A stretch of 48,350 nucleotides of DNA from Lachnospiraceae bacterium (GTDB lineage Bacteria > Bacillota > Clostridia > Lachnospirales > Lachnospiraceae), in assembly GCA_022793195.1 (NCBI GenBank), contig JAAWCJ010000045.1, forward strand, positions 1-48,350, read 5' to 3'. The notes under the pieces were generated by a model. The model was not told the origin of the DNA. It saw only the letters and a list, made by a program, of their open reading frames with translations, and made no database searches. Positions 1 to 48,350 of the stretch are shown piece after piece. The first letter of the stretch is position 1. Each line of letters opens with the position of its first letter. The position numbers and the translations under genes are program-made.

Positions 1-85
1 TGTCGTCACCGTCTAACCATTTGATGATGTAGTGGCAAGCCACACCAGCCATAACGGCGATTAAAAAGGATGCAAATAACTCCAT
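1..85 (-). CDS. Small hydrophobic peptide, 3' end cut by window edge
   Basis: An ATG at 85-83 follows a very strong ribosome site (GGAGGAGGTG). The visible 28 residues begin MELFASFLIAVMAGVACHY and continue IIKWLDGDD, so one membrane helix is followed by a short charged tail running off the window. Short one-helix peptides of this style are common as unannotated genes in Lachnospiraceae, and some resemble type I toxin peptides. The promoter is a clear extended -10 (TGCTATAAT, 139-131 on this strand) with no good -35. The short leader can pair TGTTGC with GCAACA just ahead of the ribosome site. The function is not known; toxin is only an inference from size, hydrophobicity and isolation. Confidence 0.6.
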   Translation of the reverse strand, partial: MELFASFLIAVMAGVACHYIIKWLDGDD

Positions 86-337
86 GTGAACACCTCCTCC
101 CTGTTGCGGGTATCGGTGAGCAACACATAGATTATAGCATGTATCCGATGTTTTGTACCGCTTTCCCAAAGCTTTTTTCTTGGGATTGTGGCTATCACAA
201 TCCGGTGCGCGCTATTTCTGTGGATACTGATCTCTTGGTAATCTTCTTGTATAGTCAATATCTATTTTTACATCCCCCAAAAATGTTTTTATCTTTTTCG
301 TTCATTTTTTCGCATATACAATTTTAAGTTCTATCCT

Positions 338-397
338 TACCGTCGATTGACAAGGACACACACGCTCCAGTCTGTATGCTTTTGTCAATCGACGGTA
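338..397. repeat. Perfect 16-bp inverted repeat with 28-nt loop
   Basis: TACCGTCGATTGACAA at 338-353 is exactly reverse-complementary to TTGTCAATCGACGGTA at 382-397. Neither strand carries a T-run after the stem, so it is not a standard terminator. The right arm ends about 50 bp upstream of the -35 of the DUF1836 gene. It may be an operator pair, an RNA hairpin or a mobile-element scar. Confidence 0.85.
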
Positions 398-448
398 TCT
401 GGTTTTGTACTTCTGCTGCAAAACACAAAATATCTGGATATTTATGTC

Positions 449-477
449 TTGCCATATAGTTTTAGATACTATATAAT
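449..477 (+). promoter_or_regulatory. Sigma-A promoter of the DUF1836 gene
   Basis: TTGCCA (449-454), a 17-bp spacer and TATAAT (472-477). The predicted start near 484 leaves a leader of only about 13 nt, so the GAGGTG ribosome site (486-491) would sit at the very 5' end of the message. Confidence 0.8.
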
Positions 478-496
478 ATAAAAAAGAGGTGAACAT

Positions 497-1108
497 ATGA
501 AAAACAACGAAGAATTAGTAAAGGATCTGTTGTTGCGGTTGCGGAAACTGAACTACATCCACAGCCGGGACATACCGGATATCGAATTATATATGGATCA
601 GGTGACGACTTTTATGGAGCAGCATCTTTCTCCTGGCAAACGTCATGATGAAGACAAGATCCTTACAAAAACCATGATCAATAATTACGCAAAAAACAAT
701 CTGCTTCCCCCGCCGGTAAAGAAAAAATATTCCAGGGATCATTTGATTTTGCTGGCTTTTATCTATTATTTTAAAGGCTTTTTATCCATTGGGGATATCC
801 AGGTTTTACTTTCACCTCTGTCGGAAAAATACTTTACAGAGGAGCATCACGAGCTGGACAAGATTTATAACGAGATCGTAAAAATAGAAAAATTGCAGCT
901 GGTTGACCTTTTGAAAGAAGTGGAAGCCCGAGCGGAGCTTGCCGGACGATCCTTTAAAAACGCCCCTGAAGAAGAACAGGATTATCTTCAGCTTTTTTCT
1001 TTCGTCTGTATGCTTAGTTTTGATGTCTATTTAAAAAAGCAGATGATCGAACAGATCATCGACGAGATGCGGGATGCCGCAAAAGAAGGGACGCCTGACA
1101 AAAAATAA
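497..1108 (+). CDS. DUF1836 domain protein, probable DNA-binding regulator
   Basis: This 203-residue protein starts at an ATG with GAGGTG six bases upstream. The core signature (residues about 57-85) reads LTKTMINNYAKNN, then LLPPPVKKKYSRDHL, typical of DUF1836 and resembling a helix-turn-helix with a wing. The rest is predicted helical and charged, with no membrane segment or signal peptide. DUF1836 proteins are widespread in Firmicutes and are thought to be regulators, but no substrate or regulon can be read from the sequence. The gene stands alone, with its own consensus promoter and an upstream 16-bp inverted repeat that could be its operator. It converges on the yerC-like gene across a long palindrome. 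Confidence 0.85.
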   Translation: MKNNEELVKDLLLRLRKLNYIHSRDIPDIELYMDQVTTFMEQHLSPGKRHDEDKILTKTMINNYAKNNLLPPPVKKKYSRDHLILLAFIYYFKGFLSIGDIQVLLSPLSEKYFTEEHHELDKIYNEIVKIEKLQLVDLLKEVEARAELAGRSFKNAPEEEQDYLQLFSFVCMLSFDVYLKKQMIEQIIDEMRDAAKEGTPDKK

Positions 1109-1116
1109 GAAATGAC

Positions 1117-1323
1117 GGAGTAAAAATACCTGCCCGACGCCCGCTTGCCTCTGTGCCTGACCACGTTGATTTTTTGGTTTTGCTGCGCCGCCTATTGCCG
1201 CCAGCCGCCGCTTCCATAGAAGCTGGTCAGCGGGACTGGCGCCGCTAGGCTCACAAAACCTTCAAAATCTGCCTACCGGTCAAGCCCAGAGGCAAGCGGG
1301 CGCCGGGCAGGTATTTTGTCTCC
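1117..1323. repeat. Long structured palindromic element, copy A
   Basis: Arms 1117-1162 and 1278-1323 (46 nt each) pair almost perfectly; the heart of the arm is CCCGCTTGCCTCTG against CAGAGGCAAGCGGG. Inside, GATTTTTTGGTTTTG (1168-1182) pairs with CAAAACCTTCAAAATC, then come a CCAG/CTGG helix and a CCGCT/AGCGG helix around a CTTC-CATA-GAAG tip. A related element with different arms lies at 37832-38005. Copy A fills the space between convergent genes. No T-run follows on either strand, so it is more elaborate than an ordinary terminator. It could be a non-coding RNA, a palindromic mobile element or a bidirectional processing/termination signal. Confidence 0.85.
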
Positions 1324-1331
1324 GCCACTTT

Positions 1332-1628
1332 TTATTTTTCGTCTTCGTCCAATCTGGCAAACACCATATCGTACCCGTCGTTTCCATAATTCAGGGAACG
1401 GTTCACCCGGCTGATGGTGGCAGTTGACGCACCTGTCTTTTCTGCAATTTCCAGATACGTCTTTCCTGCCCTCAGCATTTTAGCCACCTCATAGCGCTGG
1501 GACAGGGACAAAAGCTCATTCACCGTACAAACATCCTCGAAAAATATATAACATTCATTGATATCTTTTAATGTAAGGACGGCCTGGAACAAATGATCGA
1601 CGGCCTCTGTTTTCAACTTTTTATTCAT
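1332..1628 (-). CDS. YerC/YecD family TrpR-like regulator
   Basis: A 98-residue protein of the Trp-repressor-like YerC/YecD family. The HTH part (about residues 36-75) includes LLSLSQRYEVAKMLRAGKTY, LEIAEKTGASTATISRVNRS and the family-typical ending LNYGNDGYD. Length and order match the family. These proteins bind DNA, but their ligand and targets are poorly known; this is not the tryptophan repressor itself. The start has a strong GGAGGAG site. The upstream region carries a plausible promoter (TTGGGA, 16 bp, TAAAAT) and the 15-mer TTTAGCACTTTAAAG at 1687-1701, which recurs at the promoter at 46702-46716. The gene converges on the DUF1836 gene. Confidence 0.9.
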   Translation of the reverse strand: MNKKLKTEAVDHLFQAVLTLKDINECYIFFEDVCTVNELLSLSQRYEVAKMLRAGKTYLEIAEKTGASTATISRVNRSLNYGNDGYDMVFARLDEDEK

Positions 1629-1733
1629 CGCAACTCTCCTCCGATGGTTTTTGACGCTGTAAATAGACCCTCATACATTTTAACATTTTAGCACTTTAAA
1701 GTCCAGTCCCAATTCCTTTCTTTTTTCTGCCTG

Positions 1734-2447
1734 TTACTTTTTCAGATATCTTTCCAACCTTTTCACATCTGTATTGACAACCAATTCTTCCGGAAATCCT
1801 GTCTGACTTAGCAGTTTCTCAGCCTCCTCAAACTGTCCCACGTATGAAGGGAAATGTGAATCTGTATTGACTATGATTTCCTGTCCATACCGTTCGCAGA
1901 GCTTTAAAATTTCCGTCAAATTGGGGAGCGTCTCTGTCCGGCCGCCGCCGGCTACCAGGGAACTGTTATTGAGTTCAATGAGAACCCCCTGTTCCTTCGC
2001 CCCTTTTACCATGGCCTCATAATCAATGGGATAGCGCCCGTCATCCGGGTGCCCGATAACCTGGATATAGGGGTTCTCCATCACCTTAAGAAGAGCCCTG
2101 GTATTTTCCACCTTTGTACCGGGCGCCAGGCAGACCGTATGGAGGCTGGCAATACAAAGCTCCATCCGTTTTAAAAGCGCTTCTTCCAGATCAACAGTCC
2201 CATGGTAATCAATGATATTTAATTCCACCCCCATTAAAATCTTCACACCAAACATTTCTCTGTCGATAACCTTAAAATTCCTGAAATACATCTCAGACGT
2301 ACCTCCGGGAAGCTTCGGCGCATGATCCGTAATGGCCAAAAGCTCAAGCCCCGCACAGGAAGCGGCTTTTGCCATTTCTGTTACTGTCCCGTATGCGTGT
2401 CCGCTGGCAATCGTATGGGTATGGGTATCCAAAACAAATCTCTTCAT
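1734..2447 (-). CDS. PHP-domain phosphoesterase (YcdX-like)
   Basis: A 237-residue PHP-family metal-dependent phosphatase. The metal-binding motifs appear in order: DTHTHT near the N-terminus, ITDHAP, GVELNIID, SLHTV, GHPDDGRYP and NTDSHF near the C-terminus. This set matches the YcdX-type trinuclear zinc enzymes, but the true substrate is unknown. I chose the ATG at 2447 because GGGAGGAACACGG precedes it; a GTG-like extension five codons longer lacks such a site. It lies 16 nt downstream of a Cof-type HAD phosphatase, so two unrelated phosphatases are likely co-transcribed. A cytoplasmic role is inferred from the absence of signal or membrane segments. Confidence 0.88.
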   Translation of the reverse strand: MKRFVLDTHTHTIASGHAYGTVTEMAKAASCAGLELLAITDHAPKLPGGTSEMYFRNFKVIDREMFGVKILMGVELNIIDYHGTVDLEEALLKRMELCIASLHTVCLAPGTKVENTRALLKVMENPYIQVIGHPDDGRYPIDYEAMVKGAKEQGVLIELNNSSLVAGGGRTETLPNLTEILKLCERYGQEIIVNTDSHFPSYVGQFEEAEKLLSQTGFPEELVVNTDVKRLERYLKK

Positions 2448-2463
2448 CCGTGTTCCTCCCATT

Positions 2464-3279
2464 TTAATTATCTTGAAGCATAAATTTTTCTATAACTGCC
2501 GCCACTCCGTCTTCCTCATTGGAGCAGGTAATATAATCTGCCTTTTCTTTGATTGCCGGACATCCGTTTTCCATGGCCACCCCAAACCCGGCCGCCTCAT
2601 TCATGGGAATATCATTGTCATAATCTCCGCAGGAGACGGTTTCCTCTCTGGGAATTCCCAAATATTCCAAAGTTTTAAGAAGCCCGCTTCCTTTATCGAT
2701 GCCGGCAGGAAGGATTTCCAGATGATAAGCTTCCGAACGGAACACAGAAAAATCCGGCCCCAGTGCTTTTCGCACAACAGGCTCCATGTAGAGAATCTTC
2801 TCCTCAGAACCCACCATCATCATCTTCACCACAGGAAACGTCAGATACGAAACTAAATCAGGAATCTCCTTCACCTTCATCCTGGTATTTCGCGCCTCTC
2901 CCTGCACATAAATATCGCTGCCGCTCTCACTGATGACATATTCATTTTCATAGGTAAGGATTGCCGTCTGGTAACGGCGGGAAAGCCCGACAATTTCAGC
3001 AATGCGTTCCGGCGGTATCTGAACTGAAAATTTCACCTTCCCATCTTTGCAATCCAGCAATTCCCCTCCGTTGTAAGCCAGGATATAGCCACCGGAATCG
3101 GAAAGCCCCAGCTCATCTGCCACGTACCATACGCCGTAACTGGGGCGCCCGGAGGACAATACTACAATCCCGCCTCTTTCCACAAAAGCCTTCACTGCTT
3201 TTTTTGTCCTGTCTGTCACCCTTTTTTCCTCTGTCACCAGAGTGCCGTCCAAATCTGTTGCCAGCAATTTATATTTCAT
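2464..3279 (-). CDS. Cof-type HAD-IIB phosphatase
   Basis: A 271-residue HAD superfamily phosphatase. Motif I (LLATDLDGTLV) is at the N-terminus, motif II is LSSGRP, and the C-terminal motif IV is CGDYDNDIPM with a Lys upstream (GIDKGSG). This arrangement with a central C2 cap is the Cof/YidA class that hydrolyses sugar phosphates and similar cytosolic phosphoesters; the substrate cannot be read. I chose the ATG at 3279 (MKYKLLATD), which follows GGGAGAAATT. The gene heads a short operon with the PHP phosphatase. Its upstream region contains a terminator hairpin and a 12-bp tandem repeat. Confidence 0.9.
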   Translation of the reverse strand: MKYKLLATDLDGTLVTEEKRVTDRTKKAVKAFVERGGIVVLSSGRPSYGVWYVADELGLSDSGGYILAYNGGELLDCKDGKVKFSVQIPPERIAEIVGLSRRYQTAILTYENEYVISESGSDIYVQGEARNTRMKVKEIPDLVSYLTFPVVKMMMVGSEEKILYMEPVVRKALGPDFSVFRSEAYHLEILPAGIDKGSGLLKTLEYLGIPREETVSCGDYDNDIPMNEAAGFGVAMENGCPAIKEKADYITCSNEEDGVAAVIEKFMLQDN

Positions 3280-3371
3280 AATTTCTCCCATCAAACTGTA
3301 AAAAAGATTGCGCTTCCCCGGAGGGCTTTTTTATCATATAAGAAATCTGAAAGTCTTTCCTATATGACAAA

Positions 3372-3410
3372 AAAGCAGGGCTGCTTCTCCAAAACCGCCC
3401 TGCCTTTTTG
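3372..3410 (-). terminator. Rho-independent terminator hairpin
   Basis: On the minus strand GGCAGGGC pairs with GCCCTGC across about 20 nt, followed by TTTTTTG. The same stem followed by CTTTTTG can also act on the plus strand. It probably ends read-through from the mutY operon. Confidence 0.7.
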
Positions 3411-3460
3411 TGTTTTTCGTCTCGTCGTTTCATCTGAGTCTCTTCGGTACGCTAAATCCT

Positions 3461-3575
3461 GATGTCTTCACAGGTGTCTGCAGCCGATGTCCACTTGATG
3501 TCCCCATAGGTGTCCGCTTCTGATGTCTGCTGAGGTATTCCTTCTGATGTCTCCATGATGTCCGCTAAGATGTCC
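3461..3575. repeat. Degenerate 12-bp tandem repeat with GATGTC core
   Basis: GATGTC or GGTGTC begins at 3461, 3473, 3486, 3497, 3509, 3522, 3546, 3557 and 3569. Spacing is 11-13 bp, and one weak unit lies near 3534. The bases between cores vary. The period is close to one helical turn, as in arrays of regulator or replication-initiator sites, but no such role is shown. Confidence 0.75.
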
Positions 3576-3676
3576 ATGTTCAGAATATATCATGGCATTT
3601 TTCATAAATCAAGTTATTTTTTTCCGTATTCCTCTATTTTGTCACATTCACAAAAAGCCGGCGGCCTCCTCTTTTT

Positions 3677-4816
3677 TCATCTGTGCAATTTGCCTCTCTC
3701 TTCTCCAAAGAGATATCTCGCATATATCTGAAAAGCGCCCGGAAGCGCATACGCATCCTGCGCCTCTTCTCTATCTGCAAAAAAACCAACTGTTGTGCCT
3801 GCCCCCTCCTTCAGGCGGATATAATACCCTTTCATCCGCCATTCCACATGGGAAAAAATATGCTTTGCCTCAGGAAGTTTCTCTAGAAGTTCCACATCCT
3901 CCCCCTGCACTCCCAGCCAGCCAAGGATTTCCTCCTCATTCAGATACCCTTTCGCCCCAGGCAGTTCATAAAGCCCGGCTAAGAGACCTTTCTCCGGCCT
4001 TTTGCCAAGCAGCACCTGGCCTCCCCTGACAACTGCAAAAATCGTTCTCTCCTCAATAACCCGTGCTTTTTTTTGCGCCTTTACCGGAATCAGGCCAGTT
4101 TTCCCTTCTCTCTTTGCCAGGCAAAGTTTTTCCAAAGGACACTCATTGCAATGGGGGGCGCCGTTTGGCACACATACCAGCGCTCCTATTTCCATCAGTG
4201 CCTGAGTATAGTCCCCCGCCGCGTCCCGCGGCATCACCGACCGTACCAAGTCTTCTGTCCTTTTCTTTACAGACTGCTTCGAAATATCGTCCGTATCGGC
4301 AAGAAGTCTTGAGATCACCCGCAGTACATTTCCGTCCACTGCCGGCTCAGGAATCCCGTAGGCAATCGAAGAGATGGCCCCTGCCGTGTAAGGGCCGATT
4401 CCCGGCAGCGCAAGAATTTCTTCATAAGAAGCAGGGAATTCCCCTCCATGGCGGGCAACGATTTCCTCCGCCGCTTTTTTCAGATTCCTGGCTCTGTTAT
4501 AATAGCCAAGCCCTTCCCACAGTTTTAAAAGCCTCTCCTCAGGCACCTTGGCCAGCGCATCAATATCAGGAAGCGCTTCCAGAAAACGCCTGTAATATTC
4601 TCTGACAGCCTCCACCCTGGTCTGCTGAAGCATAATTTCCGAAATCCACACATGGTAAGGCGTAGGCTCTTCCCTCCATGGCAGGCTCCTGGCATTTTCC
4701 CTGTACCAGGAAAGAAGCGGCCCTGTGGCCGCCCTCATACGCTCTTTAGCAGGAAGAAGCGCTCTCTCCTGTTCCAAAGCTCCCAAAATCCCATAAACTC
4801 CATCGCCCATATTCAC
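3677..4816 (-). CDS. mutY: A/G-specific adenine glycosylase
   Basis: A 379-residue MutY. It removes adenine mispaired with 8-oxoguanine in DNA repair. The N-terminal catalytic part has WISEIMLQQTRVEAV (catalytic Glu), then the helix-hairpin-helix LPGIGPYTAGAISSIAYG and the catalytic Asp in AVDGNVLRVISRL. The four cysteines of the iron-sulfur cluster lie around CVPNGAPHCNECPLEKLC. The C-terminal third is the NUDIX-like 8-oxoG reader (QVLLGKRPEKGLLAGLYELPG). Length is normal. The listed GTG start overlaps the upstream stop by 4 nt; an ATG six bases later is equally possible. It is the last gene of a run with a YbaK-type deacylase. Confidence 0.95.
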   Translation of the reverse strand: MNMGDGVYGILGALEQERALLPAKERMRAATGPLLSWYRENARSLPWREEPTPYHVWISEIMLQQTRVEAVREYYRRFLEALPDIDALAKVPEERLLKLWEGLGYYNRARNLKKAAEEIVARHGGEFPASYEEILALPGIGPYTAGAISSIAYGIPEPAVDGNVLRVISRLLADTDDISKQSVKKRTEDLVRSVMPRDAAGDYTQALMEIGALVCVPNGAPHCNECPLEKLCLAKREGKTGLIPVKAQKKARVIEERTIFAVVRGGQVLLGKRPEKGLLAGLYELPGAKGYLNEEEILGWLGVQGEDVELLEKLPEAKHIFSHVEWRMKGYYIRLKEGAGTTVGFFADREEAQDAYALPGAFQIYARYLFGEERGKLHR

Positions 4817-5364
4817 AGTTCCACCACCTGATAATCATGGCCTGTATAAGGCAGAAACTTTTCCAGAATATCTTTTGTGGCCATTTTCAGGCTGGAAGTA
4901 TTGATACAGGGATGGCAGCCGATCTCCGGCTCATCCAGAATCTCCTTATCAATCAGCAGCCGTACTCTGTTTCCATGGTCATTCATAAGGCCAAGGACAC
5001 TGACCGACCCTGGCGTAATATCCAAAAATTCCTCCATATACTCCGGCGGCCCAAAGGAAAGCCTTGCAGAACCAATCTGCTTTGACAGTACTGCTGTCCT
5101 GAATTTCTTGGTTCCCGGCATGAGGAGCAAATAAAAATCCGTCTTTTGGGCATTACATAAAAACAGGTTTTTGCAGATCTCAATGTGCAGAAGCTCATCC
5201 ACCTGGTGACATGCCTCAATGGAGGGCGTCACGCCATGGTCCAGGCGCACATAAGGGATCTCCAGTTTATCCAACAGGTCATAAACCCGCATTTCTTTGG
5301 GCAGGCGCCCCTCCGGTGAAGGGCGCCCTTTATGAAGTTCCTGGTCAATCCAAATTTTATCCAT
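4813..5364 (-). CDS. YbaK/ProX-type aminoacyl-tRNA deacylase
   Basis: A 183-residue protein of the YbaK/EbsC fold, closest in style to prolyl-tRNA synthetase-associated (ProX/PrdX) editing proteins that hydrolyse mischarged Ala-tRNA(Pro). It has the expected single domain with CKNLFLCNAQKTDFYLLLM, then a conserved Lys in MPGTKKFRT, and the late GSVSVLGLMNDHGNRVRLLID and GCHPCINTSSLKM segments. It acts in the cytosol on tRNA; the precise substrate is inferred from the family. The stop overlaps the mutY start. Upstream lies a ridA gene on the same strand, about 30 nt away. Confidence 0.88.
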   Translation of the reverse strand: MDKIWIDQELHKGRPSPEGRLPKEMRVYDLLDKLEIPYVRLDHGVTPSIEACHQVDELLHIEICKNLFLCNAQKTDFYLLLMPGTKKFRTAVLSKQIGSARLSFGPPEYMEEFLDITPGSVSVLGLMNDHGNRVRLLIDKEILDEPEIGCHPCINTSSLKMATKDILEKFLPYTGHDYQVVEL

Positions 5365-5394
5365 CGTTTCCGTTCTCCTGCTTAAAGCTACCGC

Positions 5395-5769
5395 TTATTT
5401 TACTGCGATAGCTTCCACCTCAACCAGCGCATCCTTCGGCAGTCTTGCCACCTCCACACAGGCCCTGGCAGGGCACTCGGATTTGAAGTATTCCGCATAA
5501 ATAGCGTTTACTTTTGCAAAATCATTCATGTCTTTAATAAATACTGTGGTTTTTACCACATCTTCCGGCTTTACTCCGGCCGCCGCCAAAAGATTCACCA
5601 CGTTTTCCAAAGACTGTCTCGTCTGAGCTTCCACACCTTCAGGAATCTCGCCGGTGGCAGGATTCACCGGAATCTGGCCGGAAGCAAATACAAAACCATT
5701 TGCCTCGATTGCCTGGGAATAAGGTCCGATTGCCGCAGGCGCCTTGTCTGTAGAAATTACTTTTTTCAT
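5395..5769 (-). CDS. RidA family reactive imine deaminase
   Basis: A 124-residue RidA/YjgF protein. The family hydrolyses reactive 2-aminoacrylate and related imines released by PLP enzymes. Seen here are IGPYSQAI and [16 protein letters not shown] near the N-terminus, and the signature ending [24 protein letters not shown] with the key Arg in PARACVEV. Length is exactly as expected for the trimeric family. Its ATG follows a GAGGTAAT site. It lies 6 nt after the CvfB-like gene and probably shares its message. Confidence 0.93.
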
Positions 5770-5775
5770 GATACA

Positions 5776-6660
5776 TTACCTCCTGATTTGTTCTATACTG
5801 TCTGTATTTATTTGAACCCTGCCCTCTTTCAACAGATGCCCCACCGCCCGCTTAAAAGCATTTTTGCTGAGCCCTGTCTCCAGACGGATCAGGTCCGAAT
5901 CGGATTTATCTGTAAAAGGCAGCTTTCCCCCGTAATCCTCAATGAGGGAATAAACCGCTTCCGCATCAATATTCATTTGTTTATAAGCCTTTTTTCTGGC
6001 GCTTAAAACCAGCTTTCCGTCATCGCGGACCCTGGAAACCCTGGCCTCTACCTGTATGGCCGGCCGAAGTCCCCTGTCAAGTTCCGCAGCGGGAATCATA
6101 CCGAAATACCGGCCGTCCACAGCCACGAAACCGCCAAGTGTCCTGTTGATCTCATAGAGAACCCCTGTCACCTGATCGTCCTTTCCGTATGGAGAATCGC
6201 TTTTCAGGTACTGATCCACCTTCATGGTAGCGCAAAGTCTCCTGCTTTTGTCCAGGTAAACAGCCACAAATACCTGTTCCCCCTTCTTCACCTTCCACTT
6301 CTGCTCCCTGAACGGCAAGAAAAGATCTCTCTCCAGGCCCCAGTTTAAAAACGCGCCGATATTACCTGTCTCTGCCACCTCAAGGGTTCCAAGCTCCCCC
6401 AGGGAAAGAAGAGGCGTCTCCGTTGTGGCAATCAGCCTGTCTTCAGAATCTTTATAAAGAAATACTTCCAGCTCATCGCCCACACCTGTCCCCTCCGGCA
6501 CCTGCCGTTTAGGAAGCAAAACTCCTGTCTCCGTTTTTTTTCTCCCCTCCGCATCCAGCCGTCTCCCTGCTTCCTGCTCTGTCCGGCCTTCTCCCAGATA
6601 TACGCCGTTTTCCCGTTTTCTCAGTACCTTGAGGGTCTGTTTTTTTCCCAGTTCCAACAT
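5776..6660 (-). CDS. CvfB-like S1 RNA-binding protein
   Basis: A 294-residue protein of the CvfB/YitL family: three S1-like OB folds followed by a winged helix. The S1 parts are visible as LFLPFREQKWKVKKGEQVFV (second domain) and GVLYEINRTLGGFVAVDGRY (third domain). The C-terminal winged helix carries LPFTDKSDSDLIRLETGLSK followed by NAFKRAVGHLLKEGRVQI. In staphylococci CvfB influences virulence gene expression by binding RNA; here the role is inferred only as RNA binding in the cytosol. Length and domain order are normal. Confidence 0.88.
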   Translation of the reverse strand: MLELGKKQTLKVLRKRENGVYLGEGRTEQEAGRRLDAEGRKKTETGVLLPKRQVPEGTGVGDELEVFLYKDSEDRLIATTETPLLSLGELGTLEVAETGNIGAFLNWGLERDLFLPFREQKWKVKKGEQVFVAVYLDKSRRLCATMKVDQYLKSDSPYGKDDQVTGVLYEINRTLGGFVAVDGRYFGMIPAAELDRGLRPAIQVEARVSRVRDDGKLVLSARKKAYKQMNIDAEAVYSLIEDYGGKLPFTDKSDSDLIRLETGLSKNAFKRAVGHLLKEGRVQINTDSIEQIRR

Positions 6661-6709
6661 CGTTATCCCCTTTATTTTTCTGACCAGGTTTCTTCTTCAC
6701 TCACTGGCT

Positions 6710-7414
6710 TCACTTACTCGCTTCAATCACTGCATAAACCTGTCCTTCCGGGCCTTTTAAGGCTACCGTATGGCGGTTTTCCTCTTTTTTGACAGCCGGC
6801 ACAATCATGTCCCCGTGCACAGCAGCATGTTTATAAGCCACCCGCAGAGTTTTTATCTCGGAATCTTTAGGCAGCCATTCTTCCGCCATTTCAATATATT
6901 TCGCATTATTCACATGTCCGTTGGTATCTATCTGGACTCTCCTCACCGGAAAGGCAGGATATTCTGTCATTCCCTCGGGAAGTTCGATTTTTCTACCCAT
7001 ATATTCCATATCCAGAGCTTTTTCCTGGCTATATAAATCTATGGTTTCCTGGTCAATCCGCTCCGGCCGCCTGGTTTCCGTATTCATATAAACCCAGGTG
7101 GAATCAGCTCTGATGAGGAACTCCCCGGCTCTGTCCCAGAGTGCAAAATTCCTGTATCCATACATGGCCTTAAACCCCCTGGCCCAGGTTCCCACCGTGA
7201 TCTCCTCTCCAAGCCTTGCCCTCCCCTGAATTTCAATCTGCCAGGCAGAAAGAAACCAGGCCCTTCTTTTTTCCCTCATGGCTTCCACACCCAAGCCCAG
7301 GGTCTCCGACTGGAATGTACTGCAGTCTTGCATATAATGAACGGCTGAATAAAGGCTTAAATATCCGTCAGCCCCTGTCTCGCTGTATCTTACCCTGCTC
7401 TTAAAAGAATACAT
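6710..7414 (-). CDS. Acyl-ACP thioesterase
   Basis: A 234-residue acyl-ACP thioesterase (PF01643 type, double hot-dog fold) that releases free fatty acid from acyl carrier protein. The N-terminal hot dog has YSETGADGYLSLYSAVHYMQ and the central AWFLSAWQIEI. The second half has the conserved VQIDTNGHVNNAKYIEM, in which Asp, Asn and His match the catalytic network, and the downstream MAEEW. I prefer the ATG at 7414; a TTG one codon earlier is possible. A GGGAGAAG site precedes it. It is transcribed toward the cvfB-like gene and diverges from a HAD phosphatase. Confidence 0.9.
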   Translation of the reverse strand: MYSFKSRVRYSETGADGYLSLYSAVHYMQDCSTFQSETLGLGVEAMREKRRAWFLSAWQIEIQGRARLGEEITVGTWARGFKAMYGYRNFALWDRAGEFLIRADSTWVYMNTETRRPERIDQETIDLYSQEKALDMEYMGRKIELPEGMTEYPAFPVRRVQIDTNGHVNNAKYIEMAEEWLPKDSEIKTLRVAYKHAAVHGDMIVPAVKKEENRHTVALKGPEGQVYAVIEASK

Positions 7415-7563
7415 CAATATCTTCTCCCTGTATCTTGACTATGTCCCTTTTTAATCATATACTTTATAAATAGTTTGCGGCGGCCCAAAAAGGACAGCCC
7501 TTCGGATAGTATAACACATCTGTCTGTAAATTGCTCTTACTTTTTTGCCTGTGGAGGATAATT

Positions 7564-8343
7564 ATGATTCGTCTCATCGCAAGCGATATCGATGGTACAA
7601 TTTTAAGAAACGGCGCCCAGGCGCTGCCGCCCCGTATGGTTCCCCTCTTGCAGAGGCTCATCAAAAAAGGGGTTCTTTTCGTGGCGGCCAGCGGCCGCCA
7701 GTATGCAAATCTGCAGCGGCTGATGGGAGCCGCGGCTCCCGACGTGGATTATATCTGCGAAAATGGCGCCTTTGTAGTCCACAAAGGCGAGATCATCTAT
7801 AAAGCTGTCATGGACAGGGCACTGGGCCAGGAACTGATGGCCGATATTCTTTCCGTACCGGACTGCGAGGTTCAGCTTTCCGGTATCAATACTGCTTATA
7901 TTAAACCAAAGCGCCCCGCTTTCACGGAGCACTTAAAGTATGTACTGAAAAATAATATTACAGAAGTAACGGATCTTTTCTCCACACCGGAAGAATATAT
8001 TAAAATTTCCGCCTATGTCCACGGGGAAAAGACGGAAGAATATATGGAAGAATTCCGAAAACGCTGGGGAAGCCACTTCACCCTGGCTTCCACTTGCGCC
8101 CACTGGATTGATTTTATCCCGCCGGGTATCCACAAAGGCTACGCCATGGAAGCCCTCATGGAAACCCTCGCCATATCAAAAAAAGAAACCATGGCTTTTG
8201 GAGACAATTATAACGACCTGGAGCTTTTGGCCTGCGCCGAAGAAAGCTATGCCGTCTCCACTGCCAAACCGGAAGTCATCGCCGCCTGCCGCCACACCTG
8301 TGAATATGTGGAAGACGTCCTGGAAACACTTTTGCTTCCTTAA
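7564..8343 (+). CDS. Cof-type HAD-IIB phosphatase
   Basis: A second HAD-IIB phosphatase of 259 residues. Motif I is IASDIDGTIL, motif II is VAASGRQ, the conserved Lys is in GIHKGYAMEAL and motif IV is AFGDNYNDLELL. The C2 cap lies between, so sugar-phosphate-type substrates are likely but undefined. I start at the ATG at 7564 because GGAGGATAATT precedes it; the longer upstream frame (from 7531) overlaps this ribosome site. It is one of the few plus-strand genes here, diverging from the thioesterase and converging on the flavodoxin-like gene. Confidence 0.9.
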   Translation: MIRLIASDIDGTILRNGAQALPPRMVPLLQRLIKKGVLFVAASGRQYANLQRLMGAAAPDVDYICENGAFVVHKGEIIYKAVMDRALGQELMADILSVPDCEVQLSGINTAYIKPKRPAFTEHLKYVLKNNITEVTDLFSTPEEYIKISAYVHGEKTEEYMEEFRKRWGSHFTLASTCAHWIDFIPPGIHKGYAMEALMETLAISKKETMAFGDNYNDLELLACAEESYAVSTAKPEVIAACRHTCEYVEDVLETLLLP

Positions 8344-8354
8344 ACTATACCTTT

Positions 8355-8873
8355 TCAGTTTCCCCGGACATATTTAAGGACAGGTCTGATTAAGTTCCGG
8401 TCTGAGATATCGTATGACCGGCTGACCATCTGCGCCATCTGCTCTTCCTCCAGGGTTTTCTGTTTTTTTCCGTTTACCATGGCAGAAAAAGCCTTCATCA
8501 TAATCCTTGAAGCCGCCCCCATCCGCTCATAGCGAAGGCCTCCCGGCAGATAAAAGGCGGCCATCTCCTCTCCCGGTACTGTCAATGTTTTCAGGAACTG
8601 CTCTATCTGCTGCGCTCCGGCAGGGGAAGCGCCCACCGCAAAGACCGCTTTTCGTTTTCCCCTCCAGGCCGGCAGCATTTCCTGAAACCATTTGTATTTC
8701 TTAAGTTTCCCCGCATGGCACCAGCTTCCAAAAATAATCGTATCATACCTGGAAAAGTCAATCCTTTTTCGTTCTTCAAAAGAAAAACAAGGACAGGAAA
8801 GCTCCCCCGCCATCCATTCTGCGTATTGTCTCGTGAAGCCTGTCTGTGAATGATAAAGAATCACCGGTTTCAT
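8355..8873 (-). CDS. Flavodoxin-domain protein
   Basis: A 172-residue flavodoxin-like protein. The N-terminal phosphate-binding loop for FMN is YHSQTGFTRQYAEWM, followed by the typical YDTIIFGSWCHAGKL and AVFAVGASP strands. It resembles the Flavodoxin_5/HemG-like group rather than classical electron-carrier flavodoxins. Residues past about 120 are a charged helical tail. It lies 16 nt behind a TetR regulator and very likely forms a two-gene operon with it, so the regulator probably controls its level in response to an unknown small molecule. The electron partner is not identifiable. Confidence 0.85.
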   Translation of the reverse strand: MKPVILYHSQTGFTRQYAEWMAGELSCPCFSFEERKRIDFSRYDTIIFGSWCHAGKLKKYKWFQEMLPAWRGKRKAVFAVGASPAGAQQIEQFLKTLTVPGEEMAAFYLPGGLRYERMGAASRIMMKAFSAMVNGKKQKTLEEEQMAQMVSRSYDISDRNLIRPVLKYVRGN

Positions 8874-8889
8874 TTTACGTTCCTCCGTC

Positions 8890-9504
8890 TTATACTTTGT
8901 CCCGTGTTTTTCGGTACTGGTTTATAAACTGCCGGATATGGCGTTTCATCGGTTCCACCGCCTCCGTAGCGCTGTCGCAGGTATGAATCAGCATAAACAC
9001 CGGGCCATAAAATTCCAGGGCAGCTGTCTCAGGATCCGCCTTTTGAAATTCTCCCTGCTCCATTAATATAGAAAACAGCCGGCTCTGAAAACGAAGGGGA
9101 TAATCCCTGTAAAGATTCCGGTAGATTTCTTTCGCTTTCGGGTTTTCGTACTGATTCACTGTCAGGAGCTTTCGGAAACGTATATTGCAGGAATCTTCAA
9201 AAAAATATCGGAACGTAGACAATAGCAGTTCCTCCAGCCTGTCCGGTTCCGCATTAAAATACATGGAAATATCATCTTCTCTTGTAAAAGGAAGCCCCTG
9301 ACTTCGGAAATATTCCTCCGCCTTTCTGAAACAATACTCCACAATGGTGTCAAAAATATCCTGCTTATTCTTAAAATGATAATACAAAGAACTTTCCCGG
9401 ATTCCCACTTCCCTGGCAATGTCACGAACCGATACGGCGTCATATCCCTTCTCAGAAAACAGTTGAAGGGCTGTCTCTATAATCTGTTCTTTTGTGTTTC
9501 CCAT
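8890..9504 (-). CDS. TetR/AcrR family repressor
   Basis: A 204-residue TetR-type regulator. The N-terminal HTH is unmistakable: TKEQIIETALQLFSEKGYDA, then VSVRDIAREVGIRESSLYYH and FKNKQDIF. The C-terminal ligand domain is divergent, so the inducer is unknown. I chose the ATG at 9504 (MGNTKEQ), which has AGGGGA six bases upstream; an ATG at 9510 is close behind. Its own promoter contains an 18-bp imperfect palindrome between -35 and -10, consistent with autorepression. The downstream partner is the flavodoxin-like gene. Confidence 0.92.
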   Translation of the reverse strand: MGNTKEQIIETALQLFSEKGYDAVSVRDIAREVGIRESSLYYHFKNKQDIFDTIVEYCFRKAEEYFRSQGLPFTREDDISMYFNAEPDRLEELLLSTFRYFFEDSCNIRFRKLLTVNQYENPKAKEIYRNLYRDYPLRFQSRLFSILMEQGEFQKADPETAALEFYGPVFMLIHTCDSATEAVEPMKRHIRQFINQYRKTRDKV

Positions 9505-9563
9505 CTCCATTCCCCTTCTGATTCTCCTATGGCTCTTCCCTTTGCCGAACAACTGTTAGAAAC

Positions 9564-9592
9564 ATTATACCTAACAATCGTTCGGTTGTAAA
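9564..9592 (-). promoter_or_regulatory. tetR promoter with built-in operator
   Basis: On the minus strand TTTACA (9592-9587), a 17-bp spacer and TATAAT (9569-9564). The spacer is almost wholly an 18-bp dyad, ACCGAACGATTGTTAGGT, with 14 of 18 positions symmetric. A TetR dimer bound here would block polymerase. Confidence 0.8.
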
Positions 9593-9632
9593 GTGTTTTT
9601 TCCGTTTTAAACCTTTACAAAAAATATTTCAC

Positions 9633-11397
9633 CTACGCCGCCTTTGCATTGGCATTAATCTCGTCGATAACCTTCCTATCCCCATCCATATATTTAAATC
9701 GGTAAAAATATCTACAACGCTCCCCTGATCTGCGAACGGTGATTTCTACAGAACGGATAAGTCTTTCATTAATCCGTTATGTACGATATATTCAACGATC
9801 TGATTTACAAAATAGATCTGTCTGCTGTCCAGATCAGCCTCATTCAGATACTCAGCAAAGGCTTCTTTTGCTGCGTTCATATCCAGCTCCACAATCTTTC
9901 GGACAAACTCTCCCAGAGGCTTATCCCCATACTCAGCTTCATAGTCCTCCTTCGTTCCCAGATCACTTCACAGAATTTTTTCCCATATTTTTTTCCGGCC
10001 AGGTATGCCAGTTCTATCCCGTATATCAATGCGTCAAACCGAACCGCGCTCGCCTCTCCTCCATCCGCTAAAATCAGCGGAGCCACCTCTTCCCTTACCA
10101 GCAACGTATCCTCATAGCTGAGAGCCTGATAATTATCTTTTTCCTCGCAGAGGTTTGTCACCGATAAATCCGGGAGAAGATTCACAAAACTCCGTTTCGC
10201 CTGAGTTATCAGAGAATTGCAGTCTGCCAGGAATAAAATATTCTTTACCCAGCCGCTTTGCAGTAAGACGTCGCACAGGGAGATAACCGTTCTTGTTTTC
10301 CCGGATCCTGTGGCCATCACAAGCAATGCTTTCCGGCGGTTCTTTCTTCCAAAGCTGTCACAAACCGCCTTAACCGCACTTTCCTGGCAGTACCGCCCTG
10401 CAATATTCTTATCCACCGTAATATGCCGCAAGCTTGTTTTCATGGACTGAAGATTAAACCATTTTTCCAGATCCCTTTTGGAATAAATTACAGATATTTT
10501 TCGCTCCGGATACTGCCCGTCGTCAATTCTGGTATCAAATCCATTGGTCAGGAAAATCACCGGCCTTCTGCCGCACTGCTTTTCCAGAAGATCTGCATAT
10601 AACTTTACCTGCTGGCGCCCTTTTGCCACATCCAGGCAAGTACGTTTTGCGTCAATTACCGCGAGAGGCCTGTGGGCGTCGTCATATAGCACATAATCTG
10701 CATAGCCCACCTCAGATTTGTTTGGCATCCCCGGAAGTTCCATCTCATTGATCCAGTTTTTTCCTTCCGTCCATCCTGCATCCTCCAGCATGGTGTCTAT
10801 GTAAAGCTTCCTGGTCTTATACTCCGACAAATCAAGGGGTTTCGGTACATAGGTCTGCCGCTGTTCTTCGCGCCTTGCCGTCAGCTGCTCTTTCAGCGCC
10901 TGATTTTCCGCGATGAGGGCTTTCAGGTCAACTTCCGAAATCGGTACGTCTTCTTTCGTGGCAAGCTGCCTGGATTCCTCCAAGAATTCCGCATGAAACT
11001 CTCCCTCTGTATAATCTTCCCCATAACAATAAGCGATAAAATCCAGGAAAATGTACAGATTTTCCAGACATAGTTTTGCTTTATCCAAGGTAATTTTCTT
11101 TCCGTTATGGGCCGCGTTATTTCCCACTCTCCGTATAAAGTTCAGTCTTCTCCAGAGATCCGGATCCACAATATCCCTGAACTCTTCCGCACCCGTCAGG
11201 CTGGCCAACGTATCCTGATACGGCATGGCAAGAGAACCATCCACGGAATACATCCATTTGATGGCAAACTCCATCGCCTGGCGGCAATTAATCACGCTGG
11301 CTTCCAGATCAATATGTAATATTTTTTCAGCCGAAATAGCTACGTCCGCGAAAGAATCAAACTGCGGTTCCTCCTTAAGGAAATCAAAGTTGGTCAT
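9633..11397 (-). pseudogene. hsdR: Type I restriction HsdR, decayed by deletions and frameshifts
   Basis: The 5' part is a good HsdR: a DUF4145-like N-terminus (residues 1-140), the nuclease-type domain with YADYVLYDDAHRPLAVIDAK (the D...DAK pair), and Walker A LLVMATGSGKTRTV. After EKDNYQA the sequence jumps straight to LSYEDTLLVREEVAPLI, a C-terminal HsdR segment, so the DEAH box and remaining helicase motifs are missing. A second loss follows KKYGK, with a frame change. The other frame then shows EYGDKPLGEFVRKIV and FAEYLNEADLDSRQIYFVNQ, an in-frame TAG, and a last fragment ending at 9633. The 506-codon open frame is therefore not an intact enzyme. It cannot act as a restriction motor. Confidence 0.85.
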
Positions 11398-11419
11398 CTG
11401 TAAACCCCCTTACTTCTTT

Positions 11420-12319
11420 TTAATCCGCCATCACCCCTTTCAAGTAATTAATAAATGCACAGCATGAAATCAACATAAACTTTGCTTCTTCAAATGTTGA
11501 GGCCTTTCCCCCTATGTCTCCGGCATGCCTGATGCCATTTGCATCACTCGTATATCCATACAATATATTAAATGCAGATTTTAAGCCCGAATGAATTACA
11601 ACACCATTCCTTTCCAATTTTTTCAGCATATTTCCTAATGTTGCCTCTTTTCCTCTAACCTCTGTAATAATTTCGCACATAGCTTCTACGCCGCTAATAC
11701 TTTCTTTGATGGAGTTCTCGTAATCAGGGTGTTCCCTGTTTGCCAATAAACTGTGAGCTTTTGTTATATGCAGCGTCACCGCTGTATACCCACTATCTAC
11801 TGTTGCTTTAATAGTCCCCATTTCTATTTCATCACTAATCGGAGAAATTAAACCGTCAATAAACCTGTATCCTACATACTCCCGCTTAAATAGTTTATTA
11901 AATTCATCAAATACACTATACTTTTCTTCTACAAATGGATAATTGTACATTTCATCGGAAAATCTATCGCCGAATTCCTTTTCCCAGTATTCTCCAATCG
12001 CTTCAATCAATGTCAATACATCGTCATAGGAATTATTCATTATAACCTGATTTATTTCATCAAAAAATTCATCGTCGTTTATCAATATTCTTGCATCAAC
12101 TTTTTGGCAAAAAACTTCGCTGGTAACATATCTAAAAAAACTTTGCTTATACTCATGGGGATAGTGATATTGTTGATATAAATATTTATATTGTTTGCTT
12201 AACAAGTTATAAATTTGTATACGCGTTCTATTGTCTAAATTTTTTAGTTGAATTCCCGTATTTTCAGATTTAATTTCTTGACGATCAGAGAATCCGCCTC
12301 TTCTGTTTACTTTTACCAC
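11420..12319 (-). CDS. AbiJ-like abortive infection protein
   Basis: A protein of about 299 residues lying between hsdS and hsdR remnants. The N-terminal part begins RRGGFSDRQEIK, close in style to the AbiJ N-terminal domain (FS-R motif). The C-terminal 130 residues contain ESISGVEAMCEIITEVRG, LGNMLKKLERNGVVIHSGLK and DANGIRHAGD, matching the abortive-infection C-terminal (Abi_C) type that ends in an IRHA motif. The frame is open throughout, unlike its neighbours. The start is uncertain: GTG at 12319 has AGGGGTG six bases upstream, while GTG at 12328 overlaps that site. Genes of this class are carried as cargo in type I loci; the trigger and target are unknown. The base composition is AT-rich. 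Confidence 0.65.
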   Translation of the reverse strand: MVKVNRRGGFSDRQEIKSENTGIQLKNLDNRTRIQIYNLLSKQYKYLYQQYHYPHEYKQSFFRYVTSEVFCQKVDARILINDDEFFDEINQVIMNNSYDDVLTLIEAIGEYWEKEFGDRFSDEMYNYPFVEEKYSVFDEFNKLFKREYVGYRFIDGLISPISDEIEMGTIKATVDSGYTAVTLHITKAHSLLANREHPDYENSIKESISGVEAMCEIITEVRGKEATLGNMLKKLERNGVVIHSGLKSAFNILYGYTSDANGIRHAGDIGGKASTFEEAKFMLISCCAFINYLKGVMAD

Positions 12320-12354
12320 TCTGCTCACCCCTTTTTATTTTACCAAACCGTATA

Positions 12355-13510
12355 TCAACTAAAATATTTTTGCATCAAACTGTTAAATAGTAACTGTGTC
12401 TCGTGCAATGATTTCTGCGTTACAGCTTTTGATTTGTCTACTTGTTCAGCAAAATTTCCAAATTTATTTTGAAGATCAACTGGAGGAAATATAAACTCCA
12501 TCTCCGATAATTGTCCTTTACTTAAAATTCCCTTTAATGCCATATTAATAGTACTCTGAATTACGCATTTTGAAAGTTCAAACAGTATATATCCTTCGGG
12601 TTAATCCCATTTATCTGCTGATTAAATGAAACTTTTCGATTAGCAATAGCAACATTACCTATACATCCAATACCCCCTGCAATACATGTCATTAGAATTG
12701 ATCCAGCGTCAACACTTCTTCCAATTTTAAGTCCTTCCTCAGATAAATACTCTTCAGCAGTTGTTAAATTAGCATTAGGAGTATTAATATTATCTGATTT
12801 GATCCACTCAACATAGTCACCATAATATTCTGATACTTTCCTTGATGGAGTATTACCTGTTATAATATCGCATTTATCAGCCAATGGCTTCTTATCCCAT
12901 CCCATAGGATTAGTAATGGGATCCCCAAACATCTCCACAAATCGGGATTTGATTAATTCGCCAAGCTGAGTAATTTGCTCTCTTTGTAGTTTAATTATTT
13001 CATAAAGCATGTCCAATTTCTTGCATATATCTTTCTGTCTTTCAATACTTACTTCTTTTACTTCATATTTTGATACATAATCATCTGTCTTTAGATTATA
13101 AAGTCCTGTTGTTTTATTTTCATATGCTTTTGTCCCTCCTTTTATATAATTGAAAAAAGGGGAATAAAATACATATTTAGAATCCCATTTTTCTTTATCT
13201 TTGACTCTTAACAAACCAGTAAAATTGTTAAACAAATATATATGTTCAGAACCGTCAAAAAAAATTACCCTACCAACTGGCTGTTTATCACTCCCGCCTG
13301 ATTTTTCAATAATAATATCGCCGTGCCTCAAATATTTTTCTTCAATATTCTTTTTAGAAATCTTTCTGGTTACAATGTTTTCATAATTGACACTGCCTTC
13401 ATTAGTAAAATTAGTTGTCCTCAGAACAGGTATTCCTGTCCCCCAGTATCATCAGTTCCCCATTCTCCTGACAAAGCTTTTCCTGTAATCTCGATTAATT
13501 TTGCCATCAT
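12355..13510 (-). pseudogene. hsdS: Type I specificity subunit HsdS, two frameshifts
   Basis: Three frames together spell one HsdS. Frame one starts at 13510 (MMAKLIEITGKALSGEWGTD) and hits a stop near 13421. The continuation TGIPVLRTTNFTNEG is in another frame, the switch lying at a run of five G (13440-13444). The main frame runs from about 13420 to 12561, with the central conserved helix RQKDICKKLDMLYEIIKLQR and the second target-recognition domain beginning NPMGWDKKPLADKCDIITGN. Near 12575 a second shift leads into FELSKCVIQST and the typical C-terminal repeat GILSKGQLSEMEFIFPPVDL. Two independent shifts suggest decay, though the G-run could be phase-variable. Confidence 0.85.
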
Positions 13511-13531
13511 TCATCCCCATAGTTCTGCGCA

Positions 13532-13813
13532 TCATGCTGTCTTCTCTTTTACCGCGTCCAGCTTATACAACGTATCCGGATCTATATCAATACATTTCGT
13601 GCTATCCCTATTTCCGGATATATCCCAAGCCAGAGTATCGTTCATTATAGTACAGGTTTGTATAAAATATTCAATTTCTCTTAAGACAGAAAATACTTCC
13701 TTCTCCAACAATGGTTTTACATCATAACACACGATTTTACCATCTTCAAAATAGACATACACCGTATATTCTTCCGTAGGAACAACCTGAACAATTTTAG
13801 GAAACATATCCAC
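13532..13813 (-). CDS. DUF2442 domain protein
   Basis: A 93-residue protein of the DUF2442 family. It starts MDMFPKIVQVVPTEEYTVYV and continues YFEDGKIVCYDVKPLLEK, with the two-strand pattern and the PLL motif typical of the family, and ends near SGNRDSTKCIDIDPDTLY. DUF2442 genes are often found next to DUF4160 genes, and the pair has been proposed as toxin-antitoxin-like; no activity can be inferred from residues. It starts 6 nt after the DUF4160 stop with a GGAGGGTGG ribosome site, so they are translationally linked. It sits just upstream of the hsdS remnant. Confidence 0.85.
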   Translation of the reverse strand: MDMFPKIVQVVPTEEYTVYVYFEDGKIVCYDVKPLLEKEVFSVLREIEYFIQTCTIMNDTLAWDISGNRDSTKCIDIDPDTLYKLDAVKEKTA

Positions 13814-13819
13814 CCTCCT

Positions 13820-14080
13820 CTACATCAATGGCGCAATTTTATCAAGCGGCTTACCATCCTTAGCTAATTCCCAATTTTGCATTAACTCATCCTGGTGCAG
13901 TACGCACCACGCCAAAATCAACTTTAACTGTCTTGACGGCAACGCGCCTTTTATAACTCTTGCTTCATCAATCTCCACCAAAGCCTTATTTCCATTATAT
14001 TCTGCATGAAAATGCGGCGGGTTATGGTCATCATAATACATTGATATTCTTATTCCAAAAAACATTGATATTTCCGGCAT
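13820..14080 (-). CDS. DUF4160 domain protein
   Basis: An 86-residue DUF4160 protein. The family signature is clear: MPEISMFFGIRISMYYDDHN followed by PPHFHAEYNGNKALVEID, then GALPSRQLKLILAWCVLHQDEL. The HNPPHFHA box with two histidines is the most conserved feature and may be catalytic or metal-binding, but that is unproven. It lies 15 nt downstream of the subtilisin-like gene and 6 nt upstream of DUF2442, in the same likely message. It may be an addiction pair with DUF2442 that stabilises the island, which is inference. Confidence 0.88.
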   Translation of the reverse strand: MPEISMFFGIRISMYYDDHNPPHFHAEYNGNKALVEIDEARVIKGALPSRQLKLILAWCVLHQDELMQNWELAKDGKPLDKIAPLM

Positions 14081-14095
14081 CCTTTTTTCTCCTTT

Positions 14096-16345
14096 TTAGT
14101 CAAATACAATTTCTTCTTGATTTGTATTATATATGTCAATTTGATTTTGAACATCAATTTCTGATACAATCCAGCCTCTCAGGGTACACGCTTTAACAAA
14201 ATCTTCGATTCTGTTTATTCCGTTTACTTCGTACAAAGTAATTACCGCGCCGAAATTCAACTCTTTGTCCATTTTTGAAGTCAGCCGCTCTTTAGAAACC
14301 ACGGAGATTCCCCATAATCGTTCTCCGTAAGATTTTATTGAGCGGTTGGCTTTTAATACTTTAGAAATAAATTTTGTATTTTCCCACTTTCTAAATTCTT
14401 TTCTCGATTGCCGCTCATCTGCATATAACCCATCTTCATCTTGAATATTTTCATTTATGTCATCTATTTGGCCATCCGGTTTCACACGCCCAAATTTCAA
14501 TGATAATTCCCGGTTGGTATAATCCACGCCTTGGGTTCTGCTACATTCCGGAAAATAACACATTGTCGCTCTTGCTATATATGGATATTTATTTTCGTCA
14601 TCCCGCGGAACCGGGATTGCATAATTTGCTGTTTTATATGATTGCGACGTTCCATACACAATAAACTTTATCTCCCTGCTTTCGGAAGAAAGTATCTTGG
14701 ATATATTGATCGGAATAACCCCATATCCCAAAACGTCTTTGTTTTTATAAGCCCCTAATTTATAATCCCAGCCTGCCGCGGAATCTATGATCAGCGCCTT
14801 TGCCACCTCTCTCGGCAACCCCACAACATCTATCAAATAACATAATTTCCTGCTGATCCAAGGAGCTGCGAATGATGTCCCATATTCATCCATTTCTCCA
14901 TTTGGAGTATAAACTTTAATTCTTTCGTTATAATCCCCTCCATAATACGAGACATCCGGTTTATTAAAAAACGATAAGATATTCCCTTTTCTTGCATAGC
15001 TTGCAGGTGTTCCATCCCGTCGAACTGAATTTACTACAATGGAATTCAATGAATCTGCCGGAGAGCCGACTTTTAGAATCCCTCTTTTTTCACTTCGGCT
15101 GTCATTAGTTCCGGAAATAACAAAAATTATATTTTTTTTTGCTTGTAATTCATCTAATATCGCCGCATCATACGATATAAAGTTTCTTGATACCTCATCG
15201 TCTGTTCCTAAAGAGAGATTCCACACATGGATATCTGAATTATTCGAAATAATTTCCTTGATTTTTCTTACTAGCCTCACTGTAGATATTCTCTCTTCAC
15301 ATACCCCAAAATGTCTAACTTTAAATCTTCCGCAACCATCATCCAGCCAGGGATTTAATCTTGGCCCGTCTACTATTAACGAGGAAACAGCGGTTCCGTG
15401 ACTTCTGGCTTTATCTCCAACTGATATCTTTTCAATGTCATCCAAGTAATCTATGTTTTCGACCCATTTGCTGAAATACACATTTTCATCAAGCAATGTA
15501 TCGATAACACCTATTGTAGGTTCATTGGTTGGATCGGGAATATCTATTTTTTCTTCTTTATCCTTTTCTTTTATATCCGCCAATGTAATTTGGGAGAGGT
15601 CAGAAGATACCATTGAGATAAGATACGGTACATTCATTTCCAAAAAATCATACAGCTCTTTATTTACAGAAATTGTATCGTCACCATAAAAATAGTATCG
15701 ATATTTTACATCATCAACCTTAAGCTTTTCCAAGAGCCTGGCAACTGACAATTCCGTCTTATAGAATGTCACCAAAAAAGATTCTTTTTCCGGAACGTTT
15801 GAGATATGTGGCACAGAACAAGAATCAACCGCCGAACAATCTACTATGATATTTCGGAGTTTGCTTTTTGAAAGGCCATATCCGTCATACTTCAACTTAT
15901 TTTTCGGTTCATTAAAATTGTTCGACGTAGCTTTTCCCTTTAACTTCTCATTCAAAAATGTCTTTACTTTTTTTAAATCTTCTATGGTATTTTCTATGGT
16001 TCCTTTATCCACATAATACGTTATAATATGATTTTCCTGGCCTTCCGAAGCATCGGAGAATCTTGCTCCAACCACCATATCGTTTGTTTTCTTCCCCGGA
16101 GGTTTTAATAATTCCTGAATTCTATTGGATTTTGCTATAATATCATTGTAATTGACATCCACTAAAATATTTTCCAAAAGCTTTGGGGAGTTTTTATAAA
16201 ACCGCAATATGGTTCTTAAATCATCGGTTATATTTTGAATCTTCTCCACTGTAGTCTCTGCATACGCTCTTAAATTCCTTACATTCGGGCGTTGATTGTT
16301 CTTTTCGTTCGAGAATCTCAGCTTCACTTGCAAAATCTTGTTCAT
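14096..16345 (-). CDS. Subtilisin-like serine protease of an IetAS-type defence pair
   Basis: A 749-residue protein whose middle third is an S8 (subtilisin) domain. The Asp is in TIGVIDTLLDENV (about residue 282), the His in ARSHGTAVSSLIVDG (about 313) and the nucleophile Ser in EYGTSFAAPWISRKL (about 490), with an oxyanion region near FVISGTNDSRSE. About 270 residues precede it and 200 follow. No signal peptide is present, so it acts inside the cell. It begins directly after the AAA ATPase stop. The AAA plus S8 pair matches IetAS, first described in plasmid incompatibility and later as an anti-phage system. The trigger and cleaved substrates are unknown. All triad residues are present, so it should be active. 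Confidence 0.8.
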   Translation of the reverse strand: MNKILQVKLRFSNEKNNQRPNVRNLRAYAETTVEKIQNITDDLRTILRFYKNSPKLLENILVDVNYNDIIAKSNRIQELLKPPGKKTNDMVVGARFSDASEGQENHIITYYVDKGTIENTIEDLKKVKTFLNEKLKGKATSNNFNEPKNKLKYDGYGLSKSKLRNIIVDCSAVDSCSVPHISNVPEKESFLVTFYKTELSVARLLEKLKVDDVKYRYYFYGDDTISVNKELYDFLEMNVPYLISMVSSDLSQITLADIKEKDKEEKIDIPDPTNEPTIGVIDTLLDENVYFSKWVENIDYLDDIEKISVGDKARSHGTAVSSLIVDGPRLNPWLDDGCGRFKVRHFGVCEERISTVRLVRKIKEIISNNSDIHVWNLSLGTDDEVSRNFISYDAAILDELQAKKNIIFVISGTNDSRSEKRGILKVGSPADSLNSIVVNSVRRDGTPASYARKGNILSFFNKPDVSYYGGDYNERIKVYTPNGEMDEYGTSFAAPWISRKLCYLIDVVGLPREVAKALIIDSAAGWDYKLGAYKNKDVLGYGVIPINISKILSSESREIKFIVYGTSQSYKTANYAIPVPRDDENKYPYIARATMCYFPECSRTQGVDYTNRELSLKFGRVKPDGQIDDINENIQDEDGLYADERQSRKEFRKWENTKFISKVLKANRSIKSYGERLWGISVVSKERLTSKMDKELNFGAVITLYEVNGINRIEDFVKACTLRGWIVSEIDVQNQIDIYNTNQEEIVFD

Positions 16346-17383
16346 CTAATCTTCCCTCAACTTCCTTGAAACGCTGCTTTTCGGTACTCTTGTTAAAATT
16401 TCTATCTCCCTTACTGTATACCCCTCGTCACTTAGTTCTTGAAGTTGTGATTCTTCATCCGCCGGGTTCAGTGCAAGATAAATTTTTCGCAGATAATCAT
16501 ACTCATTTGTTTCATCACTAAATGCAACAGCCGTTTTAATTATTTGTTTTAAATCCCCAGGATACGGGATTTCCCGCATGTTTTTTAATATTTTATGAAA
16601 CAGCTTTATATCCCTTCTGGAATTGCTGGCCTTTCTCAAGCTCGCAGTCAGCATGGAATCGGCAATCTCGATAAGTTTTTCTTTGTTATACCGATCAAAT
16701 GATATTGTTGCGTCAAATCTTCGTATTATAGCCTTATCGAATTTCTCAAACAGATTTGTTGTTGCAATAAGCACAATATTTTCATTGAGCACTTCCAACT
16801 CTCTTAAAAAAACCGAAGTAACCCTTCCCATTTCTCTTAAATCATTGCTATTAACCCTATCCAAAACCAAAGAATCAATTTCATCAAAAACAATAATTAC
16901 TTTCCCATACTGTAAATGGTTAATCTCATCGAATAGCCGTGCGACATTTTTTGCGGTTTCCCCGAGTCTGCTGTCAATAAGTTGTTCAAAATCAACTGAT
17001 AAAATATCTCGTTCCAGTATTCTTGCAATCTGATATGCCGATTCCGTTTTCCCCGTACCCGGCTTTCCATAAAAAAGGAATTTAGATAAACCCGCCTTAT
17101 TACTGATAGCTCTCGTAATTCCTATTATATCCTGCTCTATCGCATCTGACAAAAATAATGGGTTGCTTGAATAATTTACTTTTCTTAAATATGCTAAATT
17201 TTTATAGCTCGCCTGTGGCACATAGAAATTGGCTGTAGAAATCAACTCCATAAGATACCGGGCAACTGTTTCGTCTCCCCTGGCCTCAAAAGCACGTGCA
17301 ATCGTTGCAACTTCACTCACGAATGCATCTTCTTTTTTTTCAACATGATATTTAACCAGATTTATTAAATTTTGTTTTTTCAT
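16346..17383 (-). CDS. AAA ATPase of an IetAS-type defence pair
   Basis: A 345-residue AAA ATPase. Walker A is FYGKPGTGKTESAY (about residue 102), Walker B is KVIIVFDEIDSL, sensor 1 is VLIATTN, and the arginine finger region is KAIIRRFDATI. The last 35 residues (GYTVREIEILTRVPKSSVSR) resemble a helix-turn-helix, which may bind DNA. I chose the ATG at 17383 because GAGGTGGAAGAG precedes it; an upstream start would place the -10 inside the gene. It is directly followed by the S8 protease. In IetAS systems the ATPase is thought to sense or control the protease. The promoter carries two GGGACA half-sites. Confidence 0.8.
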   Translation of the reverse strand: MKKQNLINLVKYHVEKKEDAFVSEVATIARAFEARGDETVARYLMELISTANFYVPQASYKNLAYLRKVNYSSNPLFLSDAIEQDIIGITRAISNKAGLSKFLFYGKPGTGKTESAYQIARILERDILSVDFEQLIDSRLGETAKNVARLFDEINHLQYGKVIIVFDEIDSLVLDRVNSNDLREMGRVTSVFLRELEVLNENIVLIATTNLFEKFDKAIIRRFDATISFDRYNKEKLIEIADSMLTASLRKASNSRRDIKLFHKILKNMREIPYPGDLKQIIKTAVAFSDETNEYDYLRKIYLALNPADEESQLQELSDEGYTVREIEILTRVPKSSVSRKLRED

Positions 17384-17402
17384 CTCTTCCACCTCTGAGG
17401 AA

Positions 17403-17443
17403 AGCATATCACATTCAGGGACAAAAATCAATATTTTGGGACA
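17403..17443 (-). promoter_or_regulatory. Promoter of the IetAS-like operon with paired GGGACA sites
   Basis: On the minus strand TTGATT (17431-17426), a 17-bp spacer and TATGCT (17408-17403). GGGACA occurs on the plus strand at 17418-17423 and 17438-17443, exactly 20 bp (two turns) apart, one in the spacer and one just upstream of -35. This is a reasonable layout for repression by a DNA-binding protein. Confidence 0.65.
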
Positions 17444-17469
17444 TTGTATTGAATTTATGTTAATTTCTA

Positions 17470-17595
17470 TTATTCCAACTCCTCTTTCTCCAGCAATTCC
17501 TCCACCAGTTTTCTGCGGATAGCTTTATGAGCATTGGAAGAGCCAAACAGCACACCATTCGGTACGATACAGGCACATCTTCCGCCTGTTATCAT
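17470..17595 (-). pseudogene. hsdM: Fragment of type I methyltransferase HsdM
   Basis: A 41-codon frame reads [20 protein letters not shown] followed by [18 protein letters not shown] and a stop. The IVP-GVLFGSS-AH-K-IR-KL pattern is the part of HsdM just after the catalytic NPPF region. The catalytic parts and the C-terminus are absent, so the gene is destroyed. It marks where the original hsdM stood relative to hsdS and hsdR; the IetAS-like module replaced or displaced the rest. Confidence 0.7.
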
Positions 17596-17652
17596 ACGGT
17601 TTCTTCTCCTTGTCCCACACATAGGCAGTGTAACGGCCGCCTCCGATTTTTC

Positions 17653-17808
17653 AATCGAATAGAGAAGAATTATCTTCTCCCTCTCGCCGCGCGCCCCGCA
17701 TGCTGCGTCAGCGGCTAATTTCCTTATACTCCCCTGTGTAATCGAATAGAGGAAAAACCTTTCCCCTACTCGCCACGCGCCCCGTGAGCCGCCTTAGCGG
17801 CATATTGC
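17653..17808. repeat. Two diverged copies of a 70-bp repeat, 87 bp apart
   Basis: AATCGAATAGAG starts copies at 17653 and 17740. Each then has an A-rich stretch, CTCGCC(G/A)CGCGCCCCG and an AGCGGC hairpin: GCTGC-GTCA-GCGGC in copy one, GCCGC-CTTA-GCGGC in copy two. The second copy is also enclosed by GCCCCGTG/CACGGGGC. The repeats lie between the hsdM fragment and tRNA-Gln and may be remnants of a mobile element. No gene is seen from 17596 to the tRNA. Confidence 0.7.
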
Positions 17809-17829
17809 CTCTGCACGGGGCTGTGCATA

Positions 17830-17863
17830 TAAAAAACACCGTACTGATTTCTCAGTACGGTGT
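17830..17863 (-). terminator. Terminator of tRNA-Gln
   Basis: ACACCGTACTGA, a GAAA-type loop, TCAGTACGGTGT and TTTTTAT on the minus strand: a 12-bp perfect stem with T-run directly behind the tRNA 3' end. Confidence 0.92.
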
Positions 17864-17866
17864 CCG

Positions 17867-17938
17867 CTGGGCTGCAAGGATTCGAACCTTGAAATGCTGG
17901 AGTCAGAGTCCAGTGCCTTACCATTTGGCGACAACCCA
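17867..17938 (-). tRNA. tRNA-Gln, anticodon CUG
   Basis: The 72-nt cloverleaf has acceptor strands TGGGTTG and CAGCCCA, a D-arm around CGCCAAATGGTAAGGC, an anticodon stem CTGGA/TCCAG with loop CTCTGAC (anticodon CTG), and a T-arm with GGTTCGAATCC. The 3' CCA is not encoded (CGG follows the discriminator G). The gene has its own promoter and terminator. The defence island begins downstream of its 3' end, a common insertion position, although no duplicated tRNA end was seen at the far side. Confidence 0.95.
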
Positions 17939-17964
17939 TCAGTTACATCCCTGCAACGAAATAT

Positions 17965-17993
17965 AGTATACACGAAAACTTTTTATTTTGCAA
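17965..17993 (-). promoter_or_regulatory. tRNA-Gln promoter
   Basis: TTGCAA (17993-17988), 17 bp, TATACT (17970-17965) on the minus strand, about 27 bp before the mature tRNA 5' end. Confidence 0.85.
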
Positions 17994-18055
17994 GCCCTTT
18001 TTTCGTTTTTTCTCCACAATTATTTAAAAAATCTCTTTCTCCAGAAATGTACGTT

Positions 18056-18649
18056 TTACTGTCTTGTATCCAGCATGTAGCTCATCTCATGCCACTGCTC
18101 CCCTCCCCAGGTGGAATTGGCGATTCCCCGGTCATCAAAGCCCATCTTCTGGTACATCTGTACTTTGTCTTCCAGGCAGGTCAACACCACCATATGCCTG
18201 CCCTTCTCCCGTTCCCTGTGAAGGTACTGGCGCATAATTTCCCTTGCCAGGCCTTGTCCCCGGTATTCAGGAAGCACGTCCAACCCCAAAAGCATCACAT
18301 TCCTGCCTTTTGGATTGTGGAGGCCGGCGTCTTTAAAAAATTCATCCCGGAAAGACCGTTCGTCAGTGGCAATCCCGTTTAAAAAACCGGCTATTTTTCC
18401 CGTGCGCTTATCAACTGCTGTCAAAAACAGTTCCGATACCTTTGCGGTACGCTCACATATCATCTTCTCCGAACAGGCTTCATTGGGCGGAAAACAGATA
18501 TTTTCTATCCTGGCCGCCTGTTCTCCTTCTTCAGGACCAATATTCCGAAACTCAAACCTTTCATGGAGATTGCCAGCAGAAAACCCGCATTGATTCAAAG
18601 TTCCTTCTTTCTGTGTCGCTTCTTTCCCACTCTTCTTTTCTGTCATCAT
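18056..18649 (-). CDS. GNAT family N-acetyltransferase
   Basis: A 197-residue acetyl-CoA-dependent N-acetyltransferase. The acetyl-CoA-binding motif A is LLGLDVLPEYRGQGLAREIM (the R/Q-x-x-G-x-G/A loop), with the beta-bulge strand MVVLTCLEDKVQMYQKMGF after it. The first 30 residues are a polar extension before the fold begins at FEFRNIGPEEGEQAARIENI. The substrate is unknown. It follows the CDF transporter by 11 nt and is the last gene of the long co-directional block before tRNA-Gln. Confidence 0.85.
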   Translation of the reverse strand: MMTEKKSGKEATQKEGTLNQCGFSAGNLHERFEFRNIGPEEGEQAARIENICFPPNEACSEKMICERTAKVSELFLTAVDKRTGKIAGFLNGIATDERSFRDEFFKDAGLHNPKGRNVMLLGLDVLPEYRGQGLAREIMRQYLHREREKGRHMVVLTCLEDKVQMYQKMGFDDRGIANSTWGGEQWHEMSYMLDTRQ

Positions 18650-18660
18650 TTTCTCCTGCC

Positions 18661-19836
18661 CTATTCTCCCACATAGCTTTTATCAATGGTAATCACACAC
18701 CGGATTCGCCTGTCATAATCTTTAAGACGTTCTTCCAAAACAGCAGTGACATGTTCTACTTCCCTGTCGGCCATCTCATAAGGGACCACGATATCAAAAA
18801 ACAGCTGCACCTGCCGGCGCCCGTCCGCCAGGCGGAAATCATGGAGCGTAATCCGCCCGTCCAGCTCATCAAGAATATTTAAAACAACTTCCCTGTACTC
18901 TTCACTGACCACATCCCCGCACTCCACCGGATCCATATGGATAACCAGAAGCACTCCAAGCTGTTCCTTGGCCTCCCTCTCAATCTGGTCGATGATTTCA
19001 TGGATTTCCTCCATACTTTCATGGGCATCTACTTCCGCGTGAATGGAAGCCATATTGGTGGAAGGGCCGTAGCTGTGGACCAGAAGGTCATGGGTTCCCA
19101 AAATCCCCGGATAGCTTTCTGTAAACTCCTTGATCTTCCGGTAAAGAGAAGGGTCGATGGCCTCCCCGATCAAAGGTTTCAGCGTGTCTTTTGCAATTCC
19201 GATACCGGCCAGGATGACTGCCACCGACACGGCCATACCGATAAAACCGTCGATGTTGATCTTAAATATTCCATAGAGGGCGACGGAAACGATAGTTGCT
19301 GAAGTCACCAGCACGTCCCCCAGAGAGTCCGCCGCAGTGGCTTCCATCACCCTGGAATCAATCCTTTTCCCCAGCTTTTTATTGAAAAAAGCCAGCCACA
19401 GCTTTACCGTAACAGACAGTGACAAGATAATTACGGATACTACATGGAAACTCAATTCTTCCGGATTCCTGATTTTACCAAAAGAAGTTTTCATAAAAGT
19501 CCAGCCCACCTCGATGACCAGAAAAGAAACGATCAGGGCTGCCACATATTCAATCCGCCCATGTCCGAAAGGATGGTCTTTGTCTGCAGGGCGCTCTGCC
19601 ATCTTTACCCCCACGTAGCTGATGATGGAGGAAGCTGCATCCGACAGGTTATTGAAGGCATCCGACAGGACAGAAATACTGTTGAGGAAAAGGCCTACGG
19701 TAAGTTTTACGGCAAATAAAAGCAAATTGCAGAAAATTCCCACTCCACTGGCCAGAATCCCGTATGCAGTCCGCACTTTGGCTCGTTTTACCTGATTATA
19801 ATCTTTCACAAATCTGCGGACCAGAAATTCCGTCAC
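18661..19836 (-). CDS. Cation diffusion facilitator metal exporter
   Basis: A 391-residue CDF-family transporter exporting divalent metal ions by proton antiport. Six membrane helices fill residues about 20-215. The metal-site signatures are LSDAFNNLSDAASS in the second helix, DKDHPFGHGRIEYV after it, and EATAADSLGDVLVTSA in the fifth helix. The C-terminal 170 residues are the cytoplasmic domain plus an extended tail (TLHDFRLADGRRQVQLFFDI). The metal cannot be named from sequence; the family covers Zn, Fe, Mn and Cd. It follows truA by 37 nt on the same strand. Confidence 0.92.
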   Translation of the reverse strand: MTEFLVRRFVKDYNQVKRAKVRTAYGILASGVGIFCNLLLFAVKLTVGLFLNSISVLSDAFNNLSDAASSIISYVGVKMAERPADKDHPFGHGRIEYVAALIVSFLVIEVGWTFMKTSFGKIRNPEELSFHVVSVIILSLSVTVKLWLAFFNKKLGKRIDSRVMEATAADSLGDVLVTSATIVSVALYGIFKINIDGFIGMAVSVAVILAGIGIAKDTLKPLIGEAIDPSLYRKIKEFTESYPGILGTHDLLVHSYGPSTNMASIHAEVDAHESMEEIHEIIDQIEREAKEQLGVLLVIHMDPVECGDVVSEEYREVVLNILDELDGRITLHDFRLADGRRQVQLFFDIVVPYEMADREVEHVTAVLEERLKDYDRRIRCVITIDKSYVGE

Positions 19837-19873
19837 AGCTGTCTCTCCTCTCTGCTTTGGCGCCAGAAAACGC

Positions 19874-20629
19874 CTAATATTTCACTTCCATCAAAGTAAG
19901 CCCTTTAGCCGGAGCCATTTTTCCCGCCATCTGCCGTTCTCCTGTCTCCAGGATTTCCGGCATCTCCTCAGGGCGGCGAAAGCCCTGGCCACATTCCACC
20001 AGGGTTCCCGTCATAATCCGTACCATATTCTGAAGGAATCCATTCCCCTCAAATGTCAAATCGATCTCAGTCCCGCCTGCAGTTTTCTCAATATCAATAC
20101 GGGTAATTTTCCGAACCGTGGACTTCTTCATATGGCGGTTTCCGCAAAAACCTCTAAAATCATGCTGCCCCACCAAAAATGAGGCTGCTTCCCTCATTTT
20201 ATCCATATTCAATTCCCCATCCGGCTGCCACACGTATTTCCTGTCAAACACCGGTTTCCCATTTCCCACATACAACCGGTAACGGTAGATTTTACCCACG
20301 GCGCTCAAACGGCTGTGAAACCGCTCCGAAGCAGTCTTTAAATGAACCACTGCAATATCCTCGGGAAGGTATCCATTGATGGCCGCCTGAAGTTCTGCCT
20401 CCGAACAAGTCGTGTCCATCCGGAAATTGGCCGTCTGTCCCAGGGCATGGACGCCCGCATCCGTCCGGCCGGAGCCATGGACTAAAATCGCAGAACCTGC
20501 CATACGGGAAAGCAGTGCTTCCAGCTTTCCCTGTATGGTATTTTCCGTATTTGCCTGCTTCTGCCAGCCGTCATAGCGGCTCCCGTCATAACTGATGATG
20601 ATTTTATAATTTTTAATCATGCCGCTCAC
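19874..20629 (-). CDS. truA: tRNA pseudouridine(38-40) synthase
   Basis: A 251-residue TruA, which converts U38-U40 in tRNA anticodon arms to pseudouridine. Seen are IISYDGSRYDGWQKQ at the N-terminus, the catalytic Asp motif VHGSGRTDAGVHALGQ, RFHSRLSAVGKIYRY, and FLQNMVRIMTGTLVE near the C-terminus. Length is normal. The GTG start overlaps the purD stop (GTGA), so it is translationally coupled to the purine operon; an ATG three codons later is an alternative. Confidence 0.95.
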   Translation of the reverse strand: MSGMIKNYKIIISYDGSRYDGWQKQANTENTIQGKLEALLSRMAGSAILVHGSGRTDAGVHALGQTANFRMDTTCSEAELQAAINGYLPEDIAVVHLKTASERFHSRLSAVGKIYRYRLYVGNGKPVFDRKYVWQPDGELNMDKMREAASFLVGQHDFRGFCGNRHMKKSTVRKITRIDIEKTAGGTEIDLTFEGNGFLQNMVRIMTGTLVECGQGFRRPEEMPEILETGERQMAGKMAPAKGLTLMEVKY

Positions 20630-21903
20630 GCTTCATCTATGGCTTTTCCAATATCATGGCGCATATATTTATTTTCAAAGTCCACCCACCGGGCCGCTTC
20701 ATAAGCATTGGCACGGGCCTCTTTTAAATCGTGGCCTTTTGCCGTCACACCCAGCACACGTCCGCCGTTTGTGACAATCCCTTTCTCCGTACGCTTTGTC
20801 CCTGCGTGGAACACGTAATAGCCATCGTCTTCCTTCGCTTTTACCGTATCCAGGCCCCTGATGACAAAACCCTTTTCATATTTTACCGGGTAACCGTCGG
20901 AGGCTAACACCACACAGACTGCCGCATTATCCTCAAACTCCAGCGTAATGTCGGAAAGGGTCCCATCTATACATGCTTCCATCACATCCACGATGTCATT
21001 CTTCATCCGGGGAATCACCACCTGGGCCTCCGGGTCGCCGAATCTGGCATTGTATTCCAGGACCCTGGGGCCGTCCTCTGTCAACATCAGGCCGAAAAAG
21101 ATAATCCCTTTAAAAGTTCTTCCTTCCGCCTTCATGGCATCCACCGTCGCCTGATAGATGTATTTCTGACAGAATTCATCCACTTCTTTTGTGTAAAAAG
21201 GGCTGGGGGAAAAGGTTCCCATGCCTCCCGTGTTTAACCCGGTATCACCGTCGCCCGCCCGCTTATGATCCTGGGCGGAAGTCATAATCCGCACTGTGTT
21301 CCCATCCACAAAAGACAGCACCGATACTTCGCGGCCCGTCAAAAACTCTTCAATCACCATCTGGTTTCCGGCCGTACCAAACTTTTTATCCATCATGATC
21401 TCCTTTACCCCGGCTTTCGCCTCCTCCAGGGTATTGCAGATCAGGACGCCTTTTCCGAGGGCCAGGCCGTCTGCCTTTAAAACAATGGGAAACTTGGCCG
21501 TCTCCAGATAGGCGAGGGCCGTATTTGCATCGTCAAAGTTTTCATAGGCCGCCGTGGGAATTCCGTATTTTTTCATTAAATCTTTGGAAAACGCCTTGGA
21601 ACCTTCCAGGATGGCCGCCCCCTTTCGGGGACCGAATACTCTAAGGCCCTCCGCCTCAAAGGCATCCACCACCCCCGCCACCAACGGGTCATCCATGCCG
21701 ATCACCGTCAGGTCAATGGACTTTTCCTTTGCAAAAGCCGTCAGGGCCGGAAAATCCAGCACACCGATGGGGACGCACTCCGCGTACTCCTCAATCCCGG
21801 CATTACCCGGCGCGCAGTAAATTTTCTCCACACGGCTGCTTTTTGAAATCTTCCATGCCAGGGTATGCTCCCTACCGCCGCTTCCCACAATCAATACTTT
21901 CAT
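20626..21903 (-). CDS. purD: Phosphoribosylamine-glycine ligase
   Basis: A 425-residue ATP-grasp enzyme that joins glycine to phosphoribosylamine to give GAR in purine synthesis. The start VLIVGSGGREHTLAWK, the ATP-grasp stretch KFPIVLKADGLALGKGVLIC, the signature GLNTGGMGTFSP and the metal site RVLEYNARFGDPEAQV are all present. I chose ATG 21903 (MKVLIVG), which follows GAGGGAG; an ATG seven codons upstream is less typical. It is the last pur gene of purE-purM-purN-purD. Confidence 0.96.
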   Translation of the reverse strand: MKVLIVGSGGREHTLAWKISKSSRVEKIYCAPGNAGIEEYAECVPIGVLDFPALTAFAKEKSIDLTVIGMDDPLVAGVVDAFEAEGLRVFGPRKGAAILEGSKAFSKDLMKKYGIPTAAYENFDDANTALAYLETAKFPIVLKADGLALGKGVLICNTLEEAKAGVKEIMMDKKFGTAGNQMVIEEFLTGREVSVLSFVDGNTVRIMTSAQDHKRAGDGDTGLNTGGMGTFSPSPFYTKEVDEFCQKYIYQATVDAMKAEGRTFKGIIFFGLMLTEDGPRVLEYNARFGDPEAQVVIPRMKNDIVDVMEACIDGTLSDITLEFEDNAAVCVVLASDGYPVKYEKGFVIRGLDTVKAKEDDGYYVFHAGTKRTEKGIVTNGGRVLGVTAKGHDLKEARANAYEAARWVDFENKYMRHDIGKAIDEA

Positions 21904-21950
21904 CGCTTTCTCCCTCATATTCATGGTTCGTCTCCCGGAGGAAACTGGTT

Positions 21951-22583
21951 TTATCCCTGCTCAGTCTGAAGGACACGTCCGCCCTCCACTTTTATGTTTC
22001 CCCCTGCAATCAAATCAATGGCCGCAGGGAGGATTTCCCATTCTGCCTCTTCCATGACGCGAAGCTGAAGGCTTTCCGGCGTATCGTCGTCCTTCACAGC
22101 CACTGCCTTCTGAAGAATGATTGGCCCCGTATCTGTCCCTTCGTCTACAAAATGGACTGTGGCCCCTGTCACCTTTACTCCCCGCTCCAGCACATGCTCA
22201 TGGACTGCCAGCCCGTAATTCCCCGTCCCGCAAAAAGAAGGAATCAGGGACGGATGGATATTAATGATCCTGTTTCTGTATTTCTTTACCAGTTCCTCCG
22301 GTAACACCACCAGAAATCCGGCCAGGACGATCAAATCCAGCCTGAAGCTGTCCAGCGTCTCAATGAGCGCCCCATGAAAAGCCTCCCGCGTTTCATAATC
22401 CCGCGGAGAAACACTTATGGCAGGAATCCCATGGTTCTTTGCCCGCGTAAGTGCATATGCTCCTGCATTGTTGCTCACAACCACGGCAATCTCCGTATTC
22501 CTCACGGCGCCGCTTTCCACTTTATCAATAATGGCCTGAAGGTTGGTTCCGCCTCCCGATACGCAGACCCCAATTCTCAGCAT
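21951..22583 (-). CDS. purN: Phosphoribosylglycinamide formyltransferase
   Basis: A 210-residue PurN that transfers a formyl group from 10-formyl-THF to GAR. Visible are [15 protein letters not shown] at the start, the folate/catalytic region [15 protein letters not shown] with the catalytic Asn and His, and [19 protein letters not shown] with the catalytic Asp. The start overlaps the purM stop by 7 nt, which indicates coupling. The order purE-purM-purN-purD supplies early steps of IMP synthesis; purF, purL, purC and purH are not in the window. Confidence 0.95.
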
Positions 22584-23602
22584 AAAACCACTCCCTTTTC
22601 CCCATCTTCAATTCTTCCGATTACGTAAGGGGTTTCTCCTGCCGACCTGATGGCTTCCATGGTCTTATCTGCCTGGGATTCCTCCACAGCCACCACCATT
22701 CCGATTCCCATATTGAAGGTATTGTACATCATCTGTTCCTCGATATCCCCATCCTTTTGGAGAAGAGCAAAAATGGGAGGCACCGGATAGCTGGCCTTTT
22801 CGATGACTGCCCGTGTCCCCTCCTTTAGCATCCTGGGAACATTTTCATAAAAACCGCCGCCGGTAATATGACTGCAGGCTTTCACCAAAACACCTGCTTC
22901 CCGAATAGCCCGAAGGGCCTTCACATAAATCTTCGTCGGCGTCAGCAAGGTCTCCCCCAGGGTAGCCCCCAGAGACTCACAGTACGTATTTAAACTGCCC
23001 TCCGACATGGAAAATACTTTCCGCACAAGGGAATATCCATTAGAATGGATACCGGAAGAAGCCATTCCCACCAGTACATCGCCTGCCTTCAGATCTTTCC
23101 CATTGATTAAGTCTTTCTGATCCACGATCCCCACCGCAAAACCGGCCAGGTCGTATTCATCCACAGGATAAAATCCCGGCATCTCCGCAGTTTCTCCACC
23201 GATCAGGGCCGCCCCTGCCTGACGGCACCCTTCCGCCACGCCGCTCACAATGGTGGCAATCCTCTCCGGCTCATTTTTACCGCAGGCAATGTAATCCAGG
23301 AAAAATAAGGGTTCCCCGCCTGCACATGCAATATCGTTCACGCACATGGCGACACAGTCAATGCCAATGGTATCGTGCTTATCCAGGGCAAATGCCAGTT
23401 TTAATTTTGTGCCGACGCCGTCCGTACCGGACACCAGTGTGGGATGCTCCATCTTTTTATAAGCATCCATGGAAAATGCACCGGAAAAACCGCCGATTCC
23501 GCCAAGTACCTCCGGGCGCATGGTGCTTTGCACATGTTTTTTCATCAGCTCCACGGCTTTATAACCAGCTTCAATATCAACACCTGCATTCTTGTAATTC
23601 AT
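22577..23602 (-). CDS. purM: Phosphoribosylformylglycinamidine cyclo-ligase
   Basis: A 341-residue AIR synthetase. It begins [20 protein letters not shown], the conserved PurM N-terminus. Further marks are [16 protein letters not shown], the dimer-interface [33 protein letters not shown] and [15 protein letters not shown]. It closes FGAM with ATP to form AIR. It follows purE by about 20 nt with an AGGAGGATAAAG ribosome site. Confidence 0.96.
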
Positions 23603-23622
23603 CTTTATCCTCCTGTAGGTCT

Positions 23623-24135
23623 TTATTTCTGGTTTAAGTATTCTTTATAACCAAGTTTGTCCAGCTTTTCCGCCTTTGCCTCCACCTGCTTTTTTAAGTT
23701 CTCCGAATATTCCTTCAGCCTTCCAAGAAGAGCCTCATCGGAAACCGCCAGGATTTTAGCAGCCAGAATCCCCGCATTGGCCCCTCCGTTTATGGCAACT
23801 GTGGCCACCGGTATGCCGGAAGGCATCTGGACGATGGAATAAAGGGAATCCCTCCCCCCCAGGGATGAGGTGTGCATGGGTACGCCAATGACCGGCAACG
23901 GGAAAATTGCCGCGCACATACCCGGAAGATGAGCCGCCATGCCTGCCCCTGCAATGATAACCTTAAATCCTTTTGACTCCGCGGACTTTGCATATTCAAA
24001 AAATACGTCCGGCTCTCTGTGGGCAGAAATAATTGTCATTTCATACTCCACTCCCAACTGGGAAAGCACATCAGCCGCCTTGCTCATAACAGCCAGGTCA
24101 GAATCACTTCCCATTACAATTCCCACTTTTGCCAT
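23623..24135 (-). CDS. purE: N5-carboxyaminoimidazole ribonucleotide mutase
   Basis: A 170-residue PurE. The class I signatures are [25 protein letters not shown] with the catalytic His, [14 protein letters not shown] and [20 protein letters not shown]. It interconverts N5-CAIR and CAIR; no purK is seen nearby. I start at ATG 24135 (MAKVG), because GGAG is then six to seven bases away; the ATG two codons earlier would be too close. It is 47 nt behind the aminopeptidase, with no terminator between them and no purine riboswitch recognised. Confidence 0.95.
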
Positions 24136-24182
24136 AATCATTCTCCTCTCGTTTTTCGTAAACAGACTGACACCTTACTCTA

Positions 24183-26261
24183 TTACAGATTCTCATTGAG
24201 CTTTTCCGTTCCCGGAAGCACAAAACGGCCGTCCTTTATGAGCGCTGTCCTCCTGCCGTCTTCACCTATCACTGTAATCTCTCCCAACTCATCATAAGGA
24301 ATGGTGATATCCGTGTGGCAGTTAAAATACGCCTCCGCCGGGTTCTCCTTCCTCTTGATGGAACATTCATTGTCCCGTGCCACCACTTCCTTCCCGTCAG
24401 GATTATAAACCCTGACCTCCTCACTGTGGCTGTAGCAAGTATCCCCGATGGCAAAATGGGGACCCATTTTTTCAATAATCAGGATTTTCAGTCTACTTAA
24501 AATATCATATTTTTCCGCCATGGCATAGGCGGCGGTGTTGGTCCCAATGGCGAATTCCCCCATGGGGAGCGCCTTATGATGGTACAGTAAATTTTCCTCA
24601 ATCAGTTTTTTGTTTTCTTCTTCTGATTCATAATTTTCGCAGGAATATTCCGCTGTCATCCCGTCTTTAAAATGCAGTTGCAGGTTTTTATATTCCACTT
24701 CATTCAGATAAATCTGTGACACATGGAGAAGCCCCTCTGTCCCTGGAAGCCTGGGCGAAGTAAAAACCTCTCCCAGAGGAACATTCACATCAGCCAGGCA
24801 GTTTTCAAAATTGGTTTCCCGTTTCCTGTCAGAAAGCCTGTGGAGGGCCACCCGAAGCTTTGTCCTGTTGCCATTTTTTCCTGTAACCTCCACAAACTCC
24901 CCTTCATCCAGGGCCTCAATCAGCGCTCCCTGGATAGCCTTGTATTCCTCATAATCCAAAGTATTGATATGGATGGTTTCCTTAAAAATCCCTTCAAAAT
25001 CCCTGCCTATCTCCGGCGTAGGCCAGGAAATAATGGTAAAACTCCGCTCTTCCCCTTTGATATACTGATTTACCAGCTCCGCCGACTGGGAAGAAAGCGC
25101 CACCGAAAGCTTTTTCTGCTTCTCACTCAAATGGTATGCTTCCTGTTTATTGACATAAGAAAACGGCGCTTCCCCAAACGTTTCCATCACCGCCGGACCT
25201 GCATAAACCGCCGCCAGTTCCTTATATTTCTCATAAGTCACCCGCATGACAGAAAGCTTCCGCTCCTTAAATGCCTTATCCAAAAACAGGGCCTGGTCGA
25301 AGCGGTGGTCATACTCATACTGTTTATTGGCATAGGCGCCATAATATCCGATCTTTAAATGTTGCCGCTTATTTGCCGCCCCCACGGCGTCCCTGAATAA
25401 AACAGGCGAAAGGCCCATGGCTGCAAACTGCCGGATTGCCGCCCTCAAAATCCGTTCAAAGCCTACACAGTAGCGAAGTTCCACCGTCTTTTTCTTCTTC
25501 AGGTCAATCCCCGCCAGCTCAAACCCCCGGCGGTAACCCTCTGTATATACAGAGGCCATCCGCTCAATGGTTTCCTCAGGAAGGCTGTTTAAAAATTCCG
25601 CCGTCCGCTTTTCATGATCTGTAATGTACTCACCAAACCTGTATAAATAACGAAGGTCAGATAAATCACTTTCCATTACAATGCGTACCGCAAAGTCCAG
25701 GGAACTATCCACCTGCTCCTGTATCCGCCTTGCCACAGTTACATCACAGTAGTCACTGACGTAATAATACAACGCCTCCGTAAGTTCCGACACCAACACA
25801 TCTTTCGTAAACTCTCCGGCTCTTTCTGCTTCAAACAGATTGTATGCCTCAATAAAAACTTCCAGGCAGGGAACCCATTCCTCCATTCGCCCTTCATAAA
25901 CATAAGCAATCCCGCCGCGGATTTCCGCTGCTAAAAATGACAAAAGGCGGCCCGCCTCTTCCCCCAGCACACGCACCGCATAGGCAGGATTTGCAAAGCT
26001 TCCCTCATAAGCCTCCCCTGAAATGTCTTCATAAAGGGCCTTGTTCCTCCGCTCCAAAACCTCCATCGGAGGAAGCCCTTCCCATCCTTCTTTAAAAAGG
26101 GCTCCCCTCACCTCATCCAGAAAAAGGATAAAGGCGGCCTGTCCCCGAAAGTACGCCGCCGCTCCTTCACAGAGGACATTGGGGCAAGTACACTCTTCCA
26201 ATATCTTTCGGATTCTTTCTGTAGAAAGCTGATACCGCTCTTCCAAAACTGAATATTCCAA
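24183..26261 (-). CDS. M29-like aminopeptidase with long N-terminal extension
   Basis: A 692-residue protein whose C-terminal half resembles thermophilic (M29) metallo-aminopeptidases. Family marks are FTIISWPTPEIG, NVPLGEVFTSPRLPGTEGLL, LPMGEFAIGTNTAAYAMAEK and HFAIGDTCYSH, with Glu and His residues in metal-binding positions. M29 enzymes are usually about 400 residues, so residues 1-300 are an added helical domain whose role is unknown. It starts at a TTG with GAGGGGTTGGG upstream. It lies between a DUF3784 gene and purE and may share their message. Peptide turnover in the cytosol is inferred. Confidence 0.82.
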   Translation of the reverse strand: MEYSVLEERYQLSTERIRKILEECTCPNVLCEGAAAYFRGQAAFILFLDEVRGALFKEGWEGLPPMEVLERRNKALYEDISGEAYEGSFANPAYAVRVLGEEAGRLLSFLAAEIRGGIAYVYEGRMEEWVPCLEVFIEAYNLFEAERAGEFTKDVLVSELTEALYYYVSDYCDVTVARRIQEQVDSSLDFAVRIVMESDLSDLRYLYRFGEYITDHEKRTAEFLNSLPEETIERMASVYTEGYRRGFELAGIDLKKKKTVELRYCVGFERILRAAIRQFAAMGLSPVLFRDAVGAANKRQHLKIGYYGAYANKQYEYDHRFDQALFLDKAFKERKLSVMRVTYEKYKELAAVYAGPAVMETFGEAPFSYVNKQEAYHLSEKQKKLSVALSSQSAELVNQYIKGEERSFTIISWPTPEIGRDFEGIFKETIHINTLDYEEYKAIQGALIEALDEGEFVEVTGKNGNRTKLRVALHRLSDRKRETNFENCLADVNVPLGEVFTSPRLPGTEGLLHVSQIYLNEVEYKNLQLHFKDGMTAEYSCENYESEEENKKLIEENLLYHHKALPMGEFAIGTNTAAYAMAEKYDILSRLKILIIEKMGPHFAIGDTCYSHSEEVRVYNPDGKEVVARDNECSIKRKENPAEAYFNCHTDITIPYDELGEITVIGEDGRRTALIKDGRFVLPGTEKLNENL

Positions 26262-26282
26262 TTTCCCAACCCCTCTGGCTAC

Positions 26283-26597
26283 TTACATTTTCGTATATTT
26301 TTTCTGTATGGCCATAATCCACGCCACCCCCAGTACCAGGCCTGCTCCCAAAAGAAGCACCGACCACTGGGCAAAACCCGCCGTCAGCTGAAGCACCACA
26401 TCTGCCGCTTCCACAGCCGCCAGCACAAACATGGGAATACTCATCTCCCGGCAGTAAGCCCTCCTGTGTTCCGGCTTGATATCACTCTCCATATTCTTCC
26501 CAAGAAAATTCGTCTTTCCGCTGAGGGTCATAATCCCGCCAAAGGCAAAAATCACCAGCATCAAAATACTCCAGATTAAATTAAAATCGTCTCCCAT
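26283..26597 (-). CDS. DUF3784-like small membrane protein
   Basis: A 104-residue protein with three predicted membrane helices at about 8-25, 53-73 and 77-95. Between the first two lies a cytoplasmic loop, GKTNFLGKNMESDIKPEHRR, typical of DUF3784 (a region before AYCREMSIPMFVLA). The function of the family is not known. It sits between the HD hydrolase (15 nt upstream) and the aminopeptidase. Confidence 0.75.
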   Translation of the reverse strand: MGDDFNLIWSILMLVIFAFGGIMTLSGKTNFLGKNMESDIKPEHRRAYCREMSIPMFVLAAVEAADVVLQLTAGFAQWSVLLLGAGLVLGVAWIMAIQKKYTKM

Positions 26598-26612
26598 TTT
26601 GTTTTTTCCTTT

Positions 26613-27212
26613 CTACCTGTCGTCCTCAATCCGCCCAAGTTTTGTATTTTTCTCAATCAGCGCTTTTGCATGCTCCCAAAGCTTTTCAGAACCCTCCGGC
26701 GTCTTCTGCTGCCGCGCCAGAATCTGGGAAACCCGCACCTGATGTTCTTTCCAGGAACGCCCACCGGACGCATCATTTAAAAGAACCGGCTGGACCTTGT
26801 CCAGGGCTGCCGCAAATTTTGCCTCAGGCGTCTCTCCTTCCTCGAACTCCTCCCACAGCCTCCGAAAATATGATTCCTGATCCTCCGGCAACAGCCCGAA
26901 CAGCCTGTCCGCTGCCTTCACTTCCCGTTCCCGCTTCGTCACATTCCCCTGTTCGTCATAGGCATAAGTATCTCCCGCATCGATCTCGATGATATCGTGG
27001 ATTAAAACCATCACCATGGTTTTGGCCACATCGATGGATTCTGTGGCGTACTCACTGAGAAGGGCGCACATGAGCGCCAGATGCCAGGAATGTTCCGCAT
27101 CATTTTCTTTTCTGCTTCCGTCAGAAAGATAAGTCTGCCTGAATACCTGTTTGCTCTTGTCCGCCTCCAGAATAAAACGAAGCTGTTTTTCCAGACGCTT
27201 CTCCGTCTCCAT
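26613..27212 (-). CDS. HD-domain hydrolase (YfbR-like)
   Basis: A 199-residue HD-family metal-dependent phosphohydrolase. The metal ligands are seen as DAEHSWHLALMCALL (His), LIHDIIEIDAGDTYA (HD pair) and the later AAALDKVQPVLLND (Asp). This layout resembles YfbR/YGK1-type 5'-nucleotidases that act on deoxynucleoside monophosphates, but the substrate is inferred. Translation starts at an ATG behind GGGAGGTGAGGAT. Its place among pyrimidine (pyrE) and purine (pur) genes fits a nucleotide-related job. Confidence 0.87.
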   Translation of the reverse strand: METEKRLEKQLRFILEADKSKQVFRQTYLSDGSRKENDAEHSWHLALMCALLSEYATESIDVAKTMVMVLIHDIIEIDAGDTYAYDEQGNVTKREREVKAADRLFGLLPEDQESYFRRLWEEFEEGETPEAKFAAALDKVQPVLLNDASGGRSWKEHQVRVSQILARQQKTPEGSEKLWEHAKALIEKNTKLGRIEDDR

Positions 27213-27239
27213 ATCCTCACCTCCCGAAAAATACCGTTC

Positions 27240-27572
27240 CTAAAGGGTAAGCCCCCAAATATAAATTGCCAAAATCCCTCCGATTGTCAGCACATTCAGC
27301 GCGACGGCAATTTTGGAAAGAACCGGAAAGCTCTCTTCGCTGCCCCTCCGGTGCATATCATAAACCGGGATTACGACTCCGATTATATTAAAAAACAAGG
27401 CCAAAAAACCCAGGGCCGCAATATTGCCTCCTCCATGCCCGTAAGTCCGGAAGGCAATCCAAAAAGCCGCCACCAAAATTAAAAGAGAGGCGACACAGAT
27501 CAGAATCGATACCATCCCTGCCATGGAGAATTTCATCCTAAATAGCTTCATTCTCTTTCTGTTCAATCTCAT
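27240..27572 (-). CDS. Small three-helix membrane protein, possibly DUF6142-like
   Basis: A 110-residue membrane protein. It begins with a basic segment (RLNRKRMKLFRMKFSMAG) followed by three hydrophobic helices at about 19-41, 51-70 and 87-107. The pattern resembles small DUF6142-type proteins of Lachnospiraceae; that assignment is tentative. Its ATG overlaps the VanZ stop by 4 nt (ATGA), so the two are coupled. No catalytic residues are apparent. Confidence 0.65.
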   Translation of the reverse strand: MRLNRKRMKLFRMKFSMAGMVSILICVASLLILVAAFWIAFRTYGHGGGNIAALGFLALFFNIIGVVIPVYDMHRRGSEESFPVLSKIAVALNVLTIGGILAIYIWGLTL

Positions 27573-28054
27573 TCTCCTTTTTCCTGCCGTCCCTCATGAA
27601 TCTGGCGCCTTAAAGATACCGCAGCCAAAAAACATAAATAGCCGAGAAAGCCTCCCAGCGTATTTAACAGAAGGTCATCCACATCAAAGCTCCCCCGCAT
27701 GGAAATAAGCTGCACAGTCTCAATACACAGGCTGCAAAGCAGGCTCAAAAGCGTAACCACATGCCATTTCCTGTTGGAAAACCGCAGCATGGGAAGAATA
27801 AACCCAAAAGGCATAAAAGCGGCCACATTCCCAAAAAGATTCATGCCCGCATTTATGGGGCCCAGCACATCCCAATAGCGGATACACCGTCTGATTTCCA
27901 AAAAAGGTTCCAGGTTATACCGATAACCCTCCGCCGTTTCAGTCCTCCCCAGGGATTCTGCAAAAAACATAAAATAAACAAGGCCCGCCAAATAAAAAGC
28001 GAACAAAATCCAGCCAACTTTTCGGATGGTTTCAGTTTTTATACGATTTTCCAA
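27569..28054 (-). CDS. VanZ family membrane protein
   Basis: A 161-residue VanZ-like protein with four to five membrane helices. The family-typical features are FAESLGRTETAEGYRYNLEP, the helix start NAGMNLFGNVAAFMPFGFIL, and SLCIETVQLISMRGSFDVDD followed by LLLNTLGGFLGYL. VanZ itself gives low teicoplanin resistance, but most chromosomal relatives have no known function. It starts at a TTG with GGGTGG upstream and ends coupled to the next membrane protein. Confidence 0.85.
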   Translation of the reverse strand: MENRIKTETIRKVGWILFAFYLAGLVYFMFFAESLGRTETAEGYRYNLEPFLEIRRCIRYWDVLGPINAGMNLFGNVAAFMPFGFILPMLRFSNRKWHVVTLLSLLCSLCIETVQLISMRGSFDVDDLLLNTLGGFLGYLCFLAAVSLRRQIHEGRQEKGE

Positions 28055-28069
28055 TTACATCCACCCTCG

Positions 28070-28222
28070 TCAAAACGTAATGTCCGATTTCCGCTTTAAA
28101 AGGACCGCGCCATTGATAATACTGCAGATTCCCACCACATTCGCCACCACAATCATAACAATCCCCATGGCAATGGAAAATCCACCCGTATGCTTCATGG
28201 TCTTATATATCTTTTCACTCAT
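28070..28222 (-). CDS. 50-residue membrane peptide
   Basis: The frame begins at an ATG at 28222 directly after AAGGAGGAAGGCC, one of the best ribosome sites in the window, and ends TGA at 28070. It reads MSEKIYKTMKHTGGFSIAMG then a hydrophobic stretch IVMIVVANVVGICSIINGAV and a basic tail LLKRKSDITF. One or two membrane passes are expected. It lies 12 nt behind pyrE and 15 nt ahead of vanZ in the same direction. No family is recognised. Confidence 0.75.
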   Translation of the reverse strand: MSEKIYKTMKHTGGFSIAMGIVMIVVANVVGICSIINGAVLLKRKSDITF

Positions 28223-28234
28223 TGGCCTTCCTCC

Positions 28235-28912
28235 TTATTCTTCCGCGCCATACTGTTCATAATATGCGTCAATGGAATTCTTTAATGTATCGTCGATGAT
28301 GATTTCCCCTTTATAAGGCCGGTTATACAGATGCTCCACCACTTCAGCCATGGTGACAATGGCTGTTGTCTCCAGGCCATACTTTTCATGGATTTCCCTC
28401 AGGGCCGATTTCTTTCCCTGTCCCCGCTCCATCCTGTCCACGGAAACCACCAGGCCAAGGACATCCACATCCCCCTGCGCCCGGATGATCGGAAGTGTCT
28501 CTCCGATGGAAGTGCCGGCAGTGGTCACATCTTCAATGATCACTGCCTTGTCGCCGTCCCCTATGGGGCCTCCCAAAAGAATCCCCTTGTCCCCATGGTC
28601 TTTGATTTCCTTCCTGTTGGAACAATACCGGATATCTGCGCCATATGCTTCCGAAAGGGAGATGACCGCCGCCGCGCTTAAGGGAATCCCTTTGTAAGCA
28701 GGCCCAAACAGCACGTCAAAATCCGTACCGAACTTGTCCGCAATGGCCTTCGCATAATAATCGCCCAGTTTCTTTAACTGTCCTCCCGTGCGGTAAAATC
28801 CCGTATTGATAAAAAACGGGGTTTTTCTCCCGCTTTTTGTGACAAAGTCCCCAAATTTAAGGACCTTGCAGTCTACCATAAATTCAATGAATTCTTTTTT
28901 ATACGCTTCCAT
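28235..28912 (-). CDS. pyrE: Orotate phosphoribosyltransferase
   Basis: A 225-residue OPRTase that makes OMP from orotate and PRPP in pyrimidine synthesis. Seen are DFVTKSGRKTPFFINTGFYR (orotate side), FGPAYKGIPLSAAAV, and the PRPP-binding motif AVIIEDVTTAGTSIGETLPI. The hood-loop region SNRKEIKDHGDKG has the conserved Lys residues. It is the first gene of the long minus-strand block and has a consensus-like promoter of its own. No other pyr genes are nearby. Confidence 0.95.
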   Translation of the reverse strand: MEAYKKEFIEFMVDCKVLKFGDFVTKSGRKTPFFINTGFYRTGGQLKKLGDYYAKAIADKFGTDFDVLFGPAYKGIPLSAAAVISLSEAYGADIRYCSNRKEIKDHGDKGILLGGPIGDGDKAVIIEDVTTAGTSIGETLPIIRAQGDVDVLGLVVSVDRMERGQGKKSALREIHEKYGLETTAIVTMAEVVEHLYNRPYKGEIIIDDTLKNSIDAYYEQYGAEE

Positions 28913-28974
28913 GTATCGTTTTCTCCTTATTTTATCGGCTTTTTAAAGCCCCTGCCGCAAGACAGTTATACTAA

Positions 28975-29003
28975 AGTATAGCATTAATCCATTTTTCTTT
29001 CAA
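28975..29003 (-). promoter_or_regulatory. pyrE promoter
   Basis: TTGAAA (29003-28998), 17 bp, TATACT (28980-28975) on the minus strand. The leader carries a short GGCTTT/AAAGCC hairpin but no terminator T-run, so attenuation is not evident. Confidence 0.82.
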
Positions 29004-29032
29004 CCGACAAATCGTCTAAATACAAATGCCTC

Positions 29033-29920
29033 TTATTCCTGCCTGTACTTCCAGACATCTTCACACAACAAATAATCCAAAGATTTAATATGTTCTTTCA
29101 ACAAGGTATCCGTTTTCATTACAGGACGTAAATCACAATAATATACACCGTCTAACGGATTCAGCCCAATCGTATATGCCTTAAAATGCCCTGTCAAAAA
29201 CGTCTGCCCGACTTTATAATTTGGTTCTTGCCCTGCCCTTTGGACATCATGTAAAAAGACTGCAAAATGAGGAGTATCCGTATCTGTCAATCTATTATAC
29301 ATTAACTTATCAAGGAAAATCTTATCAATCCGGTCTTTACTCGATGTCTTCACTGAACCAACCGCAACAATTTCCCCGTTTATCTTTATTTCAATATCAT
29401 TTTGATATTTCATTTGTTCTTTAGATTGTGGTATAGGTACATTCAGTGTTTCAGAATCAATCGTAAACCCCATTTGACACATTATCATCTGCATAAGTCT
29501 TTCAAATAAATCTCCGTTTACTTTCCGGGAAGTATTTGTTTTTGACGCTGGAAGTGCATCCAAAGCACAGCCTATTGCTTGCTGTGTTGTATAAATAAAT
29601 CTGTTTACATTTTTTCGTTTAATTATATCATCTCTTATATCCTTAATATTTTCTAAAATATATCCAAAATCCGAAGCCAGGTTCTCATAGTCCCAAAGCT
29701 TAAAAAATAAGTCTCCATTTATCGGACGCGTGATATTATATTCTCCATCCCTTCTATATTGAAAGAATCTATAATTTGTCTCATTTTGGGCTATTATCTC
29801 CGCCTGCAGCTCTGTTTCAATAAACTCTAAGTAATATTTAGCAAACTCTATGTACTCCTCAATTTTCGAAAATCTTCTTTTCTCCGATACCCACGACATA
29901 ATTTCCCACAATGTTTTCAT
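29033..29920 (-). CDS. Type II restriction endonuclease
   Basis: A 295-residue protein coded directly after a DNA methyltransferase. Near residue 180 it has NDIEIKINGEIVAVGSVKTSSK, a D...(S)VK arrangement that fits a PD-(D/E)XK nuclease core, followed by DRIDKIFLDKLMYNRLTDTD. The order, coupling and AT-rich composition make it the partner endonuclease; the recognition site cannot be read. Its ATG at 29920 overlaps the methyltransferase stop (ATGA) and has AAGGAGAG upstream; a longer in-frame start would lie inside the methyltransferase gene. The stop is 120 nt before pyrE's start. Confidence 0.75.
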   Translation of the reverse strand: MKTLWEIMSWVSEKRRFSKIEEYIEFAKYYLEFIETELQAEIIAQNETNYRFFQYRRDGEYNITRPINGDLFFKLWDYENLASDFGYILENIKDIRDDIIKRKNVNRFIYTTQQAIGCALDALPASKTNTSRKVNGDLFERLMQMIMCQMGFTIDSETLNVPIPQSKEQMKYQNDIEIKINGEIVAVGSVKTSSKDRIDKIFLDKLMYNRLTDTDTPHFAVFLHDVQRAGQEPNYKVGQTFLTGHFKAYTIGLNPLDGVYYCDLRPVMKTDTLLKEHIKSLDYLLCEDVWKYRQE

Positions 29921-30822
29921 CTGATAGTCTCTCTCCTTGCTATAACTGTTTTGTCGAATTGGATCCATTCATCTATTGATTTTTCCTGTACATTCTTTAA
30001 TCTGGCTATTGCCCATTTCAAATATTCTTCTTTATTATCTATGCCTATCCATTCCCTTCCTAATTGTTTCGCACATACCGCCGTTGTCCCGCTGCCCACA
30101 AATGGATCCAAAATAATATCCCCCTCATTGGATGACGCTAATATGATTTTCCTTAACAATTCTTCCGGTTTTTGAGTTGGATGGGGTGTTTTTTCCCACA
30201 TTCCATTACAAGTTGTTGGAATTTCTATTACATCTTTTGGCTTTGCCCCCAATGGATGAGGTGTCCATTCTCCTCTTTTTTTTCCGTTCCCATATTGGCT
30301 TGTTTCAGCCTGTGGATGTGACGGATATTTCAATGTATGCGAATTATAAGGAATCCGCACAGAATCCACATTCATGATATGATCTTTTGATTTTCTCAGG
30401 CATAAAATACTTTCGTGGCTCCTTCCCCAGTCGTTTCCTAAATTCGCTTTGTTTTTATAATGCCATATCAGCCAACGGCAATTATAAAAATATTTCATAG
30501 CTGGGTGATGAATATCTGCTAAAATCTCTGAAAATCCACAAACATACAAAGTACCATTCGATTTTAATATACGGCTCGCTTCTTTAATCCATCTGCGGGA
30601 AAATTTTATATATTCCTCCTGGCTTTCAAAAGTATCCCAATCCGCTTTTTTTATAGAATATGGAGGGTCTGCAAAAATCATATCTACAGAAGCATCCCTT
30701 ATTCTCTTTAAAATCTCTAAACTATCACCTTTAAATAAGCAGCCCTTCTCTTCACTATAAAAAAATTCCGGCGCTGTCTTTTTTACAGCAGACTGATATT
30801 TCATAAATGTTATCTGCTCCAT
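29917..30822 (-). CDS. DNA adenine/cytosine-N4 methyltransferase (beta class)
   Basis: A 301-residue amino-methyltransferase. The catalytic motif IV, MIFADPPYSIKKADWD (about residue 55), precedes the AdoMet-binding motif I, ILDPFVGSGTTAVCAKQLGR (about residue 250), which is the beta-class order. KTPHPTQKPEELL is the conserved motif X. Between lie WHYKNKANLGNDWGRSHESI and PSHPQAETSQYGNGKKRGEW. DPPY fits N6-adenine modification, though N4-cytosine enzymes cannot be excluded. I chose ATG 30822 with GGAG upstream; a GTG at 30837 is less likely. It protects host DNA from the coupled endonuclease. Confidence 0.88.
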   Translation of the reverse strand: MEQITFMKYQSAVKKTAPEFFYSEEKGCLFKGDSLEILKRIRDASVDMIFADPPYSIKKADWDTFESQEEYIKFSRRWIKEASRILKSNGTLYVCGFSEILADIHHPAMKYFYNCRWLIWHYKNKANLGNDWGRSHESILCLRKSKDHIMNVDSVRIPYNSHTLKYPSHPQAETSQYGNGKKRGEWTPHPLGAKPKDVIEIPTTCNGMWEKTPHPTQKPEELLRKIILASSNEGDIILDPFVGSGTTAVCAKQLGREWIGIDNKEEYLKWAIARLKNVQEKSIDEWIQFDKTVIARRETIR

Positions 30823-30925
30823 ATTAATCTTCTCCACTCATTATAACTTCCTATATTATTAGCATATTTTCTATTATACTACACAAACCCTTCCATGACC
30901 ATTCTTAAATTTTCCACTGCAAAAG

Positions 30926-30955
30926 GAGACTGCCGCATAAGCGGCAATCTCCCTT
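30926..30955 (-). terminator. Terminator of the ABC permease gene
   Basis: GGAGATTGCCGC-TTAT-GCGGCAGTCTCC followed by TTTTG on the minus strand: a 12-bp stem with one mismatch, 7 nt after the permease stop. Confidence 0.85.
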
Positions 30956-30961
30956 TCCTTC

Positions 30962-33715
30962 TCAAATATTCTCATCCTTTAAAACATCCACCACGTTGGC
31001 CCTCTTAATTTTCCTGGAGGAATACCACATGGTAATTCCCACCACCAGCATTACGCTTAAAACAGCGATAAACACCTGGTTCCACAGGATGTAAAATCCC
31101 GTATCAATGGCGCTGGCAATGGCAGCATAAATACCAAACATCAGAAACAGTCCGATGGGCAGCCCGTAAAGCAGGGCTTTCAGCCCGTAAAACACACTTT
31201 CATAGGCAATCATCCTGTTAAACCGCCCGGGATCCATACCCACCGACTTAAGCATCGCATATTCCCTGCGCCTTAAAGCCATACTGGTGGAAATGGTATT
31301 GAAAATGCTGGTGATACAGATGAGGGCTGTCAGAATGATAAATCCATATACAAACACATTGATCAGCAGCAGGACATTATTTGCACTCTCCATCTCTTCC
31401 TTGTAGCTGTAAGCAAAAAGGTTCCCTTCATCTTGCTGCATGGCCTTTAATTCATCCATCACAAACTCATAGTCGTCACTCATGATCAGAAGTTGCCGCT
31501 CACCGCCGGCGTCGTATTCGCTACGGTCAAGCTTCACGACATTCTCAAAAGTTGTATACACCAGAATATTATTGATATCATCATTGTAACCACCTCCCAG
31601 GGGTAGCTCTGTCGTCACTCCCGCCACATCCATTGTAAATGGAGTCAGTACATCTACAAAGTCACTGTCGTCTTCCCTCACAATCACACCTTCCGCCGAC
31701 AGCTCTGAATTCTTATCGACCGTGGACCACTGAGTCCCTTCAATGCGATCTCCAATTTCCACGTCCCAGGTTTCTTTCCAGGAACGGCGTCCCCCTGTCA
31801 TATCGCCCCTCCTGTTGATCAGGATAACCCCTGTCTTTGACTGGTCGAAAAGCATTTCCTTATCTGCCCCAACCTGATCTGCAAAGGCCATAAGGTTTTC
31901 CTCATCCATTCCCACCACATTCATATTCAGTAAGTAGGGGCCCATATCCTTTCCGCCCAGTTCCACACTTCTATTTTCTTCAAATACTTTTTTCGATTCT
32001 TCATTGAGTCCCCGTCCATCTGTCACAAAAATCTGTGCCCAGGTATTCACCTGTGTTACACATTCTGTAATATGGCCTATGGCCTTGACCTTTGCCACCC
32101 TTGCTTTCAGGTTCTCTTCCCTTGCCTGTTCCCCTTCCTCCGGCTCTTCTCCGGGAGCCGCTGAGGCCACATCTCCTTCCTCGTAATTGGGGTCGGGATA
32201 GACCGTCACGGATATATCCGGCGGATTGGCTGAATCTACCCCCATCCCCATCCGGTAGGCCCCTTTCAGGTAAGCAGTAAAGGAAGCCACACTCAAATAC
32301 AGGGCAATACAGAATATCAGAGAAAGCACGGTTGCCCGGTAGCGTTTCTTATTCCGTTTCAGATTCTTTAACGCCAGTTCCCCCTCAAAACCAAACAGCT
32401 TTCTGGTGAGTTTCAAGGTTTTCACCTGCTTTGTGGACAGTTTAATGTCCTGGTTCTGGCGTATGGCTTCCACAGGAGTGATTTTCGACGCCCGTTTTGC
32501 GGGAATCCAGGCCGACACAAAAATCGTCACCGCCGCCAGGATAACTGCGCCCAGGATTCCGGGCCAGGAAACAATGACCCGCATGGTAACACTTTCCATC
32601 CCAAGGCTGAAACCGAAGGTACTGCTCACCAACCCTTTAATACATTTTGTGGTGACAAATACGCCTGCAAATCCCAGGAGGAGCCCCAGAGGAATACCGA
32701 TGAGCCCCAAAATAACGGCCTCCGTAAAAACAGAGTTACGTTTTTGCTTTTTGGTGGCCCCCACACTGGCCAACATCCCCAGGTAACGGCTCCGCTCTGA
32801 AATAGAAATGGCAAAGGAGTTGTAAATAACCGCCACAGAACCGGCTGCCACAATCAACATCATCACCCATTTGACCCTGTTTAACATGGTGACAATCTGG
32901 CTGTTTCCGGAAAGCATATAAAAGGAAAGAAGACCGTTATTAAAATAATGCTCCAACGCAAGATCTGAGGCCTTATTATCTCCCCAGGCAAACAGGTCGT
33001 TACTTAAGGTATTCATCTGAACCCCTACTGTCACGGTTTCGTCAGCCCCAAGCCGGTCTACATCCAGCCAGGTAATGGCCGTATAGGAACCTTGGCTGTA
33101 GCCTTCAAAGCTGGGGCGCGCGATGATACCCACCACCGTATAAGTCTCTTCATGGGTATTTTCCAGGCTTTCCTCCCCTTCATAATAAGGGTAATAAACA
33201 GGCGCCTCTTCCTCTCCTTCTGTCGTGTGAATCATCCTGATGCCCGGATTCAGAGTAATGGTGTCACCCACCTTCCAGTCAATCCCTCCATTTGTTTCCA
33301 AATGCTTTGGAAGGACAATCTCCCCTTCTGCCTGTGGCAACCTCCCCTCCATCAGTGTTAGGGGGTATTCTTCCATGGCCCCGTCACTGTAAGCACGGAT
33401 AGCCAGATAAGGCTTTGCCTCGTTTTCACAGCCTTCCAGGAGGGCTGCGCCTACCTCCTTGCTGATCAGGGTCTTTTTCACTTCCGGGTCTTGTGTGATT
33501 TCTGAAATCTTCTCTTTGGGAACATCCTCAAAGTTTACGTGCCATTCTCCGTCCGTGGCAATTTCCTGCTGGCGCATCATATCCAGGAAAGATTCTGCAA
33601 AAGCGGAGATAGCCATAATAAGCGCCACGGAAAGCATGATTCCCAAAATCGTGACAATGGTTCTTTTCCTGTTTTGTTTTAAATGCTGGATTGTCACCTT
33701 GCTTACGATATTCAT
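30962..33715 (-). CDS. FtsX/MacB-type ABC transporter permease
   Basis: A 917-residue permease with two FtsX-like domains. A first membrane helix (RTIVTILGIMLSVALIMAIS) is followed by a large outside domain of about 230 residues, then three helices ending near ILAAVTIFVSAWIPAKRASK. A second helix starts at RATVLSLIFCIALYLSVASF, with another outside domain rich in Asp/Glu, and three C-terminal helices. FtsX motifs LGMLASVGATKKQ and YAMLKSVGMDPGR are both present. Such proteins work with an ATPase in peptide-antibiotic defence, lipoprotein or toxin handling; the substrate is unknown. The ATG overlaps the ATPase stop (ATGA). Confidence 0.9.
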   Translation of the reverse strand: MNIVSKVTIQHLKQNRKRTIVTILGIMLSVALIMAISAFAESFLDMMRQQEIATDGEWHVNFEDVPKEKISEITQDPEVKKTLISKEVGAALLEGCENEAKPYLAIRAYSDGAMEEYPLTLMEGRLPQAEGEIVLPKHLETNGGIDWKVGDTITLNPGIRMIHTTEGEEEAPVYYPYYEGEESLENTHEETYTVVGIIARPSFEGYSQGSYTAITWLDVDRLGADETVTVGVQMNTLSNDLFAWGDNKASDLALEHYFNNGLLSFYMLSGNSQIVTMLNRVKWVMMLIVAAGSVAVIYNSFAISISERSRYLGMLASVGATKKQKRNSVFTEAVILGLIGIPLGLLLGFAGVFVTTKCIKGLVSSTFGFSLGMESVTMRVIVSWPGILGAVILAAVTIFVSAWIPAKRASKITPVEAIRQNQDIKLSTKQVKTLKLTRKLFGFEGELALKNLKRNKKRYRATVLSLIFCIALYLSVASFTAYLKGAYRMGMGVDSANPPDISVTVYPDPNYEEGDVASAAPGEEPEEGEQAREENLKARVAKVKAIGHITECVTQVNTWAQIFVTDGRGLNEESKKVFEENRSVELGGKDMGPYLLNMNVVGMDEENLMAFADQVGADKEMLFDQSKTGVILINRRGDMTGGRRSWKETWDVEIGDRIEGTQWSTVDKNSELSAEGVIVREDDSDFVDVLTPFTMDVAGVTTELPLGGGYNDDINNILVYTTFENVVKLDRSEYDAGGERQLLIMSDDYEFVMDELKAMQQDEGNLFAYSYKEEMESANNVLLLINVFVYGFIILTALICITSIFNTISTSMALRRREYAMLKSVGMDPGRFNRMIAYESVFYGLKALLYGLPIGLFLMFGIYAAIASAIDTGFYILWNQVFIAVLSVMLVVGITMWYSSRKIKRANVVDVLKDENI

Positions 33716-34443
33716 AATGATGCCTCCCCCCGCCAGCCGGTTTCCCTGGCTCGGCTCTGTCTGCCCGTCTGCCACTGGTCACCGGAAATCTGCCCGTCCT
33801 CAATGGATATTACACGGTCGGCCTGCAGGGCAATCCGCTCATCGTGGGTAATGATCACCAAGGTCTGATGGTACTTTAAATTGGATTCCTTTAAAAGCTC
33901 CACAATTTCCGCACTATTCCTGGAATCTAAGTTTCCCGTGGGTTCGTCAGCCAGCACAATGGCCGGATGATTAATCAAAGCGCGTCCGATGGAGACCCTC
34001 TGCTGCTGCCCGCCGGAAAGCTGGTTGGGCAGATGGTTCATCCTTTTGGACAATCCCAGTACCCGCGTCAGCTCTGTCAGATATTTTTCGTCCGGCTTCT
34101 GCCCGTCTAAAAGAAGGGGGAGCGTTAAATTTTCTTTCACATTCAGCACCGGAAGCAGATTATAAAACTGATAAATCAGACCAATCTGCCTTCTTCTGAA
34201 AATTGCCATTTTCGTTTCATTCAAGCTGTAGATGGGCGTCCCGTCGATGATAACCTGGCCGGAGGTGGGACGGTCTACGCCGCCCAGGATATGGAGCAGT
34301 GTGGATTTCCCGGAGCCTGACGGCCCCACAATGGCCACAAATTCTCCTTTCTCCACAGAAAAGGACACATCTCTCAGCGCATCTACCCTGGTGTCTCCCA
34401 CTCCATAAGTCTTACACAAATTTTCCACTCGTAATACTTCCAC
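33712..34443 (-). CDS. ABC transporter ATP-binding protein
   Basis: A 243-residue ATPase of the MacB/LolD-type class. Walker A is AIVGPSGSGKSTLLHILGG, the signature is QLSGGQQQRVSIGRAL, Walker B is IVLADEPTGNLDSRNS, and the switch His is in TLVIITHDERIA. I start at the GTG at 34443 (coding VEVLRVENL), because GGAGGAAATCAAAG lies directly upstream; the longer frame adds 27 residues unlike the family. It is coupled to the permease. The promoter region carries three TGTCA direct repeats. Confidence 0.92.
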   Translation of the reverse strand: MEVLRVENLCKTYGVGDTRVDALRDVSFSVEKGEFVAIVGPSGSGKSTLLHILGGVDRPTSGQVIIDGTPIYSLNETKMAIFRRRQIGLIYQFYNLLPVLNVKENLTLPLLLDGQKPDEKYLTELTRVLGLSKRMNHLPNQLSGGQQQRVSIGRALINHPAIVLADEPTGNLDSRNSAEIVELLKESNLKYHQTLVIITHDERIALQADRVISIEDGQISGDQWQTGRQSRARETGWRGEASL

Positions 34444-34501
34444 CTTTGATTTCCTCCATGATTTATTATGAAAACTACCGATACTTTTCTGACCTGGTTT
34501 T

Positions 34502-34546
34502 ATCTTACCACCCCAATATGACATTCCAGTGACAGCTTTGGTGACA
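34502..34546 (-). promoter_or_regulatory. Activator-type promoter of the ABC transporter operon
   Basis: On the minus strand TGTCA occurs at 34546-34542, 34534-34530 and 34523-34519 (spacing 12 and 11 bp), with a weaker CGTCA-like unit upstream. TAAGAT at 34507-34502 is a fair -10, but there is no -35. Direct repeats at helical spacing ending about ten bases before -10 are the pattern used by OmpR/PhoB-type response regulators. Confidence 0.6.
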
Positions 34547-34585
34547 TTTTCGTCATTTTCAAATAAGTTAAAAAATATAGAAACT

Positions 34586-35461
34586 TTATATCAATTTCAG
34601 GCGCCGGTATTCCCTGGCCGTCATATTGTAATACCGTTTAAAGGCAGCGCAAAAGTGTTCTGTGGAGGAATATCCCAATGCCTCGGCTATGGAAGATATG
34701 CTCATATTCCCGTCCGACAGCCAAATGGCAGCAGCAGCCATCCTGGCTTCCGTTTTTTTCTGGAGGAAGGTTTTTCCGTAGTGTTCTTTTAAAAGCCGTT
34801 CTGTCTGACGGCAGCCAACGCCAAGGCGGCCTGCCAGGTCTTTCAGAGAAAGATTTTGATATTCATAAAGAAAATATTCCTCCAAAATAATAAACTTGCT
34901 GTCGGAAGGGTTTGACGGGCCAAAATGTGTGGCGGCCTTTTGTTTCTCTTCATAATTCCGTACCGTATGGATGACAAGCTGGGTGAGAAGCGCTTCCACC
35001 TGCTGCATATAGCCGGTGTACTGATTTTCCAGTTCCCGGAATATCTGCCCCATGATTCCGGAAACATTCTGGCGGTCTTTCCCAAACCAGAAAGGGGTTT
35101 CTTCAAACAGACGGATGATGGAAGATTCCTGTTCCTCAGGACTTTGTTTCCTATATAAATGTTTCCGACTCAGATTCAGATACACGCAGTACTCACACAT
35201 GGGATCTTCGGCAGAGGGAATTTGTTCATGTTCTATGTGGGGGCCGGTGACATAAAGCGTATTGGGCACAATATTATAGAGTGTCCCATTGATTTTCACA
35301 TAGCCAAAGCCCGACGGGATATAATGGATCTCATAGCTGTGGCTGCCGTGGCTGTGGTTTGGAATGGTCCGAAGGAGGCGCTCAAACACAATGCTGGGTG
35401 CGCAGAAATTTCTCTGTTCCACCGAAAAACGGATATTTAAATCATTATAACCTTCTCTCAT
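34586..35461 (-). CDS. AraC family transcriptional regulator
   Basis: A 291-residue AraC-type regulator. The N-terminal cupin-like sensor has HSYEIHYIPSGFGYVKINGT and LYNIVPNTLYVTGPHIEHEQ. The C-terminal double HTH shows LSLKDLAGRLGVGCRQTERL and MSISSIAEALGYSSTEHFCA followed by AFKRYYNMTAREYRR. The ligand is probably a sugar-like compound, by family. I chose ATG 35461 with AAGGGGGA upstream. It diverges from a dehydrogenase-lactonase operon whose promoter has a strong -10 but poor -35, fitting control by this activator. Confidence 0.9.
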   Translation of the reverse strand: MREGYNDLNIRFSVEQRNFCAPSIVFERLLRTIPNHSHGSHSYEIHYIPSGFGYVKINGTLYNIVPNTLYVTGPHIEHEQIPSAEDPMCEYCVYLNLSRKHLYRKQSPEEQESSIIRLFEETPFWFGKDRQNVSGIMGQIFRELENQYTGYMQQVEALLTQLVIHTVRNYEEKQKAATHFGPSNPSDSKFIILEEYFLYEYQNLSLKDLAGRLGVGCRQTERLLKEHYGKTFLQKKTEARMAAAAIWLSDGNMSISSIAEALGYSSTEHFCAAFKRYYNMTAREYRRLKLI

Positions 35462-35628
35462 ACATCCCCCTTCCCGCCAGGATATTTCCGGCGCTTCTGC
35501 TTTTACCAAAAATCATTTTGTCGCCATTATAACATTCCTTCTGATAAAAGACAATAAAACTGCGAATATACGACATTAACTCCATAAAAATGTCTTGTTT
35601 CTCTCTTAAAACCCTGGGCAAAAAAGAG

Positions 35629-35637
35629 GTATAATAC
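35629..35637 (+). promoter_or_regulatory. -10 region of the dehydrogenase-lactonase operon
   Basis: TATAAT lies at about 35630 in GAGGTATAATACAAC. At 16-18 bp upstream there is only an A/T-rich stretch, not TTGACA, so the promoter probably needs the divergent AraC-type protein. The leader is about 50 nt. Confidence 0.6.
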
Positions 35638-35691
35638 AACTATTGAAGAGTTTCATTAAAAATATACAAAGAGAATATGGAGGTAGGGGAC

Positions 35692-36738
35692 ATGGAAAAA
35701 ATGCTGGGTGCGATTTTACCAGGAAACAGCAGCGTTGAGCTGAAAGAGTTTGAGGTTCCAAAACCAGGGCACGGCCAGGTACTGATTCAGACAAAGGCGA
35801 CAACCATCTGCGGCAGTGATATCCGCTGTATTTACCGGGAACACGTGGGGAAAGGGCCGGAAGGGTATATTCCGGGAACTGTGGCCGGGCATGAACCCTG
35901 CGGTATTATTGTAGAAGAAGGTGTGGGGTTAAAACGGTTCAAAAAGGGCGACCGGGTTATCGTCTATCATATTTCCGGCTGCGGCGTATGCAATGATTGC
36001 CGGAGAGGATATTATATTTCCTGCCAGAGTGAACACCGCCAGGCATATGGCTGGCAGAGAAACGGCGGGATGGCGCCCTATATCCTGGCAGAGGAAAAGG
36101 ATCTGATCGCCCTCCCCGATGAACTGACATATAAAGACGGCGCACAAGTGGCCTGCGGTTTCGGCACCGTATATGAAGCCATTGAAAAAATCGGCGTCTG
36201 TGGAAACGATGCCGTGCTGGTGACAGGCTTAGGGCCGGTGGGACTGGCTGCCCTGATGTTGGCCAAAGCCATGGGCGCAGAAAAGACCATCGGAGTGGAA
36301 ATGAATGATTACCGGATTGACCTGGCAAAGAAACTGGGTCTTGTGGATTATGTATTTAAGCCCGGAGAAGATACCCTGGAGCAGATTTTCGCAGTTACCG
36401 GAGGACATGGCGTAGAGCGCGCGCTTGATGCCAGCGCCAGCGATCCGGGCAGACAGCTTGCAATCCGCGCCACCAGATCTTGGGGAAAGATTGCCTTTGT
36501 GGGTGAAGGCGGCACCTGCAGCTTTACGCCCAGCCCCGACATCATCCATGGCCAGAAAACCATCTATGGTTCCTGGGTAACATCCCTTTGGAAAATGGAA
36601 GAGCTGGTAGAACGGCTGGTACGCTGGGGAATCCATCCCGAAGACCTGGTCACCCATGAATTCCCGCTGGAAAAAGCCGGTGAGGCATATGCGCTGATGG
36701 CCGGCGGACAGTGCGGAAAAGTGGCCGTCGTATTTTAA
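35692..36738 (+). CDS. Zinc-dependent medium-chain dehydrogenase
   Basis: A 348-residue MDR-family alcohol/polyol dehydrogenase. The catalytic zinc Cys is in TTICGSDIRC and the His-Glu pair in VAGHEPCG; the structural zinc uses the Cys cluster in SGCGVCNDCRRGYYISC. The NAD(P) fold shows VLVTGLGPVGLAALMLAKAM followed by GVEMNDYRIDLA, where Glu at the second strand end suggests NAD. The substrate is not known. I begin at ATG 35692 because GGAGG is then eight bases upstream; an ATG five codons earlier lacks a site. It is followed 12 nt later by a lactonase-like gene, so an aldose may be oxidised to a lactone and opened. Confidence 0.9.
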   Translation: MEKMLGAILPGNSSVELKEFEVPKPGHGQVLIQTKATTICGSDIRCIYREHVGKGPEGYIPGTVAGHEPCGIIVEEGVGLKRFKKGDRVIVYHISGCGVCNDCRRGYYISCQSEHRQAYGWQRNGGMAPYILAEEKDLIALPDELTYKDGAQVACGFGTVYEAIEKIGVCGNDAVLVTGLGPVGLAALMLAKAMGAEKTIGVEMNDYRIDLAKKLGLVDYVFKPGEDTLEQIFAVTGGHGVERALDASASDPGRQLAIRATRSWGKIAFVGEGGTCSFTPSPDIIHGQKTIYGSWVTSLWKMEELVERLVRWGIHPEDLVTHEFPLEKAGEAYALMAGGQCGKVAVVF

Positions 36739-36750
36739 GGAGGATATGTT

Positions 36751-37809
36751 TTGGGAAAGAGATATGCAGCATACGTAGGATCTTACACATATATCGGAAA
36801 CAGCAAAGGCATCACCATCCTTGACGTGGATGCTGAAAAGGGAACCATGACAAAGCGAAAAGAAGTCAGGGTAAACAATGCTTCCTACGTTTCCGCTTCC
36901 AGGGACGGCACCAGGCTTTATTCCATCGCCGATGACGGTATCGTCAGCTACCGGATTCTTCCAAACGGGGATCTGGAACGTATGGGAATCGCCACCATCC
37001 GCGGCATGAGGGGCTGCCATATTTCCACCGATGCCGCTAAACATTATATGTTTGTATCCGGCTACCATGACGGAAAGGTGACAGTCCTCCGGGTAAACGA
37101 AGACGGAAGTGCAGGCGAAATCACCGACGGTTTTTATGACAAGGGTATCGGCAGCATTGCCGAGAGAAATTTCCGTCCCCATATCAGCTGTTCCCGCCTG
37201 ACGCCTGATGAAAAATTTTTATGTGCTGCAAACCTGGGTATCGACCAAATTAAAATTTTCCGTTTCAATAAAGATACGGGAAAAATCAAACTGGTGGACG
37301 CTGTCCGTTGTGAGCTGGAATCAGCTCCCCGCTTCCTCCGGTTCTCCAATGACGGAAAATTTATGTATGTGATTTCAGAGTTGAAAAATTATATCTCCGT
37401 CTACTCCTATGATGGGAGCACCGGATATCCCAACTTTGAACTTTTGCAGACGATTCCCACTGTTGGAAAAAAACACAGCAATGTCAACGCAGCAGCAGCC
37501 CTGCGGTTCAGCCATGACGGAAAACTGGTGCTTTGCTCCAATGCAGGGGACAACAGCATCGGCATTTATGACCGGGATGAAACCACCGGCCTTCTCACTC
37601 AGAAAGTGGTACTCCCCATCAGCGGAGAGTACCCCAAAGACATCGGAATGATGCCCGGCGGCAAACACTTTTATTCTGTCAACCACGAAACCAGCACCAT
37701 GACCTTCTTTACGCTGGTTCCTGAAAAAAATTATTTCTATATGCATGCCGCTCCCCTGCGGATTGACCAGCCCAACTGCTGCGCCCTGGTGGAGCTGCCG
37801 GAAGAATAA
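36751..37809 (+). CDS. Lactonase family seven-bladed beta-propeller protein
   Basis: A 352-residue propeller of the 6-phosphogluconolactonase-like (PF10282) family. Repeated blade motifs are RDGTRLYSIADDG, RLTPDEKFLCAANLGIDQIK, FSNDGKFMYVISELKNYISV and FSHDGKLVLCSNAGDNSIGI. The end has GEYPKDIGMMPGGKHFYSVN. It starts at a TTG preceded by AAGGAGG seven bases upstream. There is no signal peptide, so it acts inside the cell. Coupled to a dehydrogenase, it likely hydrolyses the lactone product. Related propellers can have other ligands, so the reaction is inferred. Confidence 0.85.
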   Translation: MGKRYAAYVGSYTYIGNSKGITILDVDAEKGTMTKRKEVRVNNASYVSASRDGTRLYSIADDGIVSYRILPNGDLERMGIATIRGMRGCHISTDAAKHYMFVSGYHDGKVTVLRVNEDGSAGEITDGFYDKGIGSIAERNFRPHISCSRLTPDEKFLCAANLGIDQIKIFRFNKDTGKIKLVDAVRCELESAPRFLRFSNDGKFMYVISELKNYISVYSYDGSTGYPNFELLQTIPTVGKKHSNVNAAAALRFSHDGKLVLCSNAGDNSIGIYDRDETTGLLTQKVVLPISGEYPKDIGMMPGGKHFYSVNHETSTMTFFTLVPEKNYFYMHAAPLRIDQPNCCALVELPEE

Positions 37810-37831
37810 CCAAAAACTATCTTAAAGCGGA

Positions 37832-38005
37832 TGGCCCCGTCAGCCACTTGCCTCCCGTCCACGTTGATTTTTGGGTTTTGTTGCGCCGCTTATCGCCGTC
37901 TGCCGTCGCTTCCATAGAAGACAGTCAGCGAGGACAGACGCCGCTATGCTCACAAAACCTGCAAAATCTGCCTATCGGACGGGAGGCAAGTGGCTGGCGG
38001 GGCCA
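37832..38005. repeat. Long structured palindromic element, copy B
   Basis: Arms 37832-37860 and 37977-38005 (29 nt) pair with one mismatch or wobble; the heart is CCACTTGCCTCCCGTCC against GGACGGGAGGCAAGTGG. The inner 115 nt match copy A (1117-1323), including CCACGTTGATTTTT, CGCTTCCATAGAAG, CTCACAAAACCT and CAAAATCTGCCTA. Arm sequence differs from copy A, but pairing is retained. Inside, GTCTG/CAGAC here replaces CCAG/CTGG, and TCGCT/AGCGA replaces CCGCT/AGCGG. It begins 22 nt after the lactonase stop. Confidence 0.88.
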
Positions 38006-38014
38006 CAGCATATG

Positions 38015-38277
38015 GATTTTGTATATTCTCGTCAAACGGCAGGGCGGCTTCGAGGCCTGTGCATTGGCGTGGATGTTAAAATTTCTTAATGTTCTGCTGT
38101 ATATCCGGCAATTTCCGGACAGGATGTCCGGAAAAGGCTTATGCCGCCATGGACGGCGGGTCATAAGCCGGTTGCCAATTTTTATTCCGTATGAATCAGA
38201 ACATTTAGAAATTTAACATTCACGTCACCAGCACAGGAATCGAAGCCCCCTGCCGTTTGACAGGATATGCAAAATTC
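38015..38277. repeat. Second long palindrome with nested hairpins
   Basis: Arms 38015-38096 and 38197-38277 pair over about 80 nt with roughly four in five positions matching, many mismatches being G-T wobbles; the best block is GTCAAACGGCAGGG against CCCTGCCGTTTGAC. Between them are a perfect 9-bp hairpin TTCCGGACA-GGA-TGTCCGGAA (38113-38133) and a stem GGCTTATGCCGCC with GGCGGGTCATAAGCC (38136-38169). The right arm reaches the radA stop codon. No T-run follows. It fills the rest of the convergent lactonase-radA gap, and no gene is seen there. Confidence 0.85.
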
Positions 38278-39676
38278 AGCGTCCAATCAGGTCAACAGCC
38301 TCCTGGACGCTGCTGACACCGATGAGTTTCAGTCCGGGAACCTCCTGGCGCAGTCCGGGCAAGCATACTTTGGGCAGGACACAGGCGGTAAAGCCCAGTT
38401 TTGCCGCCTCCTGTACCCGCTTTTCGGCCATGCTCACAGCCCGTACTTCGCCGGAGAGTCCAACTTCACCGAATACCATCATCTTATCGTCCACCGGTAT
38501 ATCCCGGTGGCTGGAGGCCAGGGCCATCACAATTCCCAAATCTAAGGACGGCTCATTAACCCGGATTCCTCCGGCAATATTCACATAAACATCACAGTCG
38601 GACAGGCGGAATCCTGCCCGTTTTTCCAATACGGCCAGCAAAAGGTTCACCCTGTTGTAGTCAGTGCCTGCCGCTGTCCTTCTGGGCATACCAAAATTTG
38701 TCCGGCAGACAAGGGCCTGGATTTCCAAAAGCATCGGCCTTGTCCCTTCCATAGAACATGCTGTCACTGAACCGGAAGCCCCTTCCGGCTTTCCACTCAA
38801 CATATACTCAGAAGGATTGGCCACTTCCCTGAGGCCGTCCTCCTGCATCTCAAACACCCCGATTTCATTGGTGGAGCCAAAACGGTTCTTCACACTCCTT
38901 AAAATCCGGTAAGGCACATTTTTCTCCCCTTCAAAATAAAGCACCGTATCCACCATGTGTTCTAACATGCGGGGGCCCGCCACCGTTCCTTCTTTCGTCA
39001 CATGTCCCACAATAAAAATCGAAATATTATTTCTCTTTGCCAACTGGAGCAGGGTGGCAGTGGATTCTCTCACCTGCCCCACGCTTCCCGGAGCACTTCC
39101 CACATCTTCCCTGTACATGGTCTGAATGGAATCAATCACCACCACTTCCGGTTTTTCCTGCACAATCGTATCGGAAACCATATCCAGGCTGGTCTCACAT
39201 AAAAAAGTCAGCTCCCCGGAAAACTCCCCCAGCCGGTCCGCCCGGAGCTTGATCTGACTTAAAGATTCTTCCCCTGAAATATAAAGAACCTGATGCCCTG
39301 CTTCAGACAGATTCCTGCAGACCTGGAGGAGCAAAGTCGATTTTCCAATACCCGGATCTCCTCCCACCAAAGCCAGGGAACCGCTCACCAGGCCTCCCCC
39401 CAGTACCCGGTCAAGCTCCGCCATCCCGGTGGAAACACGTTCTCCCCCGGAGGAAGGAATCTCCGACAATTTTTTCGGAGACGCATCCGTCAGAAACCGT
39501 CCTGCTCCGGCTAATCCTCTCCCGGACACCCCTCTGTTTCCAGCCCCTCCTGCTTTTTGTACAGGAGCCTCCACAAATGTATTCCACTCACGGCAAACCG
39601 GACATTGCCCCATCCATTTCGCCGACTCATACCCGCACTCTTTACAAAAAAATGCCGTGGATCTTACTTTCGCCAT
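38276..39676 (-). CDS. radA: DNA repair protein RadA
   Basis: A 466-residue RadA, a RecA-like motor that helps branch migration during recombination. The N-terminal zinc finger is FCKECGYESAKWMGQCPVC. The ATPase has Walker A VGGDPGIGKSTLLLQV and Walker B VVIDSIQT, then the RadA-specific KNRFGSTNEIGVFEM. The C-terminal Lon-protease-like domain (from about residue 280) includes DLGIVMALASSHRDIPVDDK and GEVGLSGEVRAV. Length is normal. A TATAAT lies upstream near 39736 with no clear -35. The stop sits inside the right arm of a palindrome. Confidence 0.96.
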   Translation of the reverse strand: MAKVRSTAFFCKECGYESAKWMGQCPVCREWNTFVEAPVQKAGGAGNRGVSGRGLAGAGRFLTDASPKKLSEIPSSGGERVSTGMAELDRVLGGGLVSGSLALVGGDPGIGKSTLLLQVCRNLSEAGHQVLYISGEESLSQIKLRADRLGEFSGELTFLCETSLDMVSDTIVQEKPEVVVIDSIQTMYREDVGSAPGSVGQVRESTATLLQLAKRNNISIFIVGHVTKEGTVAGPRMLEHMVDTVLYFEGEKNVPYRILRSVKNRFGSTNEIGVFEMQEDGLREVANPSEYMLSGKPEGASGSVTACSMEGTRPMLLEIQALVCRTNFGMPRRTAAGTDYNRVNLLLAVLEKRAGFRLSDCDVYVNIAGGIRVNEPSLDLGIVMALASSHRDIPVDDKMMVFGEVGLSGEVRAVSMAEKRVQEAAKLGFTACVLPKVCLPGLRQEVPGLKLIGVSSVQEAVDLIGR

Positions 39677-39765
39677 GTTCTCCTCCTCTGATCTGTAAAT
39701 TTACCTTCCTGTCTTCAGATGACTTGTGGCTATTATAGCGGACAGGAAATGTCTTTATAAAAATC

Positions 39766-39815
39766 CTGCCGTTTCTCTTGTCCGTAATCAACAACATGGA
39801 CAAAAGAAACGGCAG
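39766..39815 (-). terminator. Terminator after the conserved unknown gene
   Basis: CTGCCGTTTCTTTTGTCC and GGACAAGAGAAACGGCAG form an 18-bp stem with one wobble and a 14-nt loop, followed by GATTTTTAT on the minus strand. It separates the gene at 39871 from radA. Confidence 0.85.
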
Positions 39816-39870
39816 TCTAAAACGCCTGGAAAAAATAAATATGAAACTTATTTTATTTCTTTAACAGCTC

Positions 39871-40284
39871 TTATCTTTTTTTCACTTCCACCACAGCCGA
39901 AGCACCTTCGGAGAGTTCCACACTCAAGGTCAGCTTTCCACTTCTGTTGGTTTTCATGATACCTGTATCTTCAGAGCCAATCAGCACATCATATTCTGAA
40001 TCATCAGAAAGTCCCAGGGTAATCTGTGCATCCTGGGTTCCTTCCACTGTGAAACAGACACCCGTATCATCTGCAGCAAACTCATTTACCGCTGTCCCCG
40101 GAACTGACTCATACACAAACATGCCATTTCTCTCCAGTTTTGTGATATCCCGGTAGGTTTTCACTTTGTAAAGGTCACCTTTAAAATCGTAATCCTGAAG
40201 CTTTGCCTTCACATCCAGCGTGTAGTCTCCAAAACTGATGGTTCCATTTTGTTCTGTCCGTATCAATTCTTTTACTGCTGACAT
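39871..40284 (-). CDS. Conserved Lachnospiraceae protein of unknown function
   Basis: A 137-residue soluble protein, predicted mostly beta. It begins MSAVKELIRTEQNGTISFGD, continues YTLDVKAKLQDYDFKGDLYK, and contains ITKLERNGMFVYESVPGTAV. Similar proteins are sometimes labelled endosialidase in databases, but nothing here looks like a sialidase catalytic site, so I do not accept that name. It has its own promoter (TGGAAA, 17 bp, TATAAT near 40340), an AGGAGG site and a terminator, so it is a single-gene unit beside the clpC operon. Confidence 0.75.
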   Translation of the reverse strand: MSAVKELIRTEQNGTISFGDYTLDVKAKLQDYDFKGDLYKVKTYRDITKLERNGMFVYESVPGTAVNEFAADDTGVCFTVEGTQDAQITLGLSDDSEYDVLIGSEDTGIMKTNRSGKLTLSVELSEGASAVVEVKKR

Positions 40285-40400
40285 TGCTTATCCTCCTGCT
40301 TGTTCAATGAATTCTTTCGCCACGGGCATTTGTCATTTCACTGACCTCATTATAGTATAGAATCCGACTTTTTTCCAGATGTTCCGTCAAAAAAATTCAT

Positions 40401-42842
40401 TTACGAAAACCGGATCTTTCCTTCTTCGGCAGATACTGTTACCGTATCTCCCCTCTTTACTGCCCCGTCCAGAATTTCCTCCGCCAGTTTATCCTCCACC
40501 TCGTTTTGAATGGTCCGCCGCAGCGGCCTGGCCCCGTATTTTGCATCATAACCCTTCTCAATAATAAACGCCTTTGCGCTTTCATCCACTTCCAGGGTAA
40601 TCCCCATCTGGGCCTTTGTCCGTTTTCCAAGGCTCCTCATCATAATCTCTACAATTTCACCCATATGGTCTTTATTCAAAGCATGGAACACAATGGTTTC
40701 ATCTATACGGTTTAAAAACTCCGGTTTAAAAATCCGGCGCACTTCTTCCATGACGCCACTTTTCATGTATTCATAATCTTCATTGGCACTGCCCGTTACG
40801 CCGAATCCCAGCCGTTTTGGTTCCATAATCCGGGCGGCGCCCGCATTGGAAGTCATGATTAAAATTGTATTTTTGAAATCAATTTTCCGTCCCTTGGCGT
40901 CTGTGACATGGCCGTCATCCAGTACCTGCAAGAGGATATTGAACACATCCGGATGGGCCTTTTCTATTTCATCAAAAAGGATAACGGAATAGGGGTTTCT
41001 TCTGACTTTCTCACTGAGCTGGCCACCCTCTTCATATCCCACATATCCCGGCGGGGAACCGACAATTTTTGAAACGCTGTGTTTCTCCATATATTCGGAC
41101 ATGTCCACCCGGATCATTGCATTTTCACTGCCGAACATGGCTTCTGCAAGGGCTTTGGAAAGTTCCGTCTTCCCCACCCCTGTGGGGCCCAGGAACAAAA
41201 AGGAACCGATGGGGCGCCCCGGATCTTTTAATCCTACCCGCCCCCTGCGGATGGCCCTGGAAACAGCAGTCACGGCTTCCTCCTGGCCCACAACCCGGTT
41301 GTGGAGAATCCCTTCCAGGTTCTTGAGGCGTTCTGCCTCTCCTTCGGAAAGTTTCTTCACCGGAATCTTTGTCCATCCTGATACCACATCGGCAATTTCA
41401 TTTTCCGTGACATAAAGCTTCCTGCTGTTCTTTTCCTTTTCCCACTTGGCCAGTAGCCTTTCCTTCCGCTCCTTTTTCCTCTGCTGCTTTTTCTTGATCT
41501 CTCCTGCCTTTTCATACGCTTCTTCCTGAATGGCTGCCACTTTCTGCTCCTCCAGGCGGGCATATTCCTCCTCCAACTTTCCGATCTCCTCCGGCGTTGC
41601 GTAGGTGGTAAGCCGAACCTTGGAGGAAGCTTCGTCGATGAGGTCAATGGCCTTGTCAGGCAGGAAACGGTCACTCACATATCTGGCCGACAGCTTTACC
41701 GCGGCTTCAATGGCATCAGGAGTAATGGTCACCTGGTGATGTTCTTCGTATTTATCTTTGAGCCCCTTTAAAATTGCCACGGCTTCTTTCTCCGAAGGCT
41801 CTTCCACCATCACGGGCTGGAACCTCCTCTCTAAAGCCGCATCTTTTTCAATATATTTCCGGTATTCATCAATGGTCGTGGCACCGATCAGCTGAATCTC
41901 CCCCCTTGCCAGGGAGGGTTTCAGAATATTTGACGCATCGATGGCGCCCTCCGCGCCTCCTGCCCCAATGATCGTATGAATCTCATCAATAAATAACAAT
42001 ACGTTCCCGTCGGCCCGCACTTCTTTCAGTACGTTTTTAATCCGTTCCTCAAACTCTCCCCGATATTTGGAGCCTGCCACCAGGCCGGATAAATCCAGGG
42101 TCACTACCCGTTTCTCTTTCACCGTATCGGGAACACTGCCCTCCACGATTTTCCCGGCCAACCCTTCTGTGATGGCAGTCTTTCCCACGCCGGGTTCTCC
42201 GATCAGGCAGGGGTTGTTTTTTGTCCTCCTGCTTAGAATCTGGATCACCCGTTCGATTTCATGCTCCCTGCCGATGACCGGATCCAACTTTCCCTCACGG
42301 GCCAAAGCTGTCAAATCCCTGCTGTAATTATCTAAAGTCGGCGTCGTGCTTTTCCTCTTATCCTTATTTCTGCCATCCAGCTCGTCCTTATACCGGCTGG
42401 TATCAGCGCCCATGGAAGCCAGCAGATCCACATACATCCTCTGGAAATTTACATTCATCGTGGCAAGGAGCCTGGCTGCCGAACATTCGTTGTCTTTTAA
42501 AATGGCAATGAGGATATGCTCCGTGCCAATCAAAGCTGATTTAAACTGGGCAGCTTCCCTGTAACTGTTTTCCAGGACTCTGGCCGCCCTGGGTGAATAA
42601 CCTCCCCGGTCTGCCGTATGCACAGGAGAAGCCGGAGCTATCAGCTTTTCTATAAGGGCCAATACCCGTTCCTCCGTCGTCCCATGGTTGGCAAGCACCT
42701 GGGCCGCGGCGCTGCTGCCTTCCCTGATAAGGCCCAACAGGATATGCTCTGTCCCCACATAGCCCTGCCCCAAAGCGCCGGCCATCCCTGCAGCGAGACG
42801 CAGCGCCTCCTCTGCCTTGCCCGAAAATCTGTCGTTGTACAT
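40401..42842 (-). CDS. clpC: ATP-dependent Clp protease ATPase subunit ClpC
   Basis: An 813-residue class I Clp/Hsp100 unfoldase that feeds proteins to ClpP. Two Clp_N repeats lie at residues 1-140 (ALGQGYVGTEHILLGLIREG and SALIGTEHILIAIL). The first AAA domain has GEPGVGKTAITEGLAG, the middle carries a UVR-like coiled coil (EEEYARLEEQKVAAIQEEAY), and the second AAA domain has FLGPTGVGKTELSKALAEAM. It ends in the D2-small domain with GYDAKYGARPLRRTIQ. Length and order are normal. It starts 18 nt after mcsB in the gntR-mcsA-mcsB-clpC operon. Confidence 0.97.
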   Translation of the reverse strand: MYNDRFSGKAEEALRLAAGMAGALGQGYVGTEHILLGLIREGSSAAAQVLANHGTTEERVLALIEKLIAPASPVHTADRGGYSPRAARVLENSYREAAQFKSALIGTEHILIAILKDNECSAARLLATMNVNFQRMYVDLLASMGADTSRYKDELDGRNKDKRKSTTPTLDNYSRDLTALAREGKLDPVIGREHEIERVIQILSRRTKNNPCLIGEPGVGKTAITEGLAGKIVEGSVPDTVKEKRVVTLDLSGLVAGSKYRGEFEERIKNVLKEVRADGNVLLFIDEIHTIIGAGGAEGAIDASNILKPSLARGEIQLIGATTIDEYRKYIEKDAALERRFQPVMVEEPSEKEAVAILKGLKDKYEEHHQVTITPDAIEAAVKLSARYVSDRFLPDKAIDLIDEASSKVRLTTYATPEEIGKLEEEYARLEEQKVAAIQEEAYEKAGEIKKKQQRKKERKERLLAKWEKEKNSRKLYVTENEIADVVSGWTKIPVKKLSEGEAERLKNLEGILHNRVVGQEEAVTAVSRAIRRGRVGLKDPGRPIGSFLFLGPTGVGKTELSKALAEAMFGSENAMIRVDMSEYMEKHSVSKIVGSPPGYVGYEEGGQLSEKVRRNPYSVILFDEIEKAHPDVFNILLQVLDDGHVTDAKGRKIDFKNTILIMTSNAGAARIMEPKRLGFGVTGSANEDYEYMKSGVMEEVRRIFKPEFLNRIDETIVFHALNKDHMGEIVEIMMRSLGKRTKAQMGITLEVDESAKAFIIEKGYDAKYGARPLRRTIQNEVEDKLAEEILDGAVKRGDTVTVSAEEGKIRFS

Positions 42843-42860
42843 GTTTTCCTCCTATATTCC

Positions 42861-43892
42861 TCAGACCAGTTCCGGAAGCATATTCCGCACATAATCTGCC
42901 CTGGCCTGCTTCAAATCATTTTTTTCTTCTTCCGGCGAAAGCAACTTTAAGTTTGCCGGCTGCATCTCCACCATAAGCCTGTAAATATTTACCGGCTTTT
43001 TAAACTGTAAAAGCCCTTCTGTCTCCCCAAGGCGCACCTGGGAAAGATACGTCATCGCTTCCTTCAGGCTCAGCTTTTTTGCATACCGCAGTACGCCATA
43101 AGATTTAAAAATCTCATCTTCCATATCCAGTTTGTGGCTTTTTAAAGTAACAGCCTTCATCTTCCGCTCACTGGACGCCAGCCTGTCTGCCATCTGCTTT
43201 ACCAGGGAAATGATTTCTTCCTCTGTGACTCCCAAAGTCTTCTGATTGGAAATCTCATAAAGAGCCCCATAGTTTTCGTTTCCATCCCCATAAACCCCGC
43301 GGACGGCCACGCCAAACCTGCTAATCTCATTTATCAGTTTCCCAAACCGTTTGCCGGAAGAAAGCATGGGCAGATGCAGCGTTATGGCCGCTTTAAGCCC
43401 TGTCCCCACATTGGTGGGGTAAGCAGTCAGATACCCGTATTTTTCATGAAATGCATAATCAAACCGTTCATTGATGTAATCATCCAGGCGGTTTGCCTCT
43501 TCCCACAACTTTGAAAGCTCTGCCTGTCCAGCCATACACTGAAGCCTCACATGATCTTCACCGGCCAGGGTAATGCTTACCATTTCATCTTCCGAAAGAA
43601 GCAGGCCTGCCGCTCCCTTTTTTTCGGCTCCGGCCCCATTGATGACCCGCCGCTCCCTGAGGGCATTTTTTTCCTCTGCATCCATGGAAGAAAGAGGTTT
43701 CGTATCAATATTTTTTCCACAGGCGCTTCCGATACCTTTAAGCCCTTCTTCCAGTTTAGACAAAAGTTCCGCGCTGTCTTCGCCGGAAAGCTTCACCGGA
43801 AATGGATAATGTTCAAGATTCCGCACCAGCCGGATTCGGGAAGCCACAAAAATATCATGTTGGTTTTCCGTTTCCTGATACCATTTAAGCAT
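42861..43892 (-). CDS. mcsB: Protein arginine kinase McsB
   Basis: A 343-residue phosphagen-kinase-like enzyme that phosphorylates arginine residues and marks proteins for ClpCP. Visible are FVASRIRLVRNLEHYPFPV, the phosphoarginine/ATP region ITLAGEDHVRLQCMAG, TAYPTNVGTGLKAAITLHLP and VRGVYGDGNENYGALYEISN. Length matches the family. The ATG at 43892 overlaps the mcsA end; a GTG two codons earlier is possible. It works with McsA, coded just upstream. Confidence 0.94.
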   Translation of the reverse strand: MLKWYQETENQHDIFVASRIRLVRNLEHYPFPVKLSGEDSAELLSKLEEGLKGIGSACGKNIDTKPLSSMDAEEKNALRERRVINGAGAEKKGAAGLLLSEDEMVSITLAGEDHVRLQCMAGQAELSKLWEEANRLDDYINERFDYAFHEKYGYLTAYPTNVGTGLKAAITLHLPMLSSGKRFGKLINEISRFGVAVRGVYGDGNENYGALYEISNQKTLGVTEEEIISLVKQMADRLASSERKMKAVTLKSHKLDMEDEIFKSYGVLRYAKKLSLKEAMTYLSQVRLGETEGLLQFKKPVNIYRLMVEMQPANLKLLSPEEEKNDLKQARADYVRNMLPELV

Positions 43893-44442
43893 GCTCACTC
43901 AACCTCTCCTTCAATCCTTTAATTTCGTCCCTGTAGCGGGCTGCCGCCTCATACTCTTCCTCCTGGACAGCCTCCTTCAGCTTGGAATCCAAAAGCTCAA
44001 TGGCTTTCCTGATTTTTGTCTCCTCATTTTCCTCTGTGCTACCCTGTTCACTGCCACAGTGGTACAAAGGCCTCTTTCCCGTATGGGTATCGTTGCCCTG
44101 TACTTTTTTGATATTCTCACTCATCAATAAATCAAACACCCGGTAACAGTCCGGGCAGCCGAACCGGCTGTCTTTGACGAAATCACTGTATGCCGTATGG
44201 CAGGTAGGACAGACCACCTGGTTCATGTCCAGCTCATCACTTTCGGCTGTATCTGCATCCAACCCAAACAAATCGGCCAGAAGCTTCCCAATGGGATAAT
44301 CTGTATCAAACACAGCGCTGTAATGGCCAAAATCCATTTCCCGGGCACAATGGCTACACAGATTATACTCTGTTTTCACGCCGCCGATTACCTCTGTATA
44401 TCGAATATTTGCCTCTCTGATTTTACACTTTTCACATAACAT
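43885..44442 (-). CDS. mcsA: McsA, zinc-finger activator of McsB
   Basis: A 185-residue McsA. Two zinc-finger regions are seen: MLCEKCKIREAN with CSHCAREM at residues 1-40, and VVCPTCHTAYSDFVKDSRFG followed by CPDCYRVF at about 75-105. The C-terminal UVR motif (LDSKLKEAVQEEEYEAAARY then RDEIKGLKERL) binds Clp partners. McsA activates the arginine kinase McsB. It lies 24 nt after the GntR gene and overlaps mcsB. Confidence 0.92.
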   Translation of the reverse strand: MLCEKCKIREANIRYTEVIGGVKTEYNLCSHCAREMDFGHYSAVFDTDYPIGKLLADLFGLDADTAESDELDMNQVVCPTCHTAYSDFVKDSRFGCPDCYRVFDLLMSENIKKVQGNDTHTGKRPLYHCGSEQGSTEENEETKIRKAIELLDSKLKEAVQEEEYEAAARYRDEIKGLKERLSEHA

Positions 44443-44466
44443 ATATGTTCCTCCCTGATCTCAGGA

Positions 44467-44883
44467 CTATTCTGTATCTTCACCAGGATCTTGAAAGCCT
44501 TTTCCACCACAGGCACATTCAAATCTGTCCATAATGGAATCCACCAGCTCATGTACCTCACGGCGGCTGATATTCTGGCAGGCAGCTTTGGCAAGGAGCA
44601 CCTGCATGCCTGACATCAGCTCTTCCATGGCTCGTATCTTGTCAAAATCTACAGCAATCACAGCCCCTCTCCGACGGTCCAGCTTCACAAAACCTTCCTG
44701 CCTGAGAACCGAATACGCCTTATTTACTGTATGCATATTAATCCCAATGGTGTCGGCCAGACTGCGCACCGATGGAAGCACATCGCCCTCTCTTATGGCG
44801 TCGGTGGCGATGCCAACGATAATCTGGTTACGAAGCTGTATATACAGCGCTTCGTCACTGTTAAAATCAATTTTTATTATCAT
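44467..44883 (-). CDS. GntR family (YtrA-like) regulator heading the clpC operon
   Basis: A 138-residue GntR-type regulator. It begins IDFNSDEALYIQLRNQIIVG and has the winged HTH EGDVLPSVRSLADTIGINMH followed by TVNKAYSVLRQEGFVKL. The short C-terminal tail (about 60 residues) lacks a ligand domain, as in the YtrA subfamily. In most Firmicutes the first gene here is ctsR, but this protein lacks CtsR sequence and no CtsR heptad box is visible in the promoter. It therefore probably controls the stress operon, an inference from position. Direct TATAAC repeats beside the -10 may be its operator. Confidence 0.9.
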   Translation of the reverse strand: MIIKIDFNSDEALYIQLRNQIIVGIATDAIREGDVLPSVRSLADTIGINMHTVNKAYSVLRQEGFVKLDRRRGAVIAVDFDKIRAMEELMSGMQVLLAKAACQNISRREVHELVDSIMDRFECACGGKGFQDPGEDTE

Positions 44884-44903
44884 TCTCTCACCCGGCCTCT
44901 TTC

Positions 44904-44950
44904 GTTATATTTGTTATACGTATGATAGCACAGCGTAAAAAAAATTGCAA
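44904..44950 (-). promoter_or_regulatory. Promoter of gntR-mcsA-mcsB-clpC with TATAAC repeats
   Basis: TTGCAA (44950-44945), 17 bp, TATCAT (44927-44922). Just after it TATAAC occurs at 44918-44913 and 44909-44904 as a 9-bp-period direct repeat over the start region. No CtsR heptads or CIRCE repeat are seen. Confidence 0.75.
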
Positions 44951-44969
44951 GTGGAAGCTGATACCAGGT

Positions 44970-45001
44970 CCAAGGGCGGGAAAGGAGGGCCTTCCCGCCC
45001 C
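44970..45001. terminator. GC-rich hairpin after the acetyltransferase gene
   Basis: GGTCCAAGGGCGGGAA pairs with TTCCCGCCCCTGAACC across an 9-nt loop with wobbles. A direct T-run is missing; the nearest T-tract on the minus strand is about 30 nt further and belongs to the gntR promoter. It may still stop or pause transcription. Confidence 0.5.
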
Positions 45002-45017
45002 TGAACCCAAGTGGATT

Positions 45018-45602
45018 TTATCCGTTTTCCCTCATCACTCTGCAGGGGTTCCCACATGCCACAGTATTACTGGGGATATTTTTCGTGACAACACTCCCTG
45101 CCCCAATTACAACATTATCCCCAATCGTTACGCCTGGAAGGATGACTGCACCCCCGCCAATCCACACATTATCTCCGATCACCACCGGAGCTGTCCGCGT
45201 TTTACAAAATTCAAAAGAGCCATCCTCTTTCGGTTTCCCAAACCTGTCATCTGCATTGGTGGGATGAAAAGCAGTATATATTTGAACATTGGGGGCAATT
45301 AAAGCATTATTCCCTATAACTATTTTATTGTCATCTAAAAAAGTACAATTCATGTTTACTTCACAGTTATTTCCAAAATAAATATTCTCCCCGTAGTCAA
45401 CATAAAAGGGAGCCGTAATCCACAGATTTTTACCTCTCCCCCCAAGTAATTCATTTAAAATGCGTTCTTTCTCCTCCAAATTCGCGGAATCTGTTTGGTT
45501 ATAATCCCTCACCAGATCTTTAGCCTTATGCCACCGGTCCAGCAATTCTTTATCTCCGCAGTCATATAACTGCCCTGCCAGCATTTTCTCCTTTTCACTC
45601 AT
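45018..45602 (-). CDS. Maltose/galactoside O-acetyltransferase family enzyme
   Basis: A 194-residue left-handed beta-helix acetyltransferase (LacA/Maa type) that moves acetyl from acetyl-CoA to a sugar hydroxyl. It has the Mac domain at the start (EKMLAGQLYDCGDKELLDRW), the catalytic His in IYTAFHPTNADDR, and hexapeptide repeats ending VWIGGGAVILPGVTIGDNVV and IGAGSVVTKNIPSNTVACGN. I start at ATG 45602 because GGAGGAACGAAA precedes it; the longer frame to 45641 includes that site. The acceptor sugar is unknown. A terminator lies between it and the upstream gene. Confidence 0.92.
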   Translation of the reverse strand: MSEKEKMLAGQLYDCGDKELLDRWHKAKDLVRDYNQTDSANLEEKERILNELLGGRGKNLWITAPFYVDYGENIYFGNNCEVNMNCTFLDDNKIVIGNNALIAPNVQIYTAFHPTNADDRFGKPKEDGSFEFCKTRTAPVVIGDNVWIGGGAVILPGVTIGDNVVIGAGSVVTKNIPSNTVACGNPCRVMRENG

Positions 45603-45642
45603 TTTCGTTCCTCCGCCGTCTTCATTTTTATAAAAAGCCAAA

Positions 45643-45676
45643 TAAAAGGGCAGGTATCCATGCCCCGCCCTCTTTT
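45643..45676 (-). terminator. Terminator of the aldolase-like gene
   Basis: On the minus strand AAAAGAGGGCGGGG, a short loop and CCTGCCCTTTTATTT form a GC stem flanked by A and T tracts, about 14 nt after the stop. Confidence 0.75.
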
Positions 45677-45689
45677 GATTTTACTCTGT

Positions 45690-46667
45690 TTAAAAATTGT
45701 CCAGAAGAGACTTATAAAACTCACAGTAATCTTTTCTGTGTTCCTCCGTAAACTGTACCGCTTCCCGTGGGTGGCGGTTTAACTGCCCAGTAAACATGTA
45801 CTGAAGGTCAAATCCCCAAAGTATCCCCTGTTCCCGTAGCGGAAGCATATACTTTTCAATAAAAATCAACAGACTGTATAAATTGTACTTGGGATTTTTG
45901 AGGAATCCCAGCAGAAGCTCCATCGCACAGTTTCCGGCACCGCGGCCCATTCCCTGAGCTGTGGCGTCCAGATAAGATATCCCGTAAGACATCGTCTCAA
46001 TGGTATTGGCAAAAGCCAGATTCTGGTTATTATGCCCATGGAATCCCACCAGCTTCCCGGCCTTCCCCGCCGCTTCCAGGTAAGTTTTCGCCAGGACCGA
46101 AGCATTTTCCGGGTACAGGGAGCCATAGCTGTCCACAAGGTAAATCACATCCACACTGGACTCACAGACCATTTCCAGCGCTTCCTCCACCTGGTTCAGA
46201 TTTGCCTGGGAAATTGCCATAATATTACAGCATGTCTCATATCCGAGGCCATGCAGGTATTCAATCATCTCAATGGCCGCCGGAATCTGATGTACATAAC
46301 AAGCCACCCGTACCATATCAATGACACTTTCATGCTTTGGAAGAAAATCCGTCCGAAAATCACACCGGCCTACATCGGCCATAACAGAAAGTTTCATATC
46401 GGAAACATTTTCCCCCACAATGGCGCGGATGTCTTCTTCTTTACAAAACTTCCACTTTCCGTATTTCTTTTCATCAAAAAGATTCCTGCTGGCTTTATAG
46501 CCAAACTCCATATAATCTACGCCGCTTTTAATATTCGTTTTATAAAGTTCCCGGACAAACTCATCTGTAAATTCAAAATTGTTGCAGAGGCCGCCGTCGC
46601 GGACAGTTGCATCGACTACCTTTACGTCGCCTCTGACGCCCATTAAATTTCCTTTTCGTGATGTCAT
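45690..46667 (-). CDS. DRE-TIM metallolyase (HMGL-like aldolase) family protein
   Basis: A 325-residue TIM-barrel protein of the HMG-CoA lyase-like superfamily (PF00682). The N-terminal motif VVDATVRDGGLCNNFEF replaces the usual DRE by R-D-G-G, as in the branch annotated only as aldolase catalytic domain proteins. Metal His residues are in KLVGFHGHNNQNLAFAN, and GMGRGAGNCAMELLLGFL follows. Similar proteins occur near sugar or cell-surface genes, but the reaction is unknown. I chose ATG 46667 with GAGGGAG seven bases upstream. The promoter is a perfect sigma-A consensus followed by a 32-bp dyad, which suggests tight repression. Confidence 0.85.
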   Translation of the reverse strand: MTSRKGNLMGVRGDVKVVDATVRDGGLCNNFEFTDEFVRELYKTNIKSGVDYMEFGYKASRNLFDEKKYGKWKFCKEEDIRAIVGENVSDMKLSVMADVGRCDFRTDFLPKHESVIDMVRVACYVHQIPAAIEMIEYLHGLGYETCCNIMAISQANLNQVEEALEMVCESSVDVIYLVDSYGSLYPENASVLAKTYLEAAGKAGKLVGFHGHNNQNLAFANTIETMSYGISYLDATAQGMGRGAGNCAMELLLGFLKNPKYNLYSLLIFIEKYMLPLREQGILWGFDLQYMFTGQLNRHPREAVQFTEEHRKDYCEFYKSLLDNF

Positions 46668-46696
46668 CTTTCTCTCCCTCAAATTCTGTCACAGCC

Positions 46697-46761
46697 TTCG
46701 CTTTAGCACTTTAAAGCGTGTTAGCGAATGTAATTATAACACCGCCTTCCTCATTTGTCAA
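46697..46761 (-). promoter_or_regulatory. Perfect consensus promoter with downstream operator-like dyad
   Basis: TTGACA (46761-46756), 17 bp, TATAAT (46738-46733). From 46728 to 46697 runs a 32-bp imperfect dyad, ends TTCGCT/AGCGAA and centre TTTAAA, covering the start site. It contains TTTAGCACTTTAAAG (46702-46716), shared with the yerC-like promoter. Confidence 0.85.
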
Positions 46762-46838
46762 TACCCTTGGCAAAAGCGTGTTTTGGAATGGAAATCTTCA
46801 CCTTCTTCTGTCATTTTACGGGAATAAAATGCAGAAAC

Positions 46839-48350
46839 TCAAGGGCGGTTCTCTTTTTTCGGCCTTTTACTTCCTGCTGCCGTATCACGAATTGGGTTTA
46901 CGGGTTTTTTCTCCTGCTTCTTCTCAGGAAAATCCCGTCCGGCCTTTGCCGCAGCCCGGTTTACAATGCTGTTTGCCCCGTCAGGTTTTCCATTTCGGAC
47001 TGAATCGGACAAAAGCGCATCCAACAAATCAAAATCCGCATCCAGGTCATCATCATCCATATCCAGGCTATCATCATCTACATCCAAATCATCATCCACA
47101 TCCAAATCATCATCCGCAGCTGCCACCCGTTCCTGCTCCTCAAGCCTTTCCACGTCCGGTTCTTCCTCTGTTTCTCCTGCACCAGATTCTTCAAGGCCAT
47201 CTTGAGCCATCCCGTCATCTCCAGGATAAGAAGATTCAACCCGGCTTTTCTCCTGACCGCCGTTTTCCAGCGGTATCTCTTCCAGGTCGTCATCCTCTGC
47301 CAGGCTTTCTTCTGTATCCCTGCCTTCAGCTGCCATCTCCTCCCGGCCACTGTCTGCACTCACAGCCTCCGTATACCCATTGTCTTCCAACACGATTTCT
47401 TCCAGACCGGTATCTTCAAGAGTAAATTCTTCCAGGACGGAGTCATCCAACACAATCTCCTCCAGGCCGGTATCTTCTAATGTAATCTCCTCCAGGCCGC
47501 CGTCTTCAAAATCAGTATCCTCTAAATCAATCTCTCCCGGCGCCTTCTCTTCCAGTCCACTGTCTTCCGGTACACTTTCTTCCGATACATCCTCTTCCAT
47601 ATTATTTTTTTCTTCCGAACCGCTTTCTTCCGATACGGCCATTTCGAAAGTTTTCTCTTCTTCAAAAGCCATATCCCCGGATTCCACATTTTCGGCACTG
47701 ACACTTTCCAAGTCAACGTCCTCTAAGCCGAAATCATCCGAATCCCTTTTTTCTTCTTCGACCTCCTCTGCCGCTTCTTCCTGATGGACTTCCATAAAAT
47801 CTACCTCTTCCGGATCCGCCTCCGCAAAGCCCACTTTTTCCGAATCGGTTTCCACCAAATCTACCTCTTCCGGATCTGCTTCCGCAAAGTCCACTTCTTC
47901 TGAATTTTCTATTCCATGAAGCCTCGGCAGGGGAGCCGTGTCATCGTCCAGGGCAGAATTTGATTCCGCCGCAATCTCATCCGCTTTACTGGCTGTCAGA
48001 AGTTTTTTTTTCCTTTTGGCCATATCGTCCTTTTCGTCCGGAATGATATCACCTGGTTCGCCGTCTTTTATACCGTCTGCCCCATGGGAAGGATTTTCTT
48101 TGACAGGTTCCTCAGGCTTCCTGCCCTCACCTTCACCGGACTGCCTGCCGCCTTCCCCATAGGCCACTTCATAACCATCATCATCACTGATGTCATCATC
48201 GTCTACATCATAATCATCATCTAATTCATAATCACCATCTAATTCATAATCACCATCTAATTCATAATCACCATCTAATTCATAATCACCATCTAATTCA
48301 TAATCACCATCTAATTCATAATCACCATCTAATTCATAATCGTCATCTAA
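46839..48350 (-). CDS. Very acidic repeat protein, 5' end cut by window edge
   Basis: The frame is open from the right edge to 46839, over 503 codons; the GTG at 48167 is not a true start because the frame continues upstream without a stop. The protein is dominated by Asp/Glu. At the edge it has about seven ELDGDY repeats, then DDDDISDDDGYEV, later imperfect units such as GLEEIVLEDTGLEEI, then DDDLDVDDDLDVDDD, and a basic tail (KKQEKKPVNPIRDTAAGSKR, PKKENRP). No enzyme fold, signal or membrane segment is seen in this part. It could be a scaffold or disordered linker. The function is unknown. Confidence 0.8.
   Translation of the reverse strand, partial: LDDDYELDGDYELDGDYELDGDYELDGDYELDGDYELDGDYELDDDYDVDDDDISDDDGYEVAYGEGGRQSGEGEGRKPEEPVKENPSHGADGIKDGEPGDIIPDEKDDMAKRKKKLLTASKADEIAAESNSALDDDTAPLPRLHGIENSEEVDFAEADPEEVDLVETDSEKVGFAEADPEEVDFMEVHQEEAAEEVEEEKRDSDDFGLEDVDLESVSAENVESGDMAFEEEKTFEMAVSEESGSEEKNNMEEDVSEESVPEDSGLEEKAPGEIDLEDTDFEDGGLEEITLEDTGLEEIVLDDSVLEEFTLEDTGLEEIVLEDNGYTEAVSADSGREEMAAEGRDTEESLAEDDDLEEIPLENGGQEKSRVESSYPGDDGMAQDGLEESGAGETEEEPDVERLEEQERVAAADDDLDVDDDLDVDDDSLDMDDDDLDADFDLLDALLSDSVRNGKPDGANSIVNRAAAKAGRDFPEKKQEKKPVNPIRDTAAGSKRPKKENRP
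48223..48350. repeat. 18-bp tandem repeat, about seven copies
   Basis: The unit AATTCATAATCACCATCT (coding ELDGDY on the minus strand) repeats with an exact 18-bp period from about 48223 to the window edge, with variants at both ends. The period keeps the reading frame, so copy number can change without breaking the gene. Confidence 0.92.

What the first reader, a model, noticed from the sequence alone, without database searches (positions are those of the whole stretch)
1117..1323. Palindromic element family with covarying helices (copies at 1117-1323 and 37832-38005)
Two elements 36 kb apart share a core of about 115 nt. The outer arms have different sequences (46-nt and 29-nt arms) yet each arm pairs with its own partner. 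Two inner helices also change in step: CCAG/CTGG versus GTCTG/CAGAC, and CCGCT/AGCGG versus TCGCT/AGCGA. The loop TTCCATAGAAG and the GATTTT/AAAATC helix are unchanged. Compensatory change points to selection on folding, not on primary sequence. Both copies sit in gaps between convergent genes, next to a regulator gene and a lactonase gene. I do not recognise the family. It could be a structured RNA, a palindromic mobile element, or a transcription-insulating element.
Basis: partly seen in the sequence, partly recalled or inferred. Interest (0 to 1): 0.78.

Follow-up and report, generated by a model that had tools for sequence, protein, structure and literature searches.

The report
Dispersed DNA hairpins with yoked arms
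The two elements belong to a large family of dispersed DNA hairpins in Lachnospiraceae whose two arms drift in sequence yet keep mirroring each other, and whose centre seems to flip over in place, which suggests that paired changes in a stem need not mean selection on an RNA.

Summary
Both window copies belong to a dispersed family: 71 covariance-model hits in the host genome (63 stronger ones analysed), present in 7 of 11 same-genus genomes and scattered through Lachnospiraceae. Rfam has no match at gathering score. A conserved asymmetric core of about 115 nt lies between long arms that differ from copy to copy yet pair with their own partner. Helices covary massively (28 of 29 pairs change on both sides). 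The arms, however, do not look like an RNA stem under selection: mismatches show no overall wobble bias (G·T 255, A·C 250), and at nine orthologous sites they diverge about as fast as third codon positions (0.31 against 0.29) while staying largely complementary. At five of the nine the core is inverted in place (three clear cases). Arm homogenisation with spacer inversion is the published signature of template switching between inverted repeats. The core is conserved in place (0.09). Copy 1 sits in the loop of a terminator hairpin that is empty in a sister species; at copy 2 the sister has lost the core and kept the arms. Best reading: a palindromic DNA element that lands in terminators, its arms yoked by copying. 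Insertion route and core function remain unknown.

The parts
1114..1128 (.). probable left half of the host terminator hairpin interrupted by copy 1
   Evidence: in sister genome G403 (95% identity over a 369-base query next to the site) the same gap holds an uninterrupted hairpin GGCGGAGATAA...TTATCTCCGCC followed by a T-run and no element
1129..1158 (+). copy 1, left arm (outer limit approximate)
   Evidence: pairs with 1282-1311; arms differ between copies
1159..1281 (+). copy 1, conserved asymmetric core
   Evidence: 151.5 bits with model R1
1282..1311 (+). copy 1, right arm (outer limit approximate)
1312..1326 (.). probable right half of the interrupted host terminator hairpin
37832..37856 (+). 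copy 2, left arm
   Evidence: part of a 29-nt inverted repeat, 97% complementary; nearly the same arm remains in G403 without the core
37857..37980 (+). copy 2, conserved asymmetric core
   Evidence: 143.9 bits with model R1; missing at this site in G403 except for its last bases; no element at the site in G392
37981..38005 (+). copy 2, right arm

Best explanation
It is a family of dispersed, non-coding, palindromic DNA elements of about 180 to 260 nt that lie mostly after gene ends in Lachnospiraceae. Shown by sequence: each copy has a conserved asymmetric core between long arms; the arms drift but stay largely complementary; the core lies in opposite orientation at some orthologous sites; copies are found in the loops of hairpins that are empty in a relative; sites exist where the core is gone and a plain arm hairpin is left. 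Inferred: during replication the arms form a hairpin or cruciform and one arm serves as template for the other (template switching). A switch within the arms makes them alike; a switch that carries through the core inverts it. The paired arms would then be kept by a copying process and drift at about the neutral rate. Also inferred: the core, which keeps its unpaired asymmetric bases although the arms around it are made alike, is selected as an orientation-independent recognition site for an unknown factor, or for the element's own spread.
For: Copy number: 71 hits at E<=0.01 in the host genome, 32 in G392 and 30 in G282. Pairing: own arm is the best partner in 28 of 31 copies; 92.7% of cells paired and 28 of 29 pairs with changes on both sides on 122 distinct rows. 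Arm mismatches G·T 255 against A·C 250 over 162 copies. At positional orthologues doubly changed columns were 74 transversions, 51 transitions and 13 matched indels. Nine reciprocal-best loci give means of arm divergence 0.31, third-codon-like 0.29, core 0.09 (my averages). Core inverted at 5 of those 9 loci, with flanks 60-140 nt out keeping host order (identity 0.65-0.83 against 0.41-0.57 swapped). Site inside a hairpin loop at copy 1 and at own C56:38721. Core lost and arms kept at copy 2's site in G403. Placement 64 convergent, 68 tandem, 8 divergent, against 43, 86, 48 in a G392 sample. The mechanism is published for inverted repeats in general: PMC8604942 (passages) and PMC8794818 (abstract and opening text).
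Against: No enzyme for insertion was found and no general target-site duplication. G·T exceeds A·C in two genomes (G400 22 to 6, G404 16 to 8). In the core the G·U to A·C count depends on which pairs are used: 32 to 61 on 24 well-paired positions, 152 to 87 on all 29, where 108 of the 152 come from two positions. In one search, 217 columns are changed on one side or mismatched, against 138 doubly changed; for unrelated letters transversions would outnumber transitions two to one, so 74 to 51 is no excess. Arms diverge faster than third positions at 5 of 9 loci and slower at 4 (0.10 to 0.52). The third-position estimate takes the fastest phase of each block and is biased upward. Reciprocal-best matching was done against small pools (10 to 31 copies for the partner genomes), and for C46:122342 and C15:6901 the orthologue (0.08, 0.07) is hardly closer than paralogues (0.08, 0.09), so replacement by a new copy is not excluded there. 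Low core divergence could partly reflect exchange among copies. The inversions are read from draft assemblies.
Confidence: 0.57

Rival explanations
1. A structured RNA family (3' UTR element or small RNA) whose helices are kept by selection on RNA folding.
For: Covariation over 122 distinct rows is overwhelming; unpaired core bases are conserved across genera; on all 29 model pairs G·U exceeds A·C, 152 to 87, and in the arms of G400 and G404 as well; 7 own copies, and some in G392 and G404, carry a similar optional hairpin domain at one fixed spot.
Against: Over all arms wobble is not favoured (255 to 250), nor on the 24 well-paired core positions (32 to 61); orientation relative to the neighbouring genes differs between orthologues; no Rfam match at gathering score.
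Confidence: 0.2
2. An ordinary MITE moved in trans by an insertion-sequence transposase, with the core as transposase site and no role for the host.
For: Many near-identical cores in the host genome; repeat GGGGCTGTTGCAAAATAT at the outer ends of many own copies and in 11 short inverted pairs; own C44:7299 has no hairpin at the orthologous place in G403.
Against: Ends are not conserved between genomes; no general target duplication; I recognised no autonomous partner among the 63 pattern hits, where the only inverted pairs 0.6-4 kb apart are two that involve short hairpins or an element's own end; I did not search for DDE transposases; cores at orthologous sites are conserved, which spread alone does not require of old copies.
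Confidence: 0.25
3. A bidirectional transcription terminator or insulator kept by selection for a stable stem.
For: Placement after gene ends; at the copy 1 site several other genomes of the genus hold ordinary terminators.
Against: Only weak T enrichment beyond the arms (host genome 0.34-0.45 in the first 15 nt, 0.25-0.34 further out; weaker still in G392); a terminator needs neither the long conserved core nor its asymmetry.
Confidence: 0.15

Closest known systems
REPINs (paired REP sequences with RAYT transposases; PMC3116915, abstract and passages read)
   Same: dispersed extragenic DNA hairpins in high copy; the paper also calls compensatory changes on the two sides of the hairpin common
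   Different: REPINs keep their ends and vary in the spacer; here the middle is kept and the ends vary. The host genome has no match to the Y1 transposase family
ERIC/IRU, RUP, BOX and other bacterial MITE-like palindromes (recalled; PMC2229807, PMC10969869 and PMC3049150 seen only as search listings)
   Same: short intergenic palindromes in many copies
   Different: copy 1 has no match in E. coli genomes; arms differ between copies and the core appears to invert in place
Template-switch homogenisation of inverted repeats (PMC8604942, passages; PMC8794818, abstract and opening text; PMC1803023, abstract; PMC3820800, abstract)
   Same: arm homogenisation, spacer inversion, structure more conserved than sequence
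   Different: those are separate loci in yeast, nematodes or RNA genes; here it would act on one dispersed family with a conserved core of about 115 nt

Membership tests
Rfam family (any of 4227) | match at gathering score | tested here: not met
   window: only TwoAYGGAY and a tRNA. Permissive search of copy 1 gives mir-3160 (39.7 bits, E 2.5e-5, gathering 80), MIR8622 (32.3, gathering 197) and Rev44, far below their cut-offs, as a long hairpin may. Ten relatives' loci: none at E<=0.1. Six insert-bearing loci: only a 6S RNA nearby
REPIN/RAYT | Y1 (RAYT-type) transposase in the genome | tested here: not met
   0 matches to PF01797 in the host genome, 90% complete
REPIN/RAYT | conserved ends with a variable spacer | tested here: not met
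   mean pairwise identity of cores 0.90, of arms 0.68
IS-derived MITE | conserved terminal inverted repeats shared with an IS | tested here: inconclusive
   repeat GGGGCTGTTGCAAAATAT in many own copies, no autonomous partner recognised among 63 hits; ends differ in other genomes; transposase families other than Y1 not searched
IS-derived MITE | target-site duplication | tested here: inconclusive
   direct repeats of 8 nt or more: host 10 of 63 against 3.6 shuffled, but 6 of the 10 are one shared junction; G392 4 of 31 against 1.1, G402 3 of 22 against 1.2, G282 2 of 30 against 1.2
group IIC intron or retron | reverse transcriptase | tested here: not met
   0 matches to PF00078 in the host genome; G392 has 1 and G282 has 4
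structured RNA | tolerance of G·U over A·C on the transcribed strand | tested here: inconclusive
   arms 255 to 250 overall; core 32 to 61 on 24 pairs but 152 to 87 on all 29; 11 tRNAs as a small control gave 219 WC, 12 G·U, 0 A·C, a count biased by the tRNA finder
intrinsic terminator | GC-rich stem followed by a T-run | tested here: inconclusive
   stem present, T enrichment weak
integron attC site | cognate integrase and cassette array | not tested
   considered from memory only

The most novel reading that the evidence does not exclude
The core is a folded DNA motif read by a dedicated, still unknown factor in either orientation. It gives the bacterium a dispersed set of extrudable hairpins at gene ends, seeded by insertion into terminator loops through a route that, in the host genome, needs neither a Y1 transposase nor a reverse transcriptase, while template switching keeps the arms paired for free. 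Covariation would then mark a structured DNA, not an RNA.
Probability: 0.25. Interest if true: 0.85.

Novelty: new variant of a known kind. Interest (0 to 1): 0.6.

Why it matters
Covariation is widely treated as proof of a functional RNA. Here is a bacterial family with dozens of natural replicates per genome in which strong covariation goes with neutral-rate arm drift and apparent in-place inversion. It makes the claim that template switching can imitate compensatory evolution (PMC8794818) directly testable in bacteria, and it describes a Lachnospiraceae repeat that Rfam, the one annotated library of such elements used here, does not hold.

Tried and rejected
Retron, group II intron and RAYT readings: dropped for the host genome because it has neither RVT_1 nor Y1_Tnp matches. 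Phage or plasmid element: no exact match of two core patterns in viral contigs, and no match of copy 1 in phages or plasmids. A 10-bp target duplication seemed likely from the copies inside GGGGCTGTTGCAAAATAT hairpins, but it is one shared junction and does not generalise. Replication-strand bias was judged only by eye from the mixed strands of the G282 list. I first took the short hairpins only as targets; G403 shows that hairpins without a core also arise by core loss (own C25:40481, and copy 2's site).

Rows dropped: 8 of 71 own hits below 59 bits were not analysed. Arm counts left out copies with the extra domain, with short flanks or with alignments too short. One search used 22 of the 26 two-sided pairs (4 with extra domain or truncated core left out) and 20 of these in its totals (2 above 97% flank identity left out); several pairs share a locus. 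One search used 24 of 29 pairs; on re-check I counted all 29, which reverses the core G·U to A·C ratio because of two positions. For that reason I raised the RNA rival from 0.15 to 0.20 and lowered the main explanation from 0.60 to 0.57. One search covered 100 of the loci held.

Full report
Observation. Copy 1 (1117-1323) and copy 2 (37832-38005) are as described: long inverted arms around a shared core, folding far beyond shuffled sequence as RNA or DNA. Both lie between convergent genes.

Family. A BLAST search of the host genome with the copy 1 core gave 40 matches, the most the tool scored of 79 candidates. A covariance model built from 31 copies finds 71 matches at E<=0.01 in that genome; I analysed the 63 of 59 bits or more. 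In the genus 7 of 11 genomes have it at E<=1e-4 (own 66, G392 32, G402 26, G400 13, G403 12, G404 11, G401 4; none in G095, G397, G398, G399). In a family sample 16 of 397 genomes, the host included, in 14 of 334 genera. A broader model finds it in 9 of 392 genomes sampled from the order, eight in the host's family and one weak match in another family, and in 1 of 398 genomes sampled from the phylum, the host itself.

Anatomy. The core begins CCACGTTGATTTTT and ends ACAAAACCTGCAAAATCTGCCTA in the host; in G282, another genus, its unpaired bases are largely kept while the helices differ. Seven own copies carry an optional hairpin domain at a fixed place (one of them shortened), two carry other hairpins there and one lacks the inner hairpin. 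Arms measured up to 75 nt out have medians of 38 to 61 nt. In many own copies the outermost part is GGGGCTGTTGCAAAATAT or a variant; the same repeat forms 11 short inverted pairs without a core.

Covariation. On 124 aligned matches (122 distinct) 92.7% of cells are paired, 28 of 29 pairs have changes on both sides, and 727 cells are doubly changed against 212 (sd 12) in shuffles; slid controls score 0.05-0.09 against 0.523. That alignment was fitted to the model's structure, which favours it. The arms pair best with their own partner in 28 of 31 copies.

Is it an RNA pattern? If one strand acted as RNA, G·U should exceed A·C on that strand. In the arms the counts are 255 and 250 over 162 copies (132 in the genus, 30 in G282), but the genomes differ: G400 22 to 6, G404 16 to 8, G402 27 to 37, G282 34 to 47. 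In the core, 24 well-paired positions give 32 to 61; all 29 give 152 to 87, of which 108 G·U come from two positions, one of them a nearly fixed T·G. So the arms speak against an RNA on one strand, and the core does not decide.

Orthologous sites. Flank comparison gave 26 pairs with both flanks matched. Arms at such sites can be unrecognisable between species yet self-complementary: own C25:40481 and G392 C1:221885 share flanks up to the arms while the arms read CCTGGGGCTGTCCTCTCCTCC and CGGCGTCGTTCCTTCCGTG. In 20 pairs (not independent) 307 columns were unchanged and paired, 138 doubly changed (74 transversions, 51 transitions, 13 indels) and 217 changed on one side or mismatched. Fifteen of 22 pairs, from nine loci, are reciprocal best core matches among the copies held. 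Over the nine loci the means are arms 0.31, third-codon-like positions 0.29, core 0.09 (my averages); arms exceed third positions at five loci and fall below at four. Non-orthologous arms differ by 0.46, so some loci are saturated.

Inversion. At five of the nine loci (own C2:97757, C15:6901 and C46:122342 against G403; G392 C2:165084 against G404; G392 C45:2648 against G402) the core lies in opposite orientation although flanks 60-140 nt out keep host order. Three cases are clear because the orthologous core is much closer than any other copy of the partner genome (C2:97757 0.05 against 0.12, C2:165084 0.06 against 0.13, C45:2648 0.09 against 0.26); for the other two the margin is 0.02 to 0.03. 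In two loci the innermost 8 nt travel with the core, in the others they do not tell. Arm homogenisation and spacer inversion together are what template switching between inverted repeats produces (PMC8604942).

Coming and going. At the copy 1 site the sister genome G403, 95% identical over the query next to it, has a plain hairpin GGCGGAGATAA-AATGC-TTATCTCCGCC with a T-run; the host has what look like its two halves on either side of the element. G400, G399, G404, G392, G398 and G095 hold ordinary hairpins there; G402 shows no clear one, in G401 the left neighbour differs, and in G397 the contig begins there. In 800 kb of G403, 19 own sites had both flanks: one is filled (C15:6901); C18:26741 keeps remnants with the extra domain; copy 2's site keeps nearly the same arms but has lost the core except TATCGGAC; C25:40481 is a plain hairpin although the more distant G392 and G402 share the element, so it was lost there; four (C13:37742, C44:17580, C38:10806, C55:19454) hold short hairpins related to the outer repeat; C56:38721 shows a host palindrome without the unit; C44:7299 has no hairpin; the other nine hold other sequence. 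In G392 the sites of copy 2, C25:44491, C55:19454 and C56:38721 have no element, C40:107528 a decayed hairpin.

Placement. Genus copies: 64 convergent, 68 tandem, 8 divergent, 10 at contig edges; intergenic gaps in a G392 sample 43, 86, 48 (crude gene calls). A different gene caller gave 28, 30 and 4 for the host and 4, 23 and 3 for G282, so the excess of convergent over divergent sites is not seen in G282. T-runs beyond the arms are only weakly enriched.

Mechanism. Shown by sequence: family, pairing, near-neutral yoked arms, core conservation, opposite core orientation at orthologous sites, hairpin-loop sites, core loss. Inferred: arm to arm template switching as cause of yoking and inversion; selection on the core; any binding factor. 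Not explained: how new copies insert. The host genome has no Y1 transposase and no reverse transcriptase by Pfam, with about 10% of the genome possibly missing; other transposases were not searched.

Literature. Searches for a Lachnospiraceae palindromic repeat of this kind returned no paper; broader ones returned related mechanisms and other families. The library is open-access PMC only, so a description elsewhere cannot be excluded.

Noticed in passing
window 38064-38228 (+): TwoAYGGAY RNA (Rfam RF01731, 100.6 bits) lies just downstream of copy 2, between the same two genes.
   Followed up: no
window 48208-48350: 18-nt tandem array, 7.9 copies at 97% matches, running to the window end; further repeats at 47034-47905.
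   Followed up: no
L206-L225 (host genome): A second dispersed family of short terminator-like hairpins AAAGGGGCTGTTGCAAAATAT...ATATTTTGCAACAGCCCCTTTT, with or without the large element inside.
   Followed up: partly
host C47:3311, C43:59064, C9:41397, C40:90148, C29:57539, C57:7751, C38:85; similar in G392 and G404: Optional insert AAAGCACTAAAGCGCGAAAATACCTTGCTAAG with further hairpin sequence at one fixed point of the element; its second helix varies between copies.
   Followed up: partly
L135:84-264: 6S RNA (67.8 bits) about 3 kb from the element at host C47:3311.
   Followed up: no
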